This document shows, piece after piece, positions 1 to 49,499 of a stretch of 49,499 nt of DNA. A model generated the notes under the pieces. That model ran no database searches, was not told the origin of the DNA, and saw only the letters and a program-made list of their open reading frames with translations. Origin of the DNA: an uncultured Verrucomicrobia subdivision 3 bacterium. Lineage in GTDB: Bacteria; Verrucomicrobiota; Verrucomicrobiia; Limisphaerales; UBA11358. Each line of letters begins with the position of its first letter. Position 1 is the stretch's first letter. The position numbers and the translations under genes were made by a program. The stretch covers positions 1 through 49,499 of the forward strand of contig CAIJGS010000001.1 of the NCBI GenBank assembly GCA_903820285.1. Reading direction: 5' to 3'.

Positions 1-1
1 C

Positions 2-100
2 AGTTATAAAACCGCGAACCACTATGTCGTGGTGCTGGATGTCACCGGTCCCGCCGGCACCTCCCGCCGCTCCAAGGTTTGGGATGTGGCGGTGAAATGA
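2..100 (+). CDS. C-terminal end of an unidentified protein (truncated by window edge)
   Basis: An open frame enters from the left edge and ends at TGA 98-100, giving 32 residues with alternating hydrophobic residues (NHYVVVLDV) that suggest a final beta-rich domain. The start lies outside the window. I do not recognise the family, so no function is assigned. It is followed directly by a repeat-bearing intergenic stretch. Confidence 0.5.
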   Translation, partial: SYKTANHYVVVLDVTGPAGTSRRSKVWDVAVK

Positions 101-151
101 GGTTATGACTCTTTCTCAAAAGCGTGTTTCCGAGGGGCATCAGTTAGTGTT

Positions 152-314
152 TCGACTGCCCTCATCCCGGCCTTCTCCCCCAGGAGAAGGAGAAACGGTT
201 GCCGTCTCTTTAGCGAATCAAGTTGCTGGATTGGTCAGGCTGATGGATGAATACACAATGGTGTGCCAGGGAAAATCCCTCTACTTGGGGGAGAGGGTTG
301 GGTGAGGCGAGCGT
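152..314 (+). repeat. Interspersed palindromic repeat, family 1, copy 1
   Basis: A unit of about 163 bp with inverted ends: a left end CTCATCCCGGCCTTCTCCCC and a right end that is roughly its reverse complement (GGGGGAGAGGGTTGGGTGAG then GCGAGCG). The centre contains GTTGCC, GAATCAAG and CTGGATTGGTC, which recur in copies at 1719-1884 and, inverted, 34965-35132. No transposase is present, so it looks like a REP/MITE-type element. It fills most of the gap before the GH28 gene. Confidence 0.8.
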
Positions 315-356
315 CCTACACTTATTCAATCTCCGCCCCAATTTTAAATCCGCACA

Positions 357-1658
357 ATGAACTTTAAAAAACTCCTCCCCCTCGGGGCCATCCTCGCGCT
401 GACGCTTTCCCTGCCGGCCGCCACACTGAACGTCCTCGATTTTGGTGCCCGGGGCGATGGCACCACCGTGGATACCGCCGCCATCCAGCGCACCATTGAT
501 GCTGCCACCCAGACCGGCGCGCAGGTACTCATTCCCGCCGGTCACCAATTTCTCATCGGCACGCTGGAGCTGAAAGGGGGCATTGATTTTCATCTTGCGG
601 GCGAACTGGTCATCAGCACCAATCGCGCCGATTATTCCGGCGATGGCGTCATCACCGCTTCCAATGCGCCCGACCTCCACATCACCGGCTCCGGCCTCAT
701 TAGTGGTCGTTCGCTCGCCTTCATGACCAATTACGACGCCCCGAACGAATGGTGGCTCTTCCAGGAATGGCGACCCAAAATGTTTGTGCTCACCAGTTGC
801 ACCAATCTCGTGGTGCGCGATATCACCTTTGGCGATGCCCCGTTCTGGGGGCTCCACATGCTCGGCTGCGAAAACGTACTCGTGGATAACGTCACCGTCA
901 GCAACCGCCTTGACGTGCCGAACGACGACGGCATCGATCCCGACCACTGCCGCCATGTGGAAATCCGCAACTGCCACCTCACCTGCGGCGATGACGCCAT
1001 CGTGGTGAAAAGCACCCGGCAGACGAATGATTTTGGCCCCTGTGCCGACATCCATGTGCACGACTGTGTGATTCGCACGCAGGACGCCGGCCTGAAGATT
1101 GGCACCGAAACCACGGGCGACATCCACGATGTCCTCTTTGAACACTGCCAGATTATTTCGAGCAGCCGCGGTTTGTGCATCCAGTTGCGCGATGAGGGCG
1201 ACATCGGCAATGTTACGTTCCGTGATATTCAATTTCTTTCCCGCTACCACAGCGATCCCTGGTGGGGCCGGGGCGAAGCCATCTCCTTTACCGCCCTGCC
1301 GCGCAACGCGCAAACCAAGCTGGGCCACCTGCACGATGTGCTTGTGCAAAACGTCACCGGCCGCGCCGAAAATAGCATCCGCGTGAATGGCACTGAAGGA
1401 AGCCATATCACGAACGTGCGGTTGGAGAATGTGAATGTCACCTTCGGTCGCTGGACCAAATATCCCGGCGGCGTTTTTGATAATCGTCCCACCAAGGTGC
1501 TGACTCCGGTTGAATCGTGCGCGAATCCCGCCTTCAGTCTACGTTGGGTGGATGGCGTGACGATGAAAAATTGCCACGCGAAATGGGAGCCGGACAGTCC
1601 CGCCTACCTGGCCGGACAAATCGCCAGCGAGCACGTTACGGATCTGAAGTCGGAGTGA
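357..1658 (+). CDS. Secreted glycoside hydrolase family 28 (polygalacturonase-like) protein
   Basis: 433 aa. Residues 1-22 are a Sec signal peptide (Lys pair, hydrophobic core, LPAA cleavage region). The mature start NVLDFGARGDG is the usual opening of the right-handed beta-helix of GH28 and pectate-lyase-fold enzymes. The acidic catalytic motifs are present: NDDGID at 189-194 (family NTD) and GDDA at 211-214 (family GDD). Two other family motifs are altered: the expected Gly-His pair is replaced by DAG near 243-245, and the RIK-like site reads IQL near 275-277. GH28 proteins cleave polygalacturonan or related pectic backbones outside the cytoplasm, but the altered subsites leave the exact substrate open. 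The gene stands alone between two direct family-1 repeats. No clear ribosome binding site is seen; the start is the ATG that gives the intact signal peptide. Confidence 0.88.
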   Translation: MNFKKLLPLGAILALTLSLPAATLNVLDFGARGDGTTVDTAAIQRTIDAATQTGAQVLIPAGHQFLIGTLELKGGIDFHLAGELVISTNRADYSGDGVITASNAPDLHITGSGLISGRSLAFMTNYDAPNEWWLFQEWRPKMFVLTSCTNLVVRDITFGDAPFWGLHMLGCENVLVDNVTVSNRLDVPNDDGIDPDHCRHVEIRNCHLTCGDDAIVVKSTRQTNDFGPCADIHVHDCVIRTQDAGLKIGTETTGDIHDVLFEHCQIISSSRGLCIQLRDEGDIGNVTFRDIQFLSRYHSDPWWGRGEAISFTALPRNAQTKLGHLHDVLVQNVTGRAENSIRVNGTEGSHITNVRLENVNVTFGRWTKYPGGVFDNRPTKVLTPVESCANPAFSLRWVDGVTMKNCHAKWEPDSPAYLAGQIASEHVTDLKSE

Positions 1659-1718
1659 GAATGCAATTTATTTTGCAGCGAACGGCCAAGTGTTGCAAAG
1701 CGTCTGATAATATAGTTT

Positions 1719-1884
1719 AACGCTCGCCCTCATCCCGGCCTTCTCCCCCGGGGAGAAGGAGAAATGGTTGCCGTTAATTTTGCGAATCAAGCCGCTGGAT
1801 TGGTCGGACGGATGGCCGAGTTCAATAAAAGTGTGACGGCGAAAAGCCCTCTCCCGGGGGAGAGGGTTGGGTGAGGGCGAGCGT
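1719..1884 (+). repeat. Interspersed palindromic repeat, family 1, copy 2
   Basis: Same orientation and core as the copy at 152-314. The ends are the cleanest of the three: CGCTCGCCCTCATCCCGGCC on the left and GTTGGGTGAGGGCGAGCG on the right, an inverted pair. It starts about 60 bp after the GH28 stop and ends about 33 bp from the stop of the convergent nuclease gene, so the GH28 gene is bracketed by direct copies. Confidence 0.85.
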
Positions 1885-1916
1885 CATCCAAACGATTTCC
1901 GCAAATCTCTTATCGT

Positions 1917-3194
1917 TCACTTCGCCGGCAGCACTTTGATCTGGTTGGGCGTTTCCAAAATCATTTCCGGGCGTTTGTGATATTCGGAGATGCTGCCGTT
2001 CAGCTCGACGTTTTGATTCGTGAGCTTCGACAAATCGCCGAACAGGGCGGTATTGGCGTCGAAAATGACGGCGGTGAAGGCGTTGCCCGGCGCAGGTTTG
2101 TCCAAGCTGATGATCGTTATGGTCGGGCGCACGCTCACCGACACCACTTTCCCGGTGACCGTCATGGTCTCGTCGTAGAAATTGGCGGCTTCGGCGGTGC
2201 CGATGACATGTTTTACGGCACTGGCGGGGGCCAGGTTGGTATATTCAGCGGCGAGTAACGCCGGTTGGCTAAACTTCAGATAATGTTCAATTTCATCCGC
2301 GAGCCTGTAACCGGCCAGAGCGGCCTGACGTTCCGCCACGGCCTTGGCGGTTTTGGTATAATTTTCCGGCAACCGCGGCGCGGCATCCGCGCTGGTGCTG
2401 CCTTGCAGTTTGCCGTCCAGATAGCCGACCTTGATCGCCAGTTCACGGCTCTCGAGACTCCAATCCACTGGCGTGGTGTGCTGGGTGAGCTCCGGCAAGG
2501 CCTTGCGCGGAAACCGGGCATCCAGTTTTACAGCATACTTCCATTGCGTCTGCGTATCCGCGGTGCTGCCGAGCAAGCCGTCCCACAGGCCGTGCAAGCG
2601 CACGCCCTGCTGCCGGTTCTGGGCCGCCGTGGTGGGGTTCACATAAATGTCATTCCCGCCGCGATCACCTTTCGGGTAGGTGTCGTTGAAGAGTGATTCG
2701 CAATGCAGGGGCTGGTGCATATCGCCAACCAGATGCACGAGGTAAGAAAGCATGGCGCCGCGCAATTCCGGGTTCGCATTGGTGTCGCTCAGCGCCTGTT
2801 CGGCCTGGGCAATGCCGTAAAGCACATTGTTGGTGGGCGAGGCGTCCGGTTCGAAGGTAAATGCGGGCGGGCGGATGGGATAGTCCACGAAGTGCCAGTT
2901 GGGATGGTCATAGATGTCGCCGCTGTTGCGGATTTCATCCGGCCAGTTGCTGGCGCGCATCACAATGTAGGTGGCCAAATCCAGATTGGGATTCGGGTGG
3001 TAGGCTTTCTTCCAGTCGGCAAATTCGGGATGGCCCTTGAGCACGTCGATCACCTGGGCCTTGAGCTCCGGTGAAAGCTGTCTAAATCCTTCGGCGGCAA
3101 TAACCATGTGGCCGGCACTGCCCCAGGCAAACGCGTTGTGTTGGACGAGTCCCAGGCCGATGACGGCACAAACTGTGAAAATACACCTTCTCAT
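1917..3194 (-). CDS. S1/P1-type zinc-dependent nuclease with C-terminal OB-like domain
   Basis: From ATG 3194 the protein is 425 aa. The first 23 residues are a signal peptide, leaving a mature protein that begins WGSAGH, the N-terminal Trp-first start typical of S1/P1 nucleases, whose Trp helps bind zinc. Other metal-binding family motifs follow in order: DHPNWHFVDY, HLVGDMHQPLH, GDRGGND and LHGLWD. The last ~85 residues form a separate beta-rich domain (VTGKVVSV ... TAVIFD ... RPEMILE) resembling OB-like nucleic-acid-binding modules attached to such enzymes. The expected role is extracellular or periplasmic degradation of single-stranded DNA/RNA for nutrient recovery. An in-frame GTG at 3215 would add seven residues ahead of the signal peptide and is less likely. 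The gene appears monocistronic. Confidence 0.88.
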   Translation of the reverse strand: MRRCIFTVCAVIGLGLVQHNAFAWGSAGHMVIAAEGFRQLSPELKAQVIDVLKGHPEFADWKKAYHPNPNLDLATYIVMRASNWPDEIRNSGDIYDHPNWHFVDYPIRPPAFTFEPDASPTNNVLYGIAQAEQALSDTNANPELRGAMLSYLVHLVGDMHQPLHCESLFNDTYPKGDRGGNDIYVNPTTAAQNRQQGVRLHGLWDGLLGSTADTQTQWKYAVKLDARFPRKALPELTQHTTPVDWSLESRELAIKVGYLDGKLQGSTSADAAPRLPENYTKTAKAVAERQAALAGYRLADEIEHYLKFSQPALLAAEYTNLAPASAVKHVIGTAEAANFYDETMTVTGKVVSVSVRPTITIISLDKPAPGNAFTAVIFDANTALFGDLSKLTNQNVELNGSISEYHKRPEMILETPNQIKVLPAK

Positions 3195-3777
3195 CTGAAT
3201 ACTTCTAGCTGACACCGTCCGTTCCGCAATGAAAAAAGCAGGCCCGGCGCGGCGGGGGAGACAAAAACCGGGCGCGATACCAATATCACAATATCACGTA
3301 GGGGCCCAAATTCGATAAATCGGGGCGATAATGGCACAGCGGCTGGCCGATGGCATAATTGGAATGGCACAAAACCATGGGCCGACTCCTTTACGGAACC
3401 AATGCAGGTGGCAAATAAAGTTGCCATTGCCAGTGCTGACATGATCGTTCGCCATGAGGAAAGACCAGAGGACTGGACGCTGGCGCGATTGCCATGGCAT
3501 CCGTATGTGCAAAGCGTTCTGGAGTTCGCCCAGTCCTCGGTGCATTGTCTTCATGAGCTACCTGGTTCATTTCAAATCTCAAATTTGAAAATGAAATCGG
3601 CCTCCCCCCATACGCGTATTTCACGGTTAATCAGCTTTTTTTGCGGTTTGCCGGGTTTTTGCCTCAAACCGGGGGTGAAAACCGGGGTGGGGACCGCAAA
3701 TTCCGCCATTTAGGTTTGTAAAAGATCGGGTTTTCTGCAACTTTTCCCGGCCCCGGTTGTTCAACCTGAACCAACAA
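3195..3777. other. Gene-free stretch before the gspE operon
   Basis: About 580 bases with no credible gene; short open frames on both strands lack family features and codon signal. It must hold the promoters of the divergent nuclease and secretion operons. The only clear structure is an AT-rich hairpin at 3567-3595. A TGGCAA...TTGCC pair near 3409-3425 resembles a sigma-54 site but has the wrong spacing. Confidence 0.5.
3567..3595. repeat. Short AT-rich palindrome (AAATTT type)
   Basis: TTCATTTCAAAT, a four-base loop, then AATTTGAAAATGAA: imperfect arms of about 12 bases. A related, cleaner palindrome lies at 30071-30093, suggesting a small recurring element. Confidence 0.5.
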
Positions 3778-5538
3778 ATGGGATTTAACTCAGTCAAACA
3801 GCTCGTTGCGACGGTGGCGGAAGCGCCCCCGGCGCAATTCGACGATTGGCGCAAGACTTGGCGGACGGCCGCCGATGGCGGCTCCACGGAGTCGTTTCTT
3901 ACCTTTATCGCCCGCGAGCGCGGGATTTCCGAAGAGGTGTTCATGCAACGGCTGGCGGCTCAACTGGGCTGGCCGTTTCTGGATCTGCCCAAGCTGACGG
4001 TCCCGGGCGAGGTCCGCAAAAAGATTTCCACGAAGATCGCCTTCCAATATTCCGTTCTGCCGGTGGGGATTAACGACGGGGTTCTGCAATTGGTGGCCAG
4101 TGATCCCTTTGACTCGGCGATGATGAATGCGGTGCGGTTTGATGCGCGCATGCCGGTGAGTTTTGCGCTGGCGACGCGCGCGGAGATCGAGAAGGCGCTG
4201 AAGAAGTACTACGGTGTCGGCGCCGAAACGCTCGATGAAATGGGCGAGGACGAGCCGATGGACCTGGAAATCGCCAACGACAAGGAAATTACCGAGGGCG
4301 ACCAGGAGGCGAGCGTGATCAAGTTCGTGAACCAGATCATCTGGGAAGCGTTCAAGGATCGCGCCACGGACATTCATTTTGAGCCGCAGGAAGACGAGTT
4401 GCGCATCCGCAACCGGATTGACGGCATTTTGCACCAGATTCCGCTGCCGCCCACGCTGAAGCGGTTTCAGGCGGCGATCATCTCGCGTATCAAGGTGATG
4501 AGCGGGATGAACATCTCGGAAAAACGCCTGCCGCAGGACGGTCGTATTAACGTGCGCATCAAGGGCGAGGAAATTGACATCCGCGTTTCGACGGTGCCGA
4601 CGGTGTACGGCGAAAGCGTGTCGCTGCGCTTGCTGACGCGCGGCAAGATTTTCCTGAGCCTGGAAAAGCTGGGTTTCTCCCCGCACGAAGAGGCGGCGAT
4701 CCGCGACATCATCATCAAGCCGCACGGCATTTTCCTGGTGACGGGGCCGACGGGGTCGGGCAAGTCCACCTCGTTGTACGCGTTTTTGAGCGCGATCAAC
4801 TCGGTACACAAGCGCATTATCACGGTTGAGGAACCGGTGGAATATGAATTGAAGGGCATCAACCAGATCGCGGTGCGGCCGGAGATCGGGCTGACGTTCG
4901 CGATGGGGTTGCGCCACATTTTGCGGCAGGACCCGAACGTGGTGATGGTCGGGGAAATTCGCGATCAAGAGACGGCGGAAATCGCCATTCGCGCATCGCT
5001 GACGGGTCACTTGGTGTTCAGCACGCTGCACACGAATGACGCGCCGAGCGCGTTCACCCGTCTGATTGACATGGGGATTGAACCGTTCCTCGTGGCGTCC
5101 TCGGTGGAAGCGGTGCAGGCGCAACGGTTGATCCGGACGATTTGTTCGCATTGCAAGACGGAGCAGGTGGTGGACCGCAATTATCTGCGGCGCATCGGGT
5201 TTCCCGAGGCGGATATCGAGACGGCCAAGTTCTGGCATGGCGCGGGTTGCGAGCATTGCCGGCAGCAGGGCTATCAGGGCCGCAAAGGGATTTACGAATT
5301 GCTGCTGGTCACGGAAACGCTGCGGCCGCTGATCATGAATCGCGCGCCGGCCTCGACGATTGCGGCCCGCGCGATGGAAGCCGGCATGCGCACGCTGCGG
5401 ACGGACGGTTGGACGAAGGTGAAGAACGGCGTGACCACCATTGAAGAAGTCCTGCGCGTGACGCAGATCGAGGAGCACATGGAAGCCTTGAACGAAGGCG
5501 AGCGCACCCAGATTCTGGCGCGCATGCAAACCCCGTGA
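3778..5538 (+). CDS. gspE: GspE/PilB-type secretion ATPase
   Basis: 586 aa from ATG 3778 (a TTG at 3757 would add seven residues). This is the cytoplasmic hexameric ATPase that powers pseudopilus assembly in type II secretion and type IV pilus systems. In order: an N-terminal MshEN/GspE-N-like region (to ~150), the N2 domain (ATDIHFEP), Walker A GPTGSGKS (about 322-330), the Asp box/Walker B region (NVVMVGEIRD), the His box (TGHLVFSTLHTNDA), and a C-terminal tetracysteine zinc site (CSHC ... CEHC) as in GspE and PilB. Full family length. It leads an operon with the next three genes; the next start is 32 bases downstream. Gene content alone cannot decide between type II secretion and a pilus. 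Confidence 0.93.
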   Translation: MGFNSVKQLVATVAEAPPAQFDDWRKTWRTAADGGSTESFLTFIARERGISEEVFMQRLAAQLGWPFLDLPKLTVPGEVRKKISTKIAFQYSVLPVGINDGVLQLVASDPFDSAMMNAVRFDARMPVSFALATRAEIEKALKKYYGVGAETLDEMGEDEPMDLEIANDKEITEGDQEASVIKFVNQIIWEAFKDRATDIHFEPQEDELRIRNRIDGILHQIPLPPTLKRFQAAIISRIKVMSGMNISEKRLPQDGRINVRIKGEEIDIRVSTVPTVYGESVSLRLLTRGKIFLSLEKLGFSPHEEAAIRDIIIKPHGIFLVTGPTGSGKSTSLYAFLSAINSVHKRIITVEEPVEYELKGINQIAVRPEIGLTFAMGLRHILRQDPNVVMVGEIRDQETAEIAIRASLTGHLVFSTLHTNDAPSAFTRLIDMGIEPFLVASSVEAVQAQRLIRTICSHCKTEQVVDRNYLRRIGFPEADIETAKFWHGAGCEHCRQQGYQGRKGIYELLLVTETLRPLIMNRAPASTIAARAMEAGMRTLRTDGWTKVKNGVTTIEEVLRVTQIEEHMEALNEGERTQILARMQTP

Positions 5539-5570
5539 AGAATCTCCCTTTCATAACCGATTAAACGATC

Positions 5571-6971
5571 ATGGCCCGCTGGAATACCTGCAATCTGTTG
5601 CACTTAGCGCCCGATGCCAAACGACTGTGGCAGTTCGACGCGAAGGGTGGCGGTTTTGTGCTGGGCCGCGAGCAGCGCGTGCCGTACGCCGAACCGGTGC
5701 CGTACAAGTTCGTCGCCAAATCCTGGACCTCGCTCTGGCAGCCGAAGCTGAACGTGGCGTGGCTGCCGGCCGAAGATGTTTTTCTGCGGGTGATCGAACT
5801 GCCCGTCAGCAACGCGGATGAAATGGTGGCGATGGTGGAGTTGCAGTTGGAAAAACTTTCGCCGATTCCGGTCGCACAAATCGTCTGGACGATGCAATTG
5901 TTCCCGCGCATTGCCAGCGTGGAGGCGGGCGCGGAAAATTTGCAGACCGTGGTGGTGGTGATCGTGCCGCGCCAGGTGGTGGAGGAATATTTAGGCAAGC
6001 TGGAGAGCGACGGATTTCAGGCGGACCGCCTGGAGGTGGCGCTGCTGGACCAGTTGGAAGCCGTGGAAGTGAAGGAAGACGGCGCGTGGGTGTTTCCGCA
6101 ATCGGTGGGCGGGCAGAACGCCGCGTTGCTGGGCTGGTGGACGGGTGGTGCCTTGCGCAATCTGAGCATTTTGACGCTGCTGCCGACGGGTGATGCCGTC
6201 GCGGAGCTGAAGCAGCAGATTGCGCTAATTTCGTGGGCGGGTGAACTGGAAGGCTGGCTGACGGGAACCGTCCGCTGGCATCTGGTGGCGGATCCGGTGG
6301 TGGCGGCGGAATGGGAAAATGGTTTACGAAGTGCCATCGGCGAATCCGTGCAGGTGACGGCACCGGCGGCGCCGGTGGAATTGGCGGCCCGCACGGCCAA
6401 ACGCGCGGTGGCCGGCAACAAAGCGAGTCTGATGCCGGCGGAATTTGCCGTGCGCTACCGGCAGCAATTCATTGACCGCCTCTGGTTGCGCGGCCTGTTT
6501 TATGCCGGGCTGGCCTATGTGGCCGGCGTGCTGATTTATTTTGCCTGTGCCGGGGTGGCGGCCTATCAGACGACCAATCAGGAAGCCAAAGTGGCCGCCA
6601 TGAGCGGCAGCTACACCAATGCGCTGCAATTGCGGGCGCGGTATGACGTGCTGAAAGAGCGCGAGGATTTGAAGTTTGCGGCGCTGGACTGCTGGCGGCT
6701 GCTGGCGGACAAGCTGCCGGAAGGACTGTCCATCCAACGGTTCAATTTTGCCGACGGGCAGACCCTGACGCTCAGCGGCACGGTGCCAGCCACGGACATT
6801 ACCAAGATCATTGATTTTGAAAAGGACCTCCGCAAGGCCACGCTGGACGGGCGGATCATGTTCAATCCCCAGAGCAAGACCACGGATCAATTGCACTGGA
6901 ACGAGCATGGCGATGCCGACTACTGGAGTTTCGGGGTGGAACTGCTGCAAAACGCGGAGGAAACGAAATGA
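5571..6971 (+). CDS. GspL/PilM-PilN-like inner-membrane assembly platform protein
   Basis: 466 aa. Residues 1-300 form a cytoplasmic region compatible with the actin-like fold of PilM/GspL (early FLRVIELPVSNADEM, like the PilM segment contacting the ATPase side). One transmembrane helix follows at about 307-330, then a periplasmic part with a short coiled region and a ferredoxin-like ending (LSIQRFNFADGQTLTLSGTV) typical of PilN and the GspL C-terminus. It therefore looks like PilM and PilN joined in one chain, which is the normal GspL design. Its position between the ATPase and the PilO/GspM-like gene supports this. The stop overlaps the next start by four bases (ATGA), so translation is probably coupled. 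Identification rests on architecture and context more than on strong motifs. Confidence 0.72.
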   Translation: MARWNTCNLLHLAPDAKRLWQFDAKGGGFVLGREQRVPYAEPVPYKFVAKSWTSLWQPKLNVAWLPAEDVFLRVIELPVSNADEMVAMVELQLEKLSPIPVAQIVWTMQLFPRIASVEAGAENLQTVVVVIVPRQVVEEYLGKLESDGFQADRLEVALLDQLEAVEVKEDGAWVFPQSVGGQNAALLGWWTGGALRNLSILTLLPTGDAVAELKQQIALISWAGELEGWLTGTVRWHLVADPVVAAEWENGLRSAIGESVQVTAPAAPVELAARTAKRAVAGNKASLMPAEFAVRYRQQFIDRLWLRGLFYAGLAYVAGVLIYFACAGVAAYQTTNQEAKVAAMSGSYTNALQLRARYDVLKEREDLKFAALDCWRLLADKLPEGLSIQRFNFADGQTLTLSGTVPATDITKIIDFEKDLRKATLDGRIMFNPQSKTTDQLHWNEHGDADYWSFGVELLQNAEETK

Positions 6972-7531
6972 AAAAGTATTTCGAACAGCTCCGGCCGCTG
7001 GAACGCCGCCTGCTCGTAGGCGTGCTGGTGGTGTTGTTTCTGGTGTTGAACCTGGTGTTTGTCTGGCCGCACTTCGGGGACTGGGACATGTATTCGCGCC
7101 GGAGCCTCGCGGCGGAAAACAAGCTGAAGCTGTATCAGACAGCCATCAATATTTCGTCCAGCTACACCAAGCTGGTGAAGAACATGGAAAATCAGGGCGA
7201 ATCCGTGGCGCCGGAAGACCAGGCCAGCGATTTTCTGCGCCTGATCAACGCGCAGTCGGCGCAAAGCGGTGTGGGCATTGTGACCACCTCCCGCCAGATC
7301 ACGCATACGAACCAGTTTTTTGTCGAGCAGATCGAAAACATCACCGTGAGTTCCACGGATGACCAGCTGGTGGATTTCCTCTACAAGCTGGGCTCGGGCG
7401 GCTCCATGATTCGCGTGCGTGATCTGGAACTGCAGCTTGCCAATCCGCCGCAAAAGCTCAACGGCAACATCAAGCTCGTGGCGAGCTACCAGAAAGCCGC
7501 CCCCAAAACTTCAACCGCAAAGTCAAAATGA
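6968..7531 (+). CDS. PilO/GspM-like pseudopilus assembly protein
   Basis: 187 aa: a short basic N-terminus with LERR, one transmembrane helix (about 15-35, LLVGVLVVLFLVLNLVFVW), a helical stretch, then a periplasmic alpha/beta region (VDFLYKLGSGGSMIRVRDL) of the kind seen in PilO and GspM. Such proteins pair with PilN/GspL in the inner membrane to link the ATPase to the secretin. It overlaps the preceding gene by ATGA and the secretin gene by ATGA, which ties all three to one transcript. Confidence 0.75.
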   Translation: MKKYFEQLRPLERRLLVGVLVVLFLVLNLVFVWPHFGDWDMYSRRSLAAENKLKLYQTAINISSSYTKLVKNMENQGESVAPEDQASDFLRLINAQSAQSGVGIVTTSRQITHTNQFFVEQIENITVSSTDDQLVDFLYKLGSGGSMIRVRDLELQLANPPQKLNGNIKLVASYQKAAPKTSTAKSK

Positions 7532-9936
7532 AAACCAAATTTACCCTCCTGTTTTTGTGGGCGGCCATGCTGGGCCTCCAGGCGCAGCAAACGATGCCGG
7601 GCCTGCCGCCGCCGCCGGGGCCGATGTCGGCTGCCGATCGGCAGGCGTTGATGCAAAAAAAGATGCTGGCCCGTCAGCGCGGGGCAACCAATAATGCCGC
7701 AGCTGTGAGGCCCGCCGCCACGGTTGCCAGCGCCGCCGCAGCCACGCCCGCCATTCCTTCATTTCCCAACCTGCCGGGAGCCACGCCGTCCCAAATGGCG
7801 GGTAATACCACCATGCCCGCCAGCACCACGGGCACGGCACCGGCCGCGCCGGAGGAAATGATTCCGGCCAAGACCATTAATTTCCAAGGCGTGGATGTCA
7901 GCCAGGTGCTGGAGGTTTACGCGCAGCTGGTGAACCGCACGATTTTGCGCGCCAATCTGCCCGAGGCGAAGATTGTTTTGAAGACCCAGACGCCGCTGAC
8001 CAAGACGGAGGCCATCCAGGCCCTGCAGGCGGTGCTGGCTCTGAACGGCATTTCCGTGGTGAACATTGGCGACAAGTTTGTGAAGGTGCTGCAATCCGAC
8101 CAGGCGAACACCGCCGGCGCGGAACTGGATCATTCCAGCGCGGAAAACCTGCCCAACCTGGGTTCCTACGTGACCCACATCGTGCAGTTGAAATATACCA
8201 AGCCTTCGGAAGTGGCCACGATCATCCAGCCGTTCGGCAAGTTGCAGAATTCGGCGGTGCCCTTTGACAACAACGGCGTGCTGGTGCTGCGGGACTACGC
8301 GGAAAACGTGAAGCGCATGCTGGAAATCATCAGCCAGATTGACGTGAACATTCCCGCTGAATACACCTCGGAAGTGATTCCGATCCGGTATGCCCAGGCG
8401 GCGGACATTGCGAGCGCCCTGAACAGCCTCGGCGGCAGCGGCGGCACCACGGTGAGTTTTGGCACCTCCGGCATGAGCAGCTCGGTGAGCGGGATGTCCG
8501 GCGGCCGTTCCGGCGGTGGCTTTGGTGGCAGCAGCGGCGGTTTCGGGGGCAGCAGCTTTGGCGGCAGCAGCGGCGGCGGCGGCTTCAACGGCCTGAACAG
8601 CGGGGGCGGCTTCGGCAGCCAGAACCGTTCCAGCTTTGGCGGTTCATCGTCGGCGAATCCGAATGGCACGCCTTCCACGGGCACGAGCTTTGCGCAGCGC
8701 CTGAACAACATTGTGAATGCGGCGGCCAGCCCCGGCGGGGCCGGTGGCGCGGGTGGCAACAAGCAGGACGCCATCCAGGTGTTCGGCCAGGCCAAGATCA
8801 TTGCCGACCAACGTAGTAATGCGCTGCTGGTGTTCGCCACCAAATCGGACATGGTGAACATCAAGAGCGTCATCAACCAGCTCGACGTGCTGCTGGCCCA
8901 GGTGTTGATCGAGGCGGTCATTCTGGATGTGTCGTTGAACAAGGCGTTTAATTTCAGCATGTCGGTGGCGCAGAATCCGGTCGTAAATAAGAATAACACC
9001 TTGGCTGGCGCGGGCGGTTTTAACAATTCCAGCGGTTCTCCCTTCCTTAACTTTTTGAATAGCACCACGAATGGTTACAGCATCGGCACCAATTCTTCCT
9101 CGATATTTGGCAATGCGTTGCCGAGCGGTGGCGGCATGAACTACTTCGGCAACATCGGCCAGACTTGGGATGTCGCCCTCTCGGCGCTCCAGTCTGACTC
9201 CTCGGCCAATGTCATCCAGAAGCCGCGCATCCAGACTTCGCAGGCGAAGGCGGCCACATTCTTCGTCGGTCAGACGGTTCCCTACGTGACGGGCACCTAT
9301 TATGGCGGCGGTTATTCCGGCGGCAACAGCTCACAATATTCGCAGCTCTCCGTGGGTGTGGAACTCGACGTAACGCCCTTCATCAACCCGGACGGCCTGG
9401 TGGTGATGGACATCAACCAGGAAATTGACGATGTGAACGGCTACACCCAGATTGACGGCAACAAGGTGCCCACCACCACGAAGCGTACGCTTTCCTCGGA
9501 AATCGCCGTGCGCGACCAGGACACCATCATCCTCGGCGGGTTCGTGCGGGACGACAAGTCCAAGGCCAAATCCGGCGTGCCGCTGCTGTCGGACATTCCA
9601 CTGCTGGGCAATCTCTTCACCAGCCGCAGCGATACGAAGGATCGCGAAGAATTGCTGGTGCTCATGCGTCCGACCGTGCTGAAGACGCCGGAGGCGGCCT
9701 CGCACCAGACCATCAAGGAAGAGCAGCGTCTGCCGGGCATTTCATCCGCCCAGGCGGAACAGGCCGAGTATGAACGCACCCTGATTGACGCCCAGCGCAA
9801 ACTGGAAAAAGCGCGCGCCAAGAAGGGCCATACCGATGGCTATTACAATGTCACCATCCCGGCGGATGCCGTGGACACTAACAGTATACCGGTGACGAAC
9901 ACCGTGCCGGTGGCGGTGCCCGTCACGAATCCCTGA
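7528..9936 (+). CDS. gspD: Type II/IV secretin (outer-membrane channel)
   Basis: 802 aa. A signal peptide (residues 1-19, ending LQA) is followed by a Pro/Ala-rich linker. An N0-like domain begins at INFQGVDVSQVLEVYAQLVNRTI, then N1/N2-type domains containing IIQPFGKLQNSAV and RSNALLVFA. A Gly/Ser-rich low-complexity insert lies at about 311-377. The C-terminal secretin domain (about 551-724) has the hallmark VPYVTG, GVELDVTPFINPDG and VPLLSDIPLLGNLF segments. A polar tail of about 80 residues follows. Secretins form multimeric outer-membrane gates for exported proteins or pili. The gene overlaps the PilO/GspM-like gene by four bases and ends just before a strong terminator. The Gly/Ser insert is unusual in length and could be a flexible tether in the periplasm. 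Confidence 0.93.
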   Translation: MKTKFTLLFLWAAMLGLQAQQTMPGLPPPPGPMSAADRQALMQKKMLARQRGATNNAAAVRPAATVASAAAATPAIPSFPNLPGATPSQMAGNTTMPASTTGTAPAAPEEMIPAKTINFQGVDVSQVLEVYAQLVNRTILRANLPEAKIVLKTQTPLTKTEAIQALQAVLALNGISVVNIGDKFVKVLQSDQANTAGAELDHSSAENLPNLGSYVTHIVQLKYTKPSEVATIIQPFGKLQNSAVPFDNNGVLVLRDYAENVKRMLEIISQIDVNIPAEYTSEVIPIRYAQAADIASALNSLGGSGGTTVSFGTSGMSSSVSGMSGGRSGGGFGGSSGGFGGSSFGGSSGGGGFNGLNSGGGFGSQNRSSFGGSSSANPNGTPSTGTSFAQRLNNIVNAAASPGGAGGAGGNKQDAIQVFGQAKIIADQRSNALLVFATKSDMVNIKSVINQLDVLLAQVLIEAVILDVSLNKAFNFSMSVAQNPVVNKNNTLAGAGGFNNSSGSPFLNFLNSTTNGYSIGTNSSSIFGNALPSGGGMNYFGNIGQTWDVALSALQSDSSANVIQKPRIQTSQAKAATFFVGQTVPYVTGTYYGGGYSGGNSSQYSQLSVGVELDVTPFINPDGLVVMDINQEIDDVNGYTQIDGNKVPTTTKRTLSSEIAVRDQDTIILGGFVRDDKSKAKSGVPLLSDIPLLGNLFTSRSDTKDREELLVLMRPTVLKTPEAASHQTIKEEQRLPGISSAQAEQAEYERTLIDAQRKLEKARAKKGHTDGYYNVTIPADAVDTNSIPVTNTVPVAVPVTNP

Positions 9937-9970
9937 GGCTGGTCCAGCCGGACAGGATTTAGAAATCAAA

Positions 9971-10004
9971 GAAGGTTGCACTCCGGTGCAACCTTCTTTT
10001 TTTG
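9971..10004 (+). terminator. Rho-independent terminator of the gspE-gspD operon
   Basis: A perfect stem GAAGGTTGCA / TGCAACCTTC around a CTCCGG-type loop, followed by a run of seven T, 35 bases after the secretin stop. Confidence 0.93.
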
Positions 10005-10020
10005 GGGGATAACGAGACTT

Positions 10021-10223
10021 ATACCATTTGCAGTTTGAAACTGCACCATGATCCTCGTGCAGGTGGGTTGCACACGCTGGGCGCCAGCAGAGCGCGGCGT
10101 TCACGCCGCTTCAGTGTACAAGGCAAAGGCGGTCTGGCCTAAAACCAACACCTTGCTTGCTCGTACATTGAAGCCTACGCTCCTTACGAACCGGCCGATG
10201 CAATTTAAAGCTGAAAGTGGTAT
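10021..10223. repeat. Candidate MITE-like element with terminal inverted repeats
   Basis: The left end ATACCATTTGCAGTTTGAAA and the reverse complement of the right end (AGCTGAAAGTGGTAT) align at about 19 of 24 positions over the terminal 24 bases. The ~203 bp interior has no protein-coding character. I see only this one copy in the window, so mobility is inferred from the ends alone. Confidence 0.4.
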
Positions 10224-10436
10224 TAATGCTTTCGCGCCCGCGAAAATTATTTCTCCGCCGCCAGGGGGCGCGGGATGGGCGCGTTTTAACCGGCTACCCG
10301 TCAAGTCATCACTCAAAGCTCGTTCACTATACCTTTTGACATGAAAAGAAAGATTACCCCTGCCAGCAAAAAGCATTGCGCCTTAGTTTGTTTGGTTGTT
10401 TTATGGTCAGTACAAACTCAACTTAACTGAAGAACC

Positions 10437-11564
10437 ATGACCATCTATGTCTGGACCGCGAAAAATCAGTTTGGCCACATCGTCGTCAGAGAAGTGGCGG
10501 CCGAATCGGCTGAAGCTGCTAAGACGATTCTCCTGGCCCAGGGCTATTCCGAGCCGGTGCTGAAAGAAGACGACATTATTGCCGCAGCCCGGCCCGGTTT
10601 CCCGGAAAAAATTACCGTCCTCGGCGAAGAAGTAAAAGTGTCGTTGGAAGAGAGAATCAAGGGATATGACGCTCCCCCCGCGACATTTTGGAGTTCTTTA
10701 AAGCAAGGCATCAACGAAAGCAAACTGGGATGTTTCATTCTCATCGCCGCTGCGGCATTCGCCGGTTATCGAGGAAATTGGACTACCGTCGTGCTCCTCA
10801 TGGTGGCGCTCGTCGCCTGGCTGGCATTTATCCTCTGCGTGTGTTTGCCGTCGATTTATTACCGTAAGCTCCACGTGGCTTCCGATTGGAACCGCTGGAA
10901 CGAAATGTTGTCGTTGGTAAATACCTTGCGAACCATCGGACGTTTCAGCTACATCAAAGTCCCGGAATCGGAACTCATTCGGAACCGTGCCAGGGCGCTG
11001 ACGGGTTTGGGCCGGCTCGACGAAGCGCTGGCCGAATACAACCAGTTCGAGGGGCGTCCGGATTGTCCGTCGTGGTTGCACAAGCTGCATGTCGGTTCGC
11101 TCTACGTCACTGCCAAACATTTCGACAAAGCCATCGAATGCAATCTACTGTCCATTGCGGAAAAACCGACTTCCACCGCTTGGGCCGACCTCGCCAACCG
11201 TTATGCCCGATACCAACGCGACCCAGCCAAGGCGCGCGCGGCTATGGCCGAGGCTGATAAGAGTCCGATTCCCGAATTCGCCAAACCGTTTCGGATTCGC
11301 TGTCTGGGCATCATCGCCTATCTAGAAGGCGATTTCGCCTCAGCCAAGCGTGAGCTGGAAACCGCCATTGACATGGTAGAGAAAGCCAAGGGGCGGCCCT
11401 TCCGCGACGGGCATCTCGCCGTGGCCCGCGCTTATCTCGGTTGCGTCCTCGCCAAGCAGGGAGATTCAGCGGGAAAAAGGCACTTCGCGCTCGCCAAGGA
11501 ATATCTCATCGCAACGCACGAGGACGAATTGCTCGCCGAATGCCGAAAGTTGATGGGCGGCTGA
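10437..11564 (+). CDS. Membrane TPR protein with GspF-like N-terminal segment
   Basis: 375 aa. Residues 1-45 (YVWTAK..FG..VVREVAAES.EAAKTILLAQGY) match the spacing of the N-terminal segment of GspF encoded at 30725 (FSYKAR..SG..LEGALDA ... AAALTQIQRLG). Two close transmembrane helices follow at about 98-117 and 119-143. The remaining ~230 residues are TPR-like helical pairs (ARALTGLGRLDEALAEYNQF; GIIAYLEGDFASAKRELETA). TPRs usually bind partner proteins; here they would face the cytoplasm or periplasm from a membrane anchor. The gene stands alone after the secretin terminator. The N-terminal similarity and location hint at an accessory role in the secretion machine, but that is inference; it could equally be an unrelated small domain. 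Confidence 0.7.
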   Translation: MTIYVWTAKNQFGHIVVREVAAESAEAAKTILLAQGYSEPVLKEDDIIAAARPGFPEKITVLGEEVKVSLEERIKGYDAPPATFWSSLKQGINESKLGCFILIAAAAFAGYRGNWTTVVLLMVALVAWLAFILCVCLPSIYYRKLHVASDWNRWNEMLSLVNTLRTIGRFSYIKVPESELIRNRARALTGLGRLDEALAEYNQFEGRPDCPSWLHKLHVGSLYVTAKHFDKAIECNLLSIAEKPTSTAWADLANRYARYQRDPAKARAAMAEADKSPIPEFAKPFRIRCLGIIAYLEGDFASAKRELETAIDMVEKAKGRPFRDGHLAVARAYLGCVLAKQGDSAGKRHFALAKEYLIATHEDELLAECRKLMGG

Positions 11565-12097
11565 TTTTCCCCTAAGATCGGAATTGGGGAGCACGTCCTC
11601 CCATAGTGTGGCTGGCAGCGCCCACGCCGCCAGTCAGTTGGCGTAATTTCGTGGAATTTGAGGGGGCCTTTAAGCAGAAATAATCCCGCGTAATTTTCGT
11701 CGAATTAATTTTGATCAACGAACAGTATCTTTGAAAGGAACAAGGGACGAAAACGGATGAGGCAAGCAAGCCTAACCGCCAAAATTTCCGGTCGAGGGCG
11801 CCGCGCACTTATCGAACTGCGAACACACTTTGCTCGTCCTTCGCCACAGCTATTGTTTCAGATGCAAAGCAAAAGACTGCCTGAAAAGCGGCGGAAGCTG
11901 AAATATAAAGAAGCAGGGCCGGCACCGTGTCAATGCATATCGGCGTACCGGCCCGACAGGCCGGGAAATATTATGACCGTTGTCCCAGGGCTTGCGCTGC
12001 GCGCTGCACCCTGGGCTATAATCTGGCGGGCCTTCAGCCCTTGGGCGGTGCTTTGGTTGTGCCGCCAACTTCGGGATTAACCTTCTACCACGACCGT
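11565..12097. other. Gene-free stretch with family-2 repeat
   Basis: 533 bases between the convergent TPR and AsmA-like genes. The first ~360 bases show no recognisable feature. The end holds the family-2 repeat (11928-12042). Open frames here read through repeat sequence and are not credible genes. Confidence 0.5.
11928..12042 (+). repeat. Interspersed palindromic repeat, family 2, copy 1
   Basis: Shares a ~60 bp core (CCCAGGGCTTGCGCT, then CGCGCTGCACCCTGGGCTAT and GCGGGC.TTCAGCCC) and a preceding GCCGGCAC...GGCCGG stretch with the copy at 35904-36121. The core itself folds (CCCAGGG ... CCCTGGG). It lies just beyond the 3' end of the AsmA-like gene. Confidence 0.75.
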
Positions 12098-14974
12098 TCA
12101 ATGCGCCGGGGCGTTGGTGCCGGCGGGGGTGAGCAGGTCTTCCATGGTGCGAATGGGGTGCAGCGGGAGCAGCAGAATTTCCGGGACGAACACCGGGGTG
12201 GTCTTGGGATTGTCGAACGAGCCGGTGACGCGATATTCGAAGGCCTTGCTCACCGGCCGCAGCAGGTTGCTGATGACCACGCCCACCACAGGGGTGTTGC
12301 GCAGCATTTCGAGGGTCACGCGGGCATCCACGTTTTGATTGAAATCGGCGGTGCCACGGTATTCCAGGCGGGACATGGCGGAGCGGATCACCAGTGAATC
12401 GGTGCTGATCACGCCATTGGTGATGATGAAGTTGGCTGTGGCTTCGGTGGCCCGGTTGTTGCCGAGCCCGGGGGAAACTTTGTTGAGCACCGGCGAAATG
12501 ATTCCGAACACGGGAATGTCCCAGAGGAGCCCGTCGCGCAAATGCGCGTGGCCGTAACCGCGCCAGCTTTGCAGGTTTTCGGTACTGGCGTTGGTGATGA
12601 CCAGCCGGCCGGCCAGGCTGCCTTCCAGGTGGTTGGTGGGTGAAATGACATCCAGGGCGAGCAGATGCAGATTGGAGTTGGTCGTCGTGAAATCGAACTG
12701 GTAATCCGCCCCGGGATGCACGGGCCGGAAATCGAAGTAAGCCCAGCCCTGGCCATCGCCCTCATAAAATTTGGACACGATGTTGGTCAACAGCAGGGTC
12801 TGGCCCATCCAGTGAATGGTGCCGGTCACTTGCGGGGATTGCAGATTCTCCCACCGGAACGGGGCCGGCTGGATAATTTCAAAAATCAGGTCGGCATCCA
12901 CATGCCCGGCATCGTTTTCGCGCAGCGCCACCCCGCCGTTCACGCGGGCGGTGGGCGGGGCCAGAAACTGGTACGGGGCCACGATGTGCGCCGTCTTTGG
13001 TCCGATGGCCCGGGCGATCACCTGTGCCTCGGCGGTGCTATAACCGTTGGTGAACTGGATCCACATGCGGTTCAGGTCCAGCACCACCTGGTCGGCGGTC
13101 GCGGTTTGCGCGCCGCCCGCCCGCCACATGCGCGGGGCATAGAAATTTGCGATGCGGTTGCTGTAATCAAAGGCGGAGGCGACGCTGTCGATCCACTGGC
13201 CGCGCACGGTGAAATTGGTGAGCGCCAGGTGGCCGGTGACGCTGAGGGCCTGCCAGTTGTTCAGCCCCGCCTGCACGGTGGCATCCAACGCCACCGGTTC
13301 GGTGAAGGCGCAGATTTTGAAACCATCCACCGCGTTGGTATCCTTGAAAAAAGGCAGGAGAAACGCCGGATCAAACATGCCGTGCAGGCCGGTGGTCAAC
13401 TGCTGCGTGTGCGTATCCGCCGCGAGGTTCAGATCCAGTTGGGACCGGGCGGCGGCGAGGTGCAAATCGGGCAGGCGCAGAACCTGATTGGTCCAGACAT
13501 AGTGGGCGCGCACCAGATCCAGCTGCGCCGGGCCGGCCAAGGCATTGGTGAACGCCACTTCGCCCTGCAGGGTCAGCGTAGGGGGGACTTCCGTTGGCCA
13601 ATCTGCCAGCGGTTGGGTCCAGGCCGGCAGTTGCAAACGGCCCTCGCCATAGACCCACGGGAGCTGGGTCCAGGTGATTTCCTCCAGGGCATTTTGGGCC
13701 GAGGGCGGGAGCAAGCTGGCGAGGGTGTGCGGGTCCAGGTGGACATCATTGGTGAAGACCAGTTCGCGGGTGGCCACATCCAGTTTTGCACTGGCGGACA
13801 GATTGCCGCCGCCGCTGACGCTGAGACGGGTTACGGCGAGCTGCGGAAACCGCCAGTTGCCGTTACAAACGAGGTCGTGCGTGACCAGGCCCGGAACGGC
13901 CAGTTGATCCGCGTGCGTCTGCCACGTGAGCTGAAACGGTTGCAGGTTGGTCCACCACGCGAGGCCGGTGTCCGCCCGCGCAACCGTCAGGGCATTGGTG
14001 GTCAGCTGGGCATCCACCAGCAAATTTGCCAGATGGTAGCGCTGGTGGCCCAGCGCGGCTGCCTCCAGGTGAATCGTCAGGGGCGGTAGTTGCGGCGCGG
14101 GTACCGCCGCCGACTGGAGGGTGAGCAACCCCTGGGCCAGCCTACCCCAAGGTGTTACGGCTTCATCGGCGGTCAGGCGGAGGTTCAGCTGCGGCCAGCT
14201 ATCGGCGCTGACCAGCCGGGCGTCGGCGGTCAGGTCGGTTTTCTGAAAGCGGCCCCATGGGGTGAGGGCATCGGGAATGCTGGCGTTCAGGTGGAGATTA
14301 AACGAGCGGGCATCGCGGGCATCGCCATTGACGACTAGGGCGACGCGGGGCAGGCCGGGGAGTTGGATTTTTTTTAGCGTGGCGGCGATCTGCTCCAGTC
14401 GGGCCAGCTGGTCGGGTGAATTACCCGCCGCCTGGCCGCGGAACCAGTCCCAATTGCGCAATTCAATGGCATGGCCAATTTCAGCGGACACGGAGATCCG
14501 GGTGCCGTTCACGGTGGCGAGCCCGTGGTCGAGGGTCCAGGTGCCGGTGGGGCCGAAGCGCAGGTCGACCTGCAAATTGGTGGCGGTGAGCGCGAATTCA
14601 GGGGTGAGGGGCCAAGTGAACACGCCGTCGGTGACGATGAGGCCATCGACCTGGACTTCGCGGTGGAGCAGGGCGGTGAAATCCACGCGCACCTGGACTT
14701 CGCGGGCGGACAGTCCGGGGCCGTCGGTGACCCGGGTCTGGCTGACCCGGACGTTTTCGGCGACGATGCCGCGGACCAGCCGCAGGCGCAACCGGGAAAA
14801 TTCGAGGTCCACGCCCTGATCCCGCAGAGTGGCGACCAGCCGGGTTTTCAGGAAATCAGGCAGGCCGACCCGGTTGAACCAGAAGAAGGCGCACAGCCCG
14901 GCCAGCACGATGACCCAGATCGTGAGGCGGAACCAGCGGAAGCCGATGCGGCATTTGCGCCAGAAGCCAGGCAT
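12098..14974 (-). CDS. Large AsmA-like envelope protein
   Basis: 958 aa with one N-terminal transmembrane helix (about 15-33, WFRLTIWVIVLAGLCAFFWF) after a basic start, then a very long beta-rich periplasmic body. Early features such as LPDFLKTRLVATLRDQGVDL and SARE(V)QVRVDF are typical of AsmA/TamB-like proteins, and the C-terminal LEYRGTADFNQNVDARVTLE resembles the AsmA C-terminal region. Members of this superfamily bridge the periplasm and are implicated in phospholipid transport or outer-membrane assembly. It is the last gene of the ABC transporter operon: its ATG begins one base beyond the stop of the DUF4340 gene. Its co-transcription with a GldG-type transporter is the notable point. 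The exact AsmA subgroup cannot be settled by eye. Confidence 0.75.
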   Translation of the reverse strand: MPGFWRKCRIGFRWFRLTIWVIVLAGLCAFFWFNRVGLPDFLKTRLVATLRDQGVDLEFSRLRLRLVRGIVAENVRVSQTRVTDGPGLSAREVQVRVDFTALLHREVQVDGLIVTDGVFTWPLTPEFALTATNLQVDLRFGPTGTWTLDHGLATVNGTRISVSAEIGHAIELRNWDWFRGQAAGNSPDQLARLEQIAATLKKIQLPGLPRVALVVNGDARDARSFNLHLNASIPDALTPWGRFQKTDLTADARLVSADSWPQLNLRLTADEAVTPWGRLAQGLLTLQSAAVPAPQLPPLTIHLEAAALGHQRYHLANLLVDAQLTTNALTVARADTGLAWWTNLQPFQLTWQTHADQLAVPGLVTHDLVCNGNWRFPQLAVTRLSVSGGGNLSASAKLDVATRELVFTNDVHLDPHTLASLLPPSAQNALEEITWTQLPWVYGEGRLQLPAWTQPLADWPTEVPPTLTLQGEVAFTNALAGPAQLDLVRAHYVWTNQVLRLPDLHLAAARSQLDLNLAADTHTQQLTTGLHGMFDPAFLLPFFKDTNAVDGFKICAFTEPVALDATVQAGLNNWQALSVTGHLALTNFTVRGQWIDSVASAFDYSNRIANFYAPRMWRAGGAQTATADQVVLDLNRMWIQFTNGYSTAEAQVIARAIGPKTAHIVAPYQFLAPPTARVNGGVALRENDAGHVDADLIFEIIQPAPFRWENLQSPQVTGTIHWMGQTLLLTNIVSKFYEGDGQGWAYFDFRPVHPGADYQFDFTTTNSNLHLLALDVISPTNHLEGSLAGRLVITNASTENLQSWRGYGHAHLRDGLLWDIPVFGIISPVLNKVSPGLGNNRATEATANFIITNGVISTDSLVIRSAMSRLEYRGTADFNQNVDARVTLEMLRNTPVVGVVISNLLRPVSKAFEYRVTGSFDNPKTTPVFVPEILLLPLHPIRTMEDLLTPAGTNAPAH

Positions 14975-14975
14975 A

Positions 14976-16772
14976 TTACTGGGTGTCCGGTGGGATAGTC
15001 AGCGCCGCCAGCACATATTGGAACAGGGTGGGCGGGAACACATAGACCCAGGTTTCGCCATCCAGGTTTACCGAAGCCAGCGCGGTGTTGGCCGAGGGCA
15101 GTTCGAGGCCGAAGCTGGTGGTGTATTTCTCCCCGGTTTTGAGTTCCAGGGTGATCTGCAGGTTTTCGGGTCGCAGGCTGAATTTGGTGAGATTGGTCAC
15201 GTTGCGCTCCACCCAGCCGGTGACGGTGAACTGGCTGAGATAGCGGGCGGCCTGATCCACGGCCGCGAGATTGAGGTCCTTGGTGCTGCCGCTGGAACCG
15301 GCGGCGAGGAGCCATTTCCCGGGCGCCACCTGCAGGAAGGTGCGGGTCTTGCCGCTTTCATTGAGCACAATGCGGGAAAGGTTGGTGGTCGCAAAATTCC
15401 AGATGTGCCGTTCCCGGAAATCCCAGCTGCCCTCGGGCAGGCGGACGAGGTCGTCCTTGGCCAGGGCGTAAACGGAATTTTCGCCGTCGCACTTTACAAA
15501 AATCCGGTTGGTGTCCGTGGTGCCAAAGCACAGGCGGGCGATGGTGCTGTTGGTGTCGCCGGCCTGGGCGCGGAGGACGATCTGCTGTCCGGGCGGGTTC
15601 AGGCCGAAGCCCGACAAATCCGCCGGGGTGTTGTTGTCCTTCACGAACTCGGCAATATGCAGGCCGTCCACGAGCTTCACAAAATCCTGCACTTTCTCCA
15701 AGTCCACCGGAAATTTTTCGCCGGCCACCTGCCAGCGGTTGGAACCCTGGTTTTGCAGGAGGATGTTTTTGACACCCAGCAATTCAATTTCATTTATGGG
15801 CGAGTTGAGTCGCGGCAGCAAATGGGCATCGCGGAAATCATTCACCGCGCCGCGCCAGGGGGCCAGCACGTCGGCGGCCACGGCCACGACCGAGTCCAGA
15901 CCTTCGCGCCGGGCATAGATCTGGTCCGGATTGTCCGTGGTGGGCTTGCCGGCGTGGATGGCGGTGAGGAGGTTGGTGTCGCGACCGAGCCAGACATCCA
16001 GCTCCGCCGGTTGCAGGCCATAGCCGGCCAGATCGGCGCGGGAATCATCGGTGATAAACCGCGAACTTTGCGCGCCGCCGAGTTGCTGGAGCAGGGCGGT
16101 GACGTGTTCGGCATCGGCCCGGGCCGGGAGCGGCCGGGTGATGCGCCAGAGATGATTTGTGCCATCGCGGTGCAGTTCAATGGCCTTGGTGCCATTGGTG
16201 ATGACAATCCAGTCAATGTTGGCGGTGCTGCTGACGAGCGCGGTGTCCCGCCAGTCATTCACGGTGTGCGGAAGCATTTGGAGCCACGCGGCATCGGTTA
16301 CAAAGATCGTGTCCACGCCGACCACGCGCACATAGACCTGGTCGCCGAGCGGGGTGCGTTTGCCGATGCGCAACTGCCATTGCTGTTCACCGGCGTCCAG
16401 CGCGACTGTAAACTGGGGATTGGTGAAACCGTATTCCGCATCCGCATTTTTGGGGTTCGCCAATTCCGCCGGGGTGATGCGGCTGGCCGGGGTGAGGGTT
16501 TCGAGGGTGTTGAGCAACACCTGGATGACGGAGGATTGCGCGGGACCGTGGGCGGGCGCGAGCAACTGCCAGGTTTTGTTCGTGAGGCCGACGGTCACTT
16601 CGCGGGCACCGGCCGGGATGACATGGATTTCCGTGGCCCACGCGGCGCGCAGGCCGGAAAGCAGGCCGGTGTTGGCCGGGGCGGCGGGTTGGAAATATTT
16701 ACCCGCAACCCAGAGGAACGCGAACAACGACGCGGCGAGGGCGAACCAAATGGCGGTGGTCTTGGATTTCAT
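14976..16772 (-). CDS. DUF4340 protein of a Gld-type ABC transporter operon
   Basis: 598 aa from ATG 16772, chosen because it forms a four-base ATGA overlap with the preceding gene; a GTG at 16790 is the alternative. One N-terminal transmembrane helix (KTTAIWFALAASLFAFLWVA) is followed by repeated modules with the pattern W.L..P...PA....V..LL..L and YGL.PA, as in DUF4340 proteins. At least three such units are visible (around WQLLAP, WRITRP and WQVAGE). These proteins are regularly encoded next to GldG-type proteins; their molecular role is unknown. It is probably a periplasmic, membrane-anchored partner of the transporter. Confidence 0.82.
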   Translation of the reverse strand: MKSKTTAIWFALAASLFAFLWVAGKYFQPAAPANTGLLSGLRAAWATEIHVIPAGAREVTVGLTNKTWQLLAPAHGPAQSSVIQVLLNTLETLTPASRITPAELANPKNADAEYGFTNPQFTVALDAGEQQWQLRIGKRTPLGDQVYVRVVGVDTIFVTDAAWLQMLPHTVNDWRDTALVSSTANIDWIVITNGTKAIELHRDGTNHLWRITRPLPARADAEHVTALLQQLGGAQSSRFITDDSRADLAGYGLQPAELDVWLGRDTNLLTAIHAGKPTTDNPDQIYARREGLDSVVAVAADVLAPWRGAVNDFRDAHLLPRLNSPINEIELLGVKNILLQNQGSNRWQVAGEKFPVDLEKVQDFVKLVDGLHIAEFVKDNNTPADLSGFGLNPPGQQIVLRAQAGDTNSTIARLCFGTTDTNRIFVKCDGENSVYALAKDDLVRLPEGSWDFRERHIWNFATTNLSRIVLNESGKTRTFLQVAPGKWLLAAGSSGSTKDLNLAAVDQAARYLSQFTVTGWVERNVTNLTKFSLRPENLQITLELKTGEKYTTSFGLELPSANTALASVNLDGETWVYVFPPTLFQYVLAALTIPPDTQ

Positions 16773-18265
16773 TTGCGACGGGCCAGCCACACCAGCCAGC
16801 CGAGCAGCAGGACACTGCCCGGCAGGATGCCGAGCAACACCCAGCGGAGTTGGGATTGCTGATAGGTGGTGATTTGCAGGCGGAATTCCGTGACCGGGCG
16901 CGGCCCCAGGCCTTCCATCAGCTGCGACCGGTCGAGCAGCCAGTTCAGGGCGGAACTCAGGAAATCCCGGTTGCCGCCGGCATCAATGTAATAGTTGCCG
17001 AGGAAGATGTCGTCGCCCACGGCGACAATGCGGGTGGTGCCGCGGCGGCTGGTGGTCACGCCCACGAGGGGTTTTTGCTCCACCGCGCAGGCGAGCGGAT
17101 AACGGCGCGGCGGTGCGGTGCGGTCACTGGCGAGGGTGGCATTGGGGCCGGTGTAAAACAATTCGTCCACCTGCGGGGCGCTGGCGGGCGGGGGCGGCGA
17201 AACGATCTTGGCGATCGGGCGGGGCGAATACAGCTGGAGCGAAATCTGGTTCAGCGGCGCCACCATCGGATGCTGGCCGTATTGTTCCACGAGGATGTCG
17301 TAGGTGGTGTAGGTGTGTTCCGCGTCCTTGGCCACGTCGTTGACCACCTCGACGCCCCAGCGGTTGAGGATGGGTTCGAGGCCGGAGGGTTTGTCCGCGC
17401 CATAGCCGTTGAACATCACCAGCAGGCGGCCGCCTTCGTCCAGATATTGATCAATTTTCTGGAGGTCCGGATCAAACAGCGGCCGGAGCGGGGCGGCGAT
17501 GATGAGCAGGTTGCAATCCACCGGCACTTCGGTCTTGCTGGACAGGTCCAGGTTGGTGAGGTCGATGTAATTCTGCCCGACCACGGTGGCGAATTTCAGA
17601 AAGCCGGTGTTGCCGGAGTCGGTCAGCGGGGATTCGCCAGGGCCGGTCAAAAAGTACGCCTTAAGCGGATGCGGATTCTCGAGCGCGAGAATGACCGGGG
17701 TGAAGGCCATTTCGCCGCGAAAGGAAACCGGTTTTTTATCCATGGGCAACTTCCGGGTGGCCGGATCCAACGGGCCTGACGGGCTTAGCTTGTAATCGGT
17801 CAGCAGGTCGCCGGGCACGATTTTGAACCGGCCGTCGGCGATGCTGAAGATGATCAGATCCTTGTCGCCCTTGCCGGTGAGGTTGAACCGGGCCTTCACT
17901 TTTTCCGCTTCGCCGGCATCCCGCAGATAATCCACCGTATGGACGGTGATGTTTCCGTTCAGATCGTGGTATTCGCGGAGCAGGGTGTTGATGTCCGGAT
18001 AGAAATCATCCTTGCGGTCATAATAAATCGTCACCTCCATGGCATTGGTCAGCGCATGCACCACCGCCGCCGTGTGGGTGGAGAGTTTGATGCGGGTCTG
18101 ATCGCTCCAATAGAAGCGATGGAAAAACCGGGCGGCCCCGATATTGATCATCACCAGCACGGCGACCACCAGCGCGGTGCGCAGCACCACGTCAAACGCG
18201 ATACCCCACCGGTGAACCGGGGAGAAGCTGGGCTTGGCGGATTTGGCTGGGGGTTGGTCGCTCAT
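16769..18265 (-). CDS. GldG-like ABC transporter auxiliary protein
   Basis: 498 aa. A transmembrane helix at about 29-48, a long periplasmic domain of the ABC_transp_aux/GldG type (LSTHTAAVVHALTNAMEVTIYYD; YPDINTLLREYHDLNGNI; LLIIAAPLRPLFDPDLQKIDQYLDEGGRLLVM), and a C-terminal helix (VLLGILPGSVLLLGWLVWL) ending in basic residues. This is the standard GldG layout, a subunit joined to GldA/GldF transporters; in Bacteroidota those are linked to gliding, elsewhere their substrate is unknown. It lies 13 bases after the permease gene and overlaps the DUF4340 gene by four bases. Confidence 0.85.
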   Translation of the reverse strand: MSDQPPAKSAKPSFSPVHRWGIAFDVVLRTALVVAVLVMINIGAARFFHRFYWSDQTRIKLSTHTAAVVHALTNAMEVTIYYDRKDDFYPDINTLLREYHDLNGNITVHTVDYLRDAGEAEKVKARFNLTGKGDKDLIIFSIADGRFKIVPGDLLTDYKLSPSGPLDPATRKLPMDKKPVSFRGEMAFTPVILALENPHPLKAYFLTGPGESPLTDSGNTGFLKFATVVGQNYIDLTNLDLSSKTEVPVDCNLLIIAAPLRPLFDPDLQKIDQYLDEGGRLLVMFNGYGADKPSGLEPILNRWGVEVVNDVAKDAEHTYTTYDILVEQYGQHPMVAPLNQISLQLYSPRPIAKIVSPPPPASAPQVDELFYTGPNATLASDRTAPPRRYPLACAVEQKPLVGVTTSRRGTTRIVAVGDDIFLGNYYIDAGGNRDFLSSALNWLLDRSQLMEGLGPRPVTEFRLQITTYQQSQLRWVLLGILPGSVLLLGWLVWLARRK

Positions 18266-18278
18266 GGTTCGGGCAGGC

Positions 18279-19027
18279 TCATTTCCACCGGCGGCTTTCG
18301 ACCACGCGCAGGGTCAGGAACAGGAACAGGAAGGTGATGGTGACGTAAAACACCACGGCGCGGGTATCCACCACGCCGCGCGCGAAATCATCCATCTGGT
18401 CAAACAAACTGAAGTAGGACAGCGCCCGGGCCTGCCATTGTTCCGTGACGGGAATCTGCTTGGCCAGATACGCGAGGGAAAACAGGCCCACGCCCAGCAC
18501 GAAGCTGATCACGGCCGCCGTCATCTGGCTGCGGGTAAGCGACGAGGCGAAGCAGCCCAGTGAAATGAACACGCTGCCCACGAGCATAATGCCCAGGAAC
18601 ATCCCGCCCACCGTGCCGGCATCCAGCGTGCTGTTCTGGTGCGCAAAGTGCTGGATCACGCCCAGACAGGCAAGCAGCGGCAGCCAGGCGAGCAGATAAA
18701 AAATCACCGCCGCCATGAATTTCGCCGCCACGACCTGGAAATCGCTCACGGCGGTGGACATGAGGGTTTCAAACGTGCCGCTGGCCTTTTCCAGGGCGAA
18801 CAGGCGCATGGTGATTACCGGCGTGATGAGCAGCAGGATGAGCCAGAAATAAAAACTCAGGTAGAACAGTTCGGTGACGGGCACCGGCACGGGATCGGTG
18901 CCGAGCGTGTTGATGAGCACCACAAAGCTGAAGCCCGTCAGCAGCGTCACCGCCGCAATGATGATGTAGCCGGTGAGAGAAAAGAAAAACGACGCCAGTT
19001 CACGCCGCAGCAGGGCCCAGAAAATTC

Positions 19028-19031
<4 letters not shown>
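18279..19031 (-). CDS. ABC-2 type permease (GldF/NosY-like)
   Basis: 250 aa with six predicted membrane helices. It begins MRIFWALLRRELASFFFSLTG, the typical cytoplasmic start of ABC-2 permeases, and carries the ALEKASGTFETLMSTAVSDF coupling-helix region found between helices 2 and 3 in GldF/NosY proteins. It forms the membrane channel for the ATPase encoded just upstream; the two genes overlap by four bases (ATGA). Confidence 0.9.
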
Positions 19032-19975
<944 letters not shown>

Positions 19976-20171
19976 GGTATCGGGAGGCTGGCAGCAGCAC
20001 TGCAGCAATTCAGGCGGAGTTTAACCCATTTAAACCCGTTGCGGCGAACAAAAATTTGCGCCGATTTCATTTTCAGCCAGACTGTCAGACTCTGTTAAAC
20101 AGGCAAGATTCCAGATGGTTGCGTTCAAAATGATTTGACTTTATTTTCGGTCTGGGCGAATTCACCTGCGC

Positions 20172-21617
20172 ATGAATGCCTCTGCCGAAAACTTTTATGC
20201 CGTCTGGCGCGAACGCTGCCGGGCCGTGAGCCTGCTGCAGGATGCCGCTGGTGTGCCGCCGGAAAAGCTGTTGCAGGCCATCTGGCTGCACCAGCGGCTG
20301 CACCGCGACCAGCTTAAAACGGTGGATGGCCGCCCGGTGCGCGTGCTGCATCCCGGCTTTCAAAGTGTGACGGGCGTACCGGACTTTCGCGGTGCCGTCC
20401 TGCAAATCGGCGGGGAACCGGCGGTTTCCGGGGATGTGGAGGTGGATCTTGAGCCCGGCGGCTGGCATGGGCATGGGCACGACCGTAATCCGCAGTTTGA
20501 CGGCGTCATTTTGCAGGTGGTCTGGTCGGCGGGCAAAACCCGTGACACGCGGCTGCCGATGTTGCCTTTGGCGGAGGTTTTGGATTCACCGCTGCCCGAC
20601 TTGGCCCGGGCGCTGGAAAACGAATCCAGCCTGCCGGCCGCCTTGCGTGGGAAATGTTCCGCGCCTTTGCAGGAATTGGATCCCGCCTCGGTGTCAGTGT
20701 TGCTCACGGCGGCCGCGCAAATCCGTTTTCACAATAAGGCGCAAGCCATCCTCGCCCGCGCCCGGCACTCCGGCTGGGAACAGGCGCTGTGGGAACAACT
20801 CTTTCGCGGGCTCGGCTACCGGCACAACGTCTGGCCCATGCTGCATCTGGCGGAAACGAAGTCCCGCTGGCTGGCGGGCGCGGCATCCCCGCTGGAAATC
20901 CAGTCGCGCCTATTGGGCGTCAGTGGGTTGCTACCGGTGGAACTGACCCGTTCCCAGAAAAGTTCCGACACCTTTCTGCGCCGGGCCTGGGACGGCTGGT
21001 GGCGGGATCGGGATGGCTTGGCTGGTTGGACCCTGCCGCGCTCGACCTGGAAATTTCACGGTCTGCGTCCGGCCAATCACCCGCAACGCCGCTTGGCCCT
21101 GGCCTCTCATTGGCTGGCGGAAGGCAATCTGGTGGCCCGCATTGAACACTGGTGCATCTCGGAAATCCCGGACCGCCGGCTGGCCGACTCGCTGGCGGAG
21201 GTCTTTGCGGCCGGCACGGATGACTTCTGGTCATGGCACTGGACATTCAACTCGGCCCGGCTGCCCAAGGCGCAGCCGTTGCTGGGCGACGCCCGGATCA
21301 CCGATTTGGCCGTGAACACCGTTCTCCCTTGGCTCTGGGTCCGCGCCCGCGAAGGTGGCAACACCCGGCTCCAGCGCGAAATGGAACGCCGATTCAACGC
21401 CTGGCCCGCCGGGGAAGATAATGCCGTCCTGAAACTGGCCCGCCAGCGTCTGTTGGGAACTACCAGTGCGAAAGTGCTGAAAGGCGCCGCGCAACAACAG
21501 GGCCTGATGCAAGTCGTCCGGGATTTCTGCGAGCATTCCAACGCCATCTGCACGGATTGCAGATTCCCGGATTTGGTGCGGAGCTGGCGGGTGACGCCGG
21601 GAAGAACCACAAGCTAA
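20172..21617 (+). CDS. DUF2851 family protein
   Basis: 481 aa. The family core is unmistakable near residues 57-120: RVLHPGF, PDFRGAVLQIGG, SGDVEVDLEPGGWHGHGHD and NPQFDGVILQVVW. It ends with a cysteine-rich segment (FCEHSNAICTDCRFPDLV) in the place where relatives carry a CxxC. The early SGDVEV/H...HD residues look like a metal or nucleic-acid site, but no biochemical role is established for DUF2851. It appears monocistronic, followed by a long hairpin repeat. Confidence 0.88.
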   Translation: MNASAENFYAVWRERCRAVSLLQDAAGVPPEKLLQAIWLHQRLHRDQLKTVDGRPVRVLHPGFQSVTGVPDFRGAVLQIGGEPAVSGDVEVDLEPGGWHGHGHDRNPQFDGVILQVVWSAGKTRDTRLPMLPLAEVLDSPLPDLARALENESSLPAALRGKCSAPLQELDPASVSVLLTAAAQIRFHNKAQAILARARHSGWEQALWEQLFRGLGYRHNVWPMLHLAETKSRWLAGAASPLEIQSRLLGVSGLLPVELTRSQKSSDTFLRRAWDGWWRDRDGLAGWTLPRSTWKFHGLRPANHPQRRLALASHWLAEGNLVARIEHWCISEIPDRRLADSLAEVFAAGTDDFWSWHWTFNSARLPKAQPLLGDARITDLAVNTVLPWLWVRAREGGNTRLQREMERRFNAWPAGEDNAVLKLARQRLLGTTSAKVLKGAAQQQGLMQVVRDFCEHSNAICTDCRFPDLVRSWRVTPGRTTS

Positions 21618-21639
21618 CCTCCTGCTGGCCTCTGCCGTA

Positions 21640-21711
21640 TATTTCTGCGCTCTCTGTGTTCTATGTGGTTAAATGATTAACCGCAAAGAACACAGAGAGC
21701 GCAGAGAAATA
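21640..21711. repeat. Long hairpin repeat, family 3, copy 1
   Basis: Two arms of about 32 bases around a 4-base loop: TTTCTGCGCTCTCTGTGTTC... and ...GAACACAGAGAGCGCAGAGA, with GGTTAA/TTAACC near the centre. The same ...GAACRCAGAG... and GCGGTTAA words form the ends of the element at 28557-28735. It could also act as a bidirectional attenuator between the convergent DUF2851 and IF-3 genes. Confidence 0.8.
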
Positions 21712-21726
21712 GACACAAATAGACAC

Positions 21727-21754
21727 AAAAAATCCCCTCCCGGGTGGGAGAGGA
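21727..21754 (-). terminator. Rho-independent terminator of infC
   Basis: Read on the minus strand: CCTCTCCC, a short loop, GGGAGGGG then ATTTTTT. It starts about 37 bases past the infC stop. Confidence 0.75.
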
Positions 21755-21790
21755 TGATTTGAAAACTTCGTTACTTCGCTTATCAGCCGG

Positions 21791-22567
21791 TTACGGCTTG
21801 ATTTCCAGATTCGCGAACGGTGTGCTCAGTCCATCAGCAGCCGGTTCGGTTCCGACAGCTGCTTTGGGTTTGGCTTCGGACGGCTTGGAATCCGGGGCGA
21901 GATGGGCGGCAGCCGCTTTGGCGGCGGGCTTGGCATCCTCCTCGTCCTCATCCTCGTCGTCCTCATCTTCCTGATGCAGGGCTGCCACTTCGCCGACATG
22001 CGGGTTTTTGGCCCGTTTGGCGCGCGGGAGCGGGCTGATCATCAGATTGATGGCGCGGCCGACGAGCTTGGGTTGGAAATCGGGGTGCCCAAAGGGCGCG
22101 ATTTCCTCGATGAATTTGTTGATGACCTGGAAACCGACCTCGGTGTGGGCCATTTCGCGGCCGCGGAACTTGAGGGCCACCTTGACCTTCATGTCTTCGC
22201 AGAGGAAATTGACGGCGTGCACCACCTTGATGCCTAGATCGTGCGGATCAATGCGCGGGCTGAGTTGGACTTCCTTGACCGTGGAAGCATGCTGATGCTT
22301 CTTGGACTCCTTCTCCTTTTTGGCCAGCTCATAGCGGTATTTGCCGATTTCAATGAGGCGGCACACCGGTGGCACGGCAGTGGCGGCAATCTCTACCAGG
22401 TCTACCCCGTGCTGCCGCGCCAGATTCAAGGCGTCGTTCAGCGGGATAACCCCCAGCTGTTTACCATCCGGCCCGATCACACGCACTTCGCGGGCACGGA
22501 TCTTCCCGTTCACGCGCATTTGCGAGCTGGAGTTGGTGTTACGTTGAGAGGGGTAAGGGCGACTCAA
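21791..22567 (-). CDS. infC: Translation initiation factor IF-3 with acidic C-terminal extension
   Basis: 258 aa. The N-domain (NGKIRAREVRVIGPDGKQLGV ... ALNLARQHGVDLVEIA), linker and C-domain (KEVQLSPRIDPHDLGIKV; FRGREMAHTEVG) are complete IF-3. IF-3 binds the 30S subunit, monitors the initiator tRNA and prevents premature subunit joining. The canonical protein ends near residue 185; a further ~70 residues form a low-complexity tail, first acidic (Glu/Asp run near 196-206), then Ala/Lys/Pro-rich. The start is a TTG preceded by GTGAGGG; SRPY is a usual IF-3 beginning. Rare IF-3 starts are known to allow autoregulation, and TTG may serve that here. rpmI and rplT do not follow, unlike in many bacteria. 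Confidence 0.93.
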   Translation of the reverse strand: MSRPYPSQRNTNSSSQMRVNGKIRAREVRVIGPDGKQLGVIPLNDALNLARQHGVDLVEIAATAVPPVCRLIEIGKYRYELAKKEKESKKHQHASTVKEVQLSPRIDPHDLGIKVVHAVNFLCEDMKVKVALKFRGREMAHTEVGFQVINKFIEEIAPFGHPDFQPKLVGRAINLMISPLPRAKRAKNPHVGEVAALHQEDEDDEDEDEEDAKPAAKAAAAHLAPDSKPSEAKPKAAVGTEPAADGLSTPFANLEIKP

Positions 22568-22691
22568 GCGACCCTCACCGGTTGGGACTGAATTATGATG
22601 TATGGCATCAAAACTATCGTCTGGCTAATAGATACAATACACACTTTTTAAGCAATTCCGGGTTGGTCTGCAAGCAAAATCATTAACAATC

Positions 22692-23600
22692 TCATGCCGG
22701 GCGTCGGAAAGCCTGCACGCTGGCCACGAAATCATCGGGTACGCCGAAGTCAAACCGCTCCGCTCCGGCCATCTCCAGCGCCAGGTAACCTTCGCGCTGC
22801 CGCTGGATTTCCTGGGCCCGGGTCAGCTGGAATTCGCCGCCATCCCGGACGTTGTTCCGGATCATTTCATCCAGGATGTCATAGATGCCCGGCGCGAGCA
22901 GGTGCATGCCGAACCAGCCTAGCCAGGTTTCCGGCGGCAAGTCATTGACGTGCAGCTGTTCCCGGGCGACCGCCACGGCGGGCTTTTCGATGATCAGAGA
23001 GATGTCAATCAGGCGTGAATTTTCGGCGCGGCGCTGGCCGGCGATGGTGCCGTAGCCCTTCAATTCCCCGGCGGAAATGCGGTTCACGGCGGAGACGCTG
23101 CGACCGCCGGAGACGGTAGCCATGTCGGCCAATTCCCGGTACGGGGAGAGCGGGTGGCCGCGGAATAGGTGGTCACCCAGGCCAAGCAGCACCATTTCGC
23201 CCCCGGCAAAGCCCCGGGTCTGGAAAACGGCATGGCCGTAGCCTTCCTGCTGGTGTTGCACGGCAAAGGAAACGCGTTGGGCGAAACCACGCATCTGTTC
23301 CGCCTCGCGGAGCAGGGCAGGGTATTTGGCCAGGCGTTTGAGATAATTATCATCCGGCCCGCGCAGATAGTGCTGCACCATCTCATCCTCGCCCGGTTGG
23401 GTGATCAGGCAGATTTGCTCGATCCCGGCAGCTTCCAGTTCCAGCAGGTGATAATGGAACAGGGCGCGGGCAATGCCATCGCTGCCCACCACGGGAAACA
23501 GTTCTTTTTTCACCGCATGCGAGGCGGGAAAGTGACGGGTGCCAAGCCCGGCGATGGGGATGACCGCTTTGCGTACGGGACGGTGGTTAAGCTGGCTCAT
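22692..23600 (-). CDS. GalU-like sugar-1-phosphate uridylyltransferase
   Basis: 302 aa from ATG 23600; an ATG at 23621, inside the preceding gene, is the alternative. The nucleotide-binding start PIAGLGTRHFPASHAVKKEL corresponds to the family AGLGTR.LPATKA.PKE signature, with conserved Lys-Glu for phosphate binding. Downstream come AVQHQQEGYGHAV, MVLLGLGDHLF (the family's metal-binding Asp region), VSAVNRISAGELKGYGTI and IEKPAV, all as in UTP:glucose-1-phosphate uridylyltransferases. The reaction would be UTP + sugar-1-P to UDP-sugar + PPi. Because it sits directly behind an arabinokinase-like gene, its sugar may not be glucose; the motif deviations HFP and SHAVKKEL fit a divergent subgroup. 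Substrate is inference. Confidence 0.82.
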   Translation of the reverse strand: MSQLNHRPVRKAVIPIAGLGTRHFPASHAVKKELFPVVGSDGIARALFHYHLLELEAAGIEQICLITQPGEDEMVQHYLRGPDDNYLKRLAKYPALLREAEQMRGFAQRVSFAVQHQQEGYGHAVFQTRGFAGGEMVLLGLGDHLFRGHPLSPYRELADMATVSGGRSVSAVNRISAGELKGYGTIAGQRRAENSRLIDISLIIEKPAVAVAREQLHVNDLPPETWLGWFGMHLLAPGIYDILDEMIRNNVRDGGEFQLTRAQEIQRQREGYLALEMAGAERFDFGVPDDFVASVQAFRRPA

Positions 23601-23613
23601 GTTGCTTCGAAAT

Positions 23614-25056
23614 TCAGACATCAAACCGTTGCCAGCCCTTGGCGCCAAAAGTATAGCGCTTGGCACCGAATTCGATCGCCCCCGGGGAGGTGCCCTCAAA
23701 AATATCCGGCATGCCGCCCACGCGGCGGGAGTATTCGTTGGCGATGTGTGGGATGTGCTCCTTGAGCGCAGCTATCTCGCCAAACACCGCCACGGTGCCG
23801 CCGGTGCCACCGCCGGTGATTTTGGCACCATACAAGCCGCTCTTGGGACCGCGCTTGCGGACGGATTCCACCAGGAAATCCACTTCCGGCACCGAGAGAT
23901 TGCAGTTTTTGGCGTAGCTTTCGTGCGCGCCATACATGCACTCGCCGGCGGTGACCAGCGCCTGCGGGTCGCCGCCTTTGGCGGCTTTGAGGGCGGCGAT
24001 GAATTTCAGGACCCGTTCATTTTCCATGATCGGATGCCGGGTGGGACCCTGCACCCGGTAGGTGGCATCCGGCTGGATGATGGTCACCGGGTCATCATGC
24101 GTCTTATAGCGGTTCAGAAAATCCGAGCCCAGCATGGTTTCCGGAATCTTGCGTTCAAACTCGATTTCAAATTCCTGCGATGAGATTTCAGTCAGATAGT
24201 TGACGGGCGCCCGGCCGGTGGCGGCGCGGGCTTCATTGATGATCTTTTTGCCCATGAACGCCCCGATGCGAACGTTACCATAGGCGTTGCCGGCCACGGA
24301 ATGGCGGACCATCGAGTTGATGCCCACAAAGCCCGTGCCCGGCGGAATTTCCACTTCGCCCACCACGGCACCCGGCCGGCACAGGATGTGCGTCAGCTGG
24401 CTTTCCCGGCCGCTGGCCACGGCAATCTGATCCATGATGCCGCACGGGGCACCCACGACATGGTTTTCTGCCATCTGCCCCAGCCGGGCGATGCGGGCGC
24501 CATCCAGCTTCAGCCCGAGGTAGGCGTTGAGACAGGATAGCGTGCCGATTTCCACCGCGGCGGAACTGCCGATACCTACGTTCATTGGCACCGAGCTCAG
24601 GAGCAGAAAGCTGAACCCGTAGGGCAGGGCGACCGATTCCTCCTTGAGCAGGGTGAAAATACTCCCGCCAATGTAGGCGGCCCAGGCGGCGATGGGATTG
24701 GCGTGGCAGATGTCCCGTACCTGGGCGTAACCGCCCACGGTATCGCCCGAGGTGAAATAATCCAGCGGAATGCGCGTTTCGACCGGCAGACTCCGCGCGC
24801 CGGTCTGGGCGGAGCGGATACGGAGGGTACGGTCGGTGCGGGCTTGCAGAGCCATCAGCATGCCGCGGCCGAGGACGGTTTCGCAGACATTGGAGCCGGA
24901 GTAATCGGCAATACCGCCCATGACATCGAGCCGGGCGGGCACGCGGGCGACCCAGACTTCTCCGCTGTTGAAATACCCGGCGAAACCGGTGGGGTCACTG
25001 TTCGGCTTGCGCAACAGTTGTTCAAATTCGGCAACCTCAAACGGAATGGCGTTCAT
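23614..25056 (-). CDS. GHMP sugar kinase resembling plant-type L-arabinokinase
   Basis: 480 aa. The three GHMP-kinase motifs are clear: ARVPARLDVMGGIADYSG (37-54), PMNVGIGSSAAVEIG (157-171) and AKITGGGTGGTVAVFGE (411-427). The stretches VGAPCGIMDQIA, VEIPPGTGFVGINS, RHSVAGNAYGNVRIGAFMG, HDDPVTII and FEGTSPGA correspond closely to the kinase domain of plant L-arabinokinase (ARA1) as I remember it, more closely than to ordinary galactokinases. The reaction would be ATP-dependent phosphorylation at C1 of L-arabinose (or D-galactose). The next gene, a GalU-like uridylyltransferase starting within or just after the stop, would convert the sugar-1-P to a nucleotide sugar, a salvage pair. Substrate identity is inferred. 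Confidence 0.85.
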   Translation of the reverse strand: MNAIPFEVAEFEQLLRKPNSDPTGFAGYFNSGEVWVARVPARLDVMGGIADYSGSNVCETVLGRGMLMALQARTDRTLRIRSAQTGARSLPVETRIPLDYFTSGDTVGGYAQVRDICHANPIAAWAAYIGGSIFTLLKEESVALPYGFSFLLLSSVPMNVGIGSSAAVEIGTLSCLNAYLGLKLDGARIARLGQMAENHVVGAPCGIMDQIAVASGRESQLTHILCRPGAVVGEVEIPPGTGFVGINSMVRHSVAGNAYGNVRIGAFMGKKIINEARAATGRAPVNYLTEISSQEFEIEFERKIPETMLGSDFLNRYKTHDDPVTIIQPDATYRVQGPTRHPIMENERVLKFIAALKAAKGGDPQALVTAGECMYGAHESYAKNCNLSVPEVDFLVESVRKRGPKSGLYGAKITGGGTGGTVAVFGEIAALKEHIPHIANEYSRRVGGMPDIFEGTSPGAIEFGAKRYTFGAKGWQRFDV

Positions 25057-25116
25057 ACTTGGAATTCTGATGCTGTTTTTTTAACAGTAACCACAAATTC
25101 CCCCGAAAGCCACGCT

Positions 25117-25653
25117 TTAATGATGATGCCGGAAGAGGCGGTTCCGGTTGCGGAACAGGTACCAGACAATGATCACATTGACGATCAGAACGAGCGTCAG
25201 ACCGATTTTGGGATGGGCCATGAGCTTGTGCGGAGCAATTTCGGAAGTGGCCGGATGTTGGCGGACAATTTCGAAGATTTCGATGGGTATGAAGAACGCG
25301 GATTCCCCAATGGCCAGCCAGATGGCCCAGGCGGCGCGCAAGGCCAGCCCCAAGCCGCTGCCAAACAGGAACAGCCCATAGATCAAGGTGCCGGAAGCGA
25401 AAACCTTTAGATTCGCCGGCGTATAGGTGTCCAACTGGTCGCCAATGGCCGCAAAAAACCGCTTTTCCGGGTCGAGATGCACCCAGCGCAGGACGTTGTC
25501 AAACACGTCCCCCAGATTATGTCCGGAGAGCGCAAAAATGCCCGCGGCCAGCAGCAGCACGATCACCCCTTTCAACAGCTTGAACCCCGCTATTAAATAG
25601 AGCGTGGGCGCCTTGGGTGCCACCGGTTTGCTTTTGTCCGAATCTTTACTCAT
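25117..25653 (-). CDS. DUF2127 membrane protein
   Basis: 178 aa from ATG 25653. About four membrane helices: around 22-43 (LIAGFKLLKGVIVLLLAAGI), 85-105 (LKVFASGTLIYGLFLFGSGL), 108-130 and 150-168. KLLKGV, WVHLDPE and FIPIEIFEIV fit DUF2127, a family of unknown function. It begins in a TGATG overlap with the stop of the glycyl-tRNA synthetase gene, so it is probably co-translated with it; nothing in the sequence explains a functional link. It ends with a basic, His-rich tail. Confidence 0.78.
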   Translation of the reverse strand: MSKDSDKSKPVAPKAPTLYLIAGFKLLKGVIVLLLAAGIFALSGHNLGDVFDNVLRWVHLDPEKRFFAAIGDQLDTYTPANLKVFASGTLIYGLFLFGSGLGLALRAAWAIWLAIGESAFFIPIEIFEIVRQHPATSEIAPHKLMAHPKIGLTLVLIVNVIIVWYLFRNRNRLFRHHH

Positions 25654-27308
25654 CAACGTATCTTAGACAGCAGCCAGCCCAAAAGTTCAGATATTTTGAG
25701 TCTTTCTTGGCGCCCGTCATCCCGATGCCGGATGGTAACCGTATCCAGCAACTCCGGTTTCTCGCCCAAGGTGTCGAAATCAATCGTCAGGCAGTAGGGC
25801 GTGCCGGCTTCATCCTGGCGGGCGTAGCGTTTGCCAATGGAACCACTGTCGTCGTAATAGACATTCATCCAGGGACGCAGCAAATCCCGCACTTCCAGGG
25901 CCTTTTTCACGAGCTCCGGCTTGTTTTTCAGCAGCGGCAGAATGCCCGCCTTGATGGGGGCCACGCGCGGATGAAACTTCATCGTGTAGATGGTTTCGCT
26001 CTTGCCCTTGTCGTCCGTCTTTACGGTTTCGGTGTAGGCGTTCGTGATGAGGGCCAGTATCAGGCGGTCTACCCCGGCGCTGGGTTCAATCACGTGCGGA
26101 ATGTACTGGCCCTTGGCCAGACCATTCGCGTCCTCCGTGGCCTGTTTGGCGGCGGGCTCGGCTTCCACGCCACTCTTGGTGAGATACCGTTTGCGGTTCT
26201 CATAATAACGGCGCCAGAGGTCGTCCTGCTTTTCCTTCGGGAGCTTGGTCCAGGCGGTGCGCAAGGCGTCGTCAAACACGCCCATCGGCTTGCCGGAGAA
26301 CCGGGCATGCTGGCTGAGATCGAAATCACTGCGCGCGGCAATGCCTTCGAGTTCTTCGCCGCGCAATTCGCCCTTTTCATTGCGTTTGCTGAAGGGAAAC
26401 TTGAAGAGAATATCCACGCAGGCTCGTGCATAATGCGCCAGTTCTTCGGGCGTCTGCCGGTGGAAACCAAGAGTGTCGCGCGAGAGGCCGATACCTTCAT
26501 AGAAGCGCATGCGCTCCTCCACCCAATATTGATGCCACGCCTGCCAGCCCCAGTTGGGCTGCGGTTCACCGGGATGGCCGGTCTCGGGCACGGTCAGCAC
26601 ACTGCCGCAGATGGCTTCGACGGCTTCGTCGGGCTTGATGAAAAATTCCAGCTCCATCTGTTCGAAGTCGCGGGAGCGGAAGGTGTAATTGCGCGGCGTC
26701 ACCTCGTTGCGGAAGGCCTTGCCGATCTGGCCGATGCCGAACGGGACCGACTGCCGCGAGGTTTCGAGCACGTTCTTGAACTGCGCGAAAATCGCCTGCG
26801 CCGTTTCCGGGCGGAGATAGGCGACGTTGTCTTCGCTTTCCACCGGACCCACGTAGGTCTTGAACATCAGGTTGAACGGGCGGGGCTCGGTTAGTTCCGT
26901 GGAACCGCAGCTGGTGCACTTGGTGCCGGCGGGCAGCACAAATTTGCCGTCCGCGCCCTTGGTGAGCACCAGATCCTGGTCATCGCACAGCTGGTCCGCA
27001 CGAAAGCGCTTCTTGCACTTTTTGCAATCGCACATCGGGTCGCTGAACGTATCCACATGGCCGCTGGCTTTCCAGATGGCGGGGGACATGATGATGGTGG
27101 CTTCCAGGCCGGCCACGTCTTCGCGCTCACGGGTCATGGTGTTCCACCAGAGCTCCTTGACGTTGCGCTTGAGTTCCGCGCCGAGGGGGCCGTAGTCCCA
27201 AAAACCGTTGATTCCGCCGTAAATTTCGGAGGATTGAAACACAAAGCCGCGCCGCTTGCACAGCGACACGATCTTTTCCATCTGCATGTTTTCTTTAGGT
27301 TCGGCCAT
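25653..27308 (-). CDS. glyQS: Glycyl-tRNA synthetase, alpha2 (eukaryote/archaea-like) type
   Basis: 551 aa from ATG 27308, the start that best fits the family opening MEKIVSLCKRRGFVFQSSEIYGG; an in-frame ATG at 27368 would add 20 residues. Class II motifs are visible: motif 2 (GKAFRNEVTPRNYTFRSRDF ... MELEFF) and motif 3 near EPSAGVDRLILAL. A zinc-binding insert with CDCKKCKK and CTSCG lies in the first third, and the C-terminal anticodon-binding domain starts around FHPRVAPIKAG. It charges tRNA-Gly in the cytoplasm. This single-chain type replaces the separate GlyQ/GlyS of many bacteria. Confidence 0.95.
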   Translation of the reverse strand: MAEPKENMQMEKIVSLCKRRGFVFQSSEIYGGINGFWDYGPLGAELKRNVKELWWNTMTREREDVAGLEATIIMSPAIWKASGHVDTFSDPMCDCKKCKKRFRADQLCDDQDLVLTKGADGKFVLPAGTKCTSCGSTELTEPRPFNLMFKTYVGPVESEDNVAYLRPETAQAIFAQFKNVLETSRQSVPFGIGQIGKAFRNEVTPRNYTFRSRDFEQMELEFFIKPDEAVEAICGSVLTVPETGHPGEPQPNWGWQAWHQYWVEERMRFYEGIGLSRDTLGFHRQTPEELAHYARACVDILFKFPFSKRNEKGELRGEELEGIAARSDFDLSQHARFSGKPMGVFDDALRTAWTKLPKEKQDDLWRRYYENRKRYLTKSGVEAEPAAKQATEDANGLAKGQYIPHVIEPSAGVDRLILALITNAYTETVKTDDKGKSETIYTMKFHPRVAPIKAGILPLLKNKPELVKKALEVRDLLRPWMNVYYDDSGSIGKRYARQDEAGTPYCLTIDFDTLGEKPELLDTVTIRHRDDGRQERLKISELLGWLLSKIR

Positions 27309-27504
27309 AAAAGGGATAGTGAGTGTTTGCCAATTGCGCGAGGAAATCAATCTTTTAGAGCCTGCCATATTATTGGGGGAGGAACAGCGGTTGGATCCGG
27401 CGTTGCCCGACCGGCCGGGTCGGTAAGGCTGGGGTGACCGGTTGCGGAACTCTTTTAGCCGGCCAGACCTTAGTTTGGTCAGGGAGTAGCTGCGCTCCCG
27501 TCAA

Positions 27505-27540
27505 TGCGTGAATTTCACGCATGATGCGTGAAAATTTCAC
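27505..27540. promoter_or_regulatory. Twin palindromic operator, probable activator binding sites
   Basis: Site 1, TGCGTGAATTTCACGCA (27505-27521), is a near-perfect 17 bp palindrome. Site 2, GTGAAAATTTCAC (27528-27540, preceded by TGC), repeats the same GTGAA/TTCAC half-sites. Centres are 21 bp apart, two helical turns, so bound dimers would lie on one DNA face. They sit roughly 90-120 bp upstream of the predicted sigma-54 transcription start, the usual place for enhancer-binding proteins. Confidence 0.65.
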
Positions 27541-27601
27541 CCAAATCGGGGTTGGGCGGATTTTGGGGTGTCAAAAACAAGGGCTTTTGCGGTTTTGCCA
27601 T

Positions 27602-27617
27602 TGGCATCAGTATTGCT
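27602..27617 (+). promoter_or_regulatory. Sigma-54 (RpoN) promoter of the pseudopilin gene
   Basis: TGGCAT, five bases, TTGCT: compared with the consensus TGGCAC-N5-TTGCA it has the GG and GC dinucleotides with exactly 10 bases between them and one mismatch in each box. The predicted start of transcription is near 27628, leaving an 85-base leader. Confidence 0.65.
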
Positions 27618-27680
27618 ATTACTGGCTCAGTAATCTGGATGACTCGCGATACCTTTTGAGTAAAGTCGTCGGCCTGCTCC

Positions 27681-27712
27681 AGAGGAAGCAACAACAAACA
27701 ACAACAACAATT
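27681..27712 (+). promoter_or_regulatory. CAA-rich unstructured leader of the pseudopilin mRNA
   Basis: AGAGGAAG (27681-27688), a good anti-16S-type sequence, is separated from ATG 27713 by 24 bases made almost only of CAA/ACA units. This is too far for a normal Shine-Dalgarno contact, so either the leader itself recruits ribosomes (G-free, unpaired) or AGAGGAAG acts in standby binding. Confidence 0.5.
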
Positions 27713-28492
27713 ATGAAACAAACGAACCAAAAGAAAGCGTTTACGCTGATCGAACTGCTGGTCGTAATCGCGATCATCGCGATTCTGGCCGCCATGCTCT
27801 TGCCCGCGCTCGCGGCCGCCAAGCGCAAAGCCCAACGTATTAACTGCGTCAACAACCTCAAAGAAGTGGGTCTGGCGTTCAAGATCTGGGAAGGTGACAA
27901 CAACGACCGTTTCCCCATGGCCGTCTCCGGTGCCCAGGGTGGTGCCTCTGAAAACGTGTACTCTGGCGGTGTCGCCGGTACCTACGCTGCCAATAAATCC
28001 GGTGTGTGCATCATCTTCGGTGTGATGTCCAACGAACTGAGCACGCCCAAGATCCTGTATTGCACCTCGGATTCCGGTGCGAATCGCCAGGCGGCCACGA
28101 ACTTCGTGCAGCTCATTGCGCCGGTCGCCAATGGTGCCACGCCTTATTACAACGCTCCGCTGGTGAACCAGCAGTCCGTGAGCTATGCGGTTGACGGTGA
28201 CGCGGCTGACGCCTATCCCCAGATGATCCTCACGGCGGATCGCAACATTGGTGTGGCCACCAGCCAGGGCGGCGTTCCCATTACCACGAACAACGTTGCC
28301 GCTCCCGCAACCATGCAATGGGTCGGCACTTTCTGGGCTTTCAGCCAGAATGATCTGCACCAGAAGGCCGGTAACATTGGTCTCGCGGACGGCAGCTGCG
28401 CGCAGGTCAGCTCCTCGGCGCTCCAGACGGCCTTGATCAACTCCACGAACTCGGCCTCGACCACCAAGCCGTACTTCAACTTCCCGAACTGA
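27713..28492 (+). CDS. H-X9-DG type pseudopilin (type II secretion/type IV pilus-like)
   Basis: 259 aa. The prepilin N-terminus is [20 protein letters not shown]: short basic leader KQTNQKK, processing before Phe, Glu at +5 and a ~20-residue hydrophobic helix. The usual -1 Gly is Ala here. Near the C-terminus [12 protein letters not shown] gives exactly H-X9-DG, the signature of DUF1559-like pseudopilins expanded in Planctomycetes and Verrucomicrobia. The globular part is otherwise unremarkable. It may be the major subunit for the machine encoded at 3778-9936 and 30725-34838. Start ATG 27713 gives the proper leader; longer in-frame readings have no pilin features. It is monocistronic with its own sigma-54 promoter and terminator, suggesting high, regulated expression. 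Confidence 0.9.
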
Positions 28493-28511
28493 TCAGTTCC
28501 TGATTTAACAC

Positions 28512-28543
28512 TACGAGGCATCCGCAAGGATGCCTCGTTTTTT
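28512..28543 (+). terminator. Rho-independent terminator of the pseudopilin gene
   Basis: Perfect 11 bp stem ACGAGGCATCC / GGATGCCTCGT with a GCAA tetraloop and a run of T, 20 bases after the stop. Confidence 0.95.
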
Positions 28544-28556
28544 TATTAATCGGGTT

Positions 28557-28735
28557 GGTTTACCACATAGAACGCAGAGAACACAAAGAAATAAGGGGCA
28601 ACATCCAGAATAGGGAAAAATCCAACAACCAACATTGAACGCCCAACGTCCAACATCCAATGCCGGCAGAACAAAAGAGCGGATGCGCTGGCCATGTCTT
28701 TGTGATCTCTGCGTTCTATGCGGTTAAATTTATCC
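28557..28735. repeat. Interspersed repeat, family 3, copy 2 (inverted ends)
   Basis: The left end ACCACATAGAACGCAGAGAA and the right end CTCTGCGTTCTATGCGGTTAA are inverted versions of each other and match the arms at 21640-21711. The ~120 bp interior holds tandem CCAAC-type words (CCAACATTGAACGCCCAACG, then CCAACATCC). No coding capacity. Confidence 0.75.
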
Positions 28736-28748
28736 GGATGCGGGCACG

Positions 28749-28780
28749 AAAAAAGCCGGAGGTTTTAAGCCTCCGGCTTT
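28749..28780 (-). terminator. Rho-independent terminator of rpoZ
   Basis: On the minus strand AAAGCCGGAGG, a four-base loop (CTTA), AACCTCCGGCTTTTTT: a perfect stem followed by T residues, just after the rpoZ stop. Confidence 0.92.
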
Positions 28781-28795
28781 GGGGTGGAAAATAAC

Positions 28796-29050
28796 TTAAT
28801 GCTTTTTGCGCTTCTTAGGGGTCGGGCGGACCGCCGGCAAGGCTTCGGGCAGGTCATAACCGATCTTGTCTTCCAGAATTTCACGCAGGGCGGTGTCGGC
28901 CGCGCCGGTGCCGGCGGGGACATCCACCAGCGGCCGGTTGAAGCCGCCGTTGCCGGAATTCAGCTGGCGCACCCGGCGGGACACAATGTTCACCAGGACG
29001 TTCGGATTGCCGACGCGTTCGACGGCACGTTTTGCAAGTTCAGCGTTCAT
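28796..29050 (-). CDS. rpoZ: RNA polymerase omega subunit
   Basis: 84 aa from ATG 29050. MNAELAKRAVERVGNPNVLV, then VSRRVRQLNSG, RPLVDV, DTALREILEDKIGYDL: the complete short Rpb6/omega fold that helps fold and stabilise the beta-prime subunit. It ends in a basic tail KKRKKH. A longer in-frame reading to 29278 is not supported by the family. It is divergent from the prenyl synthase gene, with about 110 bases between the starts. Confidence 0.9.
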   Translation of the reverse strand: MNAELAKRAVERVGNPNVLVNIVSRRVRQLNSGNGGFNRPLVDVPAGTGAADTALREILEDKIGYDLPEALPAVRPTPKKRKKH

Positions 29051-29162
29051 TAGATAAATCGAGCTGGTTATAATACGCCAAACCGGCTGCGGCGCAACCA
29101 CAAAATCATCAATTATTCCCTTCAAAAATGCCGTGGTTTCCGGCATTTTAAGAAAATACGTT

Positions 29163-30065
29163 ATGGCTTCCCAAAAAACGCCGTTTGATTTGAACCAGTA
29201 TCTGGTCACCCGCACCGAAACCGTCAACCGGGCCATGGACCGCTTCCTGCCCTCGGAAAAGACCCGGCCGGTGACCATTCACAAGGCCATGCGCTATTCC
29301 ATTTTTGCCGGCGGCAAACGGATGCGCCCGGCGGTGCTGCTGGCGGCGGCGGAAGCCTGCGGCGGCAAGACGGCGGATGCCCTGCCGCTGGCCTGTGCGG
29401 TGGAATGCATCCATACCTATTCGCTGATTCACGATGATCTGCCGGCGATGGACAACGATGACTTCCGCCGGGGCAAGCCCACCAGCCACAAGGTATTTGG
29501 CGAGGGCATTGCCGTGCTGGCCGGCGACGCGCTGCTGACCCAGGCATTTGAGATCGCCGCGCAGGCCAAGGGCTGGCCGCGCTATCCGCATAGCGAACTT
29601 ATCCTGGAAATTGCCCGGGCGTCCGGTTCGTTGCAACTGGTTGGCGGCCAAGTGGCCGATCTCGAAGGCGAAAACAAAAAGCTCTCGGTGGCCGAACTGC
29701 GCTACATCCACGAGCGCAAGACCTCCGCGCTGCTGTGCTGTTCCGTCCGTCTGGGCGGCATGAGCGCGAACTGCACGCCCGCGCAATTGCAGGCGCTCAC
29801 GGACTTCGGCTACAACGTCGGCCTCGCCTTCCAGGTGATTGACGACATCCTGGACGTGACCCAGACGAGTGAACAGCTCGGCAAGACCGCCGGCAAGGAT
29901 GTGGCGGTGCAAAAGGCCACATATCCGTCAATTGTGGGCCTGGAAAAATCACGCAAGATCGCCACGCAACTGACGGACAAAGCCTTTGCCGCGCTGAAGA
30001 TTTTCAAAGGCCGGGCGGTGGCGCTGGAAGGAATTGCCCAGTATTTGCTGAAACGGGACAAGTAA
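29163..30065 (+). CDS. Trans-prenyl diphosphate synthase (farnesyl/geranylgeranyl type)
   Basis: 300 aa from ATG 29163. It contains GGKRMRPAVLLAAAEACGG, the first aspartate-rich motif DDLPAMDND, KTSALL, and the second motif DDILDVT, in the order of all-trans polyprenyl synthases. The DDxxxxD form of the first motif, with two residues inserted, is the bacterial (IspA/CrtE-like) pattern. It condenses isopentenyl diphosphate with allylic diphosphates in the cytoplasm, feeding quinone, undecaprenyl or carotenoid synthesis. Chain length cannot be fixed by eye. A longer start at 29133 (GTG) is less likely. Confidence 0.92.
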   Translation: MASQKTPFDLNQYLVTRTETVNRAMDRFLPSEKTRPVTIHKAMRYSIFAGGKRMRPAVLLAAAEACGGKTADALPLACAVECIHTYSLIHDDLPAMDNDDFRRGKPTSHKVFGEGIAVLAGDALLTQAFEIAAQAKGWPRYPHSELILEIARASGSLQLVGGQVADLEGENKKLSVAELRYIHERKTSALLCCSVRLGGMSANCTPAQLQALTDFGYNVGLAFQVIDDILDVTQTSEQLGKTAGKDVAVQKATYPSIVGLEKSRKIATQLTDKAFAALKIFKGRAVALEGIAQYLLKRDK

Positions 30066-30070
30066 TGATG

Positions 30071-30093
30071 ATCTCAAATTTCAAATTTGAGAT
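30071..30093. repeat. Perfect 23 bp AT-rich palindrome
   Basis: ATCTCAAATTT, one base, AAATTTGAGAT, immediately after the prenyl synthase stop. It is related to the palindrome at 3567-3595. Confidence 0.6.
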
Positions 30094-30104
30094 TTCAAAT
30101 CCCG

Positions 30105-30150
30105 CCATAAAAACAATCAGCCGCCCGGGGCAAACCCGCAGGCGGCTGAT
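30105..30150 (-). terminator. Terminator between prenyl synthase and lipoprotein genes
   Basis: Stem ATCAGCCGCC / GGCGGCTGAT. The minus-strand tail is TGTTTTTATGG (good terminator for the lipoprotein gene); the plus-strand tail ATTTTG is weaker, so it may work in both directions. Confidence 0.7.
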
Positions 30151-30176
30151 ATTTTGAAACTGGCGGTTGACGCGGC

Positions 30177-30572
30177 TTAGCGGGTCAACTGGATGGCGAT
30201 CTCTTTTTCGAGTTCGTGGGTCAGATTCTGGTCGCGGGTGCCCCATTTGGTGCGGGCCTGGACATCCACCTGGGTCGTGGCGGTATCCACGGAGGCGACG
30301 CGCACCCAGACGGTACGCTGATCCACCTTGGCTTCGAGCGAGCGGACCACGTTGGTGCTGTCATGCGGCACGTATTCCTTCACGAGCACGCCGTTGTTCT
30401 GGATAACGGTCACGGCGGCGGCATAAACCTGTTCCGGCGTACGCTGATACCGGCCGGCCATGGAGTCCTGGCCAAAGGTGGAGGCAAAGGTGTGGGTGTC
30501 GGACACGGTGCTCACGCAACCGGTGCCGATGATGGCCGCAGCGGCCAGGAAAGCGAAAATAGTCTTTTTCAT
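30177..30572 (-). CDS. Small DUF3568-like lipoprotein
   Basis: 131 aa from ATG 30572. The lipoprotein signal is clear: MKKTIFAFLAAAAIIGTGC, with Cys19 as the lipidation site. The mature part is a compact alpha/beta domain (TPEQVYAAAVTVIQNNGVLV ... WVRVASVDTATTQVDVQAR) resembling DUF3568-type lipoproteins. Role unknown; anchored in the inner or outer membrane. Monocistronic. Confidence 0.7.
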   Translation of the reverse strand: MKKTIFAFLAAAAIIGTGCVSTVSDTHTFASTFGQDSMAGRYQRTPEQVYAAAVTVIQNNGVLVKEYVPHDSTNVVRSLEAKVDQRTVWVRVASVDTATTQVDVQARTKWGTRDQNLTHELEKEIAIQLTR

Positions 30573-30724
30573 ACTGGCCCCAATGCAACCGAAAATGACC
30601 CGCAGGTCAAGCCGATTCGCAGGGCAGGGGTGGCCGGGAACCACCGCCTCCCCCCCGGCCCCCCCATTATCATCCTCCAATATTTGAAACTTTCGGCCGC
30701 CGCCGGTTTTTGATACAAGACGCT

Positions 30725-32014
30725 ATGCCGCAGTTTTCCTACAAGGCCCGCAAACGTTCCGGTGAGTTGCTCGAAGGTGCGCTGGATGCCGCCGACCGGG
30801 CGGCCGCGCTGACGCAGATCCAACGGTTGGGGTTGTTTCCCCTGTCCGTGGAGGCGGCGCGTGCCGGCGCTGCCGGGGCGGCCGCTCCGGGCGCGGCGGC
30901 GGCGGGCATCAAGCTTTCCTCCTTCCTGCCGCAGTCCATGCGCGAGTCCATGCAGCAGCAGCGCAAGCCGAAGTTGCAGGAACTCGCCAATTATACCACC
31001 CAGCTCGCCAACCTGCTGAACTCCGGCATGCCGCTGACCGTGGCGCTGGGGAGCATGGTGAACCTGGAATCCAAGGGCATTCCCTCGGAAGTCAGCAAGG
31101 AATTGAAGCAGGAGGTCACCGCCGGGCGCAGCATGTCCGACGCCATGGCGCGCCAGCCCCGCATTTTTTCCGATCTCTACATCAACATGGTGCGCGCCGG
31201 CGAGCAGAGCGGGTCGCTGGTGCAGGTGCTGCGCCGCATGGCCGCGCATTTCCAGCAGTTTGCCGCCGTCCAATCCAAGGTCACCGCCGCGTTGATTTAC
31301 CCGGCCCTCGTCTCCTGCCTTGGCGTGGGCATCGTGGCCTTCTTCATGTTTTTCATGCTGCCCCGGTTCACGGATATTTTCTCCGGGTTCAATATTGAGC
31401 TGCCGCTGCCCACCCGCATGCTGATGGGTGGCAGCGCCCTGCTGCTCAAATTCTGGTGGCTGCTGGCGATGCTCATCATTGCAGCGATCGTCATGTTCAA
31501 ACGCTTTTCCTCCAGCGAAAGTGGTGCCCGGAAGCTGGATGTGTGGCGCCTGAAAGCCCCGCTGTTCGGCAAGGTGATGCGCTTGAATGTCTTTGGCCAG
31601 TTCGCGCGCACACTTGGAACGCTGCTGCAAAACGGCGTGCCGCTGCTGACCGCGCTCAAGATCACCGAGCAGGTGATGACCAACCGGCTCATCAAGGAGG
31701 CCATCGCCAAAACCCGCGAGGCCGTCACGGATGGCAAAACCCTCGCGCAGCCGCTGGCGCAGAGCAAGGTGTTCCCGCAACTGATGGTTGACCTTGTGCG
31801 CATCGGCGAGGAAACCGGCGATGTGCCCGGCGCGCTCAACAATCTCGCGGACACCTATGAGGGCGAACTGGATATCGCCCTGCGCCTGCTCACCCAGCTC
31901 ATCGAACCCATTCTGATCATTGCCATGGCCGTGATCGTGGGCTTCCTGCTGCTGTGCGTGATGCTGCCCATGTTCAGCCTGATTTCGCACATCAGCTCCA
32001 CCACCGCCAAATGA
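30725..32014 (+). CDS. gspF: GspF/PilC-type inner-membrane platform protein
   Basis: 429 aa from ATG 30725. An N-terminal segment (FSYKARKRSGELLEGALDA) is followed by an Ala/Gly-rich linker (about 45-60) and two homologous T2SSF domains: FTRQLANLL-type start TTQLANLLNSGMPLTVAL, then the second copy FGQFARTLGTLLQNGVPLLTAL. Three membrane helices lie near 195-220, 245-265 and 395-420. This protein sits at the base of the pseudopilus and couples the ATPase to pilin extraction. It leads the second secretion operon, which continues with overlapping pseudopilin genes. Confidence 0.93.
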   Translation: MPQFSYKARKRSGELLEGALDAADRAAALTQIQRLGLFPLSVEAARAGAAGAAAPGAAAAGIKLSSFLPQSMRESMQQQRKPKLQELANYTTQLANLLNSGMPLTVALGSMVNLESKGIPSEVSKELKQEVTAGRSMSDAMARQPRIFSDLYINMVRAGEQSGSLVQVLRRMAAHFQQFAAVQSKVTAALIYPALVSCLGVGIVAFFMFFMLPRFTDIFSGFNIELPLPTRMLMGGSALLLKFWWLLAMLIIAAIVMFKRFSSSESGARKLDVWRLKAPLFGKVMRLNVFGQFARTLGTLLQNGVPLLTALKITEQVMTNRLIKEAIAKTREAVTDGKTLAQPLAQSKVFPQLMVDLVRIGEETGDVPGALNNLADTYEGELDIALRLLTQLIEPILIIAMAVIVGFLLLCVMLPMFSLISHISSTTAK

Positions 32015-32556
32015 CCGTGCCGCCGCGTTCCAGAACAGGTTCGCCGGGTTTCACCCTGATTGAAATCATGGTGGTGATTGCCATCATGGGCCTGGTGATT
32101 GCCATGGGCATGCCGTCCATCATCACCGCCTTCAAACGCGAAGGCATGCGCAAGGCCATCTACGATGTCGAGGAAGTCTGCCGGAACGCGCGGGCGCAGG
32201 CCATATTTGGGAACAAAACCACCTGGGTTTATTTCTATCCGGGATTGACTGACCGGCGCTATCAACTTGGGGGTGATCCCGTGGTGGGCGGCGCGGCGCT
32301 GGCCGATGTGGCTTCCACGGCCACCACCTCCGCCGGTGGCAGCGAGACCAGTGGCGTGCTGCCCGAAGATGTGCAGATAGAAATGCTGGACATCAACCTC
32401 CAGGACTTCGCCGAATCGCCATGGGGCCGCGTCCGGTTTTTCCCCAATGGCACTTGCGATGAAATGGTGATGGTACTCCGCTTTAAAGATCAGGAGCGCA
32501 AGGTTACATTGGAATATTCCACTGCCATGACCGATGTGACGGATGTGGACAAATAA
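32011..32556 (+). CDS. gspH: GspH-like minor pseudopilin
   Basis: 181 aa, start overlapping the gspF stop (ATGA). The prepilin site is SPG then FTLIEIMVVIAIMGLVIAM, with Glu at +5. The mature part has ARAQAIFGNKTTWVYFYP, comparable to GspH/FimT pseudopilins (arrays of added strands), and a Gly/Ser/Thr-rich loop. Minor pseudopilins cap or prime the pseudopilus. Assignment to H rather than G is by size, sequence and gene order. Confidence 0.8.
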   Translation: MTVPPRSRTGSPGFTLIEIMVVIAIMGLVIAMGMPSIITAFKREGMRKAIYDVEEVCRNARAQAIFGNKTTWVYFYPGLTDRRYQLGGDPVVGGAALADVASTATTSAGGSETSGVLPEDVQIEMLDINLQDFAESPWGRVRFFPNGTCDEMVMVLRFKDQERKVTLEYSTAMTDVTDVDK

Positions 32557-32982
32557 ATGAATGTGAATGCACAATCTGGTGCCCGCGCCGCGTTTTCGCT
32601 CATCGAAGTGATGATCGCCATCGCTATCTTCTTTGGCGCGCTGTTCGTCATTCTGGGGCTCGTCTCGGGGTCGCTCTCCGGCGCGCGGCATCTGGAGCGT
32701 CCGCTGTTGGATGCCAGTGTGGTGGCCTCCGAAATGTCCCTGACAAACAAGCTCACGGAAGGCGGCAGTTCCGGCGATCTCGGCGACCTGCTGGGCAGTG
32801 CCTACAATGGCTGCGAATGGACCGCCGATGTCGTGGAAGTGCAGAGTAACAAACTCTTCGGCGCGGAAATCGTGCTGCACGGGCAGGAACGGGGCAAGCC
32901 GGTGGAATCGAAAATGACGATCCTCCTGTTCCGCCCGGATTCTCCCGCCGGCAGCCTGGAAGGAGCGACGGTGCGCCGATGA
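32557..32982 (+). CDS. gspI: GspI-like minor pseudopilin
   Basis: 141 aa, ATG directly after the preceding TAA. Prepilin-type start AFSLIEVMIAIAIFFGALFV with Ala at -1 and Glu at +5, and a short C-terminal domain as in GspI/PilV. The following gene overlaps by four bases. Likely part of the H-I-J-K tip complex. Confidence 0.8.
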   Translation: MNVNAQSGARAAFSLIEVMIAIAIFFGALFVILGLVSGSLSGARHLERPLLDASVVASEMSLTNKLTEGGSSGDLGDLLGSAYNGCEWTADVVEVQSNKLFGAEIVLHGQERGKPVESKMTILLFRPDSPAGSLEGATVRR

Positions 32983-33752
32983 ATCTTTCCCGCCGCCATC
33001 CGCGCCAGCGCGGTTTCACGCTGGTGGAAATCCTCGTGGCCCTGGCCATCCTGGGGATGATCGTCTCCGCGATTTACGCCACGTGGATTCTCATCCTCCG
33101 CTCCTCGGCCATGGCGCAGTTTGTGGCCGCCAGGGCCCAGCGCGAGCGCATCGCCGTCCGCACCGTGGAAGATGCCCTGATCTGCTCGCAGTCGTTCCAG
33201 GCCTCGATGAAGTATTACAGTTTCATTGTGATCAACGGCGAGGAACCGATCCTTAGCTTCACCGCGCGCGTCCCCGAGGTTTTTCCCCGCAACGGCAAAT
33301 TTGGCGACATCAATCTGCGCCGCCTGAACTTCACCCTGGAAGAAGGCACGGGCGAGGAGCATGGCAAAAACCTGGTGCTGCGCCAGAATCCCATCCTCAT
33401 GGACATGGACGAGGATGAGAAAAAATTTCCACTGGTGCTGGCGCACGGTGTCAAAACTTTTGGCGTGGATTGCTGGGACACCAACAAACTGGACTGGGTG
33501 GAGCAATGGGACAATACCAACGCCATCCCGCCCGTCGTCCGCATCCGGCTGCAACTGGATGGCGATGCCAATGCCGCCGATGCGACCGCACTGACCGTGG
33601 TGCGCCTGGTGGCGATGCCTTGTGAAATGATGCCGGCCAACATTCAGCAACCCAATGGCGGCGGCCCGGGCGGACCCGGAGGACCAGGCGGGCCAGGCGG
33701 GCCGGGCGGGCCGGGTGGTCTGCCGCCGCTGAACCCAGGACGAGGACGTTAA
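32979..33752 (+). CDS. gspJ: GspJ-like minor pseudopilin with Gly-Gly-Pro tail
   Basis: 257 aa, ATGA overlap with gspI. RGFTLVEILVALAILGMIVS is a standard prepilin start; GspJ-like features include QRERIAVRTVEDAL and a large globular domain. The last ~35 residues are a collagen-like GGP repeat (from about 227), encoded by 9-bp DNA repeats at 33658-33720, then a Pro/Arg-rich end. The tail is not part of normal GspJ and may be surface-exposed or a flexible linker. Confidence 0.82.
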   Translation: MNLSRRHPRQRGFTLVEILVALAILGMIVSAIYATWILILRSSAMAQFVAARAQRERIAVRTVEDALICSQSFQASMKYYSFIVINGEEPILSFTARVPEVFPRNGKFGDINLRRLNFTLEEGTGEEHGKNLVLRQNPILMDMDEDEKKFPLVLAHGVKTFGVDCWDTNKLDWVEQWDNTNAIPPVVRIRLQLDGDANAADATALTVVRLVAMPCEMMPANIQQPNGGGPGGPGGPGGPGGPGGPGGLPPLNPGRGR

Positions 33753-34838
33753 ATGAACATTTCCTCGCGCAAACCAACTGCCGCCTCTGCCGGTATCGCA
33801 CTCATCGTGGTGATGATCTCGGTGGCTGTGCTCTCCGTTTTGGCCGTGGGGCTGGCCCTGATGATGAAGACGGAGATCCGGCTGGCGCAGAATGCGGATT
33901 CCGAGGAACAGATTTACTGGCTCGGCCGTTCCGGCGTGGAGCTCGCCCGCTGGGTGCTGGCGCAGGAAGCTTCCATTCCCAATGAACCGTACGATTCGCT
34001 CAACCAGATTTGGGCCGGCGGCCCCGGCGGCATGGATGAAACCAACAGTCCGCTGAACGGCATTTCCCTGCAAGGCTATCAGGTGGGCGAGGGGACCGTC
34101 TCGCTCAAGATCATTGATTTGGAACGCAAGGTGAACATCAATTCCGCCGATCCCGTGTTGCTGCGCCAGGTCTTCACCGTCATGGGCGTGGATGCCAACG
34201 ACGTCTCCACTCTGGTGGATTCCATCGGCGACTGGATTGATCCCGATGATCTACCGCGCACCGCTGGCGCGGAAAGCGATTATTACCAAAGCCTATCGCC
34301 TAATGCCTACCTGGCCAAAAATGCGCCGCTGGATGATCTCTCGGAAATGCTCCAGATCAAAGGCGTGACGCCGGAAATGTATTGGGGGCCGGCCGCCGGC
34401 CAGCATACCGGCACAGGTGCCCATCAGAAGCTGGGTTTTGGCAATGCGCCCGGGCAGGAGCCGCAGTACGCTTTCGGCTTGGTCGATGTCTTCACGCCCT
34501 TTTCCGCCGGCCGCATCAACATTAACACCGCCGATGCCAACGTGCTTCAGATGATTCCCGGCGTGGATGAAAATACGGCCCAGGATATCATCAAGGCCCG
34601 GTCCGGCCCCGATGGCGTGGATGGCACGGCGGATGATACGCCGTTCCGCAGCCCCGGCGAACTGGCCAAGGTGGACCAGCAGCTCGCGCAGCAGGCCGGG
34701 CGGTTTTGCGATGTGCGCAGCCACACCTTTGAAGTTCACGTGACCGCCCATTACGGCAATGCCGAGCGCGAATTTATCGCCATCATCGTCCGCAATTCCA
34801 ACAAGGATGTGCGTGTAGTTGGGTTCCGCTGGAATTAG
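33753..34838 (+). CDS. gspK: GspK-like pseudopilin
   Basis: 361 aa, ATG directly after the gspJ stop. The N-terminus SAGIALIVVMISVAVLSVLA lacks Glu at +5, as is normal for GspK. The large globular part carries VNINSADPVLLRQVF and a second helix-hairpin-helix-like stretch RININTADANVLQMIPGVDE, both typical of GspK/SAM-like domains, plus acidic DWIDPDD that may bind calcium in the family. It would be the tip subunit of the pseudopilus. Last gene of the operon. Confidence 0.88.
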   Translation: MNISSRKPTAASAGIALIVVMISVAVLSVLAVGLALMMKTEIRLAQNADSEEQIYWLGRSGVELARWVLAQEASIPNEPYDSLNQIWAGGPGGMDETNSPLNGISLQGYQVGEGTVSLKIIDLERKVNINSADPVLLRQVFTVMGVDANDVSTLVDSIGDWIDPDDLPRTAGAESDYYQSLSPNAYLAKNAPLDDLSEMLQIKGVTPEMYWGPAAGQHTGTGAHQKLGFGNAPGQEPQYAFGLVDVFTPFSAGRININTADANVLQMIPGVDENTAQDIIKARSGPDGVDGTADDTPFRSPGELAKVDQQLAQQAGRFCDVRSHTFEVHVTAHYGNAEREFIAIIVRNSNKDVRVVGFRWN

Positions 34839-35318
34839 GGCGTGGCCGGCAAATCTTCACAGAGGGCTTTGAAGCTTGTCTGGAAAATTTCCACGAATAT
34901 GGTTTTCGGATTTAGCGCGACTGTGGTTTTTGGGGATAAGGACGGAGGCTTTGAATGGTAGTATAACGCTCGCCCTCACCTGTAACCTCTCCACCGGGAG
35001 AGGATTTCACCTTGGCCCATTTTCTGAATATTTGTCCACCGGTTTGACCAATCCAGCGGCTTGATTCACGACCTGCGTGGCAACTTTTTCTCCCTCTCCA
35101 CGGGGGAGAGTGCCGGGGTGAGGGCGAGCGTTTTCACATACTTTTCCGGTTCGCCAATTCCTCAGACAATCACTGTCCTACAATTGGCTGTTTAAGCCTC
35201 ACGCATGCAACTTTAAAAAGATGCAGGCAATAACAGGATCTGTGCCGGCCAAAGCGATTATTAAGTTTTTATGCCCCGCCGGCGGCGCAGGCCGCCGCTA
35301 CATTTGCAGAAGCTTGCG
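34839..35318. other. Gene-free stretch after gspK
   Basis: 480 bases between convergent genes. It contains the third family-1 repeat (34965-35132) and a small GC-rich hairpin (GCCGGCGGCGCAGGCCGCCG, 35278-35297). No terminator with a T run was seen after gspK. No credible gene. Confidence 0.55.
34965..35132 (-). repeat. Interspersed palindromic repeat, family 1, copy 3 (inverted)
   Basis: Starts AACGCTCGCCCTCACC and ends GGGGTGAGGGCGAGCGTT. Its reverse complement carries the same GTTGCC, GAATCAAGCCGCTGGATTGG core in the same order and spacing as copies 1 and 2. Confidence 0.85.
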
Positions 35319-35768
35319 TCAACGGTTGCCACCCTTGTTCATCAACTGCTGCTTGAAATCGGCGAGTTGCTTGTCGTAGAAATCCACGGCTTTATTCGTG
35401 GTGGTCACGGAGGAATTGTAATTCACGAGCGTCACCATGGTGCTGTAGGTGGCGGTGTCGTGCAGCGGGATCACGGCGCGGATGCCGCCCTGCGGTCCGA
35501 GGCGGGAGTAGCAGTCGTTCTCGTGGATCTGTTTCACGACCTCGACGCGGAAGCCAAGCTTGGCGAGAAACATCTGGTAGGAATTGGTGGTGATGAGCGC
35601 GGCATTCATCAGGCCGCTGTCAATCAGCAGGCGGCCGATGACGGCTTTCAGGGCGCTGAATTCGGGGCGGGCCAGCACGCGATCAAACCGCTGCGCCTCG
35701 GTTTCGGCCGCGACAGGCGGCGGAGCAATCGGGGCGGCAACGGGGGCGGCGGCGGATTTGGTGGTCAT
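35319..35768 (-). CDS. Hypothetical protein, about 149 aa
   Basis: From ATG 35768 (an in-frame ATG at 35813 would add 15 residues). The first ~22 residues are Ala/Pro-rich and not a good signal peptide. The rest is a compact alpha/beta domain (RFDRVLARPEFSALKAVIGRLLIDSGLMNAALITT; YQMFLAKLGFRVEVVKQI) ending basic. I do not recognise a family. Downstream neighbours are repeats and convergent gspK; upstream is a family-2 repeat. Confidence 0.65.
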   Translation of the reverse strand: MTTKSAAAPVAAPIAPPPVAAETEAQRFDRVLARPEFSALKAVIGRLLIDSGLMNAALITTNSYQMFLAKLGFRVEVVKQIHENDCYSRLGPQGGIRAVIPLHDTATYSTMVTLVNYNSSVTTTNKAVDFYDKQLADFKQQLMNKGGNR

Positions 35769-36114
35769 AAAAATATTCGGCAAACGGAAAATGGGCGTGA
35801 CTCGACTGCCCATTATGGCTGATAAGCGGGGGGAAGTCCATGAATGCTTTTGGGCTGCGCGTTGCCTCGGGCGGATCTTGAGATGTGTCCCGTTGCCTCC
35901 GACGGCTGCAAGCCCGCAAGGTTATCGCCCTGGCGGGAGCGAGTCCGCGAGCGGAGGCCTGGGCAAATGCCATTAAAATGTTCTCCGGCCTGTCGGGCCG
36001 GCACTGCGTCGATGCGTGCCAATGTGTCGGCCTTACCGGCCGGGAGCTACGTTGTGACGCCTATCCCAGGGCTTGCGCTTCGCGCTGCACCCTGGGCTAT
36101 AACCTTGCGGGCTT
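35769..36114. other. Gene-free stretch with the family-2 repeat
   Basis: 346 bases between the hypothetical protein and the last Wzz gene; 35904-36121 is the repeat. The ~130 bases before it show no recognised feature, though they must contain the promoter of the hypothetical gene. Confidence 0.5.
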
Positions 36115-36121
36115 TCAGCCC
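35904..36121 (+). repeat. Interspersed palindromic repeat, family 2, copy 2, with terminal inverted repeats
   Basis: The left end GGCTGCAAGCCCGCAAGG... is inverted at the right end (...CCTTGCGGGCTTTCAGCC), about 24 of 27 bases paired. The right two-thirds match copy 1 at 11928-12042. The right end overlaps the 3' end of the Wzz gene on the minus strand and supplies its TGA. Confidence 0.8.
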
Positions 36122-37071
36122 ATGGCATTTTCCTGCCGCCGGGCGAGCCACACGGCCACGCCGCCGGACAGGGTGCCGAGCACAGTGGCCATTGCCAGGG
36201 TGAGCGCGAGGCACAGCGGTTTGTTGGGACGGACGGGATAATTGCCGGGCTCGGCAAAATCAGTCAATACCACCTCGGGGTTCCTGGGTATAGGTAAGTC
36301 AGTCTTTTCATACTCAATTTTATCCTTCAGCAGTTGGTGCAATTCCTGACGTTTCTCCAATTTATGTTTTTCGTTCAGGTAAGACTTGGCATTAGCAATG
36401 GCTTGGTCAGGATCCTTTACTGTGTCTGATGAAGCGGATCCAATATGATACTGCTGTTCAAGCGAAACCAAGTTGCTTCGAAGGGTGAGGATTTCCTGTT
36501 CCTCCTCATTGTATAGCCGCTGCAAGGCGTCTATCGCCTTTTGGATTTGAGCCGGTTGCTGTTTCTTGCTGTAATTAAGGTAGGAACGAGCAATGGCGTT
36601 GGCAATCTGTGCTGCCTCATTTCGATCATCACTGTAGGCGGTTATAGCTACCAGCCTGGTATTCGCAATTACCGCCAGTTGAATGCGTTTCTCTAAAATT
36701 ATGAAAGCCTGATTTGCTGTCAGCGTCTGCCCACCGTAATAGCGTTGCCCCCATTTCACATTCAGATTGAGCTCGACGACTACGTTGCTCAATACGGCCT
36801 CGGACTGCATTGCCTCAAACGTTGTTTGGATCAAATAGGGATCAAAGGTGTACGGGGAATTGGTCATCAAACCTGATCCCAATCCTATGTCGTCCGGCTG
36901 GTCATGCATGATTTTCACCCGCGCCGTACTCGCATACATTTCCGGCATGACGAAGGTAATGGCCGTGCCGGTGATCATAACGGTCACAAATACCGCCGCA
37001 AAGACCCGCCAGAACACACCGCGCAGGTGGGGCGATGACCCAGCGACTTTATTGGCAGGATTGGTATTCAC
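36115..37071 (-). CDS. Wzz-type polysaccharide chain-length protein, third in operon
   Basis: 318 aa. Two membrane helices frame the protein: about 21-45 (VFWRVFAAVFVTVMITGTAI) followed by the family MYASTARVKI, and about 286-310 (CLALTLAMATVLGTLSGGVA). The central periplasmic part is coiled-coil (YNEEEQEILTLRSNLVSLEQ). PVRPNKPL before the second helix is the usual Wzz proline-rich segment. There is no kinase domain. Wzz proteins set the length of exported polysaccharides. It overlaps the preceding gene by ATGA. Its last residue and stop lie in a family-2 repeat, so the original C-terminus may have been trimmed. Confidence 0.85.
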   Translation of the reverse strand: MNTNPANKVAGSSPHLRGVFWRVFAAVFVTVMITGTAITFVMPEMYASTARVKIMHDQPDDIGLGSGLMTNSPYTFDPYLIQTTFEAMQSEAVLSNVVVELNLNVKWGQRYYGGQTLTANQAFIILEKRIQLAVIANTRLVAITAYSDDRNEAAQIANAIARSYLNYSKKQQPAQIQKAIDALQRLYNEEEQEILTLRSNLVSLEQQYHIGSASSDTVKDPDQAIANAKSYLNEKHKLEKRQELHQLLKDKIEYEKTDLPIPRNPEVVLTDFAEPGNYPVRPNKPLCLALTLAMATVLGTLSGGVAVWLARRQENAMG

Positions 37072-37931
37072 GGATTTGAATTTGTTAAGGCCGTTGGCTT
37101 GGGCTGCAAACGGCGCGAACGCGAAGAAATCAGGACAGCCAGTGTGCCTGTGAGCGTTCCCAGCACCGCCCCGATCACGGCGCTCAGGAAAATATTCACC
37201 GGTTTGTTCGGCTTGAACGGAGCTTTGCCGGGTTCGGCGGTATCACAGATACTTACCCGCCCGTAAGGAATGCGCAAATCTACTTTGGCATTTTCTATTT
37301 TTTGGAATAGCAGTTTGTGCGTGGCCTCCAGTTGGTCAAGTTTATCTGGGGGCATTTGAGCCCGGTCGGCTTGAAGGGTTTTTTCCTCTTCTAGATAGGT
37401 CGCGGCCAAGACTCCGATTTGCTTTTTTCTCAGTTCTTTGTCCAAGTCCGCGCAATAGTCGCGATAGGATTCAGCCACGGCATTGGCGATTTGCGCCGCT
37501 TCGTATTTATCATCACTGTACACGGTAATGCGCAACAACGTACTGTGAAGAATTGGCATCAGGCTAATTCGGCCCATCAGTAATTGTCGCGTTTTGTCCA
37601 TATTAAGCGTTTGCCCAGCAAAATATTTTTTACCCCATTGCACGTTCAAATTTAGTCGGCTGATGACATTGCTCAACACCAATTCGGACTGTATAACTGC
37701 GAAGGTGGTTCGAATGAAAGAAGGGTCATAGTACGATGGCCCAACAGCTCCCATTTCGTCGCCTTGTTGCACTTTGATGAGGGCTGTACTCGCATACATT
37801 TCCGGCAGGATAAACGTAATGGCCGTGCCGATGACCATGACGATCAGGAATACCGCCGCAAAGACCCGCCAGAACACCCCGCGCAGGTTGGACGATGACG
37901 CCGTAACCTTGATGGCAGGATTGGCATTCAT
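37068..37931 (-). CDS. Wzz-type polysaccharide chain-length protein, second in operon
   Basis: 287 aa. Same layout as its neighbours: VFWRVFAAVFLIVMVIGTAI helix, MYASTALIKV, the repeated YSDDKYEAAQIANAVAESYR segment, coiled coil and a C-terminal helix (NIFLSAVIGAVLGTLTGTLA). The first ~35 residues are almost identical to those of the third gene, showing recent tandem duplication. It starts 14 bases after the fusion Wzz gene and overlaps the next by four. Confidence 0.88.
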   Translation of the reverse strand: MNANPAIKVTASSSNLRGVFWRVFAAVFLIVMVIGTAITFILPEMYASTALIKVQQGDEMGAVGPSYYDPSFIRTTFAVIQSELVLSNVISRLNLNVQWGKKYFAGQTLNMDKTRQLLMGRISLMPILHSTLLRITVYSDDKYEAAQIANAVAESYRDYCADLDKELRKKQIGVLAATYLEEEKTLQADRAQMPPDKLDQLEATHKLLFQKIENAKVDLRIPYGRVSICDTAEPGKAPFKPNKPVNIFLSAVIGAVLGTLTGTLAVLISSRSRRLQPKPTALTNSNP

Positions 37932-37945
37932 AGGTTTGAATTCAG

Positions 37946-39070
37946 TCAGACCGCCGGCTTTGGCCGTGAACGGCGCAGCAAGGAGGTGCCCAAAACGGCG
38001 AGCGTACCGGCAATGGTTCCCAGCACGGCCCCGAAGATGGCACCCAATACAATATTCAACGGCTTGTTCGGTTTTACGGGGGCACGGCCGGGTTCGGCGG
38101 TGTCGACGATCTGGACCAATTGCCCATGCGGCAGGCGTGTTTCCAGTTTGGCAGCTTCCAATTTGGCAAAGAGCAGTTTGTGCATATCCTGCAGTTGGGC
38201 GAGTTTATCCGCGTCCGGTTGGGTGCGGGCGGCTTGGATTTCGGTTTCCTCCTGCTGATAGGCATCGGACAAGACTTCAACACTTTTCTCTCTCATTCCC
38301 GTCGCCCGGGCTTCGCGGTAATCGCGATAGGATTCCGCGATGGCATTGGCGATGTGCGCCGCCTCGTTTTTATCGTCACTATAAACGGTGATGGAAATCA
38401 GCTTGGTGTTGCGGACCGGCATCAGGTTGATACGACCCTTTAAGATTCCCAAAGTTTCGGTCGACTTCAGGATTTCGCCATTAAAATATTTTTTACCCCA
38501 TTCGACGTTCAGGTTCAGGCGGCTGATGACATTGTTCAGCACCAGCTCGGACTGGATGACTTCAAATTCGGTTTGAATGAAGTAAGGGTCGTAGTCCGTG
38601 GGTGCGCTGACCACGTTGGTTCCCCGGGCCGGAATGTTGTCGGAAATATCGCGCTCTACCTTGACCCGCGCCGTGCTGGCATAGGATTCCGGCAAAATAA
38701 AAGTAATGGCGGTGGCCAGCAGGACGGTCGCCAGAAACACAATCATAAAGACCGTCCCAAAGGTGACGACGGTGGCGGTGGAGTTGATCCGAAACAGATC
38801 GGCCAGTTTGCTCATAATGGTTTTCCGGGGGTTGAGGTTGGAGAGACGTTCCCAAAGGGAGGTGTTGATGACATCCGGCAGGACCCGCAGCCAGAGTTTG
38901 GCGAGACCAAAGGTTTTGGATTCGGTCCAGGCATCCCGGCATTGATCACGAAAGACTTGGGCCATGTCTTCACCATACTCGTTACGATGCGATCGCGGGT
39001 ACGCCAGCAGCAGCCGCCGAAAGGTGCTTTCCGAAAGGGCGATGGCCCGGGATGGTGGGGGGCGAACCAT
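37946..39070 (-). CDS. Wzz-type protein with an N-terminal permease-prefix-like domain
   Basis: 374 aa. Residues ~12-75 (FRRLLLAYPRSHRNEYGEDM, then AQVFRDQCRDAW and KLWLRVLPDVINTSLWERL) resemble the small prefix domain that precedes MacB/FtsX-type permeases in Acidobacteria and relatives, genes usually paired with PadR regulators. From ~95 the chain is a normal Wzz protein: helix (FGTVFMIVFLATVLLATAIT), SYASTARVKV, YSDDKNEAAHIANAIAESYR, a C-terminal helix near 343-365. The fusion is seen directly; the match of the prefix to permease families is from memory. The gene begins four bases after the PadR stop, so regulator and Wzz are co-transcribed. ATG 39070 is the only start giving the whole prefix. 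Confidence 0.85.
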   Translation of the reverse strand: MVRPPPSRAIALSESTFRRLLLAYPRSHRNEYGEDMAQVFRDQCRDAWTESKTFGLAKLWLRVLPDVINTSLWERLSNLNPRKTIMSKLADLFRINSTATVVTFGTVFMIVFLATVLLATAITFILPESYASTARVKVERDISDNIPARGTNVVSAPTDYDPYFIQTEFEVIQSELVLNNVISRLNLNVEWGKKYFNGEILKSTETLGILKGRINLMPVRNTKLISITVYSDDKNEAAHIANAIAESYRDYREARATGMREKSVEVLSDAYQQEETEIQAARTQPDADKLAQLQDMHKLLFAKLEAAKLETRLPHGQLVQIVDTAEPGRAPVKPNKPLNIVLGAIFGAVLGTIAGTLAVLGTSLLRRSRPKPAV

Positions 39071-39074
39071 GGCG

Positions 39075-39443
39075 TCAGGCGGGACGGGGTTTGCCGAGCA
39101 ACCGTTTGCCTTGGGCGACGGCTACGATGCCGGCGTAGCGCTGCGCCTCGGCCCGCACGACTTTTTCGCCCAAGCCGGTCAGCCGGTAATAGCGGCGGCG
39201 TTCATCGTCCAGCGCCGGGTCCGGCCGGGCATCGGATTCCTCGATCAGCTGCGCCTCCAGCAGGCGCTTGATGGTGCCGTACAGTGTGCCGGGGCCCATC
39301 TTGATCTGGCCGTCCGTGCTGGCCGCCACCTCCTGCATGATGCCGTAACCATGGCGCTCGCCATCCGCCAGCGCGAGCAGCAAATGGAACACCGCCGGGG
39401 TGAGCGGCAGAAAACTTTCGGGATCAATGGGAGTCTTTACCAT
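39075..39443 (-). CDS. PadR-family transcriptional regulator
   Basis: 122 aa from ATG 39443; an in-frame start at 39497 is less plausible. LTPAVFHLLLALADGERHGYGIMQEV, GPGTLYGTIKRLLEAQLIEE and RRRYYRLTGLGEKV form the PadR winged helix. PadR proteins are ligand- or signal-responsive repressors, often autoregulating. It is the first gene of the Wzz operon (39443 to 36115) and probably controls it. No operator palindrome was obvious upstream. Confidence 0.9.
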   Translation of the reverse strand: MVKTPIDPESFLPLTPAVFHLLLALADGERHGYGIMQEVAASTDGQIKMGPGTLYGTIKRLLEAQLIEESDARPDPALDDERRRYYRLTGLGEKVVRAEAQRYAGIVAVAQGKRLLGKPRPA

Positions 39444-39548
39444 TTTGATGGATGTATCAGTTGCGGATATAGTGAGGCAAAACCGGCGGAGTGTCAAATG
39501 GAATTTTAAATCGGGGGTTTATGGGGGCAAGATGCCCGCCGCCACAAT

Positions 39549-40457
39549 TCAGGTGCCAGGCGGATTGCCCTTGCCCTTGAAGAACCTTTTGAATAGACCG
39601 ACCAGTGCCAGCACGCCGAGGACGATAAACTTTTTCGCGGCAATCAGGCCAACCAGCAGGATCTTGAAAAAGCCCGCCTTGGCCGCCAGCACCAGGCCGC
39701 CGGCCACGAGGGCGGCGATGCCATACTTCGCCACCTTGTCCACCTTGGGATCAAAGTCGGCGTAGCGGTTGCCATCGTTGAAATTCACCATGCCCAGGAT
39801 TTGCGGCACCTGTTGTTGAATTTCATCCAGCTGATTTATCGACGCGATGGCATTCAATTCCAGCACGCCCCGGCGACCGAGCATGCGGATGCTGTAATTG
39901 AGTGTGTCCTGTTCCTCGCCCTCGAATTTCAGGTCCTTGGCCCAGTAGAGTTTGTGGGTGCCTGCATCATAATGCGGCGGGGCGGCCCAGCCTACGAGTG
40001 TGAAGGCGGGATAACCATGGGCCTTGCGGTTTTCATTATTGTCGCCGATCGCCTTTTGCAACTGTTTGAGCATGTCGTCGTAATTGATTTTGGCGGCTTC
40101 ATCATCCTTTACGTAGCCATCCTCGCTGTATTCAATGGTTACGACCCAGTGATTGGAGCTGATCGGCGTCATGCCGGCGGGAATGAGCAGGCCGAGCGGT
40201 TTTTCGACCGAGGGCGGGTTGCCCCACAATTTGACGAGCACGGTTTCCGCGTCATCGGAATTGAGAAAATTAAATTCCTTGGGCACCGTCAGCTTGGCGA
40301 GTCCGCCGCGCAGATCAATTTCACCCGACTGATATTTCAGGCCTTTCAACAGCTTGATGAGTTCCTCGGGGGAAGGCTCATTCGTCTGGGCCTGCAGGGG
40401 CAGAGCGAGTGCCAGCACGGTGGCGAGCAGCAACAGGGAGTGTTTCAAAAAATTCAT
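39549..40457 (-). CDS. DUF2167 membrane protein
   Basis: 302 aa: signal peptide (residues 1-23, LPLQAQ), periplasmic domain, then two C-terminal helices (about 240-258 and 262-285). FNDGNRYADFDPKVDKVAKYGIAALVAGG is the DUF2167 signature, and GDLRGGLAKLTVPKEF-type sequence near 45-65 is also typical. Function unknown. It ends in a basic KRFFKGKGN tail. Confidence 0.88.
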   Translation of the reverse strand: MNFLKHSLLLLATVLALALPLQAQTNEPSPEELIKLLKGLKYQSGEIDLRGGLAKLTVPKEFNFLNSDDAETVLVKLWGNPPSVEKPLGLLIPAGMTPISSNHWVVTIEYSEDGYVKDDEAAKINYDDMLKQLQKAIGDNNENRKAHGYPAFTLVGWAAPPHYDAGTHKLYWAKDLKFEGEEQDTLNYSIRMLGRRGVLELNAIASINQLDEIQQQVPQILGMVNFNDGNRYADFDPKVDKVAKYGIAALVAGGLVLAAKAGFFKILLVGLIAAKKFIVLGVLALVGLFKRFFKGKGNPPGT

Positions 40458-40617
40458 TTGGATACAGGTTGATTGCCGCCAGCCATTGACCGCAACGGCA
40501 ACAGGTTAATCCAAGAATCAAACCGTTTTAAAGCAAAGATATGAGATAAACGGATAAATCTGCCACGCCGCCGCCATCCGCTTTGCCATCTTCCACCTTC
40601 CCTCCGCAATCTTCACT

Positions 40618-41835
40618 TTATGACTTATCCGCGTCCACGCTGCGGATGGCCTCGGCCATGCTGGCCAGATGCTTTTCCAAGGTGAACCGATTGAGAAACA
40701 ACTGGCGCAAATCGCCGCCCAGATCGAGGGTGGCCAGCTGGATCAGTGAGGCTGCCACCTGCTCCGGGGCTTTGGGATCCACCAGTCCGGGATAGCCGGG
40801 TGGCAGCATTTCGGGAATGGAACGCCAGCGGCTCGTGATGATGGGCAGGCCGAAAGCCATGGCTTCGATCAGATTTCCGGGCTGGTTTTCCGCCAGGTAA
40901 TACGTGGGAAAACAAAAGAGATCCGCTTCGAACAGGGCGCGCTGTTTCCGTTCCGTGGGCACGAAACCGAGGCGCTCAATCAGCCCGTGGCCATTCCGCT
41001 GCTGGATGAACTGTTGCAGCTCGGTTTCTTCTTCCGCCGAGGCTTTGCCGCCGATGATGGTCAGCCGGAAGCGCAGGGGCAAGCCGTCCGCCGCCACTTT
41101 TTCGTTAGCCAGTGCCACGCCGGCCACGGCCTCGAACACCCCTTTTTCCCGGGTGCAGAGCGCCAGAAAAAGTACGTTCACCGTTTCGGCGCCGGGCAGC
41201 GGCGAGGGGCGGCCGGCCAGGATTTCCCGACGGGCAGCGCAGCGCCGGCTGCGGGCGGCGATCAAGGCTTCGGCTTCCTGGGCACACGGATCCGGCACCC
41301 CGATTTTGACGATGGTGATTTTCTTTGCCGTCAGCTTTTCCGCATCCCGGCGGTTGAAATCGGACAGCACAATGCTCAATTCCACATCCCGCAAAATCCC
41401 GTAAGTGATTTTCCGGGTCAGATGGCTGTTGCTGTTTTCGAGCCATTTCCCCAGACCGGCCGCGTGCCAGTGCAAAATGGTGGTTTTGAAAAACGGCCGG
41501 CAGAGCATCAGCCCGATCCAGTCGCGGTAGAGCGCCACTGTCTTGCCCGGAGCGGGAACATAATACATGTTTTTGACCCCGTAACGGAACCGGCACCAGA
41601 TGGCCTGGAGGCAATACCAGAAAATCAGCAGGATTTTGCCGCCTTGAAATTCACCGATGTCTTCCAACCCGGAGGAAAACCGCGCATCCACATGATAACA
41701 TTGAATGCCCAGCGGATGATTCCGGGGAGATCCGGGGACACGACAATCGCCGCCAAACCCATCCAGCATGAGCTTGACCATATAGCTCTGCCCGTGGTGC
41801 GGCGGTGGAACATGTGCAAAGACAAGGAGTTTCAT
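40618..41835 (-). CDS. Family-4 glycosyltransferase
   Basis: 405 aa from ATG 41835 (MKLLVFAHVPPPHHGQS); a TTG at 41871 is unsupported. GT-B architecture: the N-domain starts with HVPPPHHGQS (acceptor side), the C-domain carries VLFLALCTREKGV and the donor-binding LIEAMAFGLPIITSRWRSIPEML. Retaining GT4 enzymes transfer sugars from nucleotide or lipid donors in polysaccharide synthesis. It is divergent from the WecG-exosortase genes across a 330-base intergenic region and fits the exopolysaccharide locus. Sugar and linkage are unknown. Confidence 0.88.
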   Translation of the reverse strand: MKLLVFAHVPPPHHGQSYMVKLMLDGFGGDCRVPGSPRNHPLGIQCYHVDARFSSGLEDIGEFQGGKILLIFWYCLQAIWCRFRYGVKNMYYVPAPGKTVALYRDWIGLMLCRPFFKTTILHWHAAGLGKWLENSNSHLTRKITYGILRDVELSIVLSDFNRRDAEKLTAKKITIVKIGVPDPCAQEAEALIAARSRRCAARREILAGRPSPLPGAETVNVLFLALCTREKGVFEAVAGVALANEKVAADGLPLRFRLTIIGGKASAEEETELQQFIQQRNGHGLIERLGFVPTERKQRALFEADLFCFPTYYLAENQPGNLIEAMAFGLPIITSRWRSIPEMLPPGYPGLVDPKAPEQVAASLIQLATLDLGGDLRQLFLNRFTLEKHLASMAEAIRSVDADKS

Positions 41836-42166
41836 TCTGACTTTAACCCTCTGATGTTCGATTATGGTCAAAAACTGCCAGTAATGAAAGTCTTTTCAAC
41901 CCGAAAGCCGATCGCCATGCACGGTACGTTTTTATGGTCACAGCACTTCCCAATGACGTGGAAAACAAAAAACCTGCCAGATTTAGGGAACGGCCTTTTT
42001 GTGCCAAAATATAGAAAAACAAGTAACAGTAACGTTATTTATGATAGGTTGAACTGATGGGAGTTCATAGACGCCAAGTTTTCCGGTGCCTATGCGAATG
42101 GGAAATGGCCAAAATTCGCGGGTTGGAATTTCTCCGTGTGCTTGCTATGCTCCGTCCCCTCGGATT
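41836..42166. other. Divergent promoter region of the polysaccharide genes
   Basis: 331 bases, AT-richer than surroundings, with TAACGTTA (42011-42036 area) and a sigma-70-like promoter at 42123-42151. No gene is credible here. Confidence 0.5.
42123..42151 (+). promoter_or_regulatory. Candidate sigma-70 promoter of the WecG-exosortase operon
   Basis: TTGGAA, 17 bases, TATGCT with an extended -10 TGC. Transcription would start near 42158, only about nine bases before ATG 42167, so the message would be almost leaderless. Match quality is moderate. Confidence 0.35.
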
Positions 42167-42946
42167 ATGGAGATTAAACGCGTCAATGTTCTGGGTGTGG
42201 GGCTGAGTGTGCTGAATTTGCCCTCGGCACTGTCGGCCATAGCCGATGCCGTGCGCGCCCGGCGCAAGGGCTACATCTGCGTCACGGGTGTCCATGGCGT
42301 GATGGAGGCCCAGGATAGCCCCGCTTTCAAAGCCATGCTTAACCAGGCCTTCCTTTGCACGCCCGACGGGATGCCGATGGTCTGGATGGGCAAGCTGCAT
42401 GGCCATAAGGAGATGAGCCGCGTCTATGGCCCGGACCTGATGCTGGATGTTTGTGCCTGGAGTGAAGCCAGCGGGTGTCGTCATTTCTTTTATGGCGGTG
42501 CGCCCGGCGTGGCAGAACTGCTCGCGCAAAAATTGCAGGCCCGGTTTCCCAAACTGGCGGTGGCCGGGTGTTATACCCCGCCGTTCCGACCACTTAATGC
42601 TTTGGAAGAGAAATTGTTGCAGGAACAGGTGCGGGCCACCCGGCCGGACATTCTGTGGGTGGGGTTGAGCACGCCCAAACAGGAGAAATTCATGGCGGAA
42701 TACCTGCCCAAGCTGGAAGTGACGCTCATGGTGGGGGTAGGGGCGGCCTTTGATTTTCATGCCGGGCTGGTATCCCAGGCACCGCGCTGGATTCAACGTT
42801 CCGGCATGGAATGGTTTTACCGCCTGTGCTGCGAACCCCGGCGCCTGTGGAAACGGTATTTGCGTAACAATCCGCTGTTCATCCTGGGCGTGTTCGGGCA
42901 GTTGACCCGGCTCAAGCGTTATCCGCTGTCCGGAGAGGGTGACTGA
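42167..42946 (+). CDS. WecG/TagA/CpsF-family glycosyltransferase
   Basis: 259 aa from ATG 42167. Family hallmarks: VTGVHGVMEAQDSPAF, DGMPMVWMGKLHG, RVYGPDLMLDV, FFYGGAPGVAELLA and VGLSTPKQEKFMAEYLPKL. The family transfers N-acetylmannosamine or related amino sugars to a lipid-linked acceptor at the inner membrane face. RRLWKRYLRNN at the C-terminus is the usual basic membrane-contact end. No good Shine-Dalgarno is seen, consistent with a near-leaderless mRNA. First gene of the plus-strand exopolysaccharide run. Confidence 0.92.
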   Translation: MEIKRVNVLGVGLSVLNLPSALSAIADAVRARRKGYICVTGVHGVMEAQDSPAFKAMLNQAFLCTPDGMPMVWMGKLHGHKEMSRVYGPDLMLDVCAWSEASGCRHFFYGGAPGVAELLAQKLQARFPKLAVAGCYTPPFRPLNALEEKLLQEQVRATRPDILWVGLSTPKQEKFMAEYLPKLEVTLMVGVGAAFDFHAGLVSQAPRWIQRSGMEWFYRLCCEPRRLWKRYLRNNPLFILGVFGQLTRLKRYPLSGEGD

Positions 42947-43040
42947 TCGCCAATTTTCATTGCCTTATGATAGGCACTCTGGTTGACTTAGATTCGTGAC
43001 TGTGTCCGGCTCAAATGAAGTGAATCAAAAGGTTGAAGGG

Positions 43041-44111
43041 ATGAAATTGCGACCGTACGAATACGCTTTTTTGGCGTTATTCGGAGCGGGCATGTATTAT
43101 TCCGACGTGCGCGGACCAAACTGGCCGCTGTGGCTATTTTGCGGGGCTTTGCTGGCCGCCATCCCGGTCTTGATTTTGCGGTGCCCCGAAGAATGGCGCC
43201 AGTTGCCTAACCGGTTGCTTTTCTTTCTCCTGCTGGTGCCCTGGCTGGCCATCTTTTCGTTCTTTGGCAACCCCACCTTTGGCTATAAGGACACCCCCTC
43301 GCTATTTGGCTGGATGTTTGATGTTTACACCTCACCCCTGAACGATGAAATGCACGGTTTGCTGATCCCGTTTGTGGTCCTGGTGCTGTACTGGTGGAAG
43401 CGCAAGGATTTGCTGGCCCGGCCGGCCGGCCTTTGGTCGCCGGCGATTGGGCTGGTGATTGTGGGGTTGCTGTTTCATCTCGTCGGCTACCTGATCCAGC
43501 AGCAACGCCTGTCCGTAATCGGTTTCCTGATCGGGATTTATGGTTTGACCGGTCTCGTTTGGGGCAAACACTGGTTGAAGGCCAGCGCCTTTCCGTTTTT
43601 CCTGCTCCTGTTTTGCATGCCCGTGGGTGAACTGGCCACGGAACTGACCTTGCCATTGCGCATCATGGTGGCCCAAATCGTGGCCATGGTGTCGCATCTG
43701 GGGATGGCCCCGGATGTGATCCGGGATGGGACCCAATTGATGGATTCACAGCATACCTTTGCATATGAAGTGGCACCGGCCTGCAGCGGCATCCGCAGCA
43801 TTGTGGCCTTGCTGGCGCTGACCACCATCTACGGATTCATCAGTTTTAAGGCTCCCTGGAAAAGAGGTCTCATGATGGCTTCGGCCATTCCGCTGGCCAT
43901 TCTGGGCAATGTGGTGCGCCTGTGCATGACCATCATGGTCGCCGAAATGTTCGGCCAGGCCGCCGGCAAAAGCTGCGAGACCAACTTCGGTTTCATCACC
44001 TTTGGGGTGGCGATTGGCTGTGTCATGCTGATTGGCCGCTGGCTCGAAAAGGGCGAACCCCGTTCCGGCCCTCCGCCCGCCCCGCCGGTTCCCGCCGCCT
44101 CTGTGTCATGA
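43041..44111 (+). CDS. Exosortase-family membrane protein with altered third catalytic position
   Basis: 356 aa from ATG 43041, preceded by AAGGTTGAAGGG; a GTG at 42996 would add 15 residues. It has at least eight hydrophobic helices. The exosortase core is clear: PACSGIRSIVALLALT with catalytic Cys248, and LGNVVRLCMTI with Arg293. The following ETNFGFITF aligns with the family H-x-x-x-G-x-x-x-F segment, placing Glu313 where catalytic His is expected; no His occurs after Arg293. Exosortases process PEP-CTERM proteins and are co-encoded with exopolysaccharide genes, as here. The C-terminal tail is Pro/Ala-rich. The gene overlaps epsI by ATGA. Family assignment is firm; activity is uncertain. 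Confidence 0.9.
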   Translation: MKLRPYEYAFLALFGAGMYYSDVRGPNWPLWLFCGALLAAIPVLILRCPEEWRQLPNRLLFFLLLVPWLAIFSFFGNPTFGYKDTPSLFGWMFDVYTSPLNDEMHGLLIPFVVLVLYWWKRKDLLARPAGLWSPAIGLVIVGLLFHLVGYLIQQQRLSVIGFLIGIYGLTGLVWGKHWLKASAFPFFLLLFCMPVGELATELTLPLRIMVAQIVAMVSHLGMAPDVIRDGTQLMDSQHTFAYEVAPACSGIRSIVALLALTTIYGFISFKAPWKRGLMMASAIPLAILGNVVRLCMTIMVAEMFGQAAGKSCETNFGFITFGVAIGCVMLIGRWLEKGEPRSGPPPAPPVPAASVS

Positions 44112-44836
44112 AATCCAAACCGATCATTCTGGGAGTTGTGGCACTGTTCCTGATGGCAGCCGTCACCGGGCTGCTGGTAAAGGTGAAGTCCGGCCACAAA
44201 ATGGGGCCGCCCGGGGTCAAAACCCGTCCGCTCGCCGGCACCGGCAACCTGGAGGTGCTCCTGCCAGAAGATGTTCCGGGCTATAAATCCGTGGCCCAAC
44301 CGGAGGCCCAGATTGTCCTGGACCGGCTGCCCAAGGACACCAGTTTTGGTCAGCGGATGTATACCTCGGCGGACAATAAATTTTGGGCGCAGGTCAATGT
44401 AGTGCTCATGGGGTCGGATCGTTCCAGCATTCATAAACCCCAGATTTGCCTCACCGGCCAGGGCTGGGATTGCGACAACCAGGCCACCCGGCGCGAACTG
44501 GTTCATATGGATAAACCGTTCGCTTATGATCTGGAAGTGAACAAGTACGTCGCGACCAAGCAGATTGAACAGGATGGCAAAACCCAGACCGCCCGCGGCC
44601 TGTATGTATACTGGTATGTGGATGGCACCCACCACACCGCCAAACAATGGGAATGGATGTCGTTGTGGATGCCGCAGGACCTGATCCTGCATGGCCTGCT
44701 GGAACGGTGGTCCTATATCTCCTTTTTCACCGTGTGTGACCCGGGCCGGGAAGATGCGGCCTTTGAGCAGTTGAAGAAACTGATGACGGCCATTGTGCCG
44801 CAATTTCAAACCGTGCCCGCCGGAATTCAGAAGTAA
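44108..44836 (+). CDS. epsI: EpsI/exosortase-associated protein (DUF3485)
   Basis: 242 aa. A single N-terminal membrane helix (IILGVVALFLMAAVTGLLV) is followed by a periplasmic domain with LPEDVPGY and HKPQICLTGQGW, the latter equal to the HRPE.C..GQGW signature of EpsI. YVYWYVDG, WYSISF-type and CDPGRED features fit too. EpsI accompanies exosortases, often fused to them; it is thought to act in polysaccharide export or assembly. Four-base overlap with the exosortase. Confidence 0.88.
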   Translation: MKSKPIILGVVALFLMAAVTGLLVKVKSGHKMGPPGVKTRPLAGTGNLEVLLPEDVPGYKSVAQPEAQIVLDRLPKDTSFGQRMYTSADNKFWAQVNVVLMGSDRSSIHKPQICLTGQGWDCDNQATRRELVHMDKPFAYDLEVNKYVATKQIEQDGKTQTARGLYVYWYVDGTHHTAKQWEWMSLWMPQDLILHGLLERWSYISFFTVCDPGREDAAFEQLKKLMTAIVPQFQTVPAGIQK

Positions 44837-44860
44837 ACCTTGAGCTGAGATGATGGCAAC

Positions 44861-46258
44861 ATGTTAAGACGCGACCGACTGATTCGAATGCAGGTGCATC
44901 AACTGGCTGATGCATTCATTCTTGTCGCCTGCTTTTGGGTGGCGTGCTCGCTGCGCGCCATTCCGTCGTTTGCCGGGGCGTTTGGCCTGGATGATATTCC
45001 CATCGATGCCTTCAAAAATTCCTACTGGCTGTATTTCGTCCTGGCGGCCACCGGTCCGCTGATTTTTGAATCCCAAGGGGTTTATAATGACCCGGTCTGG
45101 GCCTCCCGCCGGCTGACCGTCTGGTCGCTGCTCAAGGGCTGTACGATCGCCGCCATCAGCCTGGTGCTCGTGGCGTATGTTTTCCATCTGCCCATTCCCC
45201 GCGGCGTGATGGTGTTTTTCGGGATCATCGGTTTCATCATGATCTGGGCGAAGCAGGAAATTGTCCGCCTGATGCTGCGCAGCCGCATGGCGCGCGCCCA
45301 GATCAAGCGGCGGCTGGTGCTGGTGGGCAGCGACAAGGAAATCGCCCGCATGCGGTATGACCTGCGCGAGCAGGCCCGCGACAGCATTGAAGTGGTCGGC
45401 ACCCTCAACCTGGTGGATGCCCCGGTGCAAAAGCTCATCGAACTCCTGCATGAACAATCCGTCAGCGGGGTGCTGATCAGCGCCCGGCACGCTTACTTTG
45501 AACGGGTCGAAGGGGTCATCAAGGTATGTGAGCTGGAGGGCGTGGAAGCCTGGCTCGAGGTGAACTTCTTCGGCACCCAGATTGCCCGCGCCAGCTTTGA
45601 TGAATTGTGCGGCCATCCCGTGGTAGTGTTCCGTTCCGCCCCGGAGACCTCCTGGCAGATGGTGGCCAAACAGCTCGTGGATTTCATTGGCTCGCTGATC
45701 ATTCTGTTGATCCTGTCGCTGCCCATGCTGGTCATCGCCCTGCTGGTAAAATTCACCTCGCCCGGGCCCGCCCTGTTCCGGCAGCAACGTTCCGGCATCA
45801 ATGGCCGGCCATTTACCATCTTCAAATTCCGGACGATGGTAACCAATGCGGAACAGTTCAAACACGAACTGGCGGCCATGAATGAAATGTCCGGGCCCGT
45901 CTTCAAAATCACCAACGATCCGCGCATCACGCCCATCGGCAAATTTTTGCGCAAATACAGTCTCGATGAACTGCCGCAGCTCCTGAACGTCTTGCGGGGC
46001 GAAATGAGCCTCGTCGGACCCCGCCCGCTCCCGGTGGATGAGGTCCGCCGTTTCAACGATTTCGCCCACCGCCGCCGCCTGAGCGTCAAACCCGGCCTGA
46101 CCTGCCTCTGGCAGATCAAGGGCCGCAACCGGATCACGAGTTTTGATGACTGGGTCCGCCTGGATCTGGAATACATTGATAACTGGTCACTTTGGCTTGA
46201 TGTCTCCATTTTGATTCGTACCATCCCCGTGGTTGTTTTGGGAACCGGTGCCAAGTAG
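44861..46258 (+). CDS. Polyprenyl glycosylphosphotransferase (initiating sugar transferase)
   Basis: 465 aa. About four membrane helices in the first 130 residues, a Rossmann-like middle part ([16 protein letters not shown]), a further helix near 270-293 ([20 protein letters not shown]), then the bacterial sugar-transferase domain: [46 protein letters not shown] and [14 protein letters not shown]. It transfers a sugar-1-phosphate to undecaprenyl phosphate, the first step of exopolysaccharide repeat synthesis, at the cytoplasmic membrane face. Its place between epsI and the UDP-sugar decarboxylase fits. Confidence 0.95.
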
Positions 46259-46299
46259 TAACCCGTTCCCATCCAGCTTTAACCAAGAAAAAAATACCC

Positions 46300-47253
46300 G
46301 TGGACAAAACCAAATCCCCCCAACTGACTTCGGTAGTGACCGGCGCCGCCGGTTTTCTCGGCTCACATCTCACCGACCTGCTGCTCTCCCGCGGACACCG
46401 CGTGATCGGCATTGATAACTTCGTCACCGGCAGTGTGGACAACATCGCGCATCTCGGCGGCAATCCCAATTTCAAATTCATCCAGCAGGATGTCACCGAA
46501 TTCATCTTCCTGGATGAACCCGTGAACTACGTCTGGCACTTTGCCTCCCCGGCCAGCCCCATTGATTACCTCGAAATCCCGATTCAAACGCTGAAGGTCG
46601 GCTCCCTCGGCACGCACAAAGCCCTCGGCCTCGCCAAGAATAAGGGTGCCCGTTTTCTGATCGCCTCCACCTCCGAAATCTACGGCGATCCCCTCATCCA
46701 CCCGCAGGTCGAGGAATATTGGGGCAACGTCAACACCATCGGCCCGCGCGGCTGCTATGACGAAGCCAAGCGTTTCGCCGAGGCCCTGACCATGGCCTAC
46801 CATCGTGAGCACAAGGTGGAGACCCGCATCGTCCGCATTTTCAACACGTACGGCCCGCGCATGCGCATCAAGGACGGTCGCGTCGTGCCCGCCTTTGTCA
46901 GCCAGGCTATCAAGAACAAGCCCGTGACCGTGTTTGGCACCGGCTCCCAGACCCGCAGCTTCTGCTACGTGTCCGACTTGATCGAAGGCATCTACCGGCT
47001 GATGATGAGCGACTACGATCTCCCGGTGAACATTGGCAATCCCACCGAGATGACCATGCTCCAGTTTGCGGAAGAAATCATCCGGTCCACCCAGTCCAAG
47101 AGCAAAATCGTCTTCAAGCCGCTGCCCCAAGACGACCCCAAACAGCGCAAGCCGAACATCACCAAGGCCAAGTCCATTTTGAAATGGGAACCCAAGGTGG
47201 CACTGGCCGAGGGGCTCAAGGACACCATCGCCTATTTCCGCACCAAGGTCTGA
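46300..47253 (+). CDS. UDP-glucuronate decarboxylase-like NAD-dependent SDR
   Basis: 317 aa. [13 protein letters not shown] is the NAD-binding glycine motif; YDEAKR carries the catalytic Tyr/Lys; [22 protein letters not shown] and YVSDLIEGI are typical of UDP-xylose synthase. It converts UDP-glucuronate to UDP-xylose, a precursor for xylose-containing polysaccharide. GTG 46300 is the only start before the Rossmann fold; no ATG fits. A related dehydratase/epimerase is possible but less likely. Last gene of the polysaccharide run. Confidence 0.9.
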
Positions 47254-47655
47254 CAGCAACGCGCGTTCCGTTCGGAGCGCGGCTATCCCAGCCGCAGCGC
47301 GCCGCCAGACCAAGTCGCGTTGCACCACTCCACCCCGTAGGAGACGAGGTAACGAGACTCCATTTTATCGGCGAATCCCAAGGGGATTCCGGCCCACAGC
47401 CCTGGGTTGCGAGTCGGCGAGCTACCCAGGGTATGCGCCACCAAACCACCTCCAACCGCAACGCGGTTGCGGTTTTTTGAACCGAAGCTAACGAAGGCAG
47501 CCAAGCTTTTTTGTTTCCTTTGTGCCTTCGGTAAATCCCCTTGCACCATTACCTGCTCTGGTCAGTTCAGCGCAATTTTGTCCCGCGCCCGCGCCTGCCT
47601 CATGCGGTTGCCTTTCCCTTGTCTTTCCACCTCCCTTTCACCATGATGAGCCCGC
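47254..47655. other. Gene-free stretch, probable repeat remnants
   Basis: 402 bases between the decarboxylase and the NB-ARC gene. They contain inverted pieces typical of degenerate palindromic repeats: CGTTCGGAGCGCGGC..GCCGCAGCGCGCC (about 47265-47305), CAGCCCTGGGT...CTACCCAGGGTATG (47398-47435), and CAACCGCAACGCGGTTGCGG (47455-47474). The last 120 bases resemble none of these. No credible gene. Confidence 0.5.
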
Positions 47656-49499
47656 ATGGGTGCGACCAAAGTGCCAACTGTGTTTCTCAGCGCGGCGACG
47701 GATGATCTCGAAGCCTTGCGCAATGTCCTCCACGGTGCGTTCTCCCGGGCGGGTTTCCGCGTCTTCACCCAAAAACACAGCCTGAGCGCCGCCGCCGGCA
47801 CCTTGCGCGAGCATCTGGTGGATCACATTCAGAAAAGCGACTGCGTCATTCACCTTGCCGGCATGGCGTATGGGGCCGATGCCGATAAGCCGTTCCCCGA
47901 TGCTCCCGGCTTCCAGTGCTCCTGGACGCAGTTTGAATACTACTATGCGCATCAGCAGGGCAAAAAGGTCATCGCCTTCGTTTGCGCGCCCGACCTTTCT
48001 CACCGCGACTTCGCGGAGACCGGCGCTGATGCCGCCGACATCGCCCGCCGGCAGCGCCTGCAACAGGAACATCGTCAGCGCGTGGCCTCCGGCGAATTCA
48101 CCGGCACCCCGCTCGCGGCAGGCGTCCAGCGCACGCTGAATGAGGAAGTCAATTCCTGGGACCAACTCCTGCAAGCCATCGCCGCCGCCGTCACCAGCGT
48201 GCATGGTCTGGCCGGGAACTTGAGTTTCGAGCCACGGCTTCACACCCTCCCCGACCGGCCGCTCGTTTTCGTCGGGCGCGAGGCGGATCTGGCCAAGTTG
48301 CGCCAGCAGCACGCCGCCGGCGGCACCGTGCTCACCGGGTTGCGCGGCATGGGCGGCATCGGCAAGACCGCGCTCGCGCTGGTGCTCGCGCACGAATGGT
48401 CGCCGCAATTTCCCGACGCCCAGTTGTTCCTCGACGCACGCGGTACGCAGCTCAATCCGCCCACCGGCGCGGCCTTGCTGGCCCAAGTCATCCAGACCTT
48501 TCATCCCGAGGCCAAACTGCCCGACGACCTCGCCGCGCTGAAAGCCCTCTACCATCAAGAGCTCGCCGGCAAAAAGGCGCTCATCCTGCTCGACAACGCC
48601 CGCGATGCCGCGCAGGCCGCGCCGCTCATCCCGCCGGCGGGCTGCGCTTTCCTAGTAACCTCGCGTAACAACTTCATGCTCGGCACCCGCCCCGCCTACC
48701 CCATGGACAAATTGCCTGACGCCGAAGCCACCGCCCTGCTGCGCGAACATTATCCCGCGCTGAACGACGCCGATGCCGCCGCGCTGGTAAAATTGTGCGC
48801 CGGACTGCCCCTGGCCCTGCGGCTGGCGGGTGCGCATCTGGCGCTGGATGCCAGCGAACGCGGCGGCACCGCCAACGTAGCCGGATATTTGAAGAAGCTC
48901 CACGCCAGCCGCCTCGGAATGCTCAACGCCGATGCCCAGAACGCCGCGCTGGTGACCATTTCCGAAACCCTGCGCTTGAGCGAGTACCAGCTTGCCGAGC
49001 CGGAGCGCGCGGCGTGGCGCAAGCTGGGGGTTTTCACGGCCAGCTTTGACGAACGCGCGGCCAAAGAAATTGCCGGGGCGGAGGAGGAGATGCTGGGCCA
49101 TTTGGTGCGCCGCAGCCTGCTGGAGCGCGAAGGAGCTGACCGCTACAAACTCCACGACCTTGCCGCCGACTACGCCCGCGAGCAACTCACCGAGGCCGAA
49201 CGCACCGCCCAGCACCTGGCCCATGCCCGGCACTACACCGCCGTGGGCAAGGAAGCCGACCAACTTTATCAGACAAAAGGCAACCACGTTGACGGCCTGG
49301 CCCTGTTCGACCGCGAGCGTGCGCAGATCGAGGCGGCATTCGCGTGGCTGGACGCGCAGGCAGGGCGCACCCCGTGCGCGCCCCCGGAGAGTTCTGAGTT
49401 ATTCCGTCAACGAATTTTTGAAAGTTATTCACTTATTTTTGAGGCTGGGGTCTGGAGCTTGGCGTGGAGTGGGCTGCCATGCATTTCCAGCGCTTGGCG
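47656..49499 (+). CDS. STAND/NB-ARC protein with DUF4062/TIR-like N-domain (runs off window)
   Basis: At least 614 residues, open to the window edge; a stop at 47647 makes ATG 47656 the first possible start. Residues 3-105 (PTVFLSAATDDLEALRNVL; IQKSDCVIHLAGMAYGADA; WTQFEYYYAHQQGKKVIAFV) resemble DUF4062, a TIR-like domain seen at the front of bacterial STAND proteins. NB-ARC motifs follow: GMGGIGKT (231-238), ALILLDNA (308-315), LVTSRN (333-338), GLPLAL (383-388) and LHDLAADYA (499 on, MHD-like). RAQIEAAFAWL then marks the start of a TPR-type sensor region. Such proteins oligomerise on recognising a trigger; several bacterial relatives are antiphage sensors, others regulate transcription. The final ~45 in-window residues differ in composition from the rest. 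Confidence 0.88.
   Translation, partial: MGATKVPTVFLSAATDDLEALRNVLHGAFSRAGFRVFTQKHSLSAAAGTLREHLVDHIQKSDCVIHLAGMAYGADADKPFPDAPGFQCSWTQFEYYYAHQQGKKVIAFVCAPDLSHRDFAETGADAADIARRQRLQQEHRQRVASGEFTGTPLAAGVQRTLNEEVNSWDQLLQAIAAAVTSVHGLAGNLSFEPRLHTLPDRPLVFVGREADLAKLRQQHAAGGTVLTGLRGMGGIGKTALALVLAHEWSPQFPDAQLFLDARGTQLNPPTGAALLAQVIQTFHPEAKLPDDLAALKALYHQELAGKKALILLDNARDAAQAAPLIPPAGCAFLVTSRNNFMLGTRPAYPMDKLPDAEATALLREHYPALNDADAAALVKLCAGLPLALRLAGAHLALDASERGGTANVAGYLKKLHASRLGMLNADAQNAALVTISETLRLSEYQLAEPERAAWRKLGVFTASFDERAAKEIAGAEEEMLGHLVRRSLLEREGADRYKLHDLAADYAREQLTEAERTAQHLAHARHYTAVGKEADQLYQTKGNHVDGLALFDRERAQIEAAFAWLDAQAGRTPCAPPESSELFRQRIFESYSLIFEAGVWSLAWSGLPCISSAW

Follow-up and report, generated by a model that had tools for sequence, protein, structure and literature searches.

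What switches on the pilin-like gene that starts at position 27713 of the window, by which we mean the whole stretch of 49,499 nucleotides analysed here, from an uncultured Verrucomicrobia subdivision 3 bacterium of the order Limisphaerales? The original prediction proposed sigma-54 control with an upstream activator site, and this is strongly supported by conservation in relatives, by the presence of rpoN and by the helical phasing of the elements. Comparison of the sequences makes it very probable that a sigma-54 promoter with a two-palindrome activator site drives a pilin-like gene which is conserved across the Limisphaerales. The features concerned are listed in Table 1.

Table 1. Predicted elements of the switch, and the pilin-like and type II secretion genes of the window
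Feature	Position	Strand	Description
Palindrome 1 of upstream activator site	27504-27522	none	ATGCGTGAATTTCACGCAT = ATGCGTGAA-T-TTCACGCAT; perfect; centre 27513
Palindrome 2 of upstream activator site	27525-27543	none	TGCGTGAAAATTTCACCCA = TGCGTGAAA-A-TTTCACCCA; one broken pair; centre 27534
-24/-12 sigma-54 promoter box	27602-27617	+	TGGCATCAGTATTGCT; GG-N10-GC; box in 40/47 readable homologous loci
Predicted sigma-54 transcription start	27628	+	inferred from box position
Degenerate sigma-70-like element	27639-27666	+	ATGACT-N16-TAAAGT, where many relatives carry TTGACA-N16-TAnAnT
H-X9-DG pilin-like protein	27713-28492	+	259 aa; possible major pseudopilin of type II secretion system
Intrinsic terminator	28513-28545	+	11-pair stem at 28513-28538, T run
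GspE-like ATPase	3757-5538	+	
GspD-like secretin	7528-9936	+	two genes without Pfam match between GspE-like and GspD-like
GspF-, GspH-, GspI-, GspJ- and GspK-like genes	30710-34838	+	only K above its NCBIfam cut-off

The predicted -24/-12 box matches the sigma-54 consensus TGGCACG-N4-TTGCW at 10 of 12 positions and has, as claimed at the outset, the 10 bp spacing between GG and GC. The centres of the two palindromes lie at about -115 and -94 from the predicted start and are indeed 21 bp apart, as first described. As a refinement, the two are not the same palindrome, as the GCGTG...CACGC span is 15 bp in palindrome 1 and 17 bp in palindrome 2 (half-sites 2 bp wider apart), a difference that is kept in the same-genus relatives that have the pair. 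The box is the single match in the window to TGGCA-N6-TTGCW, for which 0.47 are expected and which was present in 40 of 100 shuffles, so that the box by itself is not significant and takes its significance from its place and its conservation. Similarly, GCGTGA-N3-TCACGC has one site without mismatch, at 27506, and its near-matches (7 in total against 3.7 expected, the other six with two mismatches) are unremarkable in number. As no single element is improbable in the window, the case for a switch rests on the order of the elements and on the relatives. A chance arrangement read into one sequence, which would account for elements that are each unremarkable in 49 kb, is refuted by the order-wide scan for the pair, by the conservation at pilin loci and by the box at 26 of 26 pilin-linked pairs (all described below), and we regard it as exceedingly improbable.

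Directly 5' of the pilin ATG, at 27689-27712, the leader is CAA-rich and free of G, similarly in many relatives, and it has no obvious Shine-Dalgarno sequence at the usual distance. A longer pilin frame from 27521, given in a mechanical list of open reading frames, was rejected in favour of the ATG at 27713 because it would begin inside the palindromes and the homologues give it no support.

The translated pilin has an H-X9-DG stretch near its end and an N-terminal methylation (prepilin) motif, PF07963, at 35.1 bits (cut-off 21.2), and the stem and T run behind the gene agree with the initial description of a pseudopilin gene with its own terminator. Between the pilin gene and rpoZ, at 28560-28730, a long imperfect inverted repeat (ACCACATAGAACGCAGAGA ... 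TCTCTGCGTTCTATGCGGT) was noticed by reading, which surrounds a short CCAACATCCAA-type repeat and looks mobile-element- or repeat-like.

The gene sits 2.2 kb before the GspF-like gene, and no clear GspG-like gene was seen among the Gsp genes of the window. For the H-like gene the scores of the H and G models are almost equal, at 32.1 and 31.6 bits, each below its cut-off, and the best NCBIfam match of the window pilin is the GspG model TIGR01710, at 33.2 bits, which does not reach the cut-off of 88.85. As the window has genes like E, D, F, H, I, J and K of type II secretion with no clear G among them, its pilin may be the major pseudopilin, and service to this secretion system, the rest of which is encoded on either side of the pilin gene, is the role we lean towards, at about an even chance. 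The same genome holds at least 44 scored matches to pilin homologues, and two further phased pair-and-box sites, one before another pilin-like gene (C165, distance 88) and one in front of the gene for a large exported protein that has a metalloprotease domain of the M11 type (C188, distance 108). One switch for a secretion fibre and a secreted enzyme would make a coherent picture, if an unproven one.

Homologues of the pilin were matched in all 59 genomes searched, usually many per genome, and the best was taken from 49 of them, the selection resting on similarity of the proteins with no regard to the promoter. Of these 49 loci 47 were readable, L032 and L137 being left out as they had no readable start. 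A box was accepted if it lay 60-160 bp upstream of the ATG and matched at 8 or more of 12 positions, GG and GC being required, and a palindrome pair was accepted at 6 mismatches or fewer. On this basis the box was found in 40 of the 47 readable loci and the pair too in 35 of those 40, bearing out the proposed conservation before relatives' pilin genes, and within the genus both were found in 25 of 27 readable loci, where the mean pairwise identity was 0.78 in the palindromes compared to 0.41 and 0.28 in the flanks (22 sequences). The two exceptions in the genus, L020 and L025, hold another pilin paralogue, which lacks a sigma-54 box and follows what appears to be the gene of a LuxR-type response regulator. 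An accepted box was missing in 7 of the 47 readable loci, namely these two, L131, L133, L138, L139 and L140, of which L138 (G052) has a box that is too near the ATG. No recognisable palindrome pair was seen in five box-bearing loci (L127, L128, L132, L134 and L136); of these, L132 (f12) was dropped as an example of a box without palindromes, as the first pilin of the tandem there has a box and a degenerate pair.

Ten pilin regions were set against the window. In seven of them (G017, G001, G033, G034, G012, G208 and G018) the pilin gene and glyS are divergent neighbours, and in G020, G011 and G045, where the pilin gene lies away from glyS, box and palindromes are still there; pilin gene and switch would thus appear to travel together. 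Six loci (L006, L008, L015, L018, L029 and L034) have a conserved TGTGAAYAACTT about 20 bp before palindrome 1, absent from the window, which we take to resemble a DnaA box (TTATTCACA) on the other strand and which may be part of the divergent glyS promoter. In loci of the genus a stretch similar to TTCATTGGCTTTT is also partly conserved between palindromes and box, some 25-30 bp upstream of the -24 box; it is missing from the window and might serve to bend the DNA.

The palindrome pair was also sought independently of the pilin. A relaxed pattern (within 3 mismatches) was found in 66 of 245 genomes of the order, with 102 listed sites, compared to 2 of 245 for the same pattern backwards; among the 179 genomes with no pair within 3 mismatches, some have a more degenerate pair. 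A strict pattern, run over 84,980 species, gave 36 stretches, 34 of which have record titles naming Verrucomicrobia, Verrucomicrobiota, Verrucomicrobiia, Verrucomicrobiales or Limisphaerales (the other two, L256 and L258, are titled 'bacterium'), and going by this strict pattern the exact form of the pair looks confined to Verrucomicrobiota. Inspection of 52 pair sites in 50 loci from the order-wide list (30 loci as supplied and 20 picked for genus and multi-site genomes) showed the box at all 26 sites with a pilin behind, against a shuffle expectation of 3%, and at 5 of the 26 without; the 21 sites of the 52 with neither box nor pilin show that such palindromes also occur in another setting. 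These 21 sites would suit an alternative in which the palindromes serve a repressor or other regulator, the nearby box being a separate sigma-54 promoter or a chance match, but that is very improbable given the box at every pilin-linked pair, the helically phased distances and the family f33, where box and palindromes are both absent. Tandem GCGTGAATTTCACGC palindromes without box or pilin, repeat-like in appearance, were noted in L092, L093 and L094 (G222) and others. The box pattern, counted in seven genomes, exceeded its backward control in G059, G067 and G055 and not in the other four, and of the 33 box-pattern sites in G055 and G067, the 19 that were inspected all had no pilin behind them.

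The distances from palindrome 1 to the box fall at 76-78, 86-90, 96-101, 108-110, 120 or 127 bp. They rise by about 10 bp at a time, which direct contact between activator and polymerase would predict, since the two would then need to lie on facing sides of the helix. For the period test one value was taken per family and class, giving 36 values of which ten were entered by hand, and left out were a spacing of 50 at L099, which has no pilin, pairs above 6 mismatches, G052 (L138), for which the spacing determined by hand is 78, and f38 and f30, which were ambiguous. The best period was 10.25 bp, matched by none of 3000 uniform draws, a result that shared ancestry inflates. The jumps in spacing inside families, a test inflated less by kinship, were 10, 10, 19, 11, 11, 10 and 34 (p about 0.005 compared to random jumps, with the period of 9.85 that was found on a smaller set). 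The spacing of 127, the jump of 34 and the dropped spacing of 50 fit the phasing poorly.

Behind the box, many relatives carry what looks like a second promoter. A TTGACA/TATAAT-type pair at 9 or more of 12 positions was found in 26 of the 40 box-bearing loci (3.8% in shuffles), 34-45 bp behind the box start, with 20 of the 26 at 36-38 and 24 of the 26 having a 16-bp spacer. Because this sigma-70-like promoter stands at a nearly fixed distance in so many loci, control of the pilin is probably dual, and dual sigma-54/sigma-70-type control is, on the comparisons made here, likely to be old in the order. It could even be that the sigma-70-type promoter (TTGACA-N16-TAnAnT, about 37 bp behind the box start) is the main one and sigma-54 only boosts it, as its frequency and nearly fixed place might suggest, together with the f33 pilins, where the sole promoter recognised is sigma-70-like. 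This is unlikely, however, as the element in the window is degenerate (8 of 12, a score that 17% of shuffles reach, with the -35 only 4 of 6), the spacer in G249, a near relative of the window, is one base shorter, and the conservation of box and palindromes shows selection on the sigma-54 system. A GACAG...CTGTC inverted repeat flanks the sigma-70-like -10 in many members of the genus and was not seen in most other families.

The rpoN gene (PF04552, sigma-54 DNA-binding domain) was found in 57 of the 59 genomes, including the window's own (G000:C392, E 4.2e-59), and the PF00158 matches of that genome comprise eight strong NtrC-type activators and four weak matches to AAA-type proteins; the two components that the original prediction had named as worth looking for are thus both there, and upstream activator site and GAFTGA-bearing activators occur in the same genome. 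The activators were compared in a tree of 56 proteins (two further loci gave no readable protein). Three groups, A (C181), B (C157) and C (C133), are present in the window's own genome and also in each of the four other genomes of the genus that carry the motif and entered the tree (G001, G012, G033 and G034); group E is found in those four and was not found in the window's own assembly, which is 91% complete. The D, F, C379 and C151 types were rejected as candidates, because G012 and G001 have perfect palindrome pairs and each of these types is absent from at least one of the two genomes. No twin palindromes marking autoregulation of an activator were found, the scan of activator loci at one mismatch giving few hits.

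The activator is probably the group C regulator G000:C133:4149-5564(-), a receiver-AAA-HTH protein encoded next to a histidine kinase with hydrophobic N-terminal segments, judged by reading of its sequence to be located in the membrane. In place of the expectation that the activator would be new there is now a specific candidate. Its setting next to the gene of a membrane histidine kinase makes this NtrC-family regulator PilSR-like in layout, while its presumed binding site is unlike that of PilR. Strong matches to group C (E <=1e-150) were found in 216 of 245 genomes of the order, and its recognition helix reads TRHSLRYRM or close to it in most members. In f33 the helix was changed in all five genomes read (TETVLKKKV, TEASLRKKA or TEALLKKKA), and all six pilin promoters there are without box and palindromes, having TTGACA-N17-TAnAAT instead. 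As the best f33 pilin match covers only about 88 N-terminal residues of the window pilin, its orthology is not sure, and as f33 is one lineage its genomes count as one event. Among the motifs compared in f33 activators only the recognition helix stands out; a loss of the GAFTGA loop was considered and dropped, the GSFTGA found there being a form that occurs in other activators too.

Three further genomes point in the same direction, G107 with an altered helix and no box, G099 with a partly altered helix and no recognisable palindromes, and G003 (of the window's genus, 94% complete), in which neither a close match to group C nor a palindrome pair was found and whose best pilin has no box. Against group C are G055, G061 and G048, where the helix is intact though the best pilin lacks the full set of box and palindromes, and G125, G154 and G179 (73-82% complete), in which a palindrome pair is present and a close match to group C is missing. 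The tie between the altered f33 helix and the lost switch is correlative, with exceptions. The same switch could instead be worked by one of the other core NtrC-type regulators of the order, either group B (G000:C157, which resembles AtoC/ZraR and comes with a PAS kinase) or group A (G000:C181, which resembles NtrC), since both occur in the sorted genomes almost as widely as C, no PilR-specific NCBIfam call was obtained for group C among the best 25 matches, and no autoregulatory palindrome was recognised before the activator genes scanned. We hold this to be rather unlikely, as in G067, the one f33 genome in which group B was read, the B helix is ordinary and like that of other group B members while the C helix is changed, and group A is not among the three activators of G067, nor among the two, out of three, that were readable in G058, which has the palindromes and is 83% complete.

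Control of pilA by PilS/PilR and sigma-54 is known from Pseudomonas, Myxococcus and Geobacter. The arrangement described here shares with it the pilin gene, the -24/-12 box and the pairing of an NtrC-family regulator with a membrane histidine kinase encoded next to it. It is unlike it in belonging to another phylum, in the H-X9-DG type of the pilin-like protein and in the two TGCGTGA-type palindromes 21 bp apart. PilR binds TGTC-type repeats, whereas the conserved site here is the TGCGTGA palindrome pair and not a TGTC-type site; the HTH of the candidate activator presumably resembles that of PilR. The phylum of the Planctomycetia is near the Verrucomicrobiota.

Predicted sigma-54 promoters before pseudopilin genes (COG2165) have been reported in Myxococcia, Polyangia and Planctomycetia (PMC12316311), and the present case is like these in joining sigma-54 with type II secretion pseudopilins. 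That report is a statistical enrichment by COG; in the portions drawn on here, neither an enhancer site nor an activator is given for any pseudopilin, and motility in Opitutia is all that is named for Verrucomicrobiota (PMC12316311). Commensal Neisseria transcribe pilE from a sigma-54 promoter via the Nps/Npa two-component pair and an upstream activator site, while the pathogenic species use RpoD (PMC6528607). The predicted Limisphaerales switch is like that of the commensals in its two-component pair, its upstream activator site and a pilin gene placed under sigma-54, and the sigma-70-type promoter of f33 parallels the RpoD of the pathogens; Neisseria pilE needs IHF between activator site and promoter (PMC6528607), unlike the Limisphaerales switch, in which no IHF site is shown. 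A prior description of this switch was not found in the open-licence PubMed Central literature. Known, then, is the sigma-54 control of pilins by PilR or Npa, and new are the group, the enhancer site, the phasing, the pilin type and, likely, the natural loss in f33.

From the observed elements, their conservation, the phasing of about 10 bp, rpoN and the candidate activators, we infer binding, transcription and signal as follows. Two dimers of an NtrC-family activator would sit on the palindromes, on the same DNA face and separated by two turns; the bound activator would oligomerise and contact the RNA polymerase-sigma-54 waiting at the box, and would open the promoter at the expense of ATP. 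The pilin would then be made when the sensor kinase signals. More tentatively, and somewhat short of an even chance, this could be an order-wide sigma-54 regulon of the Limisphaerales devoted to secretion, in which a PilSR-like pair acts through a phased twin-palindrome enhancer on the major pseudopilin of the type II secretion system and on secreted enzymes such as the metalloprotease, and which was dismantled at least in f33, where enhancer, box and activator helix were lost and a sigma-70-type promoter took over.

To our knowledge, few promoters have been worked out in the large and mostly uncultured Verrucomicrobiota. Here the sequence alone gives a complete, testable switch, with its site, sigma factor, candidate activator and kinase, its target and a likely loss in f33. 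The motif is usable for finding genes that are switched on together in these bacteria, and the switch would show how the pilin-like fibre of a secretion system is controlled in bacteria with dozens of such genes per genome.
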